From Candidatus Minthosoma caballi (GTDB taxonomy: Bacteria > Bacteroidota > Bacteroidia > Bacteroidales > Bacteroidaceae): 64,000 nt of DNA. Numbering within the stretch: position 1 is the first letter of the stretch; the number at the start of each line of letters is the position of its first letter. The notes under the pieces are model-generated. The model ran no database searches, was not told where the DNA came from, and saw nothing but the letters and a program-made list of their open reading frames with translations. The translations under genes and the position numbers were made by a program. Below are positions 1 through 64,000 of the stretch, one piece after another. Where the stretch lies: the NCBI GenBank assembly GCA_018064505.1, contig JAGHVC010000108.1, forward strand, positions 1 to 64,000, read 5' to 3'.

Positions 1-88
1 AAACAGAGAAAGAGTTAGTTATTTAAAAGTAGTTGTAAGGTTTTCACCTATCTAACCTTTATGCGCGTGATGCGTCGAAAAGTTATCC

Positions 89-118
89 AGCTGGCATTCT
101 AGCATGCCAGCTTTTTTT
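89..118 (+). terminator. Rho-independent terminator
   Basis: Perfect 9-bp stem AGCTGGCAT-tctagc-ATGCCAGCT followed by a T tract. Confidence 0.8.
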
Positions 119-160
119 GTGCCATTATGAATCTGTCTATTTCCCGGCCCAAAACTCTCT

Positions 161-239
161 GCCCGTATGACTTGATTGCTTGCGCCCGATAAGCCATATC
201 GCATACAAGGCGTAAGCGATAATGCGTGACGGGCGCAAG
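161..239. repeat. 23-bp-phased palindromic intergenic repeat, locus A
   Basis: GCCC at 161 and 184 (23 bp apart); AAGGC ending 211 and GGGC ending 234 (23 bp apart); outer arms CTTGCGCCCG / CGGGCGCAAG are perfect inverted repeats. Confidence 0.7.
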
Positions 240-432
240 ATTTTCAGCTAGATTACTAATAATTGGATTAAACAAAAGCTAGTTTCTATGTAATGTTACT
301 TAGGCAAAGAAAAACGGAACAATGCTTAAATAATACTTTTATGACAAATGTTTGTATTTTTTGTCTTTACACTACGAAATTCGTCATAATTTTATAAAAA
401 ATTAGCTTTTGAATAATTTTTCTCTGTTTTTT

Positions 433-463
433 TTTGTCAATATATGAAAAAACCTTAATTTTG
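433..463 (+). promoter_or_regulatory. Bacteroidetes-type promoter (TTTG-N19-TAATTTTG)
   Basis: TTTG at 433-436 and TAATTTTG at 456-463, matching the TTTG/TAnnTTTG consensus; first plausible promoter upstream of the SusC gene. Confidence 0.6.
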
Positions 464-664
464 TACCGTAATATGTATAAATCGTTAAAAAAAGGAAAGA
501 GTCCTCTCTTCTTGCTGTTGATGATGCATACAAAATAGACTCATGCTACACATTATTTATAATAATAAAGAGCAGAGTTTGTTAAAGCATAGAAATTCAT
601 TGTAAGAACTCTAGCTAATTAACATTTGTTTCACTTAAAACGGCCGATTCTATTACATTAAAAA

Positions 665-702
665 GCGAAGACTTATCGAATTAAAAAACGAAGACTTATC
701 GA
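665..702 (+). repeat. Direct repeat CGAAGACTTATCGA x2 in the SusC leader
   Basis: gcgaagacttatcga at 665 and acgaagacttatcga at 688, 23 bp apart. Confidence 0.75.
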
Positions 703-799
703 AAGCGGGAAAAAACAAGAAACCAGAGTGTAAGTTTGACTCTCGCTCACAAGTATTAACCAATTTTTTATTAATTACCTATTTAAACTAATCCAAGTC

Positions 800-3700
800 A
801 TGAAGAATGTAAAATCATTCCAGATGAGAACGGTGCTTTTTGCACTGTTTGCGCTCTTCTCGGCAGCCATGTTCGCGCAGATTACCATCACTGGTACTGT
901 GTATGATGACATGGGCGAGGCTACTGGTGGAGCTGCCATTCGTGAAAAGGGTACTAGTAATGGTACTGCTTCTGATGTTAACGGTAAGTACACACTTCAG
1001 GTGTCAAAGTCAAGTGCCGTTCTTCAGGTGTCTTTCATGGGTTTCCAGACACAGGAAATCAAAGTAAACGGACGCAAGGTAATCAACATCAACCTTGTTC
1101 CTGATTCAAAGCTTCTTAACGAAGTTGTAACTATCGGTTACGGTACAATGAAGAAGAGCGACATCGCAGGCTCTGTAACTTCTGTCAACACAGAGGAGAT
1201 GATGCGTCGCGCTCCAATCAACCTTGCTGATGGTCTCAAGGGTGCAGCTGCAGGTGTGCTCGTTTCTTCAAACGACGGTTCTCCTGACGGCAACGCAAAC
1301 ATCCGCATCCGTGGTGTCGGAACCCTCAACGGCAACGCTAAGCCTCTCTGGGTTGTTGACGGTATTCAGGTTGGCACAGACGCTAACTTCCTCAACCCTG
1401 CTGACATCGAGTCTATCGAGGTTTTGAAGGATGCTTCTGCAACAGCTATCTACGGTTCTGCAGGTGCTAACGGTGTGATCATGGTTACAACTAAGCACGG
1501 CGACAAGGGTCACTCAGTTGTGAACTTCACAGCTAACTTCGGCATCCAGACTCTTGGCAACTCTCTCGATGTATGCGATGTTGACGGCTATGCTCGCAAC
1601 ATCCGCCAGATCTGGGAGAATGACGGCACTCGCTGGAATGATGTATGGGACGAGAAGTATGACGGCAAGCGTAAATATACAGATTGGCAGGACAAGATGA
1701 CTCGTGCTGCTCTTCGTCAGAACTACAACATCTCTGCTTCAGGCGGCAATGACAAGACTCAGTACAACTACTCTCTCGGTTTCCTCCGCAACGAGGGTAT
1801 CATCGTGAACTCACAGTACCAGCGTCTCAACGCTCGCGCTAATGTGAAGACTCAGATTAACAAGTGGCTCGAGTTCGGTGGCGACATCAGCTATGTTCAT
1901 AGCGACTCTCACGGTTCAAACTCTAAGACAGGTAACTTCGGTAACGCATCTTCTCTCCGCGACCTCGCTGTAATGTGTCCTACAATGGACTTCGTTACTC
2001 GTTCAGACGCAACATACGACGGCGTTCCTGCTGGCACTTATGTTTCTCCAAATGTTGTTAACCCTGACGGAACATTCGGTGAAGTTCTTTGTGGTAAGGA
2101 TGTAAACGAAGGCTTCCTTGGCTCAACAATGGGTAACCTCTACGCTAAGCAGATGGAGCTCAACAGCCGTAACCGCGTTAACCGCACACTTGCTTCTGCT
2201 TACATGAACATCCAGCTTGCTAAGGGTCTCTCTTTCAAGACTCTCGCTTCTTACAACTACCTCTCAGGCAGCAACAACAACTTCTCTGGCGGCATCAAGC
2301 GCGTGAACTATGTAAATGGTCAGGCTATTGATGTAACTCAGGGCGGTAATGCTTATGTTAACCCAGGTGATGACAATCACTACAAGTTCGGTGTTGGCAA
2401 CTGGGAAAACCAGACTCTTTCAATTGACAACACTCTCACTTATCAGTTCAAGAACGACATCCATGACCTCACATTCATGCTTGGTAATGAGGTGACTCGC
2501 TACTATGGTCAGTCTGTAAGTGCAAATGCAGAGCACTTCTGGTCAAAGGATGTACGCGACACTTCTCTCGGACTTCTCCCTGCAAAGAAGAGTGGCAATG
2601 GCTCGCTCAACCTTGAGTCACGCGGCATCTCTTACTTCGGTCGTGTTGCTTACTCACTTCTCAACCGCTACATCGTAACAGCTACTCTCCGTCGTGACGG
2701 TTCTTCAAACTTCGGTGCTGGCAACCGCTGGGGTACTTTCCCATCAGCTGCTGTTGCATGGCGTGTTTCTGAGGAGTCATTCATGCAGAATCAGAATGTA
2801 GTTGACAACCTCAAGCTTCGTTTCGGCTGGGGTCAGACTGGTAACTCAGGTGGTGCTACAGATAGATCAGTTCCTGGTCTTATCCTCGACCCAGCTACTA
2901 AGTACACTCTCTACTCTGCAGGATCAGGTATGGGTCAGTGGAATGCATTCGGCTTCAACACAGGTTACTTCCTCGGTCTCGTTGATACAAACCTCAAGTG
3001 GGAGACTAACGAGCAGTTCAACATCGGTCTCGATGCTACTCTCCTCAATGGCGACATCAACTTGACAGTTGACTACTTCGTTCGTAACACTAAGGATCTT
3101 CTCGTAAACCGTGAAGTTCGCCCTTCAACAGGTTTCTCTTCTGTTTATACTAACTACGGTAACATCCGCAACTCTGGTCTTGAGGTCTCTCTTGGCTACA
3201 ACAAGCGCATCAACAAGGACTGGAGCATCAACGCAACTCTCACAGGCTCTACTTTGAGAAACCGTGTGACTAAGCTTGACAACCCTCTCTTCGGTACTAA
3301 CTCTTCTTCAGCAGGTGGCTACAATGACGAAGGTAACACAATGGCAGTAGGTGCTTCTGATGGTTATCACTGGGGCGACCACTCTATCTCTCGCGAAGGC
3401 AGCGCTGTAGGTTCATTCTATGGCTATAGAGTTCAGGGCGTTATCAAGACTCAGGAAGATCTCGACTATGTTCACAATCGCCCAGTATATAACGAAAAGG
3501 GTGAGCAGGTTGGCACATTCGACTCTCAGCCAGAGGCTCAGCTCGGTGACTACATGTTCAAGGACTTGAATAAAGATGGTAATATTGACGAGAAGGATAG
3601 AGACATCCTCGGTCATGGCTTCCCATCAGTTAACTATGGCTTGAACCTTGGTGCTAACTACAAGAACTGGGACTTCTCTATCTACATGTACGGCGTGCTC

Positions 3701-4138
3701 GGTCAGGACATCCTTTCTTACTCTGCAATGCGTCTTACTAATGTATTTGCTTCGGATGACGGTTTCACTCCAAACATCCTCAAGTCAGCTGCTGCTCAGG
3801 CATGGTCTGTTGACAATCCTAACGGCAATGTTGCTCGTCTCACAAGACTTGACAAGAACCTCAACATGCGTTGCTCTGATGCATGGGTTAAGAACGGCAA
3901 CTTCCTCAAGATTTCTAACATCCAGGTAGGCTACACTATCCCACGCGACTTCCTCGACAAGATTGGTATTCAGGGTGCTCGAGTTTACGCATCTGTTCAG
4001 AACCTCCTCACATTCTCTCCATACAACAAGTATGGCGATCCTGAGGTTGGTATCCGTGATGTCCTCTTCACAGGTCTTGACACAGGTCGCTACCCTTCAC
4101 CACGCACTTATCAGCTTGGTGTAAGCGTACAGTTCTAA
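800..4138 (+). CDS. SusC/RagA-family TonB-dependent outer-membrane receptor
   Basis: Signal peptide, carboxypeptidase-like N-domain (ITGTVYDDMGEATGGAAIREKGT), plug motif (SIEVLKDASATAIYGSAGANGVIMVTTKHG), C-terminal barrel ending in F. Confidence 0.97.
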   Translation: MKNVKSFQMRTVLFALFALFSAAMFAQITITGTVYDDMGEATGGAAIREKGTSNGTASDVNGKYTLQVSKSSAVLQVSFMGFQTQEIKVNGRKVININLVPDSKLLNEVVTIGYGTMKKSDIAGSVTSVNTEEMMRRAPINLADGLKGAAAGVLVSSNDGSPDGNANIRIRGVGTLNGNAKPLWVVDGIQVGTDANFLNPADIESIEVLKDASATAIYGSAGANGVIMVTTKHGDKGHSVVNFTANFGIQTLGNSLDVCDVDGYARNIRQIWENDGTRWNDVWDEKYDGKRKYTDWQDKMTRAALRQNYNISASGGNDKTQYNYSLGFLRNEGIIVNSQYQRLNARANVKTQINKWLEFGGDISYVHSDSHGSNSKTGNFGNASSLRDLAVMCPTMDFVTRSDATYDGVPAGTYVSPNVVNPDGTFGEVLCGKDVNEGFLGSTMGNLYAKQMELNSRNRVNRTLASAYMNIQLAKGLSFKTLASYNYLSGSNNNFSGGIKRVNYVNGQAIDVTQGGNAYVNPGDDNHYKFGVGNWENQTLSIDNTLTYQFKNDIHDLTFMLGNEVTRYYGQSVSANAEHFWSKDVRDTSLGLLPAKKSGNGSLNLESRGISYFGRVAYSLLNRYIVTATLRRDGSSNFGAGNRWGTFPSAAVAWRVSEESFMQNQNVVDNLKLRFGWGQTGNSGGATDRSVPGLILDPATKYTLYSAGSGMGQWNAFGFNTGYFLGLVDTNLKWETNEQFNIGLDATLLNGDINLTVDYFVRNTKDLLVNREVRPSTGFSSVYTNYGNIRNSGLEVSLGYNKRINKDWSINATLTGSTLRNRVTKLDNPLFGTNSSSAGGYNDEGNTMAVGASDGYHWGDHSISREGSAVGSFYGYRVQGVIKTQEDLDYVHNRPVYNEKGEQVGTFDSQPEAQLGDYMFKDLNKDGNIDEKDRDILGHGFPSVNYGLNLGANYKNWDFSIYMYGVLGQDILSYSAMRLTNVFASDDGFTPNILKSAAAQAWSVDNPNGNVARLTRLDKNLNMRCSDAWVKNGNFLKISNIQVGYTIPRDFLDKIGIQGARVYASVQNLLTFSPYNKYGDPEVGIRDVLFTGLDTGRYPSPRTYQLGVSVQF

Positions 4139-4213
4139 TCCGTTTTCAAAATTCTTAGACATTAATCATTAGGTCAAAGAAAGTAAAACAAAATTAAACA
4201 AAAGTATAATCTT

Positions 4214-6193
4214 ATGAACAAGAAATTAATATATAGTTTGCTTGCAGGAGCAGCTGTTATGACCAGCTTCAGCTCATGCGACAACGAAGAGTTCCTTGAT
4301 GTGACTCACTACAACATTCTTGGTTCGGGCACAATGTACGAGAGTGATGCTAATGCTGATGCAGCTTTGATGGCATGCTATGACATGGTGCTCCCAAGTA
4401 ACTATCCAGGTCACAATGGTGACCCATACAAGCCATACATCTTCACTGGCCTCCACCCAACAATGGACACACAGGCTACTGGCTGGGATAAGAACTTCAT
4501 GACTCAGGAGTGGAATGCTCAGGAGGAGAACCTTGAGCATGGCTGGGATCACGCTTATGCAGCAATCTCTCGCTCTAACGACTTCCTCGCAGGTCTCGCA
4601 ACAGCAACTAATGTTTCTGAGGCTGCAATGAAATCTTTCGAAGGCGAAGGTCGCGCACTCCGCGCATATCAGTACTTCTGGCTTGCTACAACATTCGGCC
4701 GCGTGCCAATGCTTGCTACTGGTGAGAACTACGCAAATGCTCCTCAAAAGGCTCGTGCAAAGGACTATGCTGAAATGTGGGACTTCATCATTGAGGACCT
4801 CACAAAGGCAGCTGAACTCCTTGATTGGACTCCTTACAATGGCGAGTATGGCCGTTGCACAAAGGGTATGGCTCTTGCTTACCTTGGCGATGCTTACATG
4901 TGGAAGGCTTATCGCTGCAATGATGAGTCTCTCTATGATGAGGCAGCTAAGTGCTTCGAACAGATTCTTTCAAAGACTGAAATCTATAAGCTCAATCCAT
5001 CATACACAACTCTCTGGGATGCAGACGAGGCTTGGGGCAAAGAGGCAATCTGGCAGCAGGTACTCAACGAAGGTGACCAGTGGGGCGGCTGGGACGGCTC
5101 TAAGTGGTCTGAGGCTCACGGCTGGGTAGGTTTCTACTGCGGTGCTCCTGCTAACGGCGCTTGGGGTACACTCGCTATCTCTTGGGAGGTTTATGATGCA
5201 TTTGAGGACGGCGACAAGCGTCGTGACGGCTCTCTCGTAACTGCTGCTATCCCTGCTTCTGAATTGAAGCGTGTGGGCAAGGAGCGTTGGGCACAGAAGT
5301 ACATCCGCAATGCACACTTCATCGCTGATCCTGAGAACGCTAAGTATGTAGGTGAAGCTAAGCCATATGTTGGCCCTGGTAACGAAGGCGAAATGAAGCT
5401 TGACCCTGCTATGCCAATCGGTTTCAATGGATTCAACCAGGAGGTTGTGTTCTACAACACATTCCATCGTGATTCTTCAGAGCCAGCTCCAACAGTTTAT
5501 TCTACTAAGCACTGGCGTAACGGCCGTGGTACTCACTGGGCAGGTGACCAGTGGCTCCCAGCTCATGTTTACATGAAGCGTCTTCCTAATGTAATGCTCG
5601 ACTATGCTGAGTGCCTCTTCCGTAAGGGTGGCTCTGAAAATGAAAACAAGGCATGGGGTCTTATCGCAGAACTTCGTGATCGTGCATTCGGTAACAAGGA
5701 GGTTGGCATGAAGGATCAGCTTACTACTAAGTTCAATGTTTACTATGGTCACCTCGCTGAAATCTACGGCGATAATGGTTATGGTAAGTATGTTAAGAGC
5801 GACGAATATCCATACATCTTCTCTGAGTCAACAGTTACAGTTCCTGATGCTAAGACTTATTACACTCAGCTCAAGGCTGCTAAGGGCTTCACTTCTCCAG
5901 TTTGGAAGGTTGCTGTAAACGAGGAGCGTCGTAAGGAGTTCAACGCAGAATGGTGCCTCCGCTGCGACATGCAGAAGTCAGGCTATCTTGTTGACCACAT
6001 CGAGCACAACTACCCTAAGGGCATCGGCCAGGAAAAGGGCGAAGCTCAGCTCAAGGAGTGGCGTACATACCGTGGCTTCGACTTCAATCTTGACAAGATG
6101 GATATGCCTATCCCAGAGGCCGAGATCATCAAGAACCCACTTTGTGACCAGAACTCTGCTTATGTAAGCAATACAGAGGGATCAGCTGAGTAA
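4214..6193 (+). CDS. SusD/RagB-family surface lipoprotein
   Basis: Lipobox ...TSFSSC, TPR-like SusD features (ALRAYQYFWLATTFGRVPM), directly downstream of SusC. Confidence 0.95.
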   Translation: MNKKLIYSLLAGAAVMTSFSSCDNEEFLDVTHYNILGSGTMYESDANADAALMACYDMVLPSNYPGHNGDPYKPYIFTGLHPTMDTQATGWDKNFMTQEWNAQEENLEHGWDHAYAAISRSNDFLAGLATATNVSEAAMKSFEGEGRALRAYQYFWLATTFGRVPMLATGENYANAPQKARAKDYAEMWDFIIEDLTKAAELLDWTPYNGEYGRCTKGMALAYLGDAYMWKAYRCNDESLYDEAAKCFEQILSKTEIYKLNPSYTTLWDADEAWGKEAIWQQVLNEGDQWGGWDGSKWSEAHGWVGFYCGAPANGAWGTLAISWEVYDAFEDGDKRRDGSLVTAAIPASELKRVGKERWAQKYIRNAHFIADPENAKYVGEAKPYVGPGNEGEMKLDPAMPIGFNGFNQEVVFYNTFHRDSSEPAPTVYSTKHWRNGRGTHWAGDQWLPAHVYMKRLPNVMLDYAECLFRKGGSENENKAWGLIAELRDRAFGNKEVGMKDQLTTKFNVYYGHLAEIYGDNGYGKYVKSDEYPYIFSESTVTVPDAKTYYTQLKAAKGFTSPVWKVAVNEERRKEFNAEWCLRCDMQKSGYLVDHIEHNYPKGIGQEKGEAQLKEWRTYRGFDFNLDKMDMPIPEAEIIKNPLCDQNSAYVSNTEGSAE

Positions 6194-6212
6194 TTCTTTT
6201 TGAATCACTATA

Positions 6213-6250
6213 AACAAAAACTGCCGAGCATTCGCCCGGCAGTTTTTGTT
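6213..6250. terminator. Bidirectional Rho-independent terminator
   Basis: AACAAAAACTGCCG ... CGGCAGTTTTTGTT inverted repeat after SusD and before the convergent 6373 gene. Confidence 0.85.
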
Positions 6251-6372
6251 GTAATATAAGTAAAGTGCGTGTCTTCTGCAAAAGAGTCAAATAATGTTGT
6301 TGAGTCACACACTATGGATTCTTATAAGTTATTTTTTATACATTACTAAATACCACTTGGGGTGTCTGAAAA

Positions 6373-7806
6373 TCATTTGAGGAGAGAAGAGAGGGCTTCC
6401 TTGTTGATGCTTACTTTCCCCTTAATCAGTTCTGGAACATTAAATGACTTTGTTCTGTAGGTGTAGAATGAAGCGTCTTTTTGAGGCAGCGTGAAAGGTT
6501 TGTCGCAGTTGCCTTGTTCATCAATATGAATGATGTAAGGGCGTGTGTAAAGCCCGTCGTCGCGTCGAGAAGAATAGATGAGCCAGCGACTGTTGCTGCT
6601 CCAAGAATGATATGAAGCACGCTTGCCTGTTTCTTTCATTAGCTTGTGTGGCTGAGAAGCTTCTGACGATTGCAAATCAATCATGTAAAGTGCTGCGTCT
6701 TTGTGCCATATAGAGAAAGTGCCGTAGTCTGCAAGTGTGTAGATGAGATGCTTCCCGTCTGGTGATACGCGTGGGAAGGAGACGCTGCGCCCTTCGTTGT
6801 AGAGAGTATCTACTGTCTCGCTGAAAGTGCGTGTAGATGCTTCAAAGTCAATGGAACAGAGGGCATATTTTACTTTCTCGTATTCGTCTGGCATTTGCAC
6901 GCTGTCGGCAGAGCAGAAATAGAGCGTTTTGCCGTCAGGAGACCAAGAAGGGAATGTCTCAAACGCAGATCTTGAATGTAGCTGAGGACATGAAAGAATG
7001 TCTCCTGTTTCCACATCATATACTATAATGTCAGACGAGAAGTCAAAAACCTCAATTCTGTTCACATCTGTTGTGTGGAAGAGCTGCTTAGTGTTGTTGT
7101 TGGAGAATGCAACATATTTTCCAGATGGATGCCATGATGGATAGACAAAAGATGGCGAAGGAGTTAAATGGCTGAATGTGAGAGGCGATTTTTCGGAATT
7201 TGAGATGTATGTTCCTCCGAAATCCACTCTAAGGTGGAATAGCATCTTCTCTGGATTTTGCTGGCAGAAGGAATGGCAATTCATGCAACCGCCATTTGTC
7301 TGGCTATTTGTGATGATTGCCTCTTCTTCGTATGTCTCAAGATTGCGCTGATAAATGCCCATCTTCCCCCATTGCTCGTACCCTGGCTCTATGAGTCGGT
7401 ATGCCAAGTATGGGTCAATGGAATCTTGTGATATGTAGATGTTAAATGCGTCATATTCAACCCATTTACTGTTTTGTTTTCCTTGGATTCGGATGGCGAC
7501 GGTGTTAGCTTCTTTAATGAGTGACTGCCAATCGTCAATGCCAATGCAAAAGCCTTCTTCGCCTTGTTCTCCCACCACGATTGTCTTTGAGCCAGCTTGA
7601 AACACTGCTTGTGCCTCGTCCAGCATGAGCGAGTCGGCTAACGCAAAGGTTGGAGCTGCAATGTTGCATGGCATTGTCACCTCAGTATAGTCAGGTGATA
7701 TGACGGCTTTTTTATGCAATTGTTCTGCCTCTTGCTCGCTAAGGGTGCAAGAAAATACAAGTATATTTACTGCTATTACGAAAATATATACAAGAAATTT
7801 GCGCAT
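6373..7806 (-). CDS. TolB/PD40 beta-propeller lipoprotein with a CxxCH haem motif
   Basis: Lipobox LVFSC; CMNCHSF motif; propeller repeats (PSWHPSGKYVAFSNN, PSWSPDGKTLYFCS, FPRVSPDGKHLIYT, HSWSSNSRWLIYSS). Confidence 0.85.
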   Translation of the reverse strand: MRKFLVYIFVIAVNILVFSCTLSEQEAEQLHKKAVISPDYTEVTMPCNIAAPTFALADSLMLDEAQAVFQAGSKTIVVGEQGEEGFCIGIDDWQSLIKEANTVAIRIQGKQNSKWVEYDAFNIYISQDSIDPYLAYRLIEPGYEQWGKMGIYQRNLETYEEEAIITNSQTNGGCMNCHSFCQQNPEKMLFHLRVDFGGTYISNSEKSPLTFSHLTPSPSFVYPSWHPSGKYVAFSNNNTKQLFHTTDVNRIEVFDFSSDIIVYDVETGDILSCPQLHSRSAFETFPSWSPDGKTLYFCSADSVQMPDEYEKVKYALCSIDFEASTRTFSETVDTLYNEGRSVSFPRVSPDGKHLIYTLADYGTFSIWHKDAALYMIDLQSSEASQPHKLMKETGKRASYHSWSSNSRWLIYSSRRDDGLYTRPYIIHIDEQGNCDKPFTLPQKDASFYTYRTKSFNVPELIKGKVSINKEALSSLLK

Positions 7807-7859
7807 AGTTTATATATGGTGAAAATATGACGAAAACAAAGAAGTTGGGTCTTCAATAA

Positions 7860-9020
7860 TCATTCAGTTTTAGCTCTTTTGTAATACTCCTCGAAGTAAT
7901 GAGGCAATGGCTGTGGGAGGTCTGGTGTGCCTTTGAACTCATCAATCATGGATACAAATTGCTGTTCGTAGCCAGCAAGAATGTAGAGAGAACCAAGGTA
8001 GTGGAGGGTGGTGCGGCACTGTGTTGTGCCCTTAGTGGCTCTGGCAATATGAAGCAAATCATCGTCTAAGCCACGGATGCCAGAGAAGCGGTTGTCTTCA
8101 ATTAAACACTTACGCTTCATGCTGATTTCAGGGTCGGCATTTGATGTGTTGTCACTTAGCAGTGTGTAATAATGCTCGCACCAGTCATGATAATAATATG
8201 CATTATCGAGCCACTTCAGATACTTTTTTGCAACATCATATTGCCCATAAATGATGTTGGTTTGCACGAGTCGCTGCAATAGTCGCGGAGAGAGATTGTT
8301 CATCTTTTCATTGGCTTCAAATGCGTATCTTTGGGCTTGAGCAATGTGTCCCATGGAATAGTAAATATCGCTGAGCATTGCTGCTATTTCTGGAGTCTTT
8401 ATCACATCCACATAGATGCTCCGAATGTCTTCGCAAGGCTGATCGAAAATCTTGTCGCCAAGGATTCCTTTTTCTGCTAAAGCAGTATTTAAGGTGTTTT
8501 GAATTAACAAGTTACTAATTGGTGTATTGTCACCGGTTTCGCTAATGATGGCATCCCAATCTTGATGGCGAGTCATCACGCTAAGGCGCATGAATTGCAT
8601 GTTCTGAGGATCTACATGAAACCCAAAAACCTGCAGCAATCCCATGCCGCTAAGACTGGTGGCGATTAATGTGCCGATGATAAATGTGAAGAATAGCGGC
8701 AGGGCGTTTTTCATCCAGATGTTCTTCACTTTTTTAGTCGTGATAGTCAGTGCTATCATAATACATGTCAGCAAGGATGCTATCACAATTGCGCCATGTA
8801 TTGGATTTGCAAAAAACTGCAAGAAGAAGGTACGAACTAAATATGGTAAACCTTCTATGGAGAGTATTTCATTTGCGATTTTTGAGTTGTAATAGAAAGT
8901 GCTCCAGCATTCCTTGTATTGCAATACTCGGATGCCAAGCAGCCAAAATGCAACGCCGCTTGTACAAAAACACACAAGAGCCGTTACGACTCTAATAATC
9001 CAGTTTTTTTTCTCTTTCAT
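7860..9020 (-). CDS. Polytopic membrane protein, DUF6057-like (tentative)
   Basis: N-terminal TM segments (ALVCFCTSGVAFWLLG; IVIASLLTCIMIALTI; LPLFFTFIIGTLIATSL) and TPR-like C-terminal half; paired with the PD40 gene. Confidence 0.6.
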   Translation of the reverse strand: MKEKKNWIIRVVTALVCFCTSGVAFWLLGIRVLQYKECWSTFYYNSKIANEILSIEGLPYLVRTFFLQFFANPIHGAIVIASLLTCIMIALTITTKKVKNIWMKNALPLFFTFIIGTLIATSLSGMGLLQVFGFHVDPQNMQFMRLSVMTRHQDWDAIISETGDNTPISNLLIQNTLNTALAEKGILGDKIFDQPCEDIRSIYVDVIKTPEIAAMLSDIYYSMGHIAQAQRYAFEANEKMNNLSPRLLQRLVQTNIIYGQYDVAKKYLKWLDNAYYYHDWCEHYYTLLSDNTSNADPEISMKRKCLIEDNRFSGIRGLDDDLLHIARATKGTTQCRTTLHYLGSLYILAGYEQQFVSMIDEFKGTPDLPQPLPHYFEEYYKRAKTE

Positions 9021-9024
9021 ATTG

Positions 9025-9032
9025 CAAAGTTA
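9025..9032 (-). promoter_or_regulatory. -7 promoter element TAACTTTG for the 9020-6373 operon
   Basis: caaagtta on plus = TAACTTTG on minus, immediately upstream of the 9020 start. Confidence 0.55.
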
Positions 9033-9149
9033 ATTATAATTAATGACAAACCTTAGAGAAAGTATATCTTATTTTGTCAAAAGTAGTTAATATTCGATAA
9101 TAATCGGCCACTTTTTAATAATGTGTGTGTTTTTCTCAATTCTTTTTAC

Positions 9150-9157
9150 TATATTTG
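9150..9157 (+). promoter_or_regulatory. -7 promoter element TATATTTG
   Basis: Consensus TAnnTTTG about 45 bp upstream of the ATG at 9200; lies inside the 5' extension of the supplied ORF, supporting the downstream start. Confidence 0.5.
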
Positions 9158-9199
9158 CATCCGTTTCGTATATTGTATAAAATAATACCTTTCAGAATA

Positions 9200-11584
9200 A
9201 TGAAAAAACCTTTAATCTTATTTGTGGCAGCGATGCTTCTGTCATCACTATTTGTTTGTGCCCATGCTGAAGTTGACGCGCCATTTTCATTTAACATAAA
9301 AAAAACAGATTGGTCCAGAATAGGAAATCAAAACGGAGAGGTAATTGGCACTGTCAGCAGTTCGATGGATCCATTTGATCACTATGAGTTTGAGATTCGT
9401 TGTGAAGAGGATCCGGACATCTTTATTTCCTTCAATAATCTTCTTGCGCAATCAGGCAACATCGTTTGTACTACTTGGGAAGGTGGACATCACGATTTGT
9501 ATAATGGATATCATTATGTGTTGACAATCAAAGCTTTTGATGTTCCTTACTATGATGCTAAACCCGTGGCCATAGACTCATATTCTTTTGTAGGTACGGG
9601 TATTAAGGCTCCAGTTTATTCGAATATCACTCTTACGAATGTGTCTTTGAAACCTAATAAGTTATTGGTGAATGGATACGACATAAATGGCACTACATTT
9701 GATGTGACATTCTCTGCTCCTGTTAGCAAAGTGAAACCTTGGTGGGCAGAAGGATTTGATGGCGCTAAAGATTTTACAGCCCAAAAGAAAGATGATGAGG
9801 GACTTGTGTGGACAATCTCAATGCCTGAGGAGGTCTTGGATGAAGAAGGCTCTATTAATGTCATGATTACAGCTTGGGATCTTAAGGATGTGCAGGTGAA
9901 AGGCGAAGATGGAGATCATGCATTTGCATTGAATTTGATAGTGACTGGAGGCTCTGAGGGTGATGATGAGGAAGGAAATGATTATATTCCAGAAGACGGC
10001 TACACCACAATGAAACTTGGTGAGAACACATTTGCTGGCATGAAACCAGCTTATGGCTTGTATGTTGCAGAATCTGATGGAACTGTGCTTGTGGAAATGC
10101 AGGAAGTAATGCAGGTCTCATATAATGGACAAGAGCGCGAGTATTCTTATGTTCCAGGATCTGATTATGCATACCGTGTTGAGATTGACAATGTTAAGAC
10201 AGGAGGCAAAATTGCTATTAAAAGCGATTTTATCTGGAACACTCTTTCAAAAGTGAAGATTTCTGTCTTCCAAGGCGATGGTGCAGTGCCTGTAGAGATA
10301 AAGGCAGTTATTCCTGCTCAGAATAAGGTATTTGATTGGAATTCAACAGGTCTCATTACATTGAATTTCAATAAGAATGTGATGATTGAAAGCATAAAGT
10401 TTGTGGCAGGTGACTATTCTTGCGATGTTGATGATGTTCATCTTTCAAGCAGCGTCGGCTTTAATATCAGCAAGACACTTAATGACGCAATCAATGATGG
10501 CAAGATTAAAGCTGGCGAGAAGTTCCAAATCAAGATTTCTGGATTGTGCGATGCTGCAGATGAGAAAAACCTTTACAATGGTGATGGCAATCTCACATTG
10601 GAGTATATAGCTCCATCTGCTCAGCATAAGTTTGTTCGTGCAACAGTTGGCGAGAATCAGCTTTCATACACACAAGCAAACACATACAATTTCTTGTCAT
10701 ACTACGCAAAGGATGCGGAAGACGGTTTGTTCGAGTTTGAGTTTGACGGTGAGGTAGGCAAGGTAAGCGATGTTTACATGTCAATGGGTAACCTTGATCT
10801 TGATGCATCGGGCAAGTACCATAGAAGCACTCTTCCTTTCACAATAGAAGGAAACAAGATTATTGTCGATGCTCGCGGCACACTCCGCACTCTTGCAGTA
10901 TTGTTCCCTGCTGTGATTGAGGAAGAGGCAGGTGAAGGTGAGGAAGTGATCAGTGGAATAGGCTCTTACGACACAGAGCATGTGACAATCACACTCTCGA
11001 ATGTGTTGGACAAGAATGGCAATGCGTTCCTTTCTGACAATAGCGGTAGCATCGGTTCTTACTCGTTTGTGATGGGCTACAAGGAGATTGTCGATGAAGC
11101 TTACATTGATGGTGACAACAAGGCAGATGGCGAGAATGTGAATGGTCTTGAGACTATTAGCCTCTGGCTCAGCAATCCAGACATAAAGTTTGAAGGAATA
11201 GAGGTTTCTTATTTCGTTCCTGTGGAAAATGGAGGAGACGAATTAGATGAGTCGCAGGAGTTGAAGACAGAGATTGTGAAGGACTTCACTTCTGTGCCTG
11301 ATGGTCTTGAGGGTGTTATTATTTCATTCAAGATGCCTGTGATGGAAAATGCAGTTGAAGGCTCTAAGGTGCGAGTTTCTCTTCACAATGCAAGCTCTTC
11401 AGATGGAATGCCACATTATTTATATATTGAATTCAAAGCTACTGGCGAGACAAACGCAATAACATCTGTTAGCAAGGTTGCAGAGAATGCTGATATTTAT
11501 ACTCTTAGCGGTGTGAAAGTAAACAAGGATGCTGCACACAAGGGTATTTTCATCGTGAATGGTAAGGCTATGTTGCTGAAATAA
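9200..11584 (+). CDS. Secreted multi-domain (SbsA/Ig-like) protein with C-terminal sorting-type tail
   Basis: Internal start gives a proper signal peptide MKKPLILFVAAMLLSSLFVCAHA; repeated Ig-like modules; tail YTLSGVKVNKDAAHKGIFIVNGKAMLLK. Confidence 0.75.
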   Translation: MKKPLILFVAAMLLSSLFVCAHAEVDAPFSFNIKKTDWSRIGNQNGEVIGTVSSSMDPFDHYEFEIRCEEDPDIFISFNNLLAQSGNIVCTTWEGGHHDLYNGYHYVLTIKAFDVPYYDAKPVAIDSYSFVGTGIKAPVYSNITLTNVSLKPNKLLVNGYDINGTTFDVTFSAPVSKVKPWWAEGFDGAKDFTAQKKDDEGLVWTISMPEEVLDEEGSINVMITAWDLKDVQVKGEDGDHAFALNLIVTGGSEGDDEEGNDYIPEDGYTTMKLGENTFAGMKPAYGLYVAESDGTVLVEMQEVMQVSYNGQEREYSYVPGSDYAYRVEIDNVKTGGKIAIKSDFIWNTLSKVKISVFQGDGAVPVEIKAVIPAQNKVFDWNSTGLITLNFNKNVMIESIKFVAGDYSCDVDDVHLSSSVGFNISKTLNDAINDGKIKAGEKFQIKISGLCDAADEKNLYNGDGNLTLEYIAPSAQHKFVRATVGENQLSYTQANTYNFLSYYAKDAEDGLFEFEFDGEVGKVSDVYMSMGNLDLDASGKYHRSTLPFTIEGNKIIVDARGTLRTLAVLFPAVIEEEAGEGEEVISGIGSYDTEHVTITLSNVLDKNGNAFLSDNSGSIGSYSFVMGYKEIVDEAYIDGDNKADGENVNGLETISLWLSNPDIKFEGIEVSYFVPVENGGDELDESQELKTEIVKDFTSVPDGLEGVIISFKMPVMENAVEGSKVRVSLHNASSSDGMPHYLYIEFKATGETNAITSVSKVAENADIYTLSGVKVNKDAAHKGIFIVNGKAMLLK

Positions 11585-11624
11585 AACTGCAATAGCCTCA
11601 AACTATTTAAGAAAAAATAATTGA

Positions 11625-13349
11625 ATGACTATAAAGCGAATCAAACTGCTATTGCTTGCAGCAATGACAATGCCAATAGGTGCTTGGGCACAGGATATTG
11701 GTAACGGCGTGCAGCTGCATGGCAGCATACAAACAGAGTTTCTTGTCCCTGAGGATGATGAGAAGATTGGTACTGAGCATACAACCAAAGATTTGCTCAA
11801 CAATACCTATCTTGATCTGAACTTGGGATCCAAGTATGTGGATGCTGGAGCAAGACTTGAGTTTATGGAGTACCCACTCCCTGGCTTTGAATCTGATTTC
11901 AAGGGCTGGGGTGTTCCACATATATATGTGAAAGGGAAATTGAAGGGAGCAGAGCTTACGGTTGGCGATTTCTATGAGCAGTTTGGCTCAGGATTTATCC
12001 TTCGCACATACGAGGAACGAGCTCTCGGAATTGACAACTCATTGCGAGGTGCAAGAGTGAAAGTAAATGCATTGAAAGGACTCCGCGTAACAGCTCTTGG
12101 CGGTGTGCAGCGCACATACTGGGATTGGGACATGGACAGCCGTGTCTTTGGTGCAGATGCAGAACTCGATTTGGATCAGCATATTAAGGGACTTAGTGAG
12201 CAGAATATCAACTGGACATTAGGTGCTTCTTGGGTGTTGAAAAATGAGGATAAGCACCCAAGTGATTACAACGATGTGTATGTGCCAGGTACAACAATGT
12301 ATCTTAACTTCCCTAAGAATGTGAATGCTTTTGATGTTCGTACGCAGTTCCATAAGCAGAACTTCACTATTCTTGCAGAATATGCGTGGAAGACAGAAGA
12401 TCCATCAGCTGACAACAGTTACACATTCCACAAAGGTTCTGCAGCAATGCTTTCTGCAAGCTATTCCAAGACAGGATTTAGCGCATTGGTGCAGGCTAAG
12501 CGAAGTGAGGATATGGCATTCCGCTCTCATCGCGGCAGAAACGGAATTTCTGGCTTCCTTAATAACATGCCTGCATTCTCATATCAGCATACATACGCTT
12601 TGCCAGCGCTTTATCCGTATGCAACTCGCTATTGCAACATAAGTCCAAATGGTGCTTCTTTAGTGCCTGGAGAATGGGCTTTCCAAGGAGAGGTTGCTTA
12701 TAACTTCAAGCGCAAGACTCCGCTTGGAGGCAAGTATGGCACTAAGATCAAGGTTGATTTCAGCCATGTAAGAGGACTTGATGCTAAGCTCGGAGAAACA
12801 TACAACGGATATGTGTATGGAAAGAAGGGTTATAGCGCAAGCTTCTTTGGCATGAGTGATGAAAAGTACTATCAGGATTTCAATGTTCAGTTGGACAAGA
12901 AAATCAATAAGAGTTTCAAGCTCAATCTGATGTACATGAATCAAGAGTATAATCAGACAATCGTAGAAGGTCATGGAGGAATGATAAAGACTAACACATT
13001 CGTTGCAGAAGGTAAGTATCAGTTCTCTCCAAAGACTACGCTTCGTGCAGAGATGCAGTACTTGACAACTAAGCACGAGAGCGACGATTGGATGTATGGC
13101 CTTGTAGAATTGTCGGTATTACCTCACTTCATGTTTACTCTCAGTGACATGTATGGTCGTCCTTATGTGAATGGAACATACGGTGACAAGGAGCATTACT
13201 ATCTTGGCAGCGTAACATATACTGCTGGCGCTCACCGACTTATGGTAGGATATGGCCGCACTCGTGCTGGATATAATTGCTCAGGCGGTGTTTGCCGTTG
13301 GGTGCCAGCAAACAAGGGAATACAGGCAACATATAACTTTACATTCTAA
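11625..13349 (+). CDS. DUF6029-like outer-membrane beta-barrel protein
   Basis: Signal peptide, amphipathic barrel-like repeats, C-terminal TYNFTF; directly upstream of an Omp28-type gene. Confidence 0.7.
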   Translation: MTIKRIKLLLLAAMTMPIGAWAQDIGNGVQLHGSIQTEFLVPEDDEKIGTEHTTKDLLNNTYLDLNLGSKYVDAGARLEFMEYPLPGFESDFKGWGVPHIYVKGKLKGAELTVGDFYEQFGSGFILRTYEERALGIDNSLRGARVKVNALKGLRVTALGGVQRTYWDWDMDSRVFGADAELDLDQHIKGLSEQNINWTLGASWVLKNEDKHPSDYNDVYVPGTTMYLNFPKNVNAFDVRTQFHKQNFTILAEYAWKTEDPSADNSYTFHKGSAAMLSASYSKTGFSALVQAKRSEDMAFRSHRGRNGISGFLNNMPAFSYQHTYALPALYPYATRYCNISPNGASLVPGEWAFQGEVAYNFKRKTPLGGKYGTKIKVDFSHVRGLDAKLGETYNGYVYGKKGYSASFFGMSDEKYYQDFNVQLDKKINKSFKLNLMYMNQEYNQTIVEGHGGMIKTNTFVAEGKYQFSPKTTLRAEMQYLTTKHESDDWMYGLVELSVLPHFMFTLSDMYGRPYVNGTYGDKEHYYLGSVTYTAGAHRLMVGYGRTRAGYNCSGGVCRWVPANKGIQATYNFTF

Positions 13350-13354
13350 TAGAA

Positions 13355-14155
13355 ATGATGAAGAATACAACATATTATTTAGGCTTGGCTCTTATGGCAT
13401 TAGGACTCACTTTATCTGCGTGCGACAGCGTGGATGAGAATGAGCGTTATATTGCTGCTGAGATTCCAGAGGTGGGACGCAATGTGCTCGTAGAGGAATA
13501 CACAGGTCAGTTCTGCGTGAATTGCCCGGATGGTCATGCTACTTTGAAAAAGATAAAAGAGTTGTATGGTGACAAGGTGATTACAGTTGGCATTCATGCT
13601 GGTGCTTTGTCTTGGGATGATGTGGAGCATGGAGGACTTAAGACTCCAGAAGGCGATGCTTATGCAGATAAATGGGGCGTGGAGGCTTATCCAAGCATTA
13701 TTGTTGACCACAAGGGAACGCCAATCAGCACAATGGCTCAGTGGCAGGATGCTGTGCAGAAGAACATGGGCCAAGTAGCTAAGGCTGACATAGAATTGAG
13801 TGCATCATTGAGTGAAGATGGCAAGAAAATCGAGATAAAGTCGAGCTTGCTTGCAAATAACTCAATGTCTGCATCTTACCAGATATGGATTACCGAAAGT
13901 AAGATAGCAGCATTCCAGCAGACGCTTTCGGATAATGTACTCGATTATGAACATAACCATGTTTACCGTGCTTCTGTGAATGGAGTAGGGGGTGAAGAAA
14001 TATCTCTTTCATCTGGCATTATCGCAGAAAAAACACATACTATTGAAATAAATAATTCGTGGGAGAAACAAAATCTCTCCGTAGTTGCTTTCTTGTATGA
14101 TGGCAATGGAGTGATTCAAGTAGAAGAGGCTGCTGTGGACAGCTTCGAGAAGTAA
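13355..14155 (+). CDS. Omp28-related lipoprotein with thioredoxin-like fold
   Basis: Lipobox LTLSAC; VLVEEYTGQFCVNCPDGHATLKKI...ITVGIHAG, typical of Omp28-related proteins. Confidence 0.85.
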   Translation: MMKNTTYYLGLALMALGLTLSACDSVDENERYIAAEIPEVGRNVLVEEYTGQFCVNCPDGHATLKKIKELYGDKVITVGIHAGALSWDDVEHGGLKTPEGDAYADKWGVEAYPSIIVDHKGTPISTMAQWQDAVQKNMGQVAKADIELSASLSEDGKKIEIKSSLLANNSMSASYQIWITESKIAAFQQTLSDNVLDYEHNHVYRASVNGVGGEEISLSSGIIAEKTHTIEINNSWEKQNLSVVAFLYDGNGVIQVEEAAVDSFEK

Positions 14156-14179
14156 GATTAAAAATAAAAACAATATTAT

Positions 14180-14803
14180 ATGAAGAAAATTTACTCACTT
14201 TTAGCAATGGTGCTCGTTGCGGGCGCAACATTTGCTCAGACAATCTCAGTAGCAGTTAATGGCAAGGCCGTTTCTGAAGGAGAAACTGTAGAATGTGCAT
14301 TTGAAGAAATCAAGAAAGAGGTTATTCCTGGCGTCCTTACAAACTGGCTTATGGAACCTCATGTCGTTGTAACAAGTTCTGCTGCGCAAGATGTTACAGT
14401 TGGAATCGAAGTCCTTGAGAAGAAAGGCGATAATCAGATTCAGAATTGCTTTGTGAACTGTATCACAGCTAATTCTGGCAATGATTTTAAGGTAAGTGAA
14501 ACTGCGACTATGGCTGCTGGGCAAGAGAAAGATGCACAGATCCATTTTACAACAAAGACAGATCCACAGGAGTGTCCGCTTGATCGTCATGTAAAAGTTA
14601 TCGTCAGCACGGCTTCTGAATCAATATCATTTGTTCTTCACATGTATTGGGATCCAAACGGAGAACTTGCAGTAGGTGGCATTAAGATGGATGGTAACTC
14701 AAATTCATCAGCTTACAGTCTTTCTGGTGTTAAATTGAACAGCAGCTCTTTGCCAAAGAGCAACATCTACATCAAGAATGGCAAGAAGTTCATCAAGAAG
14801 TAG
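14180..14803 (+). CDS. Small secreted protein with C-terminal sorting-type tail
   Basis: Signal peptide; tail AYSLSGVKLNSSSLPKSNIYIKNGKKFIKK. Confidence 0.7.
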   Translation: MKKIYSLLAMVLVAGATFAQTISVAVNGKAVSEGETVECAFEEIKKEVIPGVLTNWLMEPHVVVTSSAAQDVTVGIEVLEKKGDNQIQNCFVNCITANSGNDFKVSETATMAAGQEKDAQIHFTTKTDPQECPLDRHVKVIVSTASESISFVLHMYWDPNGELAVGGIKMDGNSNSSAYSLSGVKLNSSSLPKSNIYIKNGKKFIKK

Positions 14804-14861
14804 TGATTAGCAGTTTTGCTTTGAAAGAAAAAGGATTTACACATTATTATATTTAAAGAAT

Positions 14862-17228
14862 ATGTTACTTCGCAAGATATTATTAGGTGTTTCTGCTATG
14901 ATGCTTGGATTGTCAGCTAATGCGCAATCATTAAGCATGCAGAACGCAAATAGATATAATCGCCCTCTTGGATTGAATAATGTTCGCAATCTTCCTGACA
15001 ATCAGTTGCAGAAGATAGGTGAGCATGTTACAGCAAATGCCTATCCAACTCGTGCTGCAGCTAAGCAGATGCTTAAATCTGCAAAAGCTACTGCTCGCAG
15101 AAAGGTTGCAGGTACTGTTGCCCCAAAAAGTGTAGCTGCCAACTATCAGGCAAGTGACACAATTTTCTGGGAGAGCTTTGAGGGATGGGATGGAAATACC
15201 ATGCCTTGGTTGCCAGAGTCTCCAAATAAATGGACAACTAAGTCAAACATTGCAGATTTGACTCCTTATCTTCAGGATGGCAATTGCCCAACCTGGACTT
15301 CATACAAAGGCGACGGATATTATGTGCCATATTCAACTGATGCAGATAACATGCTTGTGTGCATGTTTGGCACAGAAGTGATGAGTGCAGATGGAAAAAC
15401 TGTTATTGCTCCTGCTCCAAAGCAGGATGAATGGATAATTTCACCATCTATCAATGGTATTAACAAGACAAATTATCTTTCGTTTGATATTTGCTACGCA
15501 CCTTGGAATACTCACTTCTTTATCGAAGGTGAAGAAGAGAAGTTTGATGCGAATCGCATAGCTTATGATGTTGAAGTGCTTGTTACTTCTAATACTCGTA
15601 CAATAAGCTACGATTCAGCAGATTATACTCAGGTGTATAAACTTTCAGAGGAGGTTGACAAAGAAATTGCAGGAGTTGACCTTGATGATGATGAGGCTAT
15701 TGGTCAGCTTATGTACATGAATTGGCATCATATTCAGATTCCTCTTACAGACTATGATGGCAAGAATATTCGCGTAGCTATTCGCTACACAGGTACTAAG
15801 GGTGCTTCTATCCTTATTGACGCTATTAGAGTAAGTGATCTTTTGCCTATCGCAAAATATGACATTCCACAGGGTGCGTTCTATTATGGATTCAGCGAGA
15901 AAGCTAATCTGTTCAATACAAAGATTGCGCTTGTACCTGCATTCCAGCCACTTACATGGCAGAATTATTCTAACGAGGATGCTAAGTCATTTGCTTGGAG
16001 CTACATCTCTAATGGTGAGCAAGCAACTTCTACAGACAAGGATCTGCTGATGCCTGCACAGAAGCCAACAGCGCTTGTTGATATGCCAGTTCTTACTGCT
16101 TCTTCATCTGAGAGAAACAATAAGTTTAATGGTGCATACTATAAGGTGGGTGGTAACGCACATTATAGCTACTCGGGCCCTGGCATGAGTTTTGAGGGTG
16201 ATTTCTATGTGGGCAACTTTGACCCAACAAAGGAATTCTGGACAGGACAGATAAATGCAAATCCAGCAAACCCAATCTATGCTTTTGGAACAGGTGGCGG
16301 TGCTTTCTATGGAGAATTATCTAATTACTATTATAACGCAGTAGATGGCATTGGCAATTTCTATGAGAAGCCAGCATCTCCTTATGTGTTCTCTTCTGTA
16401 ATGTTGCCTCTTGGTGATTTCTTCAACTTGGGCGCAACGCTTGCATGTACAATCTATAAGGTTGAGAATGAAAACACTATCACTGATGAAGTAATTGCTC
16501 AGGCAACGGTCAAGACTGGACAGCAGATAGCAGGTGGTTGGTTCCTGATCTTTGATTTCGACAAACCATTGGTTATTGATGATGCAATTTTCATTTTGAT
16601 TGATGGTTTCAATAATAGTAATCTTATGACACTTGCACCTCTTTCTCAGGCTCTCAATCATGACAGCGGAAAGAGCTATGCATTCGTGAAGCTGAACACA
16701 TCAGAGGGTAAGTTTGCAATTGTAGATGTTGCAAATCTTATTTCAGGTGTTGGTGGCGGTGGCAATATGAATGTGTCACATTGCATGGGCATGAATGCAG
16801 TATTCCCATATGTTAGCTCAGTTGAGGGAGATGTATTCACAGTTGCTGATGCAGGCGAAGCAAAATCCTTCAATATTGAGTCGTACTGGGAGCCAAAGGA
16901 CCTTACTATTTCGGCTTCTGACTCATGGATTAAAGCTGAGACAATTGTGAATGAAGTCGAGCACACTCTTGCAGTTAAGATTACAGCTGATGCTCTTGAC
17001 TCGGGCGTTAAGGGCCGTTCAGGAACCGTTAAGATTGAGGGTCTTGGATGCAGCCAAACAATTCTCGTTCTTCAGGGAGAAGAGGTGACTGGCATTAAGA
17101 GTGTTGCAAGCACAGATAATATTGATGGCACTTTCACTCTTTCTGGACAGAGAATCAACTCGGCAGACGCTAAGAACGGAATATTCCTCGTTAAGAAGAA
17201 TGGCAAGTTCGTCAAGATTTTGAAATAA
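14862..17228 (+). CDS. Choice-of-anchor J-type secreted protein with sorting-type tail
   Basis: SDTIFWESFEGWDGNTMPWLPES...WIISPSI module; tail TFTLSGQRINSADAKNGIFLVKKNGKFVKILK. Confidence 0.75.
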   Translation: MLLRKILLGVSAMMLGLSANAQSLSMQNANRYNRPLGLNNVRNLPDNQLQKIGEHVTANAYPTRAAAKQMLKSAKATARRKVAGTVAPKSVAANYQASDTIFWESFEGWDGNTMPWLPESPNKWTTKSNIADLTPYLQDGNCPTWTSYKGDGYYVPYSTDADNMLVCMFGTEVMSADGKTVIAPAPKQDEWIISPSINGINKTNYLSFDICYAPWNTHFFIEGEEEKFDANRIAYDVEVLVTSNTRTISYDSADYTQVYKLSEEVDKEIAGVDLDDDEAIGQLMYMNWHHIQIPLTDYDGKNIRVAIRYTGTKGASILIDAIRVSDLLPIAKYDIPQGAFYYGFSEKANLFNTKIALVPAFQPLTWQNYSNEDAKSFAWSYISNGEQATSTDKDLLMPAQKPTALVDMPVLTASSSERNNKFNGAYYKVGGNAHYSYSGPGMSFEGDFYVGNFDPTKEFWTGQINANPANPIYAFGTGGGAFYGELSNYYYNAVDGIGNFYEKPASPYVFSSVMLPLGDFFNLGATLACTIYKVENENTITDEVIAQATVKTGQQIAGGWFLIFDFDKPLVIDDAIFILIDGFNNSNLMTLAPLSQALNHDSGKSYAFVKLNTSEGKFAIVDVANLISGVGGGGNMNVSHCMGMNAVFPYVSSVEGDVFTVADAGEAKSFNIESYWEPKDLTISASDSWIKAETIVNEVEHTLAVKITADALDSGVKGRSGTVKIEGLGCSQTILVLQGEEVTGIKSVASTDNIDGTFTLSGQRINSADAKNGIFLVKKNGKFVKILK

Positions 17229-17256
17229 ATAGAGTTATAACTGATAAATAGTTTAT

Positions 17257-20200
17257 ATGCAAAGAAGATATTTAGTTCTTTTTTCATTCATTCTTGTCGC
17301 AGCGGTAGCATTTGCGCAGAATATGAGAAAGGTAACTGGTACTGTTTTTGATGAATTTGGCGATCCGTTGCCGGGAGCAACAGTCGTTGTAAAGAATAAT
17401 ACGACGATTGGAGCAGCATGTGACATTGAAGGAAAGTTCTCCCTCGATATCCCATCCAACACGAAACTTCTGTCTGTGGGATTTGTTGGCATGCAGTCTC
17501 AGGATATTGCTCCTGTGTTTGGCAAGGCTATGCGCATTGTGTTGCGTGAGGATGCTAAACTCGTGGATGAGGTAGTTGTGATGGGATATGGCTCTGCCAA
17601 GAAATTGGGTAGTGTAACGGGCTCTGTTGCAACAGTAGGAGGAGAAAAGATAGAGAATGTTCCGACTGCGAACTTCACTGATGCTTTGCAAGGACAAGTG
17701 GCAGGTTTGTCTGTCCTCAGTTCATCAGGCGAGCCAACAGCTTCTGCTACAATTCGTTTGCGTGGCGTGAACTCTTTGACAGCAGGCAATGAGCCTCTTT
17801 TCATTCTTGATGGAGCACCAATCAGCAATGATGTGTTCAATGCGCTTAACCCTTCTGACATCGCAAATGTGACAGTCTTGAAGGATGCTGCATCAACAGC
17901 AATCTACGGCTCGCGTGCAGCAAATGGCGTTATTGTGCTCACATCAAAGAAAGGAAAGATGGAGCAGAAGCCTACGGTGAAGATTTCTGCTCAGTATGGT
18001 GTGGCAAATATCATTAATTCCGGAACAAAGATGATGAATTCTAAGCAGTACATGAAGTTCCGTGAGTTGGTGGATCCTTCACTTGCAACAAATTCTGAGT
18101 GGCTGGAGCACAAGAATGTCGTTACGAAAAATGGCATTAGCACTAACTGGATGGATGAGATCTATCGCAACAATGCTCCAACTTTCCAGCTTAATGCATC
18201 ATTGATGGGCGGTTCTGCTAACACAAATTACTATTTGTCTCTTAATCATATGAATCGCGAGGGTATTGAGCCATTGTCGAAAGCCACTCGTGAATCAATC
18301 CGTTTCAATGAAGATATTCGCGTTGCTCCGATGTTTAAGGTTGGTGTGGATATGAATTTGTCATATAACAATAGCCAGACAAACCCAGAACAGAACGCTT
18401 CGGGCATTTATGCTACAAACCCAACCGTGTTCACTCGTCTTGCGCGCCCAGATGATGCACCTTATTATTATACTGTAAATTCAGATGGTTCGATCAACAA
18501 GCGTGGCAGAGCAGATTTCTTGCATTATTCTGGTACGGCAGGTAGTTTCTTCAATCCTAATTGGATGGCAGAGTTCCGTACACGCGAGAGCAAGACTGTA
18601 CATTTGGATGGCAACATCTACGAAGAGTTGTCGCCTATTCCAGGACTTAAGATTCGTGCTGTCCAGGCCCTTGCTGCCTACGATGATAAATACACAGCTT
18701 TAATGGAACCAAAAGATGCATATGAGTCTCCAATGGGTGATAAAGTAGATGTGTATGGTGACGGATCTGCTCCTTATCGTACAGAATCTTCGGATCGCTG
18801 GTATCAGTTTACTTCTTCAAACACAGCAGAATACATATTCAACCTTCAGAACAAGCATAATTTCAGTGTATTGTTAGGTGAAGAAACAATCTATTCGAAA
18901 ATGGATGGATTTGCAGCTTCTCGTGAAGGACTTAGCGACCCTCGCATGCTGCTTCTCACAAATGCAACAGAAGAACCAACTGTTACTCATGTTATCTCTG
19001 AAACAGTGTTCAATTCTGTATTCTCTCAGGCATCTTACAATTATGCAGAGAAGTATTTCTTGAATGCTTCTATCCGTCGTGACGGTTCTTCTCGTTTCTC
19101 GAAGAAGCATCGTTGGTCAACATTCTGGTCGCTTGGAGGCCGGTGGAACATGATGAAGGAGTCGTTCATGTCTCCAATGAAGTCATGGCTTAATCAATTG
19201 GATGTCAAAGCAAGTTATGGTACTACAGGTAACTCTTCTATTGGAGATTACATCTACATGGGTCTTGCATCAAGCCAGGGTGTTCAATATGACGGAAACG
19301 GCGGTCTTGTAATATCACAGCAGAGTATTGATGATTTGACTTGGGAGAGCGTTGCACAGACAAACCTTGGCGTGGAATTCCGAGTGTTTGATCGTCTTTC
19401 TGTTGGTGTAGATTATTATTACAAAAAGACAACAGACATGCTTCTGTCAATACCTTACTCTTATACTACAGGTTTTACCTCTGGTATGGGAAACATTGGC
19501 TCTATGTCTAATGAAGGTATTGATGTTAGTCTTAATCTGGACATTCTTCGCAAGAAAGACATGGCATGGTCATTCTATGCTAATGTCAATTACAATAGCA
19601 ACAAAGTCAAGTCATTGTTCAATGGCTTGGATGAATATGTGATTGCTGGCACAGGACAGAAATTGCAGGTAGGCAAGTCATTCGGTGAATTCTATCTTGT
19701 GAAGCGAGCTGGAATTGACCCACGAGACGGCAGCCAGATGTGGTATGATGCTGATGGCAACCTCACAAAGAACTATAACGAGGAAGAAAACTCGCAGTTC
19801 ACAGGAAAGAACCGTTTTGCTCCATGGAGTGGCGGTTTTGGCTCTACTTTCAGCTGGAAGGGATTGAATGTAAGCACCGATCTCACATGGGCTCTCGGCA
19901 AGTATGCTATGAACAATGATAGATATTTCTTTGAGAATGCTCAATTTGGTCAGTCATTTAACCAGAGCGAATCTATGCTTAATATCTGGACAACTCCTGG
20001 CCAGATCACTGACATACCTGCAGCTACAGAAACAATACAGATGGATGACCATGTGCTTGAGAATGCATCATTCCTTCGCTTGAAGAGACTTACCATAGGA
20101 TATAATCTTCCAAAGCAATGGATCGCTCCTACTAAGTATATTAGTAATGTGAATGTGTTTGTTACAGGTCGCAATCTTTTGACTTTCACAAAGTACACAG

Positions 20201-20289
20201 GTTATGACCCAGAGCCTGATTCTAATGTTATTCAGTTTAACTATCCAAACACTCGTGAGTTCCTCATCGGTTGTGAGATAACATTCTAA
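17257..20289 (+). CDS. SusC/RagA-family TonB-dependent receptor (second copy)
   Basis: KVTGTVFDEFGDPLPGATVVVKNNTTIGAACDIEGKFSLDI; plug NVTVLKDAASTAIYGSRAANGVIVLTSKKG; barrel end FLIGCEITF. Confidence 0.97.
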   Translation: MQRRYLVLFSFILVAAVAFAQNMRKVTGTVFDEFGDPLPGATVVVKNNTTIGAACDIEGKFSLDIPSNTKLLSVGFVGMQSQDIAPVFGKAMRIVLREDAKLVDEVVVMGYGSAKKLGSVTGSVATVGGEKIENVPTANFTDALQGQVAGLSVLSSSGEPTASATIRLRGVNSLTAGNEPLFILDGAPISNDVFNALNPSDIANVTVLKDAASTAIYGSRAANGVIVLTSKKGKMEQKPTVKISAQYGVANIINSGTKMMNSKQYMKFRELVDPSLATNSEWLEHKNVVTKNGISTNWMDEIYRNNAPTFQLNASLMGGSANTNYYLSLNHMNREGIEPLSKATRESIRFNEDIRVAPMFKVGVDMNLSYNNSQTNPEQNASGIYATNPTVFTRLARPDDAPYYYTVNSDGSINKRGRADFLHYSGTAGSFFNPNWMAEFRTRESKTVHLDGNIYEELSPIPGLKIRAVQALAAYDDKYTALMEPKDAYESPMGDKVDVYGDGSAPYRTESSDRWYQFTSSNTAEYIFNLQNKHNFSVLLGEETIYSKMDGFAASREGLSDPRMLLLTNATEEPTVTHVISETVFNSVFSQASYNYAEKYFLNASIRRDGSSRFSKKHRWSTFWSLGGRWNMMKESFMSPMKSWLNQLDVKASYGTTGNSSIGDYIYMGLASSQGVQYDGNGGLVISQQSIDDLTWESVAQTNLGVEFRVFDRLSVGVDYYYKKTTDMLLSIPYSYTTGFTSGMGNIGSMSNEGIDVSLNLDILRKKDMAWSFYANVNYNSNKVKSLFNGLDEYVIAGTGQKLQVGKSFGEFYLVKRAGIDPRDGSQMWYDADGNLTKNYNEEENSQFTGKNRFAPWSGGFGSTFSWKGLNVSTDLTWALGKYAMNNDRYFFENAQFGQSFNQSESMLNIWTTPGQITDIPAATETIQMDDHVLENASFLRLKRLTIGYNLPKQWIAPTKYISNVNVFVTGRNLLTFTKYTGYDPEPDSNVIQFNYPNTREFLIGCEITF

Positions 20290-20358
20290 CACTATCTTAT
20301 AGCTTGCAACTATAAACTCTAAAACATAAGAACTGATAACACTTAAGAAAAAACATTT

Positions 20359-21864
20359 ATGAAGAAAATATATATAGCACTTACAACGATTTTGTTTACC
20401 TTTGCTTCATGCAGCATGGAACTTACGCCAGAAGGTGAGATTCTTGACGAAGAAGCATTGGAGACAGTTGATGACTATGAGTCTTTCACTAATGGTGTGT
20501 ATGCAATGATGCGTTCAGTTACATCAGGTGATTTCGTTGTTCTTTCCGACATTCAGCTTGACGACTTCCATGCTGTGATAGGTAACGGCAACCGTCGTAT
20601 GGATTTCTACAATGGCTCTTTCAACCCTTCTACAGGCGAGATTGCCTCAATATATGGAGGCTACTATGCCATTATCTCTCAAACAAACTTTTTCCTTGAT
20701 AAAGCAGAGGCGCGTTTGAAGGATAAAAATCTCACCAAAGAGAACCGTGCAAGAATGAACAGATATGTAGGAGCAGTGCGCTTCTTCAGAGCATACTGCT
20801 ACAATTCTCTTGCTGATAAATTCTGTGGATCATATAAGAGAACAGCAGACCTTGATGCTCCAGGAAAGGGACTTTCATTGCAGCTCACATACTCACCAAC
20901 TGCAGACAATACTAAATATCCTGCAAGAAGCAGCATGCGTGCTACATACGCACAGATTCTTTCCGACCTTAATTCTGCTTTGACAGATATCCAAGAGTAT
21001 GAAAAATCAGAGAATGTAGTTCCTGCTCATAATAGCAACTATATTACCTCTGATGCTGTAAAGGCGCTTCTTGCTCGTGTGAGTCTGAACATGGGAGAGG
21101 ATTCTCTGGCGTTTGTATTGGCAAAGGACATTATTGATACTGGTCGTTATCCTCTTGTTGAACGCAATGCATTCAAGAATCTTTGGCTTACAGACAACGG
21201 CACAGAGGTAATATGGCAGGTTCAGGCTGACTACACTTACCATGGTAGTTCTACAGGCACAGCATTTGCTTCAAATACTCAGAATTCAGATTATGTACCA
21301 ACAAATGAGTGCATTTATTTGTTTGATGAGAACGATTCGCGCTGGTCAGCTTGGTTTGAAGAAACTCCAGTAAGCAACAGCGGCGGCACGGCAAGTATGT
21401 ATCGATTCATGAAGTATCCTGGCAATAGTGAATTGTATTCTGGCAACTCAAACTTTGTGAATAAGGCTAAGCCTTTCCGTAGCGCAGAAATGTATCTCAT
21501 TGCAGCCGAAGCAAGCTACAATAGACATGAAGAAGATAATGCGAATTTCTACCTTAATTTGATTAAGGGGAACCGCATTAACCGCTATCGTGGGGTGGAG
21601 CTTGCTGGAGTTGAGCTACTTGCAGAGATTCAAAACGAGCGTCATCGTGAAATGATGGGTGAGGGTTTCCGTATTTCAGACTTGAAACGATGGAACCTTG
21701 GTTTTACTCGTGGCGAGGTGTGGGAGAATTCGGATAATGTAATTGTTTCAAACTATAAACATCTTCATTATGATGCTGATGACTATCGTTTGGTTTGGCC
21801 AATCCCTCAGCATGAGATTGATGCAAACCCTCAGATTAAGGGTCAGCAGAATTCTGGGTATTAA
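20359..21864 (+). CDS. SusD/RagB-family lipoprotein (second copy)
   Basis: Lipobox LFTFASC; RFFRAYCYNSLADKF; C-terminal RLVWPIPQHEIDANPQIKGQQNSGY is typical SusD. Confidence 0.97.
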   Translation: MKKIYIALTTILFTFASCSMELTPEGEILDEEALETVDDYESFTNGVYAMMRSVTSGDFVVLSDIQLDDFHAVIGNGNRRMDFYNGSFNPSTGEIASIYGGYYAIISQTNFFLDKAEARLKDKNLTKENRARMNRYVGAVRFFRAYCYNSLADKFCGSYKRTADLDAPGKGLSLQLTYSPTADNTKYPARSSMRATYAQILSDLNSALTDIQEYEKSENVVPAHNSNYITSDAVKALLARVSLNMGEDSLAFVLAKDIIDTGRYPLVERNAFKNLWLTDNGTEVIWQVQADYTYHGSSTGTAFASNTQNSDYVPTNECIYLFDENDSRWSAWFEETPVSNSGGTASMYRFMKYPGNSELYSGNSNFVNKAKPFRSAEMYLIAAEASYNRHEEDNANFYLNLIKGNRINRYRGVELAGVELLAEIQNERHREMMGEGFRISDLKRWNLGFTRGEVWENSDNVIVSNYKHLHYDADDYRLVWPIPQHEIDANPQIKGQQNSGY

Positions 21865-21883
21865 TCAGTAACAGTAAATTATT

Positions 21884-22861
21884 ATGTGTTTGAACAAAAA
21901 TTTCTTTACAATACTGCTTTTCTTCGCATTTTGTGCTTCAAGTATTCTTTTGTCGTCATGCTCAGATGATGACAATATCAATACTGCTACTGCGACAGTG
22001 AGCATGGGTGAATCAACATACAGCATAAAGGAAAACAAAGGAATATTCACTATCCCTGTGCTGGTTTCTGGAGAACAGAATGGTGATATTAAGGTTGAAG
22101 TTGCAGTGGCAGCAGAAGGCCAGAATTGCGTTGAGAATAAGCACTTCATCGTGACTTCTAACAATGTTGTAATCCCTTCATCCAAGAAGTCTGTAAACAT
22201 AGAAATCAAGGCTGTTGATGATCGTGTAATCAATGAAGACCGTAAGTTCAAGGTTACAATTGTAAAAGCAGAAGGAGCTTCTATAAGTGAGCAGAACAAA
22301 TCTACCCTAGTGACGCTCATGGATAATGACGACATTCCATACGAACGAATGGCTGGCAAATGGACCGTTGTTGCTTATGTTGAGGATCCTACATCAACAG
22401 ACAACCCAGAAACCACAACTTGGGAGACAGAGATTACTTCGGTTGACGAAGGTGAAGAAGGTTATGGAGTAGATCTCTTTATGTCTCCTTGGGTTCAGGC
22501 AGACTACACTATGCTGTCACATGGAATGCGTTTTGCTTACAATGCATCATCTGAAACAGCGACAGTTACACTCCCACTGGGAACGACAATGGCAGAAGGT
22601 TTGGACTTCGGAAAGGATGATCTTGGGAATGACTTCTCCGTTTCATCTGTCGTTTCTGCAACAATCGGAATGTCAATTGTAACTTCTGGTCAAGTAGTGG
22701 GCGAAGTTAATTCCGACTTTACTCGCATTGTGTTCAGCATGCCAATTGCTGGTATGATTTACAACGAAAATGGTCAGACTATGCAGAGTGTTGTGGGTAG
22801 CGCTACATTCTTCTCTCCTATGTTCATTTATTATAAAATGGAACTTACTTTGAACGAGTAG
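21884..22861 (+). CDS. SusE-position lipoprotein with Calx-beta-like domain
   Basis: Lipobox SILLSSC; STYSIKENKGIFTIPVLVSGEQNGDIKVEVAV resembles Calx-beta; third gene after SusCD. Confidence 0.7.
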   Translation: MCLNKNFFTILLFFAFCASSILLSSCSDDDNINTATATVSMGESTYSIKENKGIFTIPVLVSGEQNGDIKVEVAVAAEGQNCVENKHFIVTSNNVVIPSSKKSVNIEIKAVDDRVINEDRKFKVTIVKAEGASISEQNKSTLVTLMDNDDIPYERMAGKWTVVAYVEDPTSTDNPETTTWETEITSVDEGEEGYGVDLFMSPWVQADYTMLSHGMRFAYNASSETATVTLPLGTTMAEGLDFGKDDLGNDFSVSSVVSATIGMSIVTSGQVVGEVNSDFTRIVFSMPIAGMIYNENGQTMQSVVGSATFFSPMFIYYKMELTLNE

Positions 22862-22929
22862 CTTCTAGAGCCCCAATCACATTATTCTATAGAATATTAA
22901 CGAGATAATAATAAGGATATACATATAAA

Positions 22930-24957
22930 ATGAAAAGAACAATATCATCCCTTGCGTTTCTTGCTGCTACATTGTTAGCATCGGCTGCACCTCGCTCTGC
23001 AGCAGAAGCGCTAAAGATTGCTCAGCAGTTTGTCGCTCAGACTCCTGCAATGAGTTCTGTCAGCAACATGCAAATGACACTCTCCCCTTCAATCACAGCG
23101 CATGTGAAGTCAATGGGAGGAGTTGAACCTGTACCATCATATTTCGCCGTGAACATTGAAGGTGAAAATGGTTTTGTTATTGTGTCTGGCGATGATCGTT
23201 TCCACCCAGTTTTAGGCTATTCTACAAATGGCTCTTTCAGCGAGGAAACTCTTCCTGACGGGCTTGCATATTGGCTCGGTTCTCTGGCAAATGAGATGGA
23301 AGCAGCAATTGCAAACGGCTATGAGGGCAGTTCAGAGGCAGCAAGACGCAAGGCGTCAAGCGCTTATTCTCAGTCTGTTGCGCCTCTTGTGAAAACAACA
23401 TGGAATCAGAATTCTCCTTACAATAATAAAATTCCTACTTACATGACAGGCTGTGTAGCAACTGGAACAGCACAGATTATGAAGTATTGGAACTATCCAG
23501 AGAAGGGTAAAGGCACTCATACGCATTCAATGTCTCGTTTCCAGAGTCATTTCGCGGATTTCTCTGCCACGACCTATAATTGGGCAAGCATGAAAGCTGC
23601 GTATGGCAGCAAATATGATACAAAGGAGCAAGTGGATGCTGTAGCAACGCTGATGTATCATGTTGGTATTGCAACAGATATGGAATGGGGAAGTGAGTCG
23701 AGCGGCACTCCAAACATCAATTCTGCTTATGCGCTGATTAATTACTTTGGATATAATAAGAATTTGTATGTAGAAAGTCGCGATCAGATGAGTCTCGGTG
23801 CTTGGAAGGCCGTGGTGATAGACCAATTGCAGAAAGGCAATCCTCTTTGCTATGCAGGTTTTGATGGTGAAAAGACTTCTGGTCATTTCTTTATCCTTGA
23901 TGGATATGATGCTTTAACTGGAAAGTATCACTTCAATTGGGGCTGGGGAGGCTTATGTGATGGATATTATGCCATTACAGCTCTTGAGCCTGGCGAAGGC
24001 GGCATTGGTGCAGGAGCAGGAAACTACAGTTATGAGCAGCAGATGTTTGTAGATGTTCAGCCAACAGAAACAGGCATGCATGTTGCTAGAATTGACGCAG
24101 ATGCTGTCGAGCCTATGGCCAAGGAGTGCCAAAAGCGTTCGATTGTATTTAACACTCATCACTTGCAGAATAACACTCCTGTTTTTAAGGGAAAGTTAGG
24201 CTTAGCACTCTATAATACAGACGGTTCATTTGCTTATTTTGTGACAAATGCAGTGTATGATAGTTTCTTCCCTGGACAGCTTCCTATGGGCTATAGTTTT
24301 ACTACAGATTGTGAATTCTCATTTGATGCGTCAGGTGTGGAAAACGGTACTTATTCTGTTTGCCTTGCCACAGCTCTTGATGATAATCCTGGCAATTATT
24401 TCCCAGTTCGTGCTATGTATGGAAAGCCTACCTATTATAAAATGGAGGTTTCTGGGAACAAGGTTACATTTACTGACTTGAAGTCCGACTATTTCATTGA
24501 TGACACTGCAGCTCCTGCCATTGTCAGCAGAGATGCAAATGCATATCAGAATGTGGATAATAAGTTCCAGATCAAGGTTAAGAATTCTGGCACAACAGAG
24601 TTTTATGATGAAGTCGGTGTGTGTATCCAGAAAGGTGACCGAGATGGAAGCCGTCAGTATATAACAATGCCTTGCTCGCTTGCTCCAGGCGAAGAGAAAA
24701 CGCTCATAATTTCTGGCAAAGTTCTGCGTGATCCAGGTTCTTATACTCTTGTTACTTGCTATGGTGATAATGGTGACTACACTGTTCTCTCTCAGAAAGT
24801 ATCAATTACAGTTAAGGATGAAGCAAGCAGCATTTCTGCCGTGGCAGCACCAGCATCAGATGCAATTTACACTATCACAGGCATTCGTGTTCAGAACGAA
24901 GCTCAGTTGAGAGAGGGCATATACATCAAGAATGGCAAGAAGATATATATAAAGTAA
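22930..24957 (+). CDS. C10-family (streptopain/interpain-like) cysteine peptidase with sorting-type tail
   Basis: Catalytic Cys region TGCVATGTAQIMKYWNYPEKGKG, His region SGHFFILDGYD...YHFNWGWGG, N-terminal propeptide, tail YTITGIRVQNEAQLREGIYIKNGKKIYIK. Confidence 0.92.
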   Translation: MKRTISSLAFLAATLLASAAPRSAAEALKIAQQFVAQTPAMSSVSNMQMTLSPSITAHVKSMGGVEPVPSYFAVNIEGENGFVIVSGDDRFHPVLGYSTNGSFSEETLPDGLAYWLGSLANEMEAAIANGYEGSSEAARRKASSAYSQSVAPLVKTTWNQNSPYNNKIPTYMTGCVATGTAQIMKYWNYPEKGKGTHTHSMSRFQSHFADFSATTYNWASMKAAYGSKYDTKEQVDAVATLMYHVGIATDMEWGSESSGTPNINSAYALINYFGYNKNLYVESRDQMSLGAWKAVVIDQLQKGNPLCYAGFDGEKTSGHFFILDGYDALTGKYHFNWGWGGLCDGYYAITALEPGEGGIGAGAGNYSYEQQMFVDVQPTETGMHVARIDADAVEPMAKECQKRSIVFNTHHLQNNTPVFKGKLGLALYNTDGSFAYFVTNAVYDSFFPGQLPMGYSFTTDCEFSFDASGVENGTYSVCLATALDDNPGNYFPVRAMYGKPTYYKMEVSGNKVTFTDLKSDYFIDDTAAPAIVSRDANAYQNVDNKFQIKVKNSGTTEFYDEVGVCIQKGDRDGSRQYITMPCSLAPGEEKTLIISGKVLRDPGSYTLVTCYGDNGDYTVLSQKVSITVKDEASSISAVAAPASDAIYTITGIRVQNEAQLREGIYIKNGKKIYIK

Positions 24958-24980
24958 AAAGGACAAATAACCAAAAAGAT

Positions 24981-25472
24981 ATGAAAAGACTGTTTTCTGC
25001 AGTGTTGTTGACAATTATGTGCTTAGCTGCATATGCTCAACTTCCTTCTGTTCAGGTGAAGAACATCCAGGGCAAGACAATAGATACAGCTACCCTCAGT
25101 AATGATGGAAAACCTTTTGCAATATGTTTTTTCGCATCATGGTGTAAGCCATGTAACCGTGAGCTGAAGGCAATTCATGAAGTTTATGAGGATTGGGTTG
25201 ACGAGACAGGCATGAAGATTTATGCTATCTCTATCGATCAAGGACAAAACTCTCAGAAAGTCAAGCCAATGGTTGATGCTGAAGGTTGGGAGTATGATGT
25301 GCTTCTTGATCCAAACAGCGACTTCCTTCATGCTCTTGGCATTCAGATGATTCCTCACACCATCATTGTGGATGGCAATGGCAAAATTGCTGAGCAGCAC
25401 AGTGGCTATCAGGAAGGTGGTGAGGTGCAGATTATCAATGATATCCGCAAGCTCATTGCTGATAAGAAATAA
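24981..25472 (+). CDS. TlpA-like thiol-disulfide oxidoreductase
   Basis: Signal peptide; FFASWCKPCNRELKAIHEVY; GIQMIPHTIIVDGNGKI. Confidence 0.93.
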   Translation: MKRLFSAVLLTIMCLAAYAQLPSVQVKNIQGKTIDTATLSNDGKPFAICFFASWCKPCNRELKAIHEVYEDWVDETGMKIYAISIDQGQNSQKVKPMVDAEGWEYDVLLDPNSDFLHALGIQMIPHTIIVDGNGKIAEQHSGYQEGGEVQIINDIRKLIADKK

Positions 25473-25494
25473 GAACTAACTTACTTATATTTAT

Positions 25495-28400
25495 ATGAAT
25501 AGAATAGTAACAAGAATTGTGTTTGTGCTTGCATCATTGGCGTTTGCTCTCGGAGCGAGTGCTCAATCTGCAAACTACAAGATACATAAGTACGACTCTA
25601 ATGATGGCGGTATTCTTATGGATATCACCCCAAATGGCAAATGGGGAATTATCACATTGGGAACTTCTGCTGGAGGAGGAACAGCTACACCAAAGCTCTA
25701 CAATGTTGATACAGAAGAAGTAATATCTGTAGAATATCAGAATCGTACTTTCAATATTGGCGCAGTCAGCGATGATGGCAATATTGTGGTAGGTTCATTC
25801 CTCGGTCGTCCAGCAGCTCTCAATCGTGCTAAGAATGAGATAACCATCTTCCCTCTTCGTCCTCTTTGGCAAAATGGATCTTTGACAGCAGTCACTCCAG
25901 ACGGAAAGTGGGCAGTAGGCGGCTACAATGGCTATAATGGTCAGATTGCAGGCGATGATGAACTAAATCATGACTACTATTACTCGCCACTTTATGTAAA
26001 TATTGAAACTGGTGACACTATTGCTACGCCAAACCTTCCAAAAAAGGATATGGCACATCTTGACCAGCATGCAATGACATTCACCAACATCACAGCCGAC
26101 GGACGATACATTATCGGTCAGATGAGTTGGTACATCATGCAGCCGCAGTCAGGATTTGTGTTCATCTATGACACAACAGCTAAGAGCTATGAGGCTTTGG
26201 GATACATCGAGCATGACAATAGTGATTGGGAGCCAAAGTTCCCAAATATGCATCACATCGAAGGCACAACATTGAGCCCTGACGGTCATTGGCTTGCGGG
26301 CTTGGCTTATATGTCTAAAACTCAGGATGGTAACAGCTTCAATCAAGAGTATGGAGTGCCATTTCTCTATGACATGAAGACTAAGGACCTCACTGTTTAT
26401 GACGAGGTTGAGTCAAACAACATCACTGTCGGAGCAGTTGATAACGCTGGAACTATCTTTGGCAATCCAGACACAGGCAGCCCTCTTCGTGACTTCCGTG
26501 TCCTCTATCAAGGCAAGTATTGGATTACTCTTGCTCAGATTTGCAAACAGCAGTATGGCTTCTCATTCACAGAGAAAACTGGTTATGAGCGCACCGGAAC
26601 TGTTTCATCCGTCAGTGGAGATGGCAGCCGCGTAGTTTGTTTCCCTGACCCACTTGGTGAAAGCTATTGCTTTGACTTTGGTAAGTCAGTAGAGGAAGTG
26701 TGCGATGGTATCGATTTGCTTGACAATTATAGCATTACTCCTGCATCAGGTTCAGTTTTCTCACAGATTTCTACAATAGAGATTAACTTTGGCCGCCATG
26801 TTCAGGTGTTAGGAACAGGCAAGAATGTACATCTTTATAAAGAAGATGGCACAAAAGTGGCTGATGGCCTTACTGCTGGCAATCAAGGACTTTCCCTCAA
26901 GACAGGTTCAAAGACTACTGTGAATGCTGTGTTCCGCACACGCGCTCTTGAAGAAGGAGTTAAGTATTATGTCTCTGTAGATGCAGGAGCAATTTCGGTA
27001 GGCAATGACGAAACTCGTATCAACAAAGAGATTCGTGTCAACTATGTTGGCCGCAAGAACGGACCTGTTGAATTTGTGAAGTCTTTGCCTGAGAATCATG
27101 CAAAGATACGCCAGATAGATGCATCTGCAGCATACATTCTTCTCACTTTCGATTGTCCTGTAAAGGTAACAGAAAATGGTTCGGCATACATTGAGCGTGT
27201 GGCAGATGGATCACGCATGGCTACACTTACTATCAATGAAGGCAACACAGAAGAGACTAAGAATCAGTTGCTTCTCTATCCTACAGCGGCAGTCTATCTT
27301 CACGATGGCCTTGAATATAAGGTAGTGCTCGAGGCAGGATCAGTATCTGATTATGCAGGCTCAGCTGTCAGCTTGAATGAGAAGATAGAGTTACAGTATC
27401 ACGGCACTTACCTTAGAGAAGTGACGACAGATGCAGTTATCTTCGGAGACGACTTCAGCGATCCTGCAACAAGCTTTGCAACATGGCTCCGTTTCGAAGG
27501 TGACCACCACACTCCATTGGCATCAATGCAGAACTGGCAGTTTGACGCCGACAATATGCCATGGCAATTCGGATTGGCAGACGACGATACATATTCAAAC
27601 ATGTATGCGGCTTCTCACTCTCTTTATGCTCCTTCAGCTCAGAGTGACGACTGGATGATGACTCCGCAGCTCATGATTCCGGACGACGGAAAAGCAACTC
27701 TTGAGTTTGACGCTCAGAACTACATGGCTAATAAGAATGATGTGTTGAAGCTCTATGTGTTTGAGGAAGATTTCGAGATTCCTGTTCTCAACAGCGCATG
27801 GATGGAAGATGTGAGGGAAAAGTCAGTTCTTCTCGATGAAGTCACTCTCACATCTGGCGAATCCCAGGAGAAAACAGAAGGCGAGTGGACACATTATAAA
27901 TATGATTTGTCTAAATGGGCTGGCAAGAACATTTACATTGCTTTTGTCAATCAGAACAACAACCAGAGCGCAATTTTCGTTGACAATGTTTATGTGCAGC
28001 GTGAGGTTTTCTACAGCATTGTGTTCCGCAATGTAGAAAGTGTTGTTAATCAAAGCAGTATAGCCGTTTCAGGAGCTCTGCAAGTTCTTACAGCAGAAAC
28101 CGTGAACAGCATCAGCCTTACTCTGAAAGATGCTTCAGGAGCTGAAGTGTCTAAGGTTGAATGGCCAATCTCAGGTAATGTGAATGGTAGAGAAATCCCA
28201 TTTGCATTCGACAAAGAGCTTCCATTGAAGTTTGGCGCTGCGAACAAGTATTCTGTTGATATTCAGATTGGTGACAAGAAAGATACTTATAATAGTGAAA
28301 TAGTAAACCTTTCTTTCGAACCTGTAAAGCGCGTTGTGCTTGAAGAGATGACAGGTATTGACTGTCCAAACTGCCCTCAAGGCATTCTCACAATAGAGAA

Positions 28401-29265
28401 ATGTGAAAAGGCATTTGGCGATCAGTTCATCCCAATCTCAATTCACACATACGATGGCGACCCATACATGGGCAACATGCAAGGCTACTCAACATTCCTT
28501 GGGCTCAATGGTGCTCCATCAGCTCGTATCAATCGTGTGAAGGGAATATACTATCCAATGGGTTCAGTTGGCTCTGACTATTTCGATACCAACCCAGCAT
28601 CTCCAGTTTGGTATGATATCGTAGCTCAACAGCTTAGCGTACCTGCTCTTGCCGACATCACTCTCAAGGCAGTGCAGAGCGAAGACGGACAGACAATCAA
28701 CTACGAGGCAGGTCTTCGCTATGCTATCAGTGCTGAGAATCAGGATGTTTCGCTCCTTCTTGTCGTTCTTGAAGATGGCCTCAAGAACTATCAGGCAAAC
28801 AATCTTGGCTCTCTCACTAATTCCATCTTTGGAGAATGGGGCTTAGGAGGTCTTAATTCAGGTGCTTACGCATATCCAGTCATGCACAACGATGTTGCTC
28901 GTTTATTAGTTGGCCAGACAATGAGTGGCACAAAGGGCCTTTTCCCAGCAGCAATAGAAGCAGGCAAGACCTATACTGCAGAACTCTCAAGCACTTACCC
29001 TAAGGCGATTGAGGATGTTCACAATGCATCTGTAGTTGCAATGCTCATCGATTCGCAATCAGGAGAAGTGATAAATGCTGTCAAGACAAAGGTTACGCCA
29101 AACTCAACTGCTATTGCAGAACTCGCTCAGCCATCCGCATCTTCAGTTGCTGATGTTTACTCACTTTCTGGAGTCCTTGTTCGCAAGAGCCTTCCTCAAT
29201 CTGAGCTTAAATCTCTCCCGGCAGGTATTTATCTCCATGGCGGCAAGAAGATAATCGTGCGATAA
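25495..29265 (+). CDS. Large surface protein: propeller-like N-domain, Ig-like repeats, choice-of-anchor J, Omp28-type thioredoxin domain, sorting-type tail
   Basis: DDFSDPATSFATWL...SDDWMMTPQL; VVLEEMTGIDCPNCPQGILTIEKCEKAFGDQFIPISIHTYDGDPYMG; tail YSLSGVLVRKSLPQSELKSLPAGIYLHGGKKIIVR. Confidence 0.8.
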   Translation: MNRIVTRIVFVLASLAFALGASAQSANYKIHKYDSNDGGILMDITPNGKWGIITLGTSAGGGTATPKLYNVDTEEVISVEYQNRTFNIGAVSDDGNIVVGSFLGRPAALNRAKNEITIFPLRPLWQNGSLTAVTPDGKWAVGGYNGYNGQIAGDDELNHDYYYSPLYVNIETGDTIATPNLPKKDMAHLDQHAMTFTNITADGRYIIGQMSWYIMQPQSGFVFIYDTTAKSYEALGYIEHDNSDWEPKFPNMHHIEGTTLSPDGHWLAGLAYMSKTQDGNSFNQEYGVPFLYDMKTKDLTVYDEVESNNITVGAVDNAGTIFGNPDTGSPLRDFRVLYQGKYWITLAQICKQQYGFSFTEKTGYERTGTVSSVSGDGSRVVCFPDPLGESYCFDFGKSVEEVCDGIDLLDNYSITPASGSVFSQISTIEINFGRHVQVLGTGKNVHLYKEDGTKVADGLTAGNQGLSLKTGSKTTVNAVFRTRALEEGVKYYVSVDAGAISVGNDETRINKEIRVNYVGRKNGPVEFVKSLPENHAKIRQIDASAAYILLTFDCPVKVTENGSAYIERVADGSRMATLTINEGNTEETKNQLLLYPTAAVYLHDGLEYKVVLEAGSVSDYAGSAVSLNEKIELQYHGTYLREVTTDAVIFGDDFSDPATSFATWLRFEGDHHTPLASMQNWQFDADNMPWQFGLADDDTYSNMYAASHSLYAPSAQSDDWMMTPQLMIPDDGKATLEFDAQNYMANKNDVLKLYVFEEDFEIPVLNSAWMEDVREKSVLLDEVTLTSGESQEKTEGEWTHYKYDLSKWAGKNIYIAFVNQNNNQSAIFVDNVYVQREVFYSIVFRNVESVVNQSSIAVSGALQVLTAETVNSISLTLKDASGAEVSKVEWPISGNVNGREIPFAFDKELPLKFGAANKYSVDIQIGDKKDTYNSEIVNLSFEPVKRVVLEEMTGIDCPNCPQGILTIEKCEKAFGDQFIPISIHTYDGDPYMGNMQGYSTFLGLNGAPSARINRVKGIYYPMGSVGSDYFDTNPASPVWYDIVAQQLSVPALADITLKAVQSEDGQTINYEAGLRYAISAENQDVSLLLVVLEDGLKNYQANNLGSLTNSIFGEWGLGGLNSGAYAYPVMHNDVARLLVGQTMSGTKGLFPAAIEAGKTYTAELSSTYPKAIEDVHNASVVAMLIDSQSGEVINAVKTKVTPNSTAIAELAQPSASSVADVYSLSGVLVRKSLPQSELKSLPAGIYLHGGKKIIVR

Positions 29266-29311
29266 AAACTCACATTTGAGTAATGTAAACAAACATAACA
29301 TTCCTTTATCT

Positions 29312-29351
29312 AATGGCAAGCGTTCAAGATGTGAATGCTTGCCATTTTTTT
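29312..29351 (+). terminator. Rho-independent terminator
   Basis: AATGGCAAGC...GCTTGCCATTTTTTT. Confidence 0.85.
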
Positions 29352-29362
29352 GTTCAGCGTAT

Positions 29363-29555
29363 GCCTTGTGAGACTTTCGACTCACGCCTTGTGAGACGCT
29401 GATCGTATGCCTTATATCACCCGCAACTCACACCTTTTATGTCGCGAATCGTGTGCCTTATACCACCCGCAGTTTATGCCTTGTATCGCACGGTCGATAC
29501 GCCTTGCATCGCGCAGTCGTTGCGCCTTGTATCGTAAAAGTGTTACAAGGCGTAA
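29363..29555. repeat. 23-bp-phased tandem array, 8 forward units plus 1 inverted core
   Basis: GCCTT-type cores at 29363, 29386, 29409, 29432 (ACCTT), 29455, 29478, 29501, 29524, then AAGGC at 29547; every interval is exactly 23 bp. Confidence 0.85.
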
Positions 29556-29871
29556 GTTTTTAAGGTTTTCTTCGTTTTTTTGTTGCTTTTTAGCATTTGT
29601 GGAAAAATCGGCATTCCTTTTATGTATTTTTGTTAATAAAAGTAGAGAAATTGTTACTTTTATTGTATATTATTTCAAAAATGATAGCAAATGTATCATA
29701 TTTAAAAGTACATTGTTTTTCTTTTTATTTACTTTGCAACGGAATATTTTCTGTACATAGGTGCTCAATTACAATTAGGCACATCTATCCAGGAAAATTC
29801 CAATCTAACTCTGAATTAATTACACTTATTAATAACCTTTTTATTTACATCATTAATTAATTATTACCTTT

Positions 29872-32800
29872 ATGAAAAAACTTTTTACCTTAGCTACAGC
29901 GCTCATTACATTCTTGAGCGTAAGCGCTCAGGCTCCAGCTAACTGGAAGGTTGGTGATGATGTAGCAGCCGAGTTAGGTCTTGGCGACTGCTCAGGAGCT
30001 TTTGAGTTCTCTGGCACAGCTACTCCTAATGATTACGGAGCAAGTGATGTGAAGGACTTCGGAACTTACTGGAAGGGTGATCTTCACCCTAACGAATACG
30101 GTGGTATAGACGAAGTTCACATGTTGGGCTACTACAATGCAGATTGTTTCGACATCTATCAGGTGGTTAAGATCCCTGCAGGTCAGTACACTCTGAAGGT
30201 TCAGTCACATTATCGTGAAGGAACTCCAGCCAACAGCTTCGTAAGCTATTTCAACGGCACACCTAAGAAAAATGCATTCTTCTATGCAAGTGTCCTTCCT
30301 GACAACAATCCTAATTCTGAGCCAGTACGCTCAATAGAAAAAGCTATCTGCTCTATTGCTTCTTCTGGCATTACAGAACAGCTTTACACAAACCCAGATG
30401 TTTCTTGGCAGAATGACGCAAGATCAGCGAAGCAGGTTGGTGCAGACGGAAATGATGTGTATTATTATGCACCTTGCTGTGTAAAGGGTGTAGCTACTTA
30501 CTTTGCTGCTGGATGCTACTGGAACGAATTTAACATGGTTCTTGTAGAAGATGCTTATGTTCGTATCGGTTTGAAGAAGATTGCAAAGATTTCTGAAGAC
30601 TCATTCCCATTCGGCAACCTTCAGGTGATCTATCAAGGTGAGGCAGGTGAAGCTGCTCAGCTTGAAAGCGCAAAGGAAGACTGCCGCAAGTCACTTTCTG
30701 AACTTGAGAAATATTGGGCAGACATGGATGCTGCTGGCTTCGAAGGTTTGGCAGGCAACATCTCAGACTTGCTTATGGGCTTCAATGATGCTATTGATGA
30801 CGCTAATTCTGTTGCAGAGGTAGATGCAGTATCTGCAGAAATCACAAAGACAACAGCTGGATATACAGACATTTATAAGACAGCTAAGGAGCTTGACGAA
30901 CTCATGCAGTTTGCAAAGGACCTTATGGTTTCAAGTGATTTCCCTGGCAAGGCTGCATACACAGCTGCAGTTGATAAAGCAGTAGCTGATGCAAAGACTA
31001 GTGATGTAGATAAGCTTGGTGATGATCCATCTGTTTACTTCAAGGGAATCTACAATGAGCTTTCAACAGCTCGTGCTGACTACCTTAACTCACAGGAGCC
31101 AGACGAAAAGGGTGCTAAGGACTTCTCAGGTCTTATCAAGAACCCTTGGTTTGTAAATGCAGAATACACTCCAACTCAGAATGAGGATGGAACTTGGACA
31201 CTCAAGGAAGGCGGATGGGCCGACTGGGGTAGCATTAGTGGACAGTTTGGTTCACCAAAGAATTATGCTGACATTGACATCAGCGCTCGTGAAGGCCTTG
31301 AAGACATCTGCTCAAAGGTCGTTCTCAGTGGTGACGACAAGGTAACTAACCAGTGGTATAAGCTTCTCGTTAAGCAGAGCGGTTGGTCAGCAGGTGTTCA
31401 GCTTATGTATCAGGGCGGTCTTGTTGGTGTATCTCAGGGTTGGTGCGACGGTTTCGATGGTTATGAAGGCGTAGCACAGCAGCTTGTAGGTCTTCCAAAT
31501 GGATACTATAGCCTCAAGGGTCTTGTTCGTGGTGAAGGCACAAGTGCAAATATCACATGGAATGATGACAAAGTTCCTCCTTACCACAACATTTTCGCAC
31601 AGAACTCAGAAGAAGTTTGTGTAAGATCAATGGTTGGTCGCACAGACAAGTATTATTCTCCAGCTTACGGTTGGTACGAGTGGAATCCAAATGTATGGCA
31701 GGAGCATGAGACAAGCATCATCGCAATCAATGATGGTAAGCTTCTCATTGGTGGCCAGAGTAGTATGATTTCTAACTTCACTGGTTTCCGTCTCTACTTC
31801 TACGGCGAACAGCTTGACTTCACAGCTAAGCTTCAGGAATATCTCGACAAGATTGCTCCAGAATTGGAAGAGCTCTCATTCGAAGGTGACAAGAAGACTG
31901 TTAAGGCTATTCTTGATCAGATTAAGTTACCTATCGCTGACAAGGATGCATACGAAGTTGCATTCGGCTATTACAACGAGGCAAAGAGAGAGCTCGATGC
32001 TGCACTTGCTGGCGAAAAGAGCTACACAGCAGCTAATACATTTAGCGAACTCCTCGACAAGTATGAATTTGTTATGCCAGCATTCGTATATGCTAGCAAT
32101 TTTGGCAGCAATGAATCTGACACTTATGAAAGTGTAGCAGAACTCAACGCAACAGCTGCGGCATACAGCGACTACTGCGAAGTTTATGACAAGGCAGTTG
32201 CCCTCAACGATGCTGTTGTAAATGAAATCATCAAGAAGCAGACTGCTGAACTCTCTGCAGAGATGAAGTCAAAGGAGACTATCTACAAGTATCTTGACAA
32301 CCTCGCTGTTCCTTACAATGTTGCAGTTCTCGCATCTCTTGGTGCTGCTGAGGCTACAGAAGCTGCTCCTGCAGATGTAACTTCTCTCTTGATCAACCCT
32401 TCATTCTCTGAAGGCCCAACTAAGGGATGGACAGGTGAGACTCCTACAGACAATGAGTTCGCATTCAACTCTGAAGGCAAGAAGACAAATGCAGAGCTCT
32501 GGAACAAGGGCGCATTCACTCTTTCTCAGAAGCTTGTTGGTCTCCCAGCTGGTACTTACGAACTCCGTGTTAAGGCTATCTATCGTGACGGCACTTCTGT
32601 AACTCAGGAACTTGTTGACGCTTACAACGCAGCTGGCAACGAAGAGAACTGGGCTAACCACAATGCACAGATCTTCGCTAAGGCAAGCGACGAAAACGAT
32701 CAGTTCTCATACATCAAGGCTATTGAGTCTATCAAGGCTACAGAGACTTCATTCCGTTCAGTAGGAACTGCTTGGGACTATGAGGAAGATGCTGAAGGCA

Positions 32801-33252
32801 ATGAAACTTGGTTCCCAACAAAGATTACAGCTATCGAGGGTGAACCTGAAGATGTTCAGACTGCAGATTATACATTTGTAGCAGAAGGTGCTTACCCAAT
32901 GGACACTAAGGTTGGCGACTACTACTATGCTGCTTCAATGCAGGGCTTCTACCAGTGGTGTGTTAAGTACCCAGAGCAGATTACTAACAGCGTGAAGATC
33001 ACTATCGCAACAGGTGACGAGCTTGAGGTTGGTATTCGCAAGACTGCTGCAATCAGCCAGGACTGGGTTATCTTCGACGACTTCGAACTCCTCTACCTCT
33101 CAGGTGACACATTCAAGGAGGTTGTTACTGGTGTATCAGAGGTTAAGACAGCTACAAGCAATGGCGTTATCTACAATGTTGCTGGCCAGCGTCTCAACTC
33201 ACTCCAGAAGGGTATCAACATCGTTGACGGTAAGAAGATCTATGTAAAGTAA
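29872..33252 (+). CDS. Large secreted three-module protein (paralogue of 51224-54535) with sorting-type tail
   Basis: Signal peptide; three motifs QVVKIPAGQYTLKVQSHYREG / QQLVGLPNGYYSLKGLVRGEG / QKLVGLPAGTYELRVKAIYRDG; tail YNVAGQRLNSLQKGINIVDGKKIYVK. Confidence 0.75.
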   Translation: MKKLFTLATALITFLSVSAQAPANWKVGDDVAAELGLGDCSGAFEFSGTATPNDYGASDVKDFGTYWKGDLHPNEYGGIDEVHMLGYYNADCFDIYQVVKIPAGQYTLKVQSHYREGTPANSFVSYFNGTPKKNAFFYASVLPDNNPNSEPVRSIEKAICSIASSGITEQLYTNPDVSWQNDARSAKQVGADGNDVYYYAPCCVKGVATYFAAGCYWNEFNMVLVEDAYVRIGLKKIAKISEDSFPFGNLQVIYQGEAGEAAQLESAKEDCRKSLSELEKYWADMDAAGFEGLAGNISDLLMGFNDAIDDANSVAEVDAVSAEITKTTAGYTDIYKTAKELDELMQFAKDLMVSSDFPGKAAYTAAVDKAVADAKTSDVDKLGDDPSVYFKGIYNELSTARADYLNSQEPDEKGAKDFSGLIKNPWFVNAEYTPTQNEDGTWTLKEGGWADWGSISGQFGSPKNYADIDISAREGLEDICSKVVLSGDDKVTNQWYKLLVKQSGWSAGVQLMYQGGLVGVSQGWCDGFDGYEGVAQQLVGLPNGYYSLKGLVRGEGTSANITWNDDKVPPYHNIFAQNSEEVCVRSMVGRTDKYYSPAYGWYEWNPNVWQEHETSIIAINDGKLLIGGQSSMISNFTGFRLYFYGEQLDFTAKLQEYLDKIAPELEELSFEGDKKTVKAILDQIKLPIADKDAYEVAFGYYNEAKRELDAALAGEKSYTAANTFSELLDKYEFVMPAFVYASNFGSNESDTYESVAELNATAAAYSDYCEVYDKAVALNDAVVNEIIKKQTAELSAEMKSKETIYKYLDNLAVPYNVAVLASLGAAEATEAAPADVTSLLINPSFSEGPTKGWTGETPTDNEFAFNSEGKKTNAELWNKGAFTLSQKLVGLPAGTYELRVKAIYRDGTSVTQELVDAYNAAGNEENWANHNAQIFAKASDENDQFSYIKAIESIKATETSFRSVGTAWDYEEDAEGNETWFPTKITAIEGEPEDVQTADYTFVAEGAYPMDTKVGDYYYAASMQGFYQWCVKYPEQITNSVKITIATGDELEVGIRKTAAISQDWVIFDDFELLYLSGDTFKEVVTGVSEVKTATSNGVIYNVAGQRLNSLQKGINIVDGKKIYVK

Positions 33253-33286
33253 TCATAGGTTTCAGAAACTGAAATATCACAATAAG

Positions 33287-33320
33287 GAGGGCGATTGGCA
33301 TTTGCCAGTCGCCCTTTTTC
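33287..33320 (+). terminator. Rho-independent terminator
   Basis: GGGCGATTGGC-attt-GCCAGTCGCCCTTTTT. Confidence 0.85.
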
Positions 33321-33495
33321 TAACTCTTTGTTAATGAGTTTGTTCTTGGGGCAATAAATTGTTATTTTTTTTGCTGTTTTGTGTTAAACCAAAGGCTTGT
33401 TTTGAAGTCTAAAAGTGTAGCCAAAAAACCTAACTCTGAGAAACGAATCCTATTATATGTAAGGTACTATAACCAATAACTAATTAATAATTTAA

Positions 33496-35661
<2,166 letters not shown>

Positions 35662-35665
35662 TAAT

Positions 35666-35753
35666 AAACACAGAGGACACTGAGGACTCAGAGTTATGTG
35701 TTGATTCAAATGAGAAAATAAAACTCTGAGTCCTCTGAGAACTCTGAGTTTAA
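35666..35753. repeat. CTCTGAG-type palindromic repeat, copy 1
   Basis: cacagaggacactgaGGACTCAGAGTT...AACTCTGAGTCCTCtgagaactctgagttt. Confidence 0.7.
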
Positions 35754-35794
35754 ATTTCATACAGGTTACTAAATATAATTGTATCAATAAGTCA

Positions 35795-35848
35795 AAGAAC
35801 GCTTGCTTTTGCAATTTCGGGTGCAAAGGTAAGCGTTCTTTTTTTTGT
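35795..35848 (+). terminator. Rho-independent terminator
   Basis: AAGAACGCTT (35795-35804) / AAGCGTTCTT (35831-35840) followed by a T tract. Confidence 0.8.
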
Positions 35849-35851
35849 CGG

Positions 35852-35930
35852 AATGCGTTTCGATGCGATTCGATGCGTTTCGATGCGATAAAGTTGAAAA
35901 ACTTTCTAAGAGTTGAAAAAACTTCCTAAG
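35852..35930. repeat. Two short tandem repeats: 10-bp ATGCGWTTCG x4, then a ~19-20-bp duplication
   Basis: atgcgtttcg-atgcgattcg-atgcgtttcg-atgcgataaa; gttgaaaaactttctaaga-gttgaaaaaacttcctaag. Confidence 0.85.
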
Positions 35931-35953
35931 ATTTATCTTATCAACGCCATAAC

Positions 35954-37081
35954 TTACTTTCTTAATATCTTTTTGCCATCCTTGATCACGATGCCTCGGT
36001 AAGCAGGAGATACTGGGAGACCAGTGAGAGAGTAAGCGTTTGAATCTCTGTGAGGTAGAGTGGTGTTGATGATTGAGGTCTCTTCTTCTGTGTTGAAAAG
36101 GTCAGAAAGAGTGAAGGCCTTGATTCCAGATGTTGTTGGGATGAGTAGATAGCAGCGGTTTGCCGCATTAGTAATGCTGGTGCCATCTGCTGTTTGCCAA
36201 TAGAAACCAAGGTTATCTCCATAGGAATCGTAGGAGAATTTGTAATAGCTGCCTTCACCTGAAATAGTTTCAATATTTGAGGTGCCATGAAGTAGATTGC
36301 CAGAAATAGGATTTTCATCAGTTGTTCCATAAGACAGCTTATAAGTGCCATTGCTACCTTTTATTAATAGTGCTTCATGTGCTGGTACTATTGAGTTTTG
36401 AGGATAGCTCGCTGTCAATTGTATTTCTTTGTCGTTGTTGACAGCCTCAATTGTGTATCCAGTGAGTCCGTCGGGCATTACATAAGGATATTCGCTATAA
36501 AATGTTGCGTAGTCATGTGAAATGGAAATAAAAGGTGATGTATAGTAAGCAACTTTTGATACAACAACATACCCATTATTAGTTTCTTTGTTGTTGCAAT
36601 CAAACACAAGTTTATAGTATTGATTACTTTTTGCTGAGGGTATAGAGAATTCCAGCTCACCGCTAGAGATATTCTCCTTCTTGTATTCAGTCAATCCTTC
36701 TGAAAAGTCTTTGTCCTCTGAGATTATAAGTGAAATAGAATTGACGGCTTTTGTTGATATTTCTGTGATGTTAACTTTTACCTTTACAATAGCTTTATCT
36801 ATTGGGGATGTAGTTAATATGTATGAAGAACTACTAGATGCTTTTTTACCGCATTTTATGTAAGTCCAAGTCGAACTGTTTTGGTAATTATTAAAATTCT
36901 TTATTTCCCATGTGAAATCATCAATAGATGCTTCCCATGTGTGAGAATAATCATTAAATGTAATATTACTTGATTGGCTTGGGAAAGTCAAAACCTTATA
37001 AACCTGTTCCTGGGCTCCCACGCCCATTCCCCACATCATCACCAATGCAAGGACGGCAATTCTTAATTTCTCATTTTTCAT
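35954..37081 (-). CDS. Secreted protein of unknown function with sorting-type tail
   Basis: Signal peptide; tail YSLTGLPVSPAYRGIVIKDGKKILRK. Confidence 0.7.
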   Translation of the reverse strand: MKNEKLRIAVLALVMMWGMGVGAQEQVYKVLTFPSQSSNITFNDYSHTWEASIDDFTWEIKNFNNYQNSSTWTYIKCGKKASSSSSYILTTSPIDKAIVKVKVNITEISTKAVNSISLIISEDKDFSEGLTEYKKENISSGELEFSIPSAKSNQYYKLVFDCNNKETNNGYVVVSKVAYYTSPFISISHDYATFYSEYPYVMPDGLTGYTIEAVNNDKEIQLTASYPQNSIVPAHEALLIKGSNGTYKLSYGTTDENPISGNLLHGTSNIETISGEGSYYKFSYDSYGDNLGFYWQTADGTSITNAANRCYLLIPTTSGIKAFTLSDLFNTEEETSIINTTLPHRDSNAYSLTGLPVSPAYRGIVIKDGKKILRK

Positions 37082-37150
37082 TCTTCACTCCTCATTTATT
37101 TATCCATTCCTCATTTTTCACTTTTCATTATTCATTTCTCACTCTCCCTC

Positions 37151-40100
37151 TCATCCCCCAACTCCAACGCCAAGGTCAATCAGTTTCTCCATGTTCTTCT
37201 TGCCATGCTTTGAGTTGAGGTCGCAGTCCATGTTGCGGCATTTCTTGAACTGGCCCTTGATTTCGTCGCTCACGAGTTCAACGCAATCGACAGTGATGGC
37301 CTCATCTGTCACAACTCGCTTGCCCACTCCGAGCATGTCGCTCTTCTGAAGTCGGTCGAGATCCTGCACTCGCATCACGCCACCGTTGCGAGTGTTCACC
37401 ACCATAAGCAATGAGTCGGTGCGGCTTGCTGTGCTTGCAAACACAACGCGCTGATTTGTAGCGCCATGATACTCGCTATCATATTCCTTCTCAAGCACAT
37501 TGCTTACTGGCACATTCACCGCTGTGCCATCGGCATACACAATCACCACAAATTCGTCGTTCTCATACAGAGGCAGAGAAAGCGGAATATTGCCCATTTG
37601 TCGCTCCGACAGCTGATACTTGCCGCTGCCCAAGAGGTTGATGTATCGCAATGGCAATGAGTCTGTTGTGGCATTGTGATGCAGCATGCTTGTTGCAATC
37701 TGCTCGATGAATGCGCTTGCCTGGACAGTGTCCCACGATGTCACCTTCTTGTCGATGCTCTCCACCACAGTTGTTTCCTTCACCGACACAGCCTGCAAGC
37801 CCTCGTCCAGCATTGTCTGCTTGCGCTCTTCCTCGCTCGCATAGATAGAGTCGCGAATCTTGCGATACTCTTCGTAGCCCTGCTTGTCGTAGCGGTACAC
37901 ACTGTCGCCACGGCGCACGCAGTACTCTCCCTTGAATGGGAATCCTGTAGGAGATTGGTTCACCTTGATGATGCAGACATCATGCTGCGTGTTCTCCTTG
38001 TCGAAGTCGATGTGAACAAGCACATTGGCTGCATGAGGAGAAATCTTGTTGCTTATATATTTGTAAATGAAGCGGATGTACTCTTCCTTGTCGTTGCGGA
38101 AGAGGATGTTGTCCAAGTCGTTCTTCAAGCCCACGCCTTGTCCGTAGCGGTTCACACCGAGATAGATAATACCACCGCGAGTGTTGAGCATCTCGTCCAC
38201 CACCTTGAGGATATTGTCCATCTGTGCCTCTGGGTCGAACTTGTTGGCGGTGCCGGCAAGATAAACGATACTTGTCTTGAACTCGCAGGTCACATCCTCC
38301 ATTGCGCCGTAGTTCTTCAGGTTGCTCTCGTGGCCCTTCAAGTTCAGCAGGTTCTTAATCTGATTATGCACATCGGCAGCCTGACGGTCCAATCCCGACT
38401 GAATCAAGATGTTGTACGACAGTGCCAAACCTGCAATCTCGCTGATTATCTCATCCTCGCCAGCATTTTCCCATGTGTTGCGCAAGTCAATGTTGTGCTC
38501 AGGCTTGCCCAGCCAGCTAATCAGCTGCACCTGATTGAAACGCTTGCGCAGGATGATGTTCTGAGTGAACATTTCTCCGTTCACATTCTCCAGCTCAATC
38601 AGCTTATTCTCGTCAATCACATTGTTGATGGCAAAATAGTTCAGCAGCTCAATCAGGTCCATTCGTCCGTTGTAGAAGCTGCGCTTATCCTCCATGCCAA
38701 GCAGTCTTGCCAAAATGCGTGCCACAGCAAGGTAGTTGTAGCTTGTCAGGTAGTCGTTTTGCAAGATAGCGATGCGATCCACAATCAGCATCAGCTCAAC
38801 CACATGTGAGCGCAGCATGGTAGGCACCGTTGACTTCTCCATCGTAGCCAGCATCTTCTTGCGCTCGTACTCCTTTGCAGTGCAATACTCTGAGTATGCG
38901 GACATTAACCTTGCAAAAGCCTCGCTCGGAGTGAACACTTTCTGCGCAGGCTCCAGATCGACAAATGCCAATTTCATTGAGTGATAGTCGTCGTCGAATC
39001 CGCTGTATGCAGCAGTAAGCCTTGTGTTCTTCTCAAGCTTTTCTGACAGCATGACCGTCATAGGGAATCCCTCAAAGCTAATGCCACGCTGCATGCCGAA
39101 GTCAGCCAGATAGCTGTCGCCCACAGAACAAGAAAACTCTCTGCCTTCCCACACGCTCTCCTTGATGAACTCGTCAATTCCGTCCTTCAGGCTCATGTGG
39201 TAAGTGCCGTCATCATCCACGCTATCTACCTTCGCCATGAACTTAAGCTTATATCCGTAGGCATCGCAGAAGTTGCGAGCAAACGCATGGTTCAGGTAGC
39301 TCACAATGTCCGCAAGGTCGATGTATGCCTCGCCCCTGATGTTCTTGTCCAGGATGGTGCACACAAAGCAGTCGTTCTCGCTGTCCACAGCCTTGTCTAT
39401 CGTGATCATTGTCTCGTCGCCCTCAGCCAGGAACTGTCTCACATGCTTCTGCGGCTCCACCTTTGCATGCTCGCTGAACAGCAAGTTCTCGATGTCGCGC
39501 CACATATTCTTATATGGCAGAATATCAGTCGTGTTCAGGCTGTCAGTGCTCACTTTGTCGTTCACTCTCACCTCAATGTTGTTCCAAGGCAAGAGTCCCT
39601 CAGGCAGAGCATTGCGAGTGTTGGCGTTCACCTCCGTTGGCAGCAGCTGAATCCTGTCCTTTGCAATCTGCAAGCGCACATTGTTGTTCTCAAACTTCCA
39701 CTCAGCGTCACACTCCTCCAGCTCTCTGTTGCTCATCTCGCTGTTCAGGTAGCTCGCAATCAGATCCACAGCCTTAGAGCGGTAGAGCGAATACATAGGA
39801 ATGCCGAAAGATGTCTGTCCGAGCAAGAACTCATAGGCTCTGCCAAACATTGGCATACTCTTGCCCAGAGCCTTATAGCTTGCATATCTATACAAGCGCG
39901 CAGTGCTCAGATTGCGGTCAAAAACATTGTCGTCATTCTCGTCGCCCAGCGTCAGCTGCACCACCAACGCTCTCATTGTGTTGTCGATAGCCGACGAGTT
40001 GCCAGCCAGTGAGCTCAGTTTGTCGTCAGTGCTCTGAATGTAGCGATCCAGCGCACGAATCATGACCGTGCGGAAAGGATACTGCTTCCAGATCTCTATT

Positions 40101-40630
40101 TGTCGAGTGAAGATGATAGAGAATAACTCCTCGATGCTGAACTCCATCAGTTCAGGTTTCAGCACAAACAGACACATCATGATGTTGATGTGCTTATGAG
40201 GATGATACACAAAGCCAGATTTCTTCAGCTTTGCAAATAAATCATTTATGTAAGCTTTCGAACCCATCTCAGGGTTCTCCGTGTCATTTAAAGTCAGCTC
40301 CTTGGCCTGTATATAATAGCTTGTGTATTCTGCAATTAGTGTAAGTCGTTCTTGGAATGAGTTGCGTAGTTGAATATCATTGTCATAAAAATTGAGGAAC
40401 TCCGAGTTCTCCAGCAGTTCTATGCACCTTCGCTTAATCTGCTCAAAATCTGTGGTTACGCTTGCGAATCGCGAAATCCATTCTTGGCAGTCGAGCTCAA
40501 AAGTCTCCGCGTCCGTGTTAAGCAAAAGAGTCATAAAACCGTCCTTGTCCCAGGACTCAGGCATCAGATACTGCCTCAGGTATTCCTCGCCGCTATTCGC
40601 CACGATTATTCTCTCAACTTCATCATTCAT
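37151..40630 (-). CDS. Large cytoplasmic protein with AlbA_2/Schlafen-type putative nucleic-acid-binding domain
   Basis: VTCEFKTSIVYL...QMDNILKVVDEMLNTRGGIIYLGVNRYGQGVGLKNDL, followed by a divergent C-terminal region; no signal peptide. Confidence 0.75.
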   Translation of the reverse strand: MNDEVERIIVANSGEEYLRQYLMPESWDKDGFMTLLLNTDAETFELDCQEWISRFASVTTDFEQIKRRCIELLENSEFLNFYDNDIQLRNSFQERLTLIAEYTSYYIQAKELTLNDTENPEMGSKAYINDLFAKLKKSGFVYHPHKHINIMMCLFVLKPELMEFSIEELFSIIFTRQIEIWKQYPFRTVMIRALDRYIQSTDDKLSSLAGNSSAIDNTMRALVVQLTLGDENDDNVFDRNLSTARLYRYASYKALGKSMPMFGRAYEFLLGQTSFGIPMYSLYRSKAVDLIASYLNSEMSNRELEECDAEWKFENNNVRLQIAKDRIQLLPTEVNANTRNALPEGLLPWNNIEVRVNDKVSTDSLNTTDILPYKNMWRDIENLLFSEHAKVEPQKHVRQFLAEGDETMITIDKAVDSENDCFVCTILDKNIRGEAYIDLADIVSYLNHAFARNFCDAYGYKLKFMAKVDSVDDDGTYHMSLKDGIDEFIKESVWEGREFSCSVGDSYLADFGMQRGISFEGFPMTVMLSEKLEKNTRLTAAYSGFDDDYHSMKLAFVDLEPAQKVFTPSEAFARLMSAYSEYCTAKEYERKKMLATMEKSTVPTMLRSHVVELMLIVDRIAILQNDYLTSYNYLAVARILARLLGMEDKRSFYNGRMDLIELLNYFAINNVIDENKLIELENVNGEMFTQNIILRKRFNQVQLISWLGKPEHNIDLRNTWENAGEDEIISEIAGLALSYNILIQSGLDRQAADVHNQIKNLLNLKGHESNLKNYGAMEDVTCEFKTSIVYLAGTANKFDPEAQMDNILKVVDEMLNTRGGIIYLGVNRYGQGVGLKNDLDNILFRNDKEEYIRFIYKYISNKISPHAANVLVHIDFDKENTQHDVCIIKVNQSPTGFPFKGEYCVRRGDSVYRYDKQGYEEYRKIRDSIYASEEERKQTMLDEGLQAVSVKETTVVESIDKKVTSWDTVQASAFIEQIATSMLHHNATTDSLPLRYINLLGSGKYQLSERQMGNIPLSLPLYENDEFVVIVYADGTAVNVPVSNVLEKEYDSEYHGATNQRVVFASTASRTDSLLMVVNTRNGGVMRVQDLDRLQKSDMLGVGKRVVTDEAITVDCVELVSDEIKGQFKKCRNMDCDLNSKHGKKNMEKLIDLGVGVGG

Positions 40631-40704
40631 AAAATAATCTAAAAAGCTTTAATGATATAAAATCAAGTTAGTAATAAAATATATAAAATTGATAATAAAA
40701 CATG

Positions 40705-40712
40705 CAAAGATA
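40705..40712 (-). promoter_or_regulatory. -7 promoter element TATCTTTG for the 40630 gene
   Basis: caaagata on plus = TATCTTTG on minus, about 75 bp upstream of the start. Confidence 0.5.
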
Positions 40713-40788
40713 ATATTTTCTTGCAACAATCATGCATGAAAACTATAGAAAACTTGGGAAAATAAAAGAAAATAATGCGAAAGTACTG

Positions 40789-40966
40789 CCCACAGAGGCA
40801 CAGAGGAACACAGAGAAACGATAACTGCCATGCGGATAGTGGGAGTTCACGGAGTGCCTGACGGCATTGCTGATGCCATTCCGGATGGCTCTGTGTCCTC
40901 CATGGTCGTGAAGCGACCTCTGTGTTATCCAAAGAAATTCTCTGAGAACTCTGTGTCTCTGTGGGA
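40789..40966. repeat. Composite CTCTGTG-type palindromic repeat, copy 3 (expanded)
   Basis: cCCACAGAGgCACAGAG... / ...CTCTGTGtCTCTGTGGg ends in inverted orientation. Confidence 0.65.
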
Positions 40967-41023
40967 AGTCAAAAATTTATAACATTGCCAATATATTTCA
41001 GTGAGAAAAGCTTGACGCTTCCC

Positions 41024-41746
41024 TCACTTCACCCCTTTCTTCGTGTGCACAATTATAGCCCCATTAGCTCCACGCGATCCATAGATGCCTGCCTCGCGCA
41101 TTACCTCCACATAGTCAACATCATACACGCTGACCATGTCGAGAGTAGAGACAACCACGCCATCGACCACAAAGAGGGGAGTGGTGTCGAGGTTGATGCT
41201 GTTCACGCCACGGATGTTTGCTGTGGCAGGGTCGCCAGGAGCACCCGAGGTGCTGATGTTAAGTCCTGCCACCTTGCCTTGCAACGCAGCCAGAATACTA
41301 GTCTTGCCCGAGCGAATCAGCTCCTCACCGCTGATGCCCCCTCGGCTCGTGGTGCATTCTCTCTGTTTCACAAACCCATAGCCTAAGTCCACAAGTTGCT
41401 CATCCTCACAACATTCCAACTGGTCGGCAAGCTTGATTCTTATGCTCAGTTTCCCATCCACTGGGATGTCGTACATAGTCTTCTTATACCGCAGGTGAAG
41501 AGTGTCCGTAGCTCCAACATTCGTGAGTCCGAAATGCCCTTTCTTATTGCTTATGGCATAGCGTCTCTCATCCTTCACCCAGATGCGCACCCCTTTCATT
41601 GGCAGCCCCATCATGTCGGTGATGATGCCGTTGAAAGGAACATTCTTTGTCGGGTCATCCCCCTGATAGTCAGCATGCATAGGAGTGTGTGCATGCATGC
41701 CAAAGGCGATGCAAAGGAGTAATATTGTGCAGAGAATTTGTTTCAT
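41024..41746 (-). CDS. Barrel-less TonB-dependent receptor plug-domain protein
   Basis: Signal peptide, CarboxypepD_reg-like domain, plug (GKVAGLNISTSGAPGDPATANIRGVNSINLDTTPLFVVDGVVV...YVEVMREAGIYGSRGANGAIIVHTKKGVK) ending at a stop with no barrel. Confidence 0.88.
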   Translation of the reverse strand: MKQILCTILLLCIAFGMHAHTPMHADYQGDDPTKNVPFNGIITDMMGLPMKGVRIWVKDERRYAISNKKGHFGLTNVGATDTLHLRYKKTMYDIPVDGKLSIRIKLADQLECCEDEQLVDLGYGFVKQRECTTSRGGISGEELIRSGKTSILAALQGKVAGLNISTSGAPGDPATANIRGVNSINLDTTPLFVVDGVVVSTLDMVSVYDVDYVEVMREAGIYGSRGANGAIIVHTKKGVK

Positions 41747-42040
41747 GTTGATATTGAGACTTGAGTCATAAAATGGCTCCGCTATATAATCTAACTGACA
41801 ACATGTCGATATATATTAAACATAGGTAAAAATAAGTCTTTGTGTTATCATGCAAATTGTACAACAGAGTTTTGTATTTAGCCTACAAAAGTAATGAAAT
41901 TAATACAGTTCAGCAATAAATAAACAAAAAAAAAGTGGCTCTGTAGTATATTTTGACTGATTTCCTCATACAGAGTAACGGATGTGTCATGTTCATCTTG
42001 AGCACTCTGTGAGTGCCCCTAATACTCCCCCAAACTCTCT

Positions 42041-42195
42041 GCCTTTGACGCTTCATCGCTTCCGCCTTACAAGCCATAACGCTTCTGCCTGATAAGCGAT
42101 GACGCGTTAGCCTTGCTCGTCTTTAGTGGTGTGACTCACACCACATATACCGGTGTGACTCATATCGCTTTGGTGGTGTGACTCACACCACTAAA
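42041..42195. repeat. 23-bp-phased array, locus C, grading into GTGGTGTGACTCACACCAC palindromes
   Basis: GCCTT/GCCT at 42041, 42064, 42087, 42110; GACTCA at 42133, 42157, 42180; intervals 23,23,23,23,24,23. Confidence 0.8.
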
Positions 42196-42324
42196 AGCTT
42201 CTAAAGGGACTGCTAACATAGGTTTCCTTTGTCTGTCTGCGCAGGTGCAACGCAATGCGTTTCAAAGAGAAATCAATGTAACAAAAGTTTCCTGTGATGA
42301 ACATTTGGCAAATTGCAAACAAAA

Positions 42325-42349
42325 AAGGCTACCTTTCGGCAGCCTTTCA
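42325..42349 (-). terminator. Terminator of the minus-strand GH operon
   Basis: AAAGGCTACC-tttc-GGCAGCCTTT with T tract on the minus strand. Confidence 0.75.
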
Positions 42350-42382
42350 TTATAAGTATATGATGTTAGTTTGGGATTGCTT

Positions 42383-43729
42383 TTATTTCATCTCCCACCA
42401 GTCCCAGCGGAAGAGGTCTTTCTGTGAAGGACCAGCAAACTTGAAGACGAGATCATGCTTGCCCTTGCAGTTCTTGAGTGAGCAAGTGGCTGTGCGGTAA
42501 GCATCGACGCTTTCTGTGCATGGCACTTCGAGTGTGCCAACGAGAGGGCCATTTGCATTGTTGAGGTGAATCTCAATGATGCTGCCTTCTGTCATTGATG
42601 CTACTGATGCTGTGAATGTCTTTGCGCCCTTGCCGAAGTCAACATTGCGGAGAGTGAGTGTTTCGCCTTCGTCGATGTTGCAAACATAGAGGTTGTTGCG
42701 GTCGTAAGTCTTAGAGTCTTTTACGAGGGAGAGAACGCCTGTCTTCAATCCCCAGCCCCATGCCATTGTCTCTGCCTGTACTTTCTGGAAAGGATTGAAT
42801 GTGTCAACAGGCTTGATGCGAGTCTCCTTGAAGTATGGAGATTCCTTGATTGTGCCGTCGGCATTGTAGTGCATTGGAGCTACAGACACGGAGCGACGCT
42901 CGTGGTGCTCTGGCATCTGAAGGCGAAGAAGGTCGTAGTTGAGACCGAAGACATAGCTGTTGCCTTTGTAGTCGATGATGCCCGGGTGGTTGCCGCGTGT
43001 TTTTGGAGTGTGATTCATGATGTGGCCTTTCCATTCCCATGGGCCTTCTGGGCCTTTGCTCATTGCGTAGCCAATGCCCTCAGGACAGCATGTCGATGCA
43101 AATGCTAAGTAGTAGTTGCCGTTGCGCTTCCAGAACCATGGGCCTTCTTGATAGTCATTGATCTTTGGGTGCTGAACGATTTCGCCGCTGTATGAGATCA
43201 TGTCTTCGTTGAGACGAACATGGTAGAGGTTAGGGTTGCCCCAGTACATGTATGCCTGGCCATCGTCGTCAATCCATACTGTTGGGTCGATGTCGAACCA
43301 GTGCTCTTTCTGCCATACAAGTGGATGACCGAGCGGGTCGATGAACGGACCGTAAGGGGAGTCGCTGACGAGAACGCCAATTCCGTTGCCGTGGATAGGG
43401 CAATACATGTAGAACTTGCCGTTGCGGTATATTACCTGCTCTGCCCATGCTCCATTGTCTTTGTGGAACCATGTGCCGAAGCTCTTGAGCGAAGCTACTG
43501 CTCCGTGGTTTGTCCAGTTGACCATGTCGGTGGATGTGTAGAGGAGCCAGTCTTTCATCTTGAAGCCGTCGGCATCGTCTTCATCGTGAGTGGTGTAGAG
43601 GAATACGGTGTCGTTGTACACATAAGGAGCTGGGTCGGCTGTGTACTCTGTCTGAATGATTGGCATCTGAGCGAAAGCGCTTGTGCTGAGCAACATGGTG
43701 CCAATTGCAGTGAGGATAGTTTTTCTCAT
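42383..43729 (-). CDS. GH43-family arabinofuranosidase/xylosidase with CBM6-like C-domain
   Basis: PIIQTEYTADPAPYVYNDTVFLYTTHDEDDAD; IDPTVWIDDDGQAYMYWGNP; EGPWFWKRNGNYYLAFAS. Confidence 0.93.
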   Translation of the reverse strand: MRKTILTAIGTMLLSTSAFAQMPIIQTEYTADPAPYVYNDTVFLYTTHDEDDADGFKMKDWLLYTSTDMVNWTNHGAVASLKSFGTWFHKDNGAWAEQVIYRNGKFYMYCPIHGNGIGVLVSDSPYGPFIDPLGHPLVWQKEHWFDIDPTVWIDDDGQAYMYWGNPNLYHVRLNEDMISYSGEIVQHPKINDYQEGPWFWKRNGNYYLAFASTCCPEGIGYAMSKGPEGPWEWKGHIMNHTPKTRGNHPGIIDYKGNSYVFGLNYDLLRLQMPEHHERRSVSVAPMHYNADGTIKESPYFKETRIKPVDTFNPFQKVQAETMAWGWGLKTGVLSLVKDSKTYDRNNLYVCNIDEGETLTLRNVDFGKGAKTFTASVASMTEGSIIEIHLNNANGPLVGTLEVPCTESVDAYRTATCSLKNCKGKHDLVFKFAGPSQKDLFRWDWWEMK

Positions 43730-43777
43730 TGATGTATAAATTTTATAAAAAGTATTTTAGCGTTTAGTGATAATAAT

Positions 43778-43883
43778 AACTTATAAAGTTTTAAACACAG
43801 AGTACTCAGAGTTATATCTTAATCCGAATGGGAATTTCAAACTCTGAGTCCTCCGAGAACTCTGAGTTTAAACTTTATAAGTT
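43778..43883. repeat. CTCTGAG-type palindromic repeat, copy 2, with 13-bp terminal inverted repeats
   Basis: AACTTATAAAGTT (43778-43790) / AACTTTATAAGTT (43871-43883); inner cacagagtactcagagtt ... aactctgagtcctccgagaactctgagttt. Confidence 0.75.
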
Positions 43884-43888
43884 ATTTC

Positions 43889-45496
43889 TTACATTTTCTT
43901 AATTATTTTAGTAGTTGTTCCGTCGGGATGCTTCACAATGTTGATGCCTCGCTGTGGAGCGGCAATCTTTGTGCCGGAAATGGTGTAGAACTCATCTTTG
44001 CCATTTGTGGCTTGAGGAGTGTTGATGCCGTCAACATAAGAAGTGGAGTTGAAGCGCCACCAGTCGAAGTTGAAGCAGTTCTTTGTGGTAGAGCCAAGGA
44101 AGCGGAAATAAATGTCCTTCACCCCAGAGAGTGCTTCAGGTTTTGTGAGCTCGACTGTAAGTTCTTGCCACACATCGTCGCCTCCGGTGTCAGGAACGGT
44201 GATTGTTCCGTAGGTGGTGCCACCTGTGGAGGCAGAGCAGATGACAATCTTGCCTCGTCCGAAGTTGCTTGCCACTCTTACGGTGATGCTTGCCACGCTG
44301 TCGCCAAACTCTACATTGCGCACTTTGATGTAGTCACCGCTATGAATATCAGTGATGTATATCTGCTTTTCGGTTTCGCCTGTGACTTCATTCTTTTCTT
44401 TTGCTTCTGCACTCTTGAGGCCGCTGCTCATGGCGATTGTCTCTGCTTCTTGGCGCTGGTAGGGATTGAGTGTGCCAATAGGCTTCACTCCTGCTTTTGT
44501 TGCTTTGATTTGCGGAATTGTGCCGTCAGCATTGTAGTTGAACTCTTCCACAGCAACGGAACGGGTGAAACCTCCGCCGCCTGGCAACCAGCCTGTGTGG
44601 TAGAAAAAGTAGTTGTGCCCTTTGAATGTGCAGATGCCTGCGTGATTGGTGAAGCTGTTGGTGTCTTGCTGGCGCATGATTTGCCCACGATAGGTCCATG
44701 GGCCTGTTGGACTGTCGGAAGTGGAATATGAGATGTGCTCGGGCACTCCTCCTGCGGCATACATAAGATAGTAGATTCCGTCTCGCTTCATGAGCCAAGG
44801 GCCTTCTTCGTAGAGGTCGATGTAGTCGCTGTTCTTTTTCCCCTCGGGAATATCTTTAGGACCGCCGAAAGAAGCTTCGTCTTGTATGAACTCCCAGATT
44901 CCGTCTTGCTCTTTGCGCACATGGTTGCCTTTGACAGTCCATGTCTTGCTGTAGCCCAGCATTGTGCTGCTGAGCTTGGCAATGAAACAGCCCGGATTGC
45001 CCCATACAAGATAGGCAGTACCATCATCGTCTATGAATGGGGATGGGTCGATGTATCCCCATCCGCCACTTATGAGAGGTTTCTTGAGCTTATCTTTGAA
45101 AGGTCCTATTGGCGAATCGCTTTCTGCCACTCCAATGGCTTTGCCGCCACCATTCTTGTTGTCACAGCAAACATACCAGTAATACTTATCTCCTTTGCGT
45201 ATGCATTGGCTTGCCCATGCGGTGTCTTTGCCTCCCCAACTGAAAGTGGACAGAGGAAGGCAGGCTCCGTGGTCAGTCCAGTTGACCATGTCGGCTGTGG
45301 AATACACTCGCCACTCATTCATCACATACCAGTCGGGCCCTTCGTCGCGGTCAATATAGACATAGAGTCTGTCGCCATCAACCATAGGCGCAGGGTCGGC
45401 TGTGTAGCAAGTCTGAACGATAGGGTTCTGCGCTTGAAGCGAACACATCGTGCAAAATGTCATTGCAATAGCGGTAGCAAATTTGTTTATATGCAT
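43889..45496 (-). CDS. GH43-family enzyme with CBM6-like domain and sorting-type tail
   Basis: PIVQTCYTADPAPMVDGDRLYVYIDRDEG; IDPSPFIDDDGTAYLVWGNPG; tail YTISGTKIAAPQRGINIVKHPDGTTTKIIKKM. Confidence 0.94.
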   Translation of the reverse strand: MHINKFATAIAMTFCTMCSLQAQNPIVQTCYTADPAPMVDGDRLYVYIDRDEGPDWYVMNEWRVYSTADMVNWTDHGACLPLSTFSWGGKDTAWASQCIRKGDKYYWYVCCDNKNGGGKAIGVAESDSPIGPFKDKLKKPLISGGWGYIDPSPFIDDDGTAYLVWGNPGCFIAKLSSTMLGYSKTWTVKGNHVRKEQDGIWEFIQDEASFGGPKDIPEGKKNSDYIDLYEEGPWLMKRDGIYYLMYAAGGVPEHISYSTSDSPTGPWTYRGQIMRQQDTNSFTNHAGICTFKGHNYFFYHTGWLPGGGGFTRSVAVEEFNYNADGTIPQIKATKAGVKPIGTLNPYQRQEAETIAMSSGLKSAEAKEKNEVTGETEKQIYITDIHSGDYIKVRNVEFGDSVASITVRVASNFGRGKIVICSASTGGTTYGTITVPDTGGDDVWQELTVELTKPEALSGVKDIYFRFLGSTTKNCFNFDWWRFNSTSYVDGINTPQATNGKDEFYTISGTKIAAPQRGINIVKHPDGTTTKIIKKM

Positions 45497-45524
45497 GGGG
45501 AAATGAAGTTGTGTTGATTGTTTA

Positions 45525-47945
45525 TTACATGCTGATTCTCTGTGCCTTGCCTTCGTAAATCACAGTCTTTTCTGCTTTTCCGATGACATTGATGCGGAAA
45601 CTGCGAGTGTTGTCCATGCCTTCGAATGAGCCTTTGCGGTCGCTGATTGTGAGGGTGTGAGTCTTGTCATTCCATGTGAAACGGATTGTTGCGCTCTTGC
45701 CCTGCTCGTAGTTGTAGTTGTCGCCCTCGTCTTCGTAGAGAGTGAAGTCAGCATTGGCACCTGGATACACCTTTATTTCAAGTGGCTCATCGATTTTCTG
45801 GCTTGAATACTGGAGCACTGGTCCCATAGGAACGATGCTGCCCTGACGAACGAAAAGAGGAATCTGGTTGATAGGAGTTGCTGCGTCTATCCACTGACCT
45901 CCAGCATATTCCTCACCAGTCCAGTTGTTTGTCCATTTGCAGCCCTTTGGCAGATACACCTTTCGAGTTTTTGCTTCTGGCTCTGTGACAGGGCATACAA
46001 GGAATGCTGGACCGAACATGTACTCGTCCTTGATGTCAAGCACTTCTGTGTCGTTGGCGAAATCGAAGGCAAGAAGTCGTGCCATTGTGTATTGCTCGTT
46101 TGTCACCTTTGCGGCAAGGCTGTATGTGTATGGCAGCATCTTGTAGCGTAAGTGTATCATGTCGAGAATGGCGTCGTAGAAAGGTGTGCCAGGCTCTCCG
46201 AATCTCCAGATTTCACGAGGCGTGTCGGAACCGTGGCTGCGCAGCATTGGGAGGAATGTGCCCCACTGGAACATGCGAGTGTAGTATTCGCGGTAGGCTG
46301 GGTCATTGCATCCCTTAGGGAATTCTCCGATGTAGAACCAGCGTCTGAATCGGTCGCCGTTTGTGAAGAAAGAGCCAACATCAACGCTCCAGTATGGGCA
46401 GCCAGACGCCATGAAGTTGAGTCCGCCTGGAATCTGCTTGCGGAACGATTCCCATGAAGCATAAGTGTCGCCATTCCAAGTGATTGTGCTGTAACGCTGC
46501 TGTCCTGCATAGCTTGAACGAGTAAGGTTTACGACACGCTTCTCGGCTGATGCCTTGCGCTGATTCTCATAGATGCCCATTGCATGATAGAGCGAATAGA
46601 GGTTAGAGCGGTCTTCGCCAAGTGCCTCGGAGAGAATCTTCTTGGTTGACTCGTAGCGTTCCTTATGATTGTTGTGGGAATAGTTAGGGATATTCTTCCA
46701 GTCGCCATCAAGCGGCTCTGAACAGTCGCACCACCAAGCATCAAAGCCTTTGCTGAAGAACTCTCGGTCGGCGTATGACCAATAGTAGTCGCGAGCTGCT
46801 GGTGAGAATGCGTCATAAACAGAGTGCTCAAGCATGAATCCGCGCTTCTTGAAGTCCTCTGCCTGTGGACAATACTGAGGATTAGGCCAGATTGACACCA
46901 TGAGCTTTGCATTGAGAGCGTGAACAGAGTCTGCCATAGCCTTAGGGTCTGGATAGAACTTAGGATCCATGTGCATGTAGCCCCAACCCTCAGGCCAGTA
47001 GTTCCAGTCTTGCACCACCATGTCGAGCGGCACCTGACGGCGGCGATATTCCTTCACGATGTCAACTACTTCTTGCTGAGAGCAATAGCGCTCCTTCGAC
47101 TGTGTGTAGCCAAAGAGGTAGCGTGGCATCATTGGACTGTCGCCAGTGAGATAGCGGTACTGCTTCACTACTGCATCAAGGTTGTGGCCCTTCATGAAGT
47201 AGTAGTCCTGGCACTTTGCTGATTCGAATGTGACATCAGCCCCCGACTCTGGGTTATTCATGTCGAAAGGAATGATAGTCATAGCACATCCTGCGTCGAA
47301 CAGCAAGCCATAGCCTTTTGTAGATGTGAGAACAGGTACGGTTGCCTTGAGGTTGTGCTGTGTGAGATACTGAGTCTTGCCTCTGAGGTTCATGTAGTCC
47401 TCAATGTGTGAGCCAAGGCCATAAATGCCCTCGTCTTTCTGCCAAGAGAAGCGCACATCAAACTCCCATTTGTGGCCAATAGTGTCGTAGCGAAGAATAT
47501 CCTTCTCCACCTTTTGACCATCGGCAGACTGCACGGTGCGTGTTGAAGATTCGTCATAAACAGGAGTTGTTAAGACGCGATAATTAGCTTGTCTTGCATA
47601 AGCTCTGCCAGTATTTGTTTCGCTCAGCAGCACCTTGCCTGTCTTCTTGTCTTTGAAAGTGAAAGCTTCTGTGGCTTTATCATATTCCACAATCAGGCTG
47701 TCACTCATGTAGATATGCTTCTTCTTGTTGTCCTTTTCCTTCACGAAGCTTTGGCTGCCCGCTTTGCGGAGCACCACTCCTGTGGCATTGCCCTCAGGGG
47801 AATAGTCAGGCTGCACACCGAAATTGATGCGCACGATATTCTGTGTGATGAACTCCACGCGTTGGTATCCTTGCTTTGGCCATTGTGCATGAGCACAAAG
47901 CACAAATGCGAACAGAATGTAGAAAAGTATAGTTCTCTTATTCAT
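45525..47945 (-). CDS. GH31-family glycosidase (alpha-xylosidase/alpha-glucosidase type)
   Basis: Catalytic region FDAWWCDCSEPLDGDWKNIPNY, LRSHGSDTPREIW, MLPYTYSLAAKV; start set at the internal Met before MNKRTILFYILFAFVLCAHAQ. Confidence 0.95.
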   Translation of the reverse strand: MNKRTILFYILFAFVLCAHAQWPKQGYQRVEFITQNIVRINFGVQPDYSPEGNATGVVLRKAGSQSFVKEKDNKKKHIYMSDSLIVEYDKATEAFTFKDKKTGKVLLSETNTGRAYARQANYRVLTTPVYDESSTRTVQSADGQKVEKDILRYDTIGHKWEFDVRFSWQKDEGIYGLGSHIEDYMNLRGKTQYLTQHNLKATVPVLTSTKGYGLLFDAGCAMTIIPFDMNNPESGADVTFESAKCQDYYFMKGHNLDAVVKQYRYLTGDSPMMPRYLFGYTQSKERYCSQQEVVDIVKEYRRRQVPLDMVVQDWNYWPEGWGYMHMDPKFYPDPKAMADSVHALNAKLMVSIWPNPQYCPQAEDFKKRGFMLEHSVYDAFSPAARDYYWSYADREFFSKGFDAWWCDCSEPLDGDWKNIPNYSHNNHKERYESTKKILSEALGEDRSNLYSLYHAMGIYENQRKASAEKRVVNLTRSSYAGQQRYSTITWNGDTYASWESFRKQIPGGLNFMASGCPYWSVDVGSFFTNGDRFRRWFYIGEFPKGCNDPAYREYYTRMFQWGTFLPMLRSHGSDTPREIWRFGEPGTPFYDAILDMIHLRYKMLPYTYSLAAKVTNEQYTMARLLAFDFANDTEVLDIKDEYMFGPAFLVCPVTEPEAKTRKVYLPKGCKWTNNWTGEEYAGGQWIDAATPINQIPLFVRQGSIVPMGPVLQYSSQKIDEPLEIKVYPGANADFTLYEDEGDNYNYEQGKSATIRFTWNDKTHTLTISDRKGSFEGMDNTRSFRINVIGKAEKTVIYEGKAQRISM

Positions 47946-48073
47946 AGGTATAGAGTTAGTTGTGTATATTTGCAACGACAGCCTTAGTAATTTTTATTAC
48001 TAGTAATAATTTCTTTTATATTACTTAGTAATAATTTCTTGTACATTACTTACTGACGCATCATTGCTCAATA

Positions 48074-49537
<1,464 letters not shown>

Positions 49538-50866
49538 TTATTTGAAATTCCATTTGTCAAGAGTGTATAGCTCAGGACCTTTGCGTCCTTTGAATACGAG
49601 GTAGATGTCATGCTTGCCTTTTGGTGTGCGTACATCTTTTGTTGTGAAAGTCTTGAACTTCTCCCAGCCGCCAGTGTGAGGCACTTTGATAGTAGCAATC
49701 AAATCGCCCTTGAGACTGTCAGCATGCACCTCAAGGGTGCCTCCGCGCAATGCGCTTGCAGCGGTGATGCTGAAAGACTTAGCTTGTCGTGAGCCGAAAT
49801 TCACTTCACGCACCTTTATCCAGTCGCCATTGTGAATGTCAGAAACATACACATTGTTATGGCCGTTAGGCTGAGTGTGTATGCCAACAGAGTATGCCAT
49901 AGTCTCAGCCTCTACTGTCTGGAAAGGATTGAAAGTGCCGATTGGAGCAACGCCTTCCTTGTCTGCGTGGAGCTCAGGGATTGTGCCGTCAGCATTGTAC
50001 TGGAACTCTTTCACAGCCACGCTTCTGCCGAAACCGCCACCGCCAGGCAGCCAGCCTGTGTGATAGAAGAAGTAGCTGTGCCCTTTGAAATCTGCCAAGC
50101 CCGAGTGATTAGTGAATGAACTCTGCTCGTTTTTAGGCATGATGACTCCCTGGTAGGTCCAAGGGCCAGTAGGAGAATCAGCCATTGCGTATGAAATATT
50201 CTCTGGTATGCCGTGAGAAGCATACATCATATAGTATTTGCCATTTCTTTTCTGAATCCAAGGTCCTTCAGTGTAGCCGTCAAGACCGGTCATGTCCATT
50301 TCGTGGACACCATCCTTAAAGGAAATCATGTCGTCGTTGAGACGAGCATAGAAAATCTTTGGGTTGCCCCAATACAGCCATGCCTGGCCATCGTCGTCGA
50401 TGAAGACGGTTGGGTCAATGTAAGCCCAGTTGCCGTCAGCAAGAGGTTTGCCAATTGGGTCAACAAAAGGACCTGTTGGCGTTTTGCCTACAGCCACTCC
50501 GATAGCCATCGCTCCTGTGAGGTTAGAGTGGAGAGGAACATAGAAATAGTATTTGCCATTTCTTTCGATGCATTGAGGAGCCCATGCGCGGTCATCTCCC
50601 CATGAGAAAGATTCGATAGCGAGCGGTGATCCGTGGTCGCGCCAGTTCACCATGTCCTGAGTGGAATACACGCGCCACTCCTGCATCCAGAAAAAGTCTG
50701 CGTTGTCTTCGTCGTGTCCTGTATATATATATAATGTGTTTCCGTCCACCATAGGAGCAGGATCGGTAGTGAACCATGTCTGTACTACAGGGTTCTGAGC
50801 GTATGAAGCTTGTGCAATTAATAGAGGTAAAGTAAATGCAGCAATTTTTCGTAAATAATTCTTCAT
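49538..50866 (-). CDS. GH43-family enzyme with CBM6-like C-domain
   Basis: PVVQTWFTTDPAPMVDGNTLYIYTGHDEDNAD; IDPTVFIDDDGQAWLYWGNP; EGPWIQKRNGKYYMMYAS. Confidence 0.95.
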   Translation of the reverse strand: MKNYLRKIAAFTLPLLIAQASYAQNPVVQTWFTTDPAPMVDGNTLYIYTGHDEDNADFFWMQEWRVYSTQDMVNWRDHGSPLAIESFSWGDDRAWAPQCIERNGKYYFYVPLHSNLTGAMAIGVAVGKTPTGPFVDPIGKPLADGNWAYIDPTVFIDDDGQAWLYWGNPKIFYARLNDDMISFKDGVHEMDMTGLDGYTEGPWIQKRNGKYYMMYASHGIPENISYAMADSPTGPWTYQGVIMPKNEQSSFTNHSGLADFKGHSYFFYHTGWLPGGGGFGRSVAVKEFQYNADGTIPELHADKEGVAPIGTFNPFQTVEAETMAYSVGIHTQPNGHNNVYVSDIHNGDWIKVREVNFGSRQAKSFSITAASALRGGTLEVHADSLKGDLIATIKVPHTGGWEKFKTFTTKDVRTPKGKHDIYLVFKGRKGPELYTLDKWNFK

Positions 50867-50980
50867 ATAAGTAACTGTTCTAAATTAATTTTATAATCAC
50901 AAATGACCACTTTGTTTTATTTCGAACACGAACCCCGAAGGGCTCGACGCAGTCAATTTCTCGAATCTGACGAAAAAAAA

Positions 50981-51097
50981 GATTGGCTACGCTGAGATAA
51001 ATGTTCGTGTTATTAGTGAGATTGGCTTCGCCCAGCTAAAGATTCGTGTTCGTTATTATAAAAATAATTGGCTACGCGAGCAAAAGGTTGTGTTCAC
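50981..51097. repeat. Three degenerate direct repeats (ATTGGCTWCGC...TTCGTGTT)
   Basis: attggctacgc at 50982, attggcttcgc at 51021, attggctacgc at 51067; inverted cgaacacgaa at 50923-50932. Confidence 0.7.
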
Positions 51098-51143
51098 TTG
51101 CTTAGTAAAAAAGTTTTGTTATTAAAAGTAGTTGATTTGTATG

Positions 51144-51151
51144 CAAAGATA
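51144..51151 (-). promoter_or_regulatory. -7 promoter element TATCTTTG for the minus-strand GH operon
   Basis: caaagata on plus = TATCTTTG on minus; implies a leader of about 275 nt before 50866. Confidence 0.45.
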
Positions 51152-51223
51152 ATAAAAATAAATGAAACCCCCTCCCTCAAAGTATGAGAGAGGGGATTTT
51201 TTATGATTGATAAGTTATAAAAC

Positions 51224-54200
51224 TTACTTGAGGATCTTGCGGACAGAGCCATCAGACATCTTAACGATGTTGATGCCGCGCTGCAATGAGTTCTGACGAA
51301 CACCGCTTACAGAGTAGATAGCACCAGCCTGAGCAGCAGTCTTAGTAGCCTGAACACCTGTTGTCATCTCCTTGCCGAGGTAGAAGAGCTTCCAGTTGTC
51401 CATAACAACCCAGTCACCGCCGATGAGAGTGTCCTTGCGGATACCAAATGTGATAGAACCACCTTCTTCTACATAAACTTCGACAGAGTTGATGTAAGCT
51501 TCTGGGCTCTTCTCGAAGCGCTGTGAGATACCCCAAAGAGATGCAGGATAGAAGTAGTATTCATCCTCGAAATCATCGTAGATCTTGTTATCCCACCACC
51601 AGTCAGTCTTACCGTTTTCTTCATCAAGGTCTTCGTAAGAGATTTCACCTGTTTCAGGATCTGTTACTTCGTTCTTGAACTGATAGTTCCAGTGCTCGAG
51701 CCATACGATGTTGCCATCTGCGTCAGCATCAGGAGCTTCAACCATCTTGTCGCGGAATGAATCCATAGAGCGAGTAGTTGACTTATAAGAAGCCATAGAA
51801 CAGATAGAAGTTTCGTTCTTGTTAGCGTAGAGCTTAGCGTTCTGGTTGTCCCAGAATTCCATTTCCTCTGCAGCATTTGTCCAGCTGTTCCATGCGTCCT
51901 GAGCACCACCTCCATCACGGTAGATAGCCTGAACCTGGATGCGGTAAGTACCTACAGGGAGAGAGTAGATAGTCTGATAAGTGTTGAAATTAGTGTTCCA
52001 CTTTTCAGCTGTATGTGGCTTTTCTACAGAAGATGGGTCGAAGTTGAATGTGAGGTTGTCACCTGACCAACCCTTCTGGTCTTCATCGTACTTAGGGTTA
52101 ACGATGAGTGCAGTGATTTCAACAGGATTAGTTTCAGAAGCCTTGTCTGCTCCGAGAGAAGCGAGAGTTGCCTCGTTGAATGGCTTAGCAAGCTCTTCGA
52201 GGTACTTGTTGATAGCAGCCTCGTCAACATATTTATTAAGTTCTGAAGCCTGAGATGTGAGAACAGTCTGGAGTGGCTCGTAAGTCTTAGCAAGTTCAGC
52301 CATGCTGACACGAGTGTCTGTGTATTTCTCGTAAGCAGCATAGTCCTTGTCGAGCTGCTGTGCCTGAGTGTAAGTTGCGTCCTCACGGTCAGGGAACTCA
52401 AGTGCATTTGTCCATGCTGGAGTGAGGATATTTACCTCTGTAGCAGACTCATATCTGTCCATGAGACCCTCATACTTGCCTGCGAGATCCCAGCCAGCCA
52501 TGTAAGAGTTTGCGTCCTTAATGTACTCGTTGATTTCTTTGAGCTGAACAACTGCGAGAGCAAAAGCATCTTCGTCTTCAACCTTTTCAGGAAGAGCATC
52601 AATCATCTTCTTAACGATAGCTGAGTCACCCTGGAGAACGAGCTCAGAAACAGCTTCCTTAGCGCTTTCGTACTTAGGAGCGAGGAGAGCTGTGAAGTCT
52701 GGCTTCTCACCAAAGTAGTAGAGACGGAAGCCTGTGAATGCAGCGAAACCATTGTCGCGTGAAGAAATGAGAACCTCGCCGTCAGTAACCTGAATCATGT
52801 CAGTCTCAATTTCCTGCCACTGGTTTACATCATTGCCCCACCAGCCGCCTGGCTGGAGATATGGAGAGAATGACTCCATTGTGCTGCTCTTGATGTAGAT
52901 CTGGTTGCGGCAGTTGCCATTCCAGTCATTGCTCCAAGTCTGAGCGAATGCCTTAAGCTTGTAGTAACCGTTAGGAATACCTGCAACGAGCTGGCTTACA
53001 TCATGGTAGCCCTCATGTGGCATATCCCACTTCTTGATACAAGTATATTTGTCGTTCCAGTAAACCTCAAGGCCACCGCCCTCAGTGCCTTCCTGATACC
53101 ATACACCAGGAGTGCCCTTCTTGCCGTTTACATTAACGCCGCTTGCGATGTTCTTGATAGTACCGTTAACATCGTCCTTTTCTGCGTATGTAACTTCGTC
53201 GCCTGCAGCCTCATCATAAAGATGTGCGAGAGCAGCCTCGTTAGGGATGTATCTGCCTTCTTCCTCGCTCCATACTGGCTCGTAATCTGGCAAGCAGAAC
53301 CAAGGATAGCTTATGAATGCAGTGTAGTCATACATGCCGTCCTTAGCCTCCTGTGACTGGAGATAAGCACCGCGAGCCTCGATGAGGGCATCGTAAGCAG
53401 TCTCGAATGATGCGAATGAATCAGTATCGTAGTTGATTTCGAAGTTCTCGTCAAGATAGCTGTTAGCCTTCTCGATTGCAGCCTCGAATGCAGCCTTGCC
53501 AGGGTAGTTAGTAGAACCAGCGAGGTTCTTCATGCCCTTAACTGCGTTTACAAGGTTGTCGTGGAATGCGAGACATGCAGCAGCTTCCATGTAGAGCTTC
53601 TTTACGCCTTCGAGAGTCTCAAGGCACTCTTCCTTGCTGAGGTTGTCAACATAAGAAGCATCATACTCATTCTCGATAAGAGCATCGTTGATGAGAGTGT
53701 AAAGCAAACCTGGGTTGTTGTCCTGGATTGCCTCACAGTTCTTGATGTAAGTCTTGATTTCGTCCTGAAGTGCAGCAAGCTCAGCAGCTTCGCCAGCCTC
53801 GCCCTCATAGTAGAGCTTGAAGTTAGTAGCCATGAATGAGTCTGCTTCCTTAGCTTCCTTCTTAGAAACACCAATTCTTACATAGCCATCCTGTGCAAGG
53901 AAGAAGTTTACAGTGTTGTACTTAACACCAGTTTCAGCATCGCTGTATGGCTTGTACTTGCCAGCATTGAACCATGCAAGAGAACCTGGCACTGAGCAAG
54001 GACCCCAGCCTTTATCTCCGTAATTGCCATCGGACATATCCCATGTACTCTCATCGCCAGCAGCAGCCATGTCATAAATCTGTGAGTCCTGGAAGTCGAA
54101 AAGACGAGGCATCAAAGGATTCTTGAATGTGCGAGCAGCAAGGAACTCATCGCTGTCGATGTTGTAAGCTCCGTTCTGAACATAGAGAACAGCATTGTCC

Positions 54201-54535
54201 TGCCATGCCTCAGTGTTGAAAATGCCTGGGTCTTCTGCCCAAGAGTTACCGCAACGGTAGTAGCCCTGGCACTCCAAACGGTACATACCAGCAGGAAGCT
54301 CTACATACTGATAGAGATCTGCGTCTGCACCATCGTAAACCTCGAAGAGGCCTCCTGTCTGAGTAGTGCTGCCCTTAGAAGCCTCGTACTTCCAGAAGTC
54401 CATAGGGTTGTTCTCAAAGCTGAGGTTACCCCACTTCACCTGGTCAGTGATCTCCTGTCCGACATTCCATGTCTGGGCAAAAGATGCTGTCATGCTTGCA
54501 ATAAGCAATGACGCTGTGAGTAAAAGTTTTCTCAT
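51224..54535 (-). CDS. Large secreted three-module protein (paralogue of 29872-33252) with sorting-type tail
   Basis: Internal start gives signal peptide MRKLLLTASLLIASMTASFAQ; motifs QYVELPAGMYRLECQGYYRCG / QLVAGIPNGYYKLKAFAQTW / QTIYSLPVGTYRIQVQAIYRDG; tail YSVSGVRQNSLQRGINIVKMSDGSVRKILK. Confidence 0.75.
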   Translation of the reverse strand: MRKLLLTASLLIASMTASFAQTWNVGQEITDQVKWGNLSFENNPMDFWKYEASKGSTTQTGGLFEVYDGADADLYQYVELPAGMYRLECQGYYRCGNSWAEDPGIFNTEAWQDNAVLYVQNGAYNIDSDEFLAARTFKNPLMPRLFDFQDSQIYDMAAAGDESTWDMSDGNYGDKGWGPCSVPGSLAWFNAGKYKPYSDAETGVKYNTVNFFLAQDGYVRIGVSKKEAKEADSFMATNFKLYYEGEAGEAAELAALQDEIKTYIKNCEAIQDNNPGLLYTLINDALIENEYDASYVDNLSKEECLETLEGVKKLYMEAAACLAFHDNLVNAVKGMKNLAGSTNYPGKAAFEAAIEKANSYLDENFEINYDTDSFASFETAYDALIEARGAYLQSQEAKDGMYDYTAFISYPWFCLPDYEPVWSEEEGRYIPNEAALAHLYDEAAGDEVTYAEKDDVNGTIKNIASGVNVNGKKGTPGVWYQEGTEGGGLEVYWNDKYTCIKKWDMPHEGYHDVSQLVAGIPNGYYKLKAFAQTWSNDWNGNCRNQIYIKSSTMESFSPYLQPGGWWGNDVNQWQEIETDMIQVTDGEVLISSRDNGFAAFTGFRLYYFGEKPDFTALLAPKYESAKEAVSELVLQGDSAIVKKMIDALPEKVEDEDAFALAVVQLKEINEYIKDANSYMAGWDLAGKYEGLMDRYESATEVNILTPAWTNALEFPDREDATYTQAQQLDKDYAAYEKYTDTRVSMAELAKTYEPLQTVLTSQASELNKYVDEAAINKYLEELAKPFNEATLASLGADKASETNPVEITALIVNPKYDEDQKGWSGDNLTFNFDPSSVEKPHTAEKWNTNFNTYQTIYSLPVGTYRIQVQAIYRDGGGAQDAWNSWTNAAEEMEFWDNQNAKLYANKNETSICSMASYKSTTRSMDSFRDKMVEAPDADADGNIVWLEHWNYQFKNEVTDPETGEISYEDLDEENGKTDWWWDNKIYDDFEDEYYFYPASLWGISQRFEKSPEAYINSVEVYVEEGGSITFGIRKDTLIGGDWVVMDNWKLFYLGKEMTTGVQATKTAAQAGAIYSVSGVRQNSLQRGINIVKMSDGSVRKILK

Positions 54536-54883
54536 AAAAATGAAATTAATTAATAAATAGATGTAATAAAGTGTTCTCTTTAGGTGCAAAAAAAAGATTG
54601 ATACATTATTAGTTTAATAGGTGAAAGAATGCAACATCTTCGTTAATGCACTCCGTTTTTTTTGACGGTGCAAAATTATATATAATTATGTATATATACA
54701 ACACGTGTTTTCAAATTTGCAATAAATTTGTCGATTTGTTTATATAAAATATCGTTTTTCAAGGGGTAGAGACATGGCGTAACATACCCTGCTTTTGCTG
54801 ATGTTTCATATCTTACAGCATTAATTTACATTTCTTATAGCAAATATTCTCTCCGAAAACTTGCAACAATATGTAAAAAATGA

Positions 54884-54891
54884 TACCTTTG
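54884..54891 (+). promoter_or_regulatory. Promoter of the HTCS gene (TTGC...TACCTTTG)
   Basis: TACCTTTG at 54884-54891 with TTG at 54861, about 20 bp upstream. Confidence 0.55.
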
Positions 54892-54949
54892 CACACCTAT
54901 TTACAACTAACTGCAATATTTCTGTAGAACTTTATTTTTACTGCCTGAT

Positions 54950-57900
54950 ATGAAAAAACATATATATGTAACACTGATTTCATTGTTTATTTGCATTGCT
55001 GTCAATGCCCAGATGTCGCGTTTGTACACTATGGAGCAGGGCTTGACAACCACTCGCCTCAGTTCATCTTATATTGATCGTGACGGATTGCTGTGGGTGA
55101 TGGGAGAGCACATGCTTGCGTTCTTTGATGGTGGCAGTTTCCACTCAGTCATAGACGAAAAGTCGGACTTGGCCAACAAGATTTCAGTTGTGTACACCAT
55201 GGCTCAGATAGGAGACAACGAGTATTATATTGGCACGGGCTATGGATTATTTTTATTCGACTCAAAGCAATACACATTCACTCAGATAGACTTAGGAGAG
55301 CCAAAGGTGAAAGGGGCAATACCTGGCTATCCTATTTCCTCAATAAACCTTGCTGACGAAGAGAATAGGGCAGTTGTTACCACCTCTGGCTTCGGCACCT
55401 TCATGGTTGATTACAAGAATCACAAAATAGACAAAAAGCTCTCTGATGAAATTAGCAACACGATTGAGGATAAGTTTGTCTATGCAACGATAAAAGATAA
55501 AAATGGCAACTACTGGTTCAGCACATCTATTGAACCAATCATTAGGATAGATGCAAAAACTCACAAGAGAGAGCCAGTCAACATTGCGCCTGAGCTGGAG
55601 AATAAGCTGAAGATCAGCAATCCAATCATGTGTATGTGTGTGGATGAGAAGACTCACAATGTCATTATGGGAGCTCCGGGCGTGGGCGTGCTTATATACG
55701 ACAGCAAGTCTAACACAGTTAGAGAGATAGCTGGCAACAGCCGCTACATCAACGCTCGCTCTGTCATATACACAAAGCTTCAAGATGTGTTTGTCGGCAC
55801 TGACAACAACGGAATCATGAAGTTTTCACGCGAAGACGAGTCGCTCAAGCCTGTGGAGTGGTCTGCCCCTGGACATGATTTGCGGGTGAGCAAGGTGCAT
55901 CACATGGTGGAGGATGCTGAAGGAAATCTTGTTGCCTCTTTATATAATAATGGTGTGCTTATAGTGCCAAGCCATTTGAGCAAGATGACCTACATCCCAG
56001 TGTCGCGCAGCAATTCTGATCGCAATTCTTCCCCTGTGACCTGTTTCCTTAACGATGGCAATCGCATCTGGATAGGCACCGACGGAAGCGGCGTGTTCGT
56101 GTCAGAGAAGAATCTGCAGGCAAGAAACATCAGTCAAATGTCAGACGGACTTAATCTTCTCCAGATGACATCATTCGCTAAAGATGCCAATGGCAATGTG
56201 TGGACATCTTCTTATGGAGGTGGCATTCAGAAGTTTGAGAATGGCAAGTGGGTAGTGCCGCCATTCGTGGCAGAATTGAGCCGCATGAGTGTTCTGGATA
56301 TAGAGACCGACTTGAAGACAAACAAGATGTATGTGAGCGTGAACGGCGTAGGCTTGATAGAAGTTGACATCAATGCTCAGACAGTGACAAAAATCGAGAT
56401 GCCAGAAATTGCAAACAGATGGGTGTATAAGACCGCAATCGACTCAAAAAGAAACATCTGGGTGCTCTTTGCGACGGGCATGTGCTACTTTAATCTTGAC
56501 ACAAAGAAAGCTACGACAGTCAGCCTTGCTGACATTGGCAATGCCAAGGTGAATGCAATTCTGGCCGTGGGCGACAAATTGTATGCTGGCACAGACAACG
56601 GCCTTGCTGTCTATTCTTACGCAGAGAAAAAGCTTCTTCTTGACCCTGTCAATGAAAAGCTGCATGAGAATCGCGTGATGTCGATAATCCCATCAGGCAA
56701 AGACCTTTGGCTTGCTTTGTCCAAGAGTGTGGCATGCGTGAGCGGTGCAGATCAGCAAGTTACGAATTATGCTTCTTTCCCAGGCTTTTATATTGGCGAG
56801 TTGCAGAGATCAAGCTGCTTTGCTACAAAAGACGGACTTATTGGCTTCGGAGGAGATAATGGCATTGTGGCAATATCGGCAAACTTTGCCAATGCGCCAT
56901 ACATGAACATTGAGAACCTTTTCATCACAGGTCTTGAGGTCAATGGCGTGAAGTGCAAATACAATCCTGACGAAAATGAGCAGATTTTGAGCAGCAGTAT
57001 TCTTACGGTGGAGAAAATAAATCTTGATTACGATCAGAACACATTCCGCCTCAATTTCGGCTCGACAGAATATGCACATGCCGATGAGATTGTGTATGAA
57101 TACACGCTCGAAGGCTATGAAGACATCTGGCATTCAGCCACTGTGAACTCAGCCTACTACTCAAGCGTGCCTCCTGGCAGATACACATTCCGTCTCAAGG
57201 CACATTATAACTATTCCGACAAATACATTGAGAAGAGCATCACCATCGTCATTTGCCATCCTTGGTATCAGACATGGTGGGCAATGATCATCTATCTGCT
57301 TGTCGTTGTGGCTATTGCTTACGGAATTTGGCGATTCCGCCGTGCTCGAGCAGCAGACAAGGCAAAGATGCTCGAACTTCAGCACGAGGAGCAAGTTAAG
57401 GAGTCAAAACTGAGGCTTTTCACAAGCATAGCGCATGAGCTTCGCACTCCGCTCACTATGGTTGTTTCTCCGCTCAAGCAACTCAAGAGCACCGATGCTG
57501 ATGCTGAGCGACAGGGGCTTTACAGCATCATGCAGCGCAACTGCGACCGCCTGCTCAACATCGTAAAGCAAATCACCGATGTGAGAAAGATTGACAACGG
57601 ACAGCTTCGCCTCCATTTCACTCAGTTCGACTTCAACCAATATTGCAATGACATCATGGAGTCGTTCTCGGGCATTGCAAAAGCAAAGAACATTCAGTTC
57701 ACCCTCTTCTCTACCGACGGGCCACTTCTCATCTGGGCAGACAATGTGCACTTCGAGAAGATACTTATCAACATTCTCAGCAATGCCTTTAAGTTCACGC
57801 CAGCGAATGGAAAGGTGCTCGTCTCTGCAGATTTGCATTCTAACACAGATGGTACTTTTGCCGACAAGCGCATTAATCAGTATCTCACATGCAGCGTGTA

Positions 57901-59050
57901 CAACAGCGGCTCACACATTAATGAGCAAGACCTTGCGCACATTTATGAGCGATTCTATCAAGGATCAACTGAGTCGAGCATCGTAGGTTCGGGCATAGGA
58001 CTCAACCTTTGCTATGAGCTTGTAAAGCTGCATCATGGCACTATCGAGGCTGAGAACATCAATCCAGACGGAGTGGAATTCACGATTCGCATCCCTATAG
58101 AAAGCAACCACCTCACCGAGGAAGAGCTTAAGCCACGCATTACCAACGAGACCGCTGAAATTGCCAGCCACAAGACAGAGGTGGAGACTCTTACTTCGTC
58201 AATTCAGGCTGCCAGCACGATTGAGACCAGTGTTGTGGATGAGGAGCATCGTCGCCAGCATGTTTTGTTTGTGGACGACGATCGCGAGTTGTGCGACTAT
58301 ATGCGCTCTCAGCTTGAAAACGACTATAACATCACGGTGTGCTTCAGTGGCTCAGCCGCATGGAAGCAGGTGCTTTCTCTCCGTCCAGACATTGTCATCA
58401 CCGACTACAAGATGGCTGATGGCGACGGCATGGAGCTTGCAAACAACATCAAGCAAAACCCTGAGACTTCGCACATCACAATCATCATGCTCACTGCCGA
58501 AAATGATGAGCAGTCGCACATCGACAGCTTAGCTGCAGGCATAGACCACTATCTCACTAAGCCGTTCAACATCATGATATTGCGCAGCTTGCTCGAACAG
58601 GTGACTCGTTCGCGCAACAACTTGCTCAGCAAGCGTCATCGCACTGATATTCACCACGATTTCACCAAGGTGGAAATGGAGTCGTTTGAGGACAAGTTCT
58701 ATCAGAAGGTGAACGAAACCATCAAAGAGCATCTTGATGACTCTGACTTCACAGTGGAAGCTCTTGCCCGTGAGGTGGGCGTGAGCCGTGTGCACCTCAA
58801 CCGCAAGCTCAAAGAGCACTACGGCATTTCACCTAATGCATTCATTCGCAGCGTGCGCCTCAAGCAAGCCGCCTATCTGCTTGTCAACAACAAGGTTAAC
58901 ATCTCCGAAGTGGCGTATAAGGTTGGCTTTGCATCACATTCATATTTCAGCAACAACTTCCACGAATACTTTGGCATGACTCCAACAGAATTCGTTGCTT
59001 ATTACTCAGAAAACATGGACGACGACCAGCTGAAGAAGCTGTTGGAGTAA
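54950..59050 (+). CDS. Hybrid two-component system regulator (HTCS)
   Basis: Reg_prop propeller repeats, Y_Y_Y domain (YEYTLEGYEDIWHSATVNSAYYSSVPPGRYTFRLKA), HisKA (SIAHELRTPLTMVVSPLKQL), HATPase, receiver (HVLFVDDDRELCDYM...DIVITDYKMADGDGMEL), AraC HTH (REVGVSRVHLNRKLKEHYG...VAYKVGFASHSYFSNNFHEYFGMTPTEF). Confidence 0.97.
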   Translation: MKKHIYVTLISLFICIAVNAQMSRLYTMEQGLTTTRLSSSYIDRDGLLWVMGEHMLAFFDGGSFHSVIDEKSDLANKISVVYTMAQIGDNEYYIGTGYGLFLFDSKQYTFTQIDLGEPKVKGAIPGYPISSINLADEENRAVVTTSGFGTFMVDYKNHKIDKKLSDEISNTIEDKFVYATIKDKNGNYWFSTSIEPIIRIDAKTHKREPVNIAPELENKLKISNPIMCMCVDEKTHNVIMGAPGVGVLIYDSKSNTVREIAGNSRYINARSVIYTKLQDVFVGTDNNGIMKFSREDESLKPVEWSAPGHDLRVSKVHHMVEDAEGNLVASLYNNGVLIVPSHLSKMTYIPVSRSNSDRNSSPVTCFLNDGNRIWIGTDGSGVFVSEKNLQARNISQMSDGLNLLQMTSFAKDANGNVWTSSYGGGIQKFENGKWVVPPFVAELSRMSVLDIETDLKTNKMYVSVNGVGLIEVDINAQTVTKIEMPEIANRWVYKTAIDSKRNIWVLFATGMCYFNLDTKKATTVSLADIGNAKVNAILAVGDKLYAGTDNGLAVYSYAEKKLLLDPVNEKLHENRVMSIIPSGKDLWLALSKSVACVSGADQQVTNYASFPGFYIGELQRSSCFATKDGLIGFGGDNGIVAISANFANAPYMNIENLFITGLEVNGVKCKYNPDENEQILSSSILTVEKINLDYDQNTFRLNFGSTEYAHADEIVYEYTLEGYEDIWHSATVNSAYYSSVPPGRYTFRLKAHYNYSDKYIEKSITIVICHPWYQTWWAMIIYLLVVVAIAYGIWRFRRARAADKAKMLELQHEEQVKESKLRLFTSIAHELRTPLTMVVSPLKQLKSTDADAERQGLYSIMQRNCDRLLNIVKQITDVRKIDNGQLRLHFTQFDFNQYCNDIMESFSGIAKAKNIQFTLFSTDGPLLIWADNVHFEKILINILSNAFKFTPANGKVLVSADLHSNTDGTFADKRINQYLTCSVYNSGSHINEQDLAHIYERFYQGSTESSIVGSGIGLNLCYELVKLHHGTIEAENINPDGVEFTIRIPIESNHLTEEELKPRITNETAEIASHKTEVETLTSSIQAASTIETSVVDEEHRRQHVLFVDDDRELCDYMRSQLENDYNITVCFSGSAAWKQVLSLRPDIVITDYKMADGDGMELANNIKQNPETSHITIIMLTAENDEQSHIDSLAAGIDHYLTKPFNIMILRSLLEQVTRSRNNLLSKRHRTDIHHDFTKVEMESFEDKFYQKVNETIKEHLDDSDFTVEALAREVGVSRVHLNRKLKEHYGISPNAFIRSVRLKQAAYLLVNNKVNISEVAYKVGFASHSYFSNNFHEYFGMTPTEFVAYYSENMDDDQLKKLLE

Positions 59051-59130
59051 AGTTGTGTCAAAGAGAGAAGCTGAACCGTTGACTCACATTCTCAATTATG
59101 CGAGTGAGTTATTAGTCCCTTGATCCGCTT

Positions 59131-59175
59131 GACATCCAAAGAAAAAGAAGACCGCTTCGCTAAAGAAGAGATTCC
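59131..59175. repeat. Half copy of the CCAAAG palindromic element
   Basis: catccaaagaaaaagaagaccgcttcgctaaagaagagattcc matches the 5' half of the 60.2 kb copy over about 40 bp. Confidence 0.85.
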
Positions 59176-59366
59176 TGCTCGTAGTCGAGTGTGCCTATCC
59201 CGTCTATGGCACAATGCACATCGTTGTCATAAATTACAACGATGCTGCGATTCTGCTCTGGTGCCTTCACCGCTTCATTGTCGCTACAGCTGATAGCCAG
59301 CGTGGAAGCTGCAAACAGCAACGCTCCCCAGATCTTCATTTTCATAATGCTTTGAATTATTAACAA
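59160..59366 (-). pseudogene. N-terminal fragment of a 5'-nucleotidase/metallophosphatase-type lipoprotein
   Basis: Lipobox LAISC then SIVVIYDNDVHCAIDGI (first metal-binding motif like that of UshA-type enzymes); the ORF stops inside the repeat half copy. Confidence 0.65.
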
Positions 59367-59402
59367 TTAGCATGCTACGGTTGTATATCTCTTACGCTTC
59401 GC

Positions 59403-59587
59403 GCTGAAAGGGAAAATAGTAAAAATAGATAAAAATAAGTAAAAATAATAATTTTTGTTCTACAGTATGAAGCGTGAATTTTGCGCTAGCGCAGAAAAGA
59501 AAAACCCATAAAAACCTTTATCAACCCATAAAAACCAAAATATTTTTCAAGGTTTTAAAAAGGTTTTTCGAGGTTTTTCCTTTCAGC
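59403..59587. repeat. Low-complexity region bounded by 14-bp inverted repeats
   Basis: GCTGAAAGGGAAAA (59403-59416) / TTTTTCCTTTCAGC (59574-59587, 1 mismatch); internal (AAAAATARRT)n and duplicated AACCCATAAAAACC. Confidence 0.6.
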
Positions 59588-59633
59588 ACGAAGTGCAAAA
59601 AAAGCATCCACACTATTTCTCGTAATACTTTCT

Positions 59634-59930
59634 TTACTTACGCAAATACTTCTTTCCGTTCTTTATCACGATTCCACGATAACCTTCGCCCACCTCTGTA
59701 CCCATCAGCGAGTAAGTCTTGCCGGTGTTCTGTACTGGTACGAGGTCTTCGCCTACGAACTCAAGGGCTGTGGTCTCGCCATCCTCGTCCTCAACCACTA
59801 TGCGGATTGCCTTGGCGCTGCTGCCAGTAAGTTCATTGATGCGTGGACCACCGATCCATGCACGATATGGAGCGATGGTGACCGTCTTCGCATTGCGAAT
59901 CTTTACATAAAGCCCCTGCAAAGTTAGCAA
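59634..59930 (-). pseudogene. C-terminal fragment of a sorting-tail protein
   Basis: 98-aa ORF without signal peptide ending in YSLMGTEVGEGYRGIVIKNGKKYLRK. Confidence 0.55.
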
Positions 59931-60102
59931 GAATTTTCGAGATAACTTATCTTGTTGAATGTAAATGACATAAATTCGCGAAAAATCACGGTTGTTTTTG
60001 CTAAAAATTGCGTTTTACGAAGGCTAAAATCATACAATTTGGCATGATTCCGAAACCTCCGATTTCGTGCCGTAAACAGACCGGAAAGCCTCTGCTCGTG
60101 AA

Positions 60103-60172
60103 GCCTTATCGCATATCGGGCATAAGCCTTAAGGCTTGTAAGGCGTAAGCGATGAAGCGTGACGGGCGCAAG
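60103..60172. repeat. 23-bp-phased palindromic repeat, locus D
   Basis: GCCTT at 60103 and 60126; GGGC/AAGGC/GGGC ending at 60121, 60144, 60167 (23-bp steps); ggcgtaagcgatgaagcgtgacgggcgcaag nearly matches locus A. Confidence 0.75.
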
Positions 60173-60185
60173 GTTTTAGTTCCTT

Positions 60186-60280
60186 TTTCTGACCTCCAAA
60201 GAAAAAGAAGACCGCTTCGCTAAAGAAGAGATTCCGCATGGTCTTCTTCCCTCTTCTTCCTCTTTGGATGCCTAAAATTT
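60186..60280. repeat. CCAAAG palindromic element, full copy 1
   Basis: CCAAAGAAAAAGAAGA... / ...TCTTCTTCCTCTTTGG inverted arms; near-identical to copy 2. Confidence 0.85.
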
Positions 60281-60331
60281 TAATTCCTTTTTTGTTCAGC
60301 TTAGAGGTTTCTTTGTCGGAATAAAAGTTTT

Positions 60332-60420
60332 TTTCAGACCTCCAAAGATGAAGAAGAACGCTTCGCTAAAGAAGAGATTCCGCATGGTCTTCTTCCCTCT
60401 TCTTCCTCTTTGGATGCCCA
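60332..60420. repeat. CCAAAG palindromic element, full copy 2
   Basis: cagacctccaaagatgaagaagaacgcttcgctaaagaagagattccgcatggtcttcttccctcttcttcctctttggatgccc. Confidence 0.85.
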
Positions 60421-60450
60421 AAATTATCAGTCAAAATGTACAACATGGCC
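60417..60450. repeat. Left inverted repeat flanking carB
   Basis: Reverse complement matches 63934-63967 at 31 of 34 positions. Confidence 0.85.
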
Positions 60451-60501
60451 TTTTTTATTGAAAAAACATGGGGGATATGCAGAGATATTAGGAAAAATTC
60501 A

Positions 60502-60509
60502 TAACTTTG
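60502..60509 (+). promoter_or_regulatory. -7 promoter element TAACTTTG of carB
   Basis: cataactttgcac, consensus TAnnTTTG about 70 bp upstream of the ATG at 60578. Confidence 0.55.
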
Positions 60510-60577
60510 CACAATTTCCGATGATAGGGGATTAAATATTGTATATAGATTACCAAAAAGATAAAACAACCATCACA

Positions 60578-63500
60578 ATGAAACAGAAACTATCGAAAGT
60601 GCTTGTTTTGGGCTCTGGTGCCCTCAAGATTGGACAGGCAGGTGAGTTTGACTACTCTGGTTCGCAGGCATTGAAGGCTTTGCGCGAGGAGGGTATCAGT
60701 TCAGTGCTCGTAAACCCTAACATCGCTACTATCCAGACCAGCGAGGGTATTGCTGACACAGTTTATTTCTTGCCTATCACTCCACACTTCATTACAGAAA
60801 TCATTAAGAAGGAGCGCCCTGACGGCATCATGCTTGCATGGGGTGGTCAGACTGGTTTGAATGTGGGTACTGCACTCTATCAGAATGGCGTGCTCGCTGA
60901 GTATGGCGTTCAGGTGCTCGGCACAAGCGTGGAGGCAATCATGAACACTGAGGACCGCGACCTCTTCGTGAAGGAACTCGACAAGGCAGACTTGAAGACT
61001 CCTGTTTCAGAGGCTTGCGAGACAATGGACACAGCTGTTGCTGCTGCTCGCAAGATTGGCTACCCTATCATGATTCGCTCGGCATACGCTCTTGGCGGTC
61101 TCGGCTCGGGTGTGTGCCCAGACGAGAAGAAGTTTAAGGAGATTGCGGAGTCTGCTTTCACTTTCGCTCCGCAGGTGCTCGTTGAGGAGTCGCTTAAGGG
61201 ATGGAAGGAGATAGAGTTTGAGGTTATCCGCGACGCAAATGACCACTGCTTCACTGTGGCATCGATGGAAAACTTCGACCCACTCGGCATCCACACTGGT
61301 GAGTCAATCGTGGTTGCTCCTACTTGCTCGCTCACTAAGGAGCAGGTTGAGTTCCTTCAGAGCATTAGCCGCAAGTGCGTACGCCACCTCAACATCGTGG
61401 GCGAGTGCAACATCCAGTTCGCATTCAACGCTCAGACTAACGACTACCGCATCATCGAGGTGAACGCTCGTTTGTCACGCTCTTCTGCTCTTGCATCTAA
61501 GGCTACAGGCTACCCTCTCGCATTCGTTGCTGCTAAGATTGCTCTTGGCTACACTCTCGATCAGATTGGCGAGATGGGCACTCCAAACTCAGCTTATGTT
61601 GCTCCTTCTATTGACTATATGATCTGTAAGATTCCTCGCTGGGACCTTACTAAGTTTGCTGGCGTTAGCCGTCTCATCGGTTCTTCAATGAAGTCGGTAG
61701 GTGAGATTATGGCAATCGGCCGCTCATTCGAGGAAATGATTCAGAAGGGTCTCCGCATGATTGGTCAGGGCATGCACGGATTCGTGGGCAATGACCATAC
61801 TCAGTTTGAGAATCTTGACGAAGAGCTTGCTAACCCAACAGACCTTCGCATCTTTGCTATCGCTCAGGCTCTTGAAGAGGGCTACACTATTGAGCGCATC
61901 GAGGAGCTCACTAAGATTGACACTTGGTTCCTCTCTCGCATGAAGCACATTGTGGACTTGAAGCATGAGCTGCAGTCATACAACAGCCTCGAGGAAATCT
62001 CTGACGAGAAGATGCGCGAGGTGAAGGGCGCTGGCTTCTCTGACTTCCAGATTGCACGCTTCGTGCTCAAGCCAGAGGGCAACATGGAGAAGGCTAATCT
62101 TGAGGTGCGCAAGGCACGCAAGCAGCGTGGCATCCTCCCATGCGTTCGCCGCATCGAGACTGTGGGAGGTGAGCATCCAGAATTGACAAACTACCTCTAT
62201 TTCACATATCTTGGCGAGGTTGAGCCAACAAATGCTGACGCTCTCACTCCTGAGGAGTGGAAGGCTCGCTGCCTCAAGCCACAGGGACACTCAATCGAGT
62301 GGTACAAGAACGAGAAGTCGGTCATCGTGCTCGGCTCAGGTGCTTACCGCATCGGTTCGTCGGTTGAGTTCGACTGGTGTTCGGTAAATGCAATCAACAC
62401 AGCTCGCAAGCTTGGCTACAAGTCAATCATGATCAACTACAACCCAGAGACTGTGTCAACTGACTATGACATGTGTGACCGTCTCTACTTCGACGAGCTC
62501 TCTCTCGAGCGTGTGCTCGATGTTATCGACCTTGAGCAGCCACGCGGCGTTATCGTGTCGGTAGGTGGACAGATTCCTAACAACCTCGCTATGAAGCTCC
62601 ACCGTCAGGGCGTGCCAGTGCTTGGCACTTCTCCAGTGGACATTGACCGCGCGGAGAACCGCGACAAGTTCTCTGCTATGCTCGACAAGCTTGGCATTGA
62701 CCAGCCAGCATGGCGTGCGCTCACAAGCATGGACGACATCAAGGACTTCATCAAGGAGGTAGGCTATCCAGTGCTTGTTCGTCCATCGTATGTGCTTTCA
62801 GGCGCAGCAATGAATGTTTGCTACGACGACGAGCAGCTTGAGAGATTCCTCAGCATGGCTTCTGAGGTGAGCAAGGATTATCCAGTGGTTGTTTCTCAGT
62901 TCATGCAGGACACTAAGGAGATTGAGTTCGACGCCGTTGCCGACAAGGGCGAGGTGGTTGAATACGCTATCTCTGAGCATGTTGAGTATGCAGGTGTTCA
63001 CTCAGGTGACGCAACAATGGTATTCCCTGCACAGAACATCTACTTCAGCACAGTGCGCCAGATTAAGAAGATTGCTCGCCGCATCGCTGCAGAGCTCAAC
63101 ATCTCTGGCCCATTCAATATTCAGTTCCTTGCTAAGAACCGTGAGGTGAAGGTAATCGAGTGTAACCTCCGTGCTTCACGCTCATTCCCATTTGTCAGCA
63201 AGATCCTGAAGCGCAACTTCATTGAGACTGCTACTAAGATTATGCTCGACGCTCCTTATTCTCGTCCTGACAAGGGTGAGTTTGACATCGATCGCATCGG
63301 CGTGAAGGCTTCTCAGTTCTCATTCAACCGCCTCTCAAATGCTGACCCAGTGCTTGGCGTTGACATGAGTTCAACTGGTGAGGTAGGCTGTATGGGTGAC
63401 GACTTGAACGAGGCAATGATCAATGCTCTCATTGCTACTGGCTACCGCTTGCCAAAGCAGAATGTGCTCATCTCTTCAGGTGGCGCAAAGGGCAAGGTGC

Positions 63501-63862
63501 AGTTGCTTGAGCCTGCTCAGGAACTCGTGAAGAATGGCTACTCAATCTATGCAACTGCAGGCACTGCTAAGTTCCTCAGCGAGAATGGCGTTGAGTGTGC
63601 AACTGTTGCATGGCCAGATGAGGAAGGTGAGAACAATGTGATTGACATGATTGCAGCTCACAAGTTCGACCTCATCATCAACATTCCAAAGAATCAGACT
63701 AAGCGTGAGCTCACTAACGGATACCGTATCCGTCGCGACGCTATTGACCACAACATCCCATTGATGACAAATGCTCGTCTTGCTAAGGCATTCATCGAGG
63801 CATTCTGCGCTCTCAAGCTTGAGGATGTGAAGATCAAGAGCTGGCAAGAGTATAATGCATAA
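60578..63862 (+). CDS. carB: Carbamoyl-phosphate synthase large subunit
   Basis: [33 protein letters not shown], duplicated ATP-grasp halves ([22 protein letters not shown]), C-terminal MGS-like domain; full length. Confidence 0.97.
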   Translation: [1094 protein letters not shown]

Positions 63863-63882
63863 GCCTTTTGAGGGTTGTAATA

Positions 63883-63930
63883 AACAAAAAAACGGACACA
63901 GAACGATTGTTTTGTGTCCGTTTTTTTGTT
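63883..63930. terminator. Bidirectional Rho-independent terminator after carB
   Basis: AAACAAAAAAACGGACACA...TGTGTCCGTTTTTTTGTTT. Confidence 0.9.
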
Positions 63931-63933
63931 TAT

Positions 63934-63967
63934 GGCTATGTTGTACATTATGACTGATAATTTTGGC
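63934..63967. repeat. Right inverted repeat flanking carB
   Basis: GGCTATGTTGTACATTATGACTGATAATTTTGGC; reverse complement of 60417-60450 with 3 mismatches. Confidence 0.85.
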
Positions 63968-64000
63968 CACCCACAGAGGCACAGAGGGTCAGAAAAATCC

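Follow-up and report, generated by a model that had tools for sequence, protein, structure and literature searches.

What keeps a five-base core recurring at exact 23-bp intervals while the sequence between the cores differs from unit to unit? The question is posed by a locus at positions 29363-29551 of a 64,000-nucleotide stretch of DNA (the window, meaning the whole stretch that was analysed) from Candidatus Minthosoma caballi, whose genome, a MAG of 3.2 Mb in 245 contigs, was covered by pattern searches and sampled stretches. Here we show that this array belongs to a dispersed intergenic repeat family, specific to the species, whose copies are built of near-identical 5-bp cores every 23 bp with covarying symmetric arms and, in many cases, in-phase inverted ends. 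We also show that related Prevotellaceae have analogous arrays whose sequences are unrelated and whose step is mostly 21-24 bp, or about two turns of B-DNA. Our tentatively preferred reading, held with slightly less than even confidence, is that the arrays form an element-like family restricted to this lineage, in which palindromic units are phased to the helix under constraint on the DNA itself, and that they possibly act as gene-separating sites.

A phased array and its copies in the host genome

The array lies on the + strand and comprises eight cores at exact 23-bp steps, seven of them GCCTT (29363, 29386, 29409, 29455, 29478, 29501 and 29524) and one a variant ACCTT (29432), followed by an in-phase inverted AAGGC at 29547; the core positions, steps and inverted core reported in an earlier note on this DNA are all exact, the core at 29432 being ACCTT. 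Around it extends an imperfect palindrome of inverted repeats (29354-29562, no strand assigned) with outer arms TCAGCGTATGCCTTGTGAGAC and TTACAAGGCGTAAG, and 11 bp before it, at 29312-29352 on the + strand, stands a terminator-like hairpin, an inverted repeat with a T-run, that belongs to the upstream gene. That gene encodes an Omp28-domain protein, and beyond the array, on the same strand, lies an ORF of 1126 aa with no Pfam match; a search of genome contigs with the Omp28-domain protein found no relatives. Self-identity of 29340-29565 is 0.54 at lag 23, 0.55 at lag 46 and 0.43 at lag 69, whereas 2000 shuffles, scored over lags 5 to 79, never exceeded 0.41. A coding role was rejected: the 117-aa ORF that overlaps the array has no Pfam match, and 23 is not divisible by three.

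The window holds two further arrays, both on the + strand. The second phased array (42041-42200) begins with GCCTT/GCCTG cores at 42041, 42064, 42087 and 42110 and continues with GGTGTGACTCACACC palindromes at 42128 and 42175 and a variant between them, while a short third array, from about 60103 to about 60171, keeps the same 23-bp frame, with GCCTT at 60103 and 60126. The joining of GCCTT-type units to GGTGTGACTCACACC palindromes, seen at 42032-42205, recurs in like form at locus L202 on contig C15; the palindrome itself is found in 18 of 45 congeners, mostly at 24-bp steps.

Across the whole MAG, the spacing scan that the earlier note had proposed returned 100 matches to GCCTT-N18-GCCTT against 2 for a reversed-pattern control, an excess that left its proposal standing, and GCCT-N19-GCCT-N19-GCCT gave 44 matches against 0. 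Within 150 bp of a detailed set of 36 arrays, found with the 23-bp pattern, 152 core pairs lay 23 bp apart, a count biased upward because the arrays were found in this way, and 2 lay 20-22 or 24-26 bp apart; the scarcity of off-phase cores in the flanks is no product of the choice of pattern. At 46 bp there were 125 pairs against 3 at neighbouring distances, and at 69 bp 93 against 4, with an identity between adjacent units of only 54.5%. The suggestion of selection on phase, or of a mechanism with a fixed unit, thus gains support, as spacing is near-invariant and sequence is not, and as the arrays of relatives keep 21-24 bp in unrelated sequences.

All 21 arrays whose flanks were called for genes are intergenic, save overlaps with short or doubtful ORFs, and their orientation relative to genes is mixed; apart from those of the window, arrays adjoin ilvC, pyrB, a glgA-like gene and further chromosomal genes (named from sequence by inspection). 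The canonical 164-bp copy has matches at about 20 other loci, 71-90% identical over stretches of roughly 60-130 bp whose edges coincide with the array ends. Since units match other arrays better than their own (mean identity of the best match 0.78 vs 0.66, with more comparisons made between arrays), the copies look like dispersed multi-unit elements; local duplication occurs in some, as in the homogeneous C166 array. At least four subfamilies share the common frame, namely the main GCCTTGTATCG, a GCCTTGCAAGC..GCCCGATAAGCG type, an alternating GCCTT/CGAGC type, and the GGTGTGACTCACACC palindromes that make up the second half of the array at 42041-42200. The GCCTT orientation falls on the + strand in about 18 of 21 contigs (three-core matches), a bias for which no link with GC skew was seen, and a check for carriage by phage, with a single stringent pattern, found no match in IMG/VR.

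Symmetry of the units and arrays in related genomes

The complementary arms that had been pointed out around one core of the array (CTCAC-GCCTT-GTGAG) proved to be family-wide: the Watson-Crick fraction of the arms is 0.448 in register and 0.175-0.262 when slid by 1-3 positions. Covariation reaches z >= 3 at 6 of 11 pair positions, with a maximum of 6.9, relative to column shuffles, which leave the relatedness of units in place; the slid-register control keeps it. Neither G-T pairs (333, expected 354) nor A-C mismatches (265, expected 270) are in excess, and the symmetry therefore looks DNA-level, since selection for RNA hairpins should favour G-U on the transcribed strand. By virtue of their in-phase inverted cores, many arrays are imperfect long palindromes; folded as single strands with DNA parameters, the array at 29363-29551 gives a z of -2.6, a modest gain over shuffles that counts against our preferred reading, and the second array -7.0.

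As sequence, the family is essentially confined to the host species, with 33 matches in forward and 2 in reverse orientation; none of 44 congeners had more than one. A survey of 200 genomes at family level yielded few matches, different in sequence, and the three-core pattern had no match in 458 kb around ilvC of named relatives. The label Prevotellaceae, as used here, rests on IlvC, whose closest named matches come from Prevotellaceae MAGs, Candidatus Prevotella equi and Palleniella. The earlier note had named absence and lack of phase in close relatives as evidence against its idea; the array is indeed absent from congeners as a sequence and present as a kind of structure. In 1.09 Mb of relatives' DNA (60 stretches not chosen for arrays, two of them taken near earlier matches), the arrays that Tandem Repeats Finder located outside ORFs show a peak period of 21-23 bp. 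A separate lag scan of 14 relatives placed 57 of the 72 arrays with a lag of 15-40 at 21-24, best lags between 9 and 60 fell at 20-24 in 38 of 68 arrays, and shuffled regions gave no arrays; 51 of the 68 lags lie near one, two or four helical turns, classes chosen after the data had been seen. The step is near-constant within genomes (22 in 12 of 14 arrays of G008, 23 in 4 of 4 each in G098 and G213; permutation p = 0.044), and unit sequences vary between arrays of one genome. Because these unrelated arrays hold a nearly equal step, spacing and symmetry seem to outweigh sequence.

Palindromic units recur among the relatives, such as AAACAATATTGTTT plus 8 variable nt in G008 and TCCTTGCAAGGA plus 10 variable nt in G222. 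In a palindrome test, 11 of 38 consensus units reached p < 0.05 and 8 reached p < 0.01, whereas the 19 arrays of other periods gave 3 and 0, respectively; among relatives, palindromy is lacking in some arrays of 22-23 bp, which counts against our preferred reading. Of 45 congeners, 18 contain the palindrome GGTGTGASTCAYACC, with as many as 66 sites per strand and 0 control matches; the sites, where listed, are mostly 24 or 48 bp apart. Array density per intergenic kb is 0.29-0.58 in Prevotellaceae, 0.13 in other Bacteroidales families and 0.06 in other Bacteroidota, with 0 arrays in 100 kb of E. coli, the samples outside the family being small. From position 14887 of stretch L184 onward (genome G306, same class, another order) runs a long 42-bp (2 x 21) array of ACAG..AATTATG units, possibly a case of phasing outside Bacteroidales.

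Placement and turnover of the arrays

With genes called as long ORFs only, arrays of the relatives are present in 17 of 93 gaps between convergent genes, 25 of 248 between tandem genes and 4 of 96 between divergent genes (convergent vs divergent, p = 0.0023). In relatives, 14 of 46 arrays have, within 150 bp, a terminator-like hairpin that reads into them, as do 26 of 179 intergenic stretches taken at random (p = 0.017); the corresponding association in the host genome was not significant, which counts against our preferred reading. The gap between nhaC and pyrB contains an array in the host genome and none in the close relative G221, which has the same gene pair. Downstream of ilvC, the arrays of different species are unrelated in sequence; UBA1720, with an IlvC that is 99% identical, has CCTAGG about every 10 bp at this position, and stretches L301, L229, L236 and L243 likewise show CTAG/CCTAGG every 9-11 bp there, roughly one helical turn. 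The 3' end of ilvC as a special array site, promising in 29 congeners, was rejected: 18 of 70 named species have an array there, which is no enrichment over other gaps (20 of 94), and we therefore make no site-specific claim.

Known elements, competing explanations and a possible role

The closest described element is BrickBuilt of Porphyromonas gingivalis (order Bacteroidales), a minisatellite/MITE of imperfect, spacer-less 23-nt tandem units with predicted long stem-loops, intergenic and dispersed over 19 loci (PMC4596501). The arrays described here are likewise tandem, intergenic and dispersed, with 23-nt units and no spacers, a likeness of layout and unit length (the BrickBuilt unit sequence is published as a logo figure); with so close a precedent, the earlier view that the array fits no nameable feature class was too strong. 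The two differ at their ends: BrickBuilt has a non-repeat leader and tail with IS5-like TIRs GAGACCTTTGCA / GAGACCTTCGCA (PMC4596501), whereas our arrays end in inverted in-phase cores, and a search within 400 bp of the 36 arrays found such a TIR at a single site, with one mismatch, near 1 of the 36. BrickBuilt was the one comparable element found in open-access full text, where others may have been missed and where nothing was found on 22/23-bp repeats in Prevotella.

Other known systems resemble the arrays in part. REP/BIME repeats also form intergenic palindrome clusters, expanded in a species-specific manner and often beside gene ends, but they have no fixed 22-23 bp frame, bear GTAG/CGTC tags and depend on RAYT. 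Matches to Y1_Tnp (PF01797) exceeded the cut-off in 4 of 11 genomes; the host genome had none over the cut-off, and array-rich G008, G005, G042, G155, G141 and G098 had no match at all. A RAYT/REP origin was rejected and membership of this class is unsupported, because several array-rich genomes lack matches to the Y1 transposase. Iterons and tandem operator arrays also present sites about two helical turns apart on one DNA face; iterons, however, are near-identical and lie at a replication origin beside the initiator gene, whereas our arrays are diverged, covarying and scattered over many gaps, and no replication initiator gene adjoins the array at 29363-29551, whose neighbours encode the Omp28-domain protein and the 1126-aa ORF. 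The iteron-like reading once offered for this locus, if meant as a plain iteron array, is thus unsupported, since no site is conserved over its full length and copies are spread over many intergenic regions. CRISPR arrays share regularly stepped and sometimes palindromic repeats, but the arrays here step by 21-24 bp in total, have no protospacer-length spacers and occupy many loci per genome. A period-66 tandem array at 9977-10278 of stretch L153 (G155), unrelated to the phased arrays, has a repeat that contains AATTTCTACTATTGTAGAT, as in Cas12a CRISPR repeats.

What, then, could have produced such arrays? That they act as RNA elements, with tandem transcript hairpins that stabilise, terminate or process RNA, is very improbable. 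Several arrays do fold better as RNA than their shuffles, and a few, among them that at 29363-29551, have T5-T6 after a terminal inverted repeat; yet RNA folding z ranges from +0.7 to -8.2 with neither strand consistently better, gene orientation is mixed, G-U pairs are not above expectation, and some arrays lie beyond a terminator. Rfam gave no match at gathering scores in the window, so that a known RNA family was rejected, and a relaxed search of five array loci returned just weak matches to eukaryotic miRNA families, taken as chance because miRNAs are hairpins of similar size. Of the RNA or cruciform role considered in the earlier note, the RNA hairpin is disfavoured by the Watson-Crick-only compensation without wobble excess, and the DNA hairpin stays in play. 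That same compensation would also follow from template switching, on which a stronger contender relies, one that we consider possible at clearly less than an even chance: the arrays may be a selfish or neutral by-product, in which fixed-step copying or repair (for example, through staggered nicks two turns apart or fold-back synthesis) makes the units, template switching perfects the palindromes, and functionless arrays persist where they are harmless. Sequence turnover between species, patchy presence and local homogeneous duplications such as the C166 array fit this account, and the avoidance of divergent gaps may merely reflect purifying selection on promoters. It sits less well with the near absence of off-phase cores despite 45% divergence between units and with the recurrence of a 21-24 bp step across unrelated sequences; an enzyme that copies at a fixed step could account for the latter, though not for the lack of later indels.

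Improbable, too, is a non-autonomous BrickBuilt/MITE-type element on whose terminal repeats a transposase acts, with the 23-bp units as passengers. Dispersed copies, sharp edges and ends complementary by eye, as a generic MITE would have, speak for it, as do the presence or absence of the array in the nhaC-pyrB gap and the 23-nt intergenic units of BrickBuilt; against it stand the lone, mismatched TIR and the equal step in unrelated sequences, which it leaves unexplained, and no target-site duplication, partner transposase or parent transposon was found, the ends being too ill-defined to call duplications; the first two of these also count against the preferred reading. Such an origin is compatible with the preferred reading, and both can hold.

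Under the preferred reading of DNA-constrained, gene-separating arrays, the constraint would act on double-stranded DNA, through spacing and dyad symmetry, rather than on an RNA or protein product, and copies would spread as multi-unit, MITE-like elements that later diverge by substitution. At the weakest step of the argument, the arrays may set palindromic sites on the same face, about two turns apart, near the points at which transcription units end. A dimeric DNA-binding or nucleoid protein might dock there, or hairpins might extrude under supercoiling; docking or extrusion would then separate neighbouring genes, and arrays would be kept away from divergent promoters. We consider rather unlikely a wider version, in which Prevotellaceae and, less so, other Bacteroidales carry arrays defined by geometry and not by sequence, keeping dyad symmetry and a helical spacing of about one, two or four turns while sequence turns over between species, to be read by a protein or as DNA structure and to punctuate transcription units.

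If spacing and symmetry are conserved and sequence is not, annotation based on alignment would miss such elements, for which Rfam gives no match and which are abundant in the sampled Prevotellaceae (about 0.3-0.6 per kb of intergenic DNA). The arrays would then point to a DNA-organising or transcription-insulating system, as yet undescribed, in a lineage that is prominent in gut and rumen or, alternatively, to a new process that amplifies repeats at a fixed step.

Two other short repeats were seen in the window: an intergenic pair of near-identical 23-bp units of different sequence (ATTAAAAAGCGAAGACTTATCGA) at 657-702, and an AT-rich 25-bp tandem array of palindromic units (TTACTTAGTAATAA) at 47991-48052.
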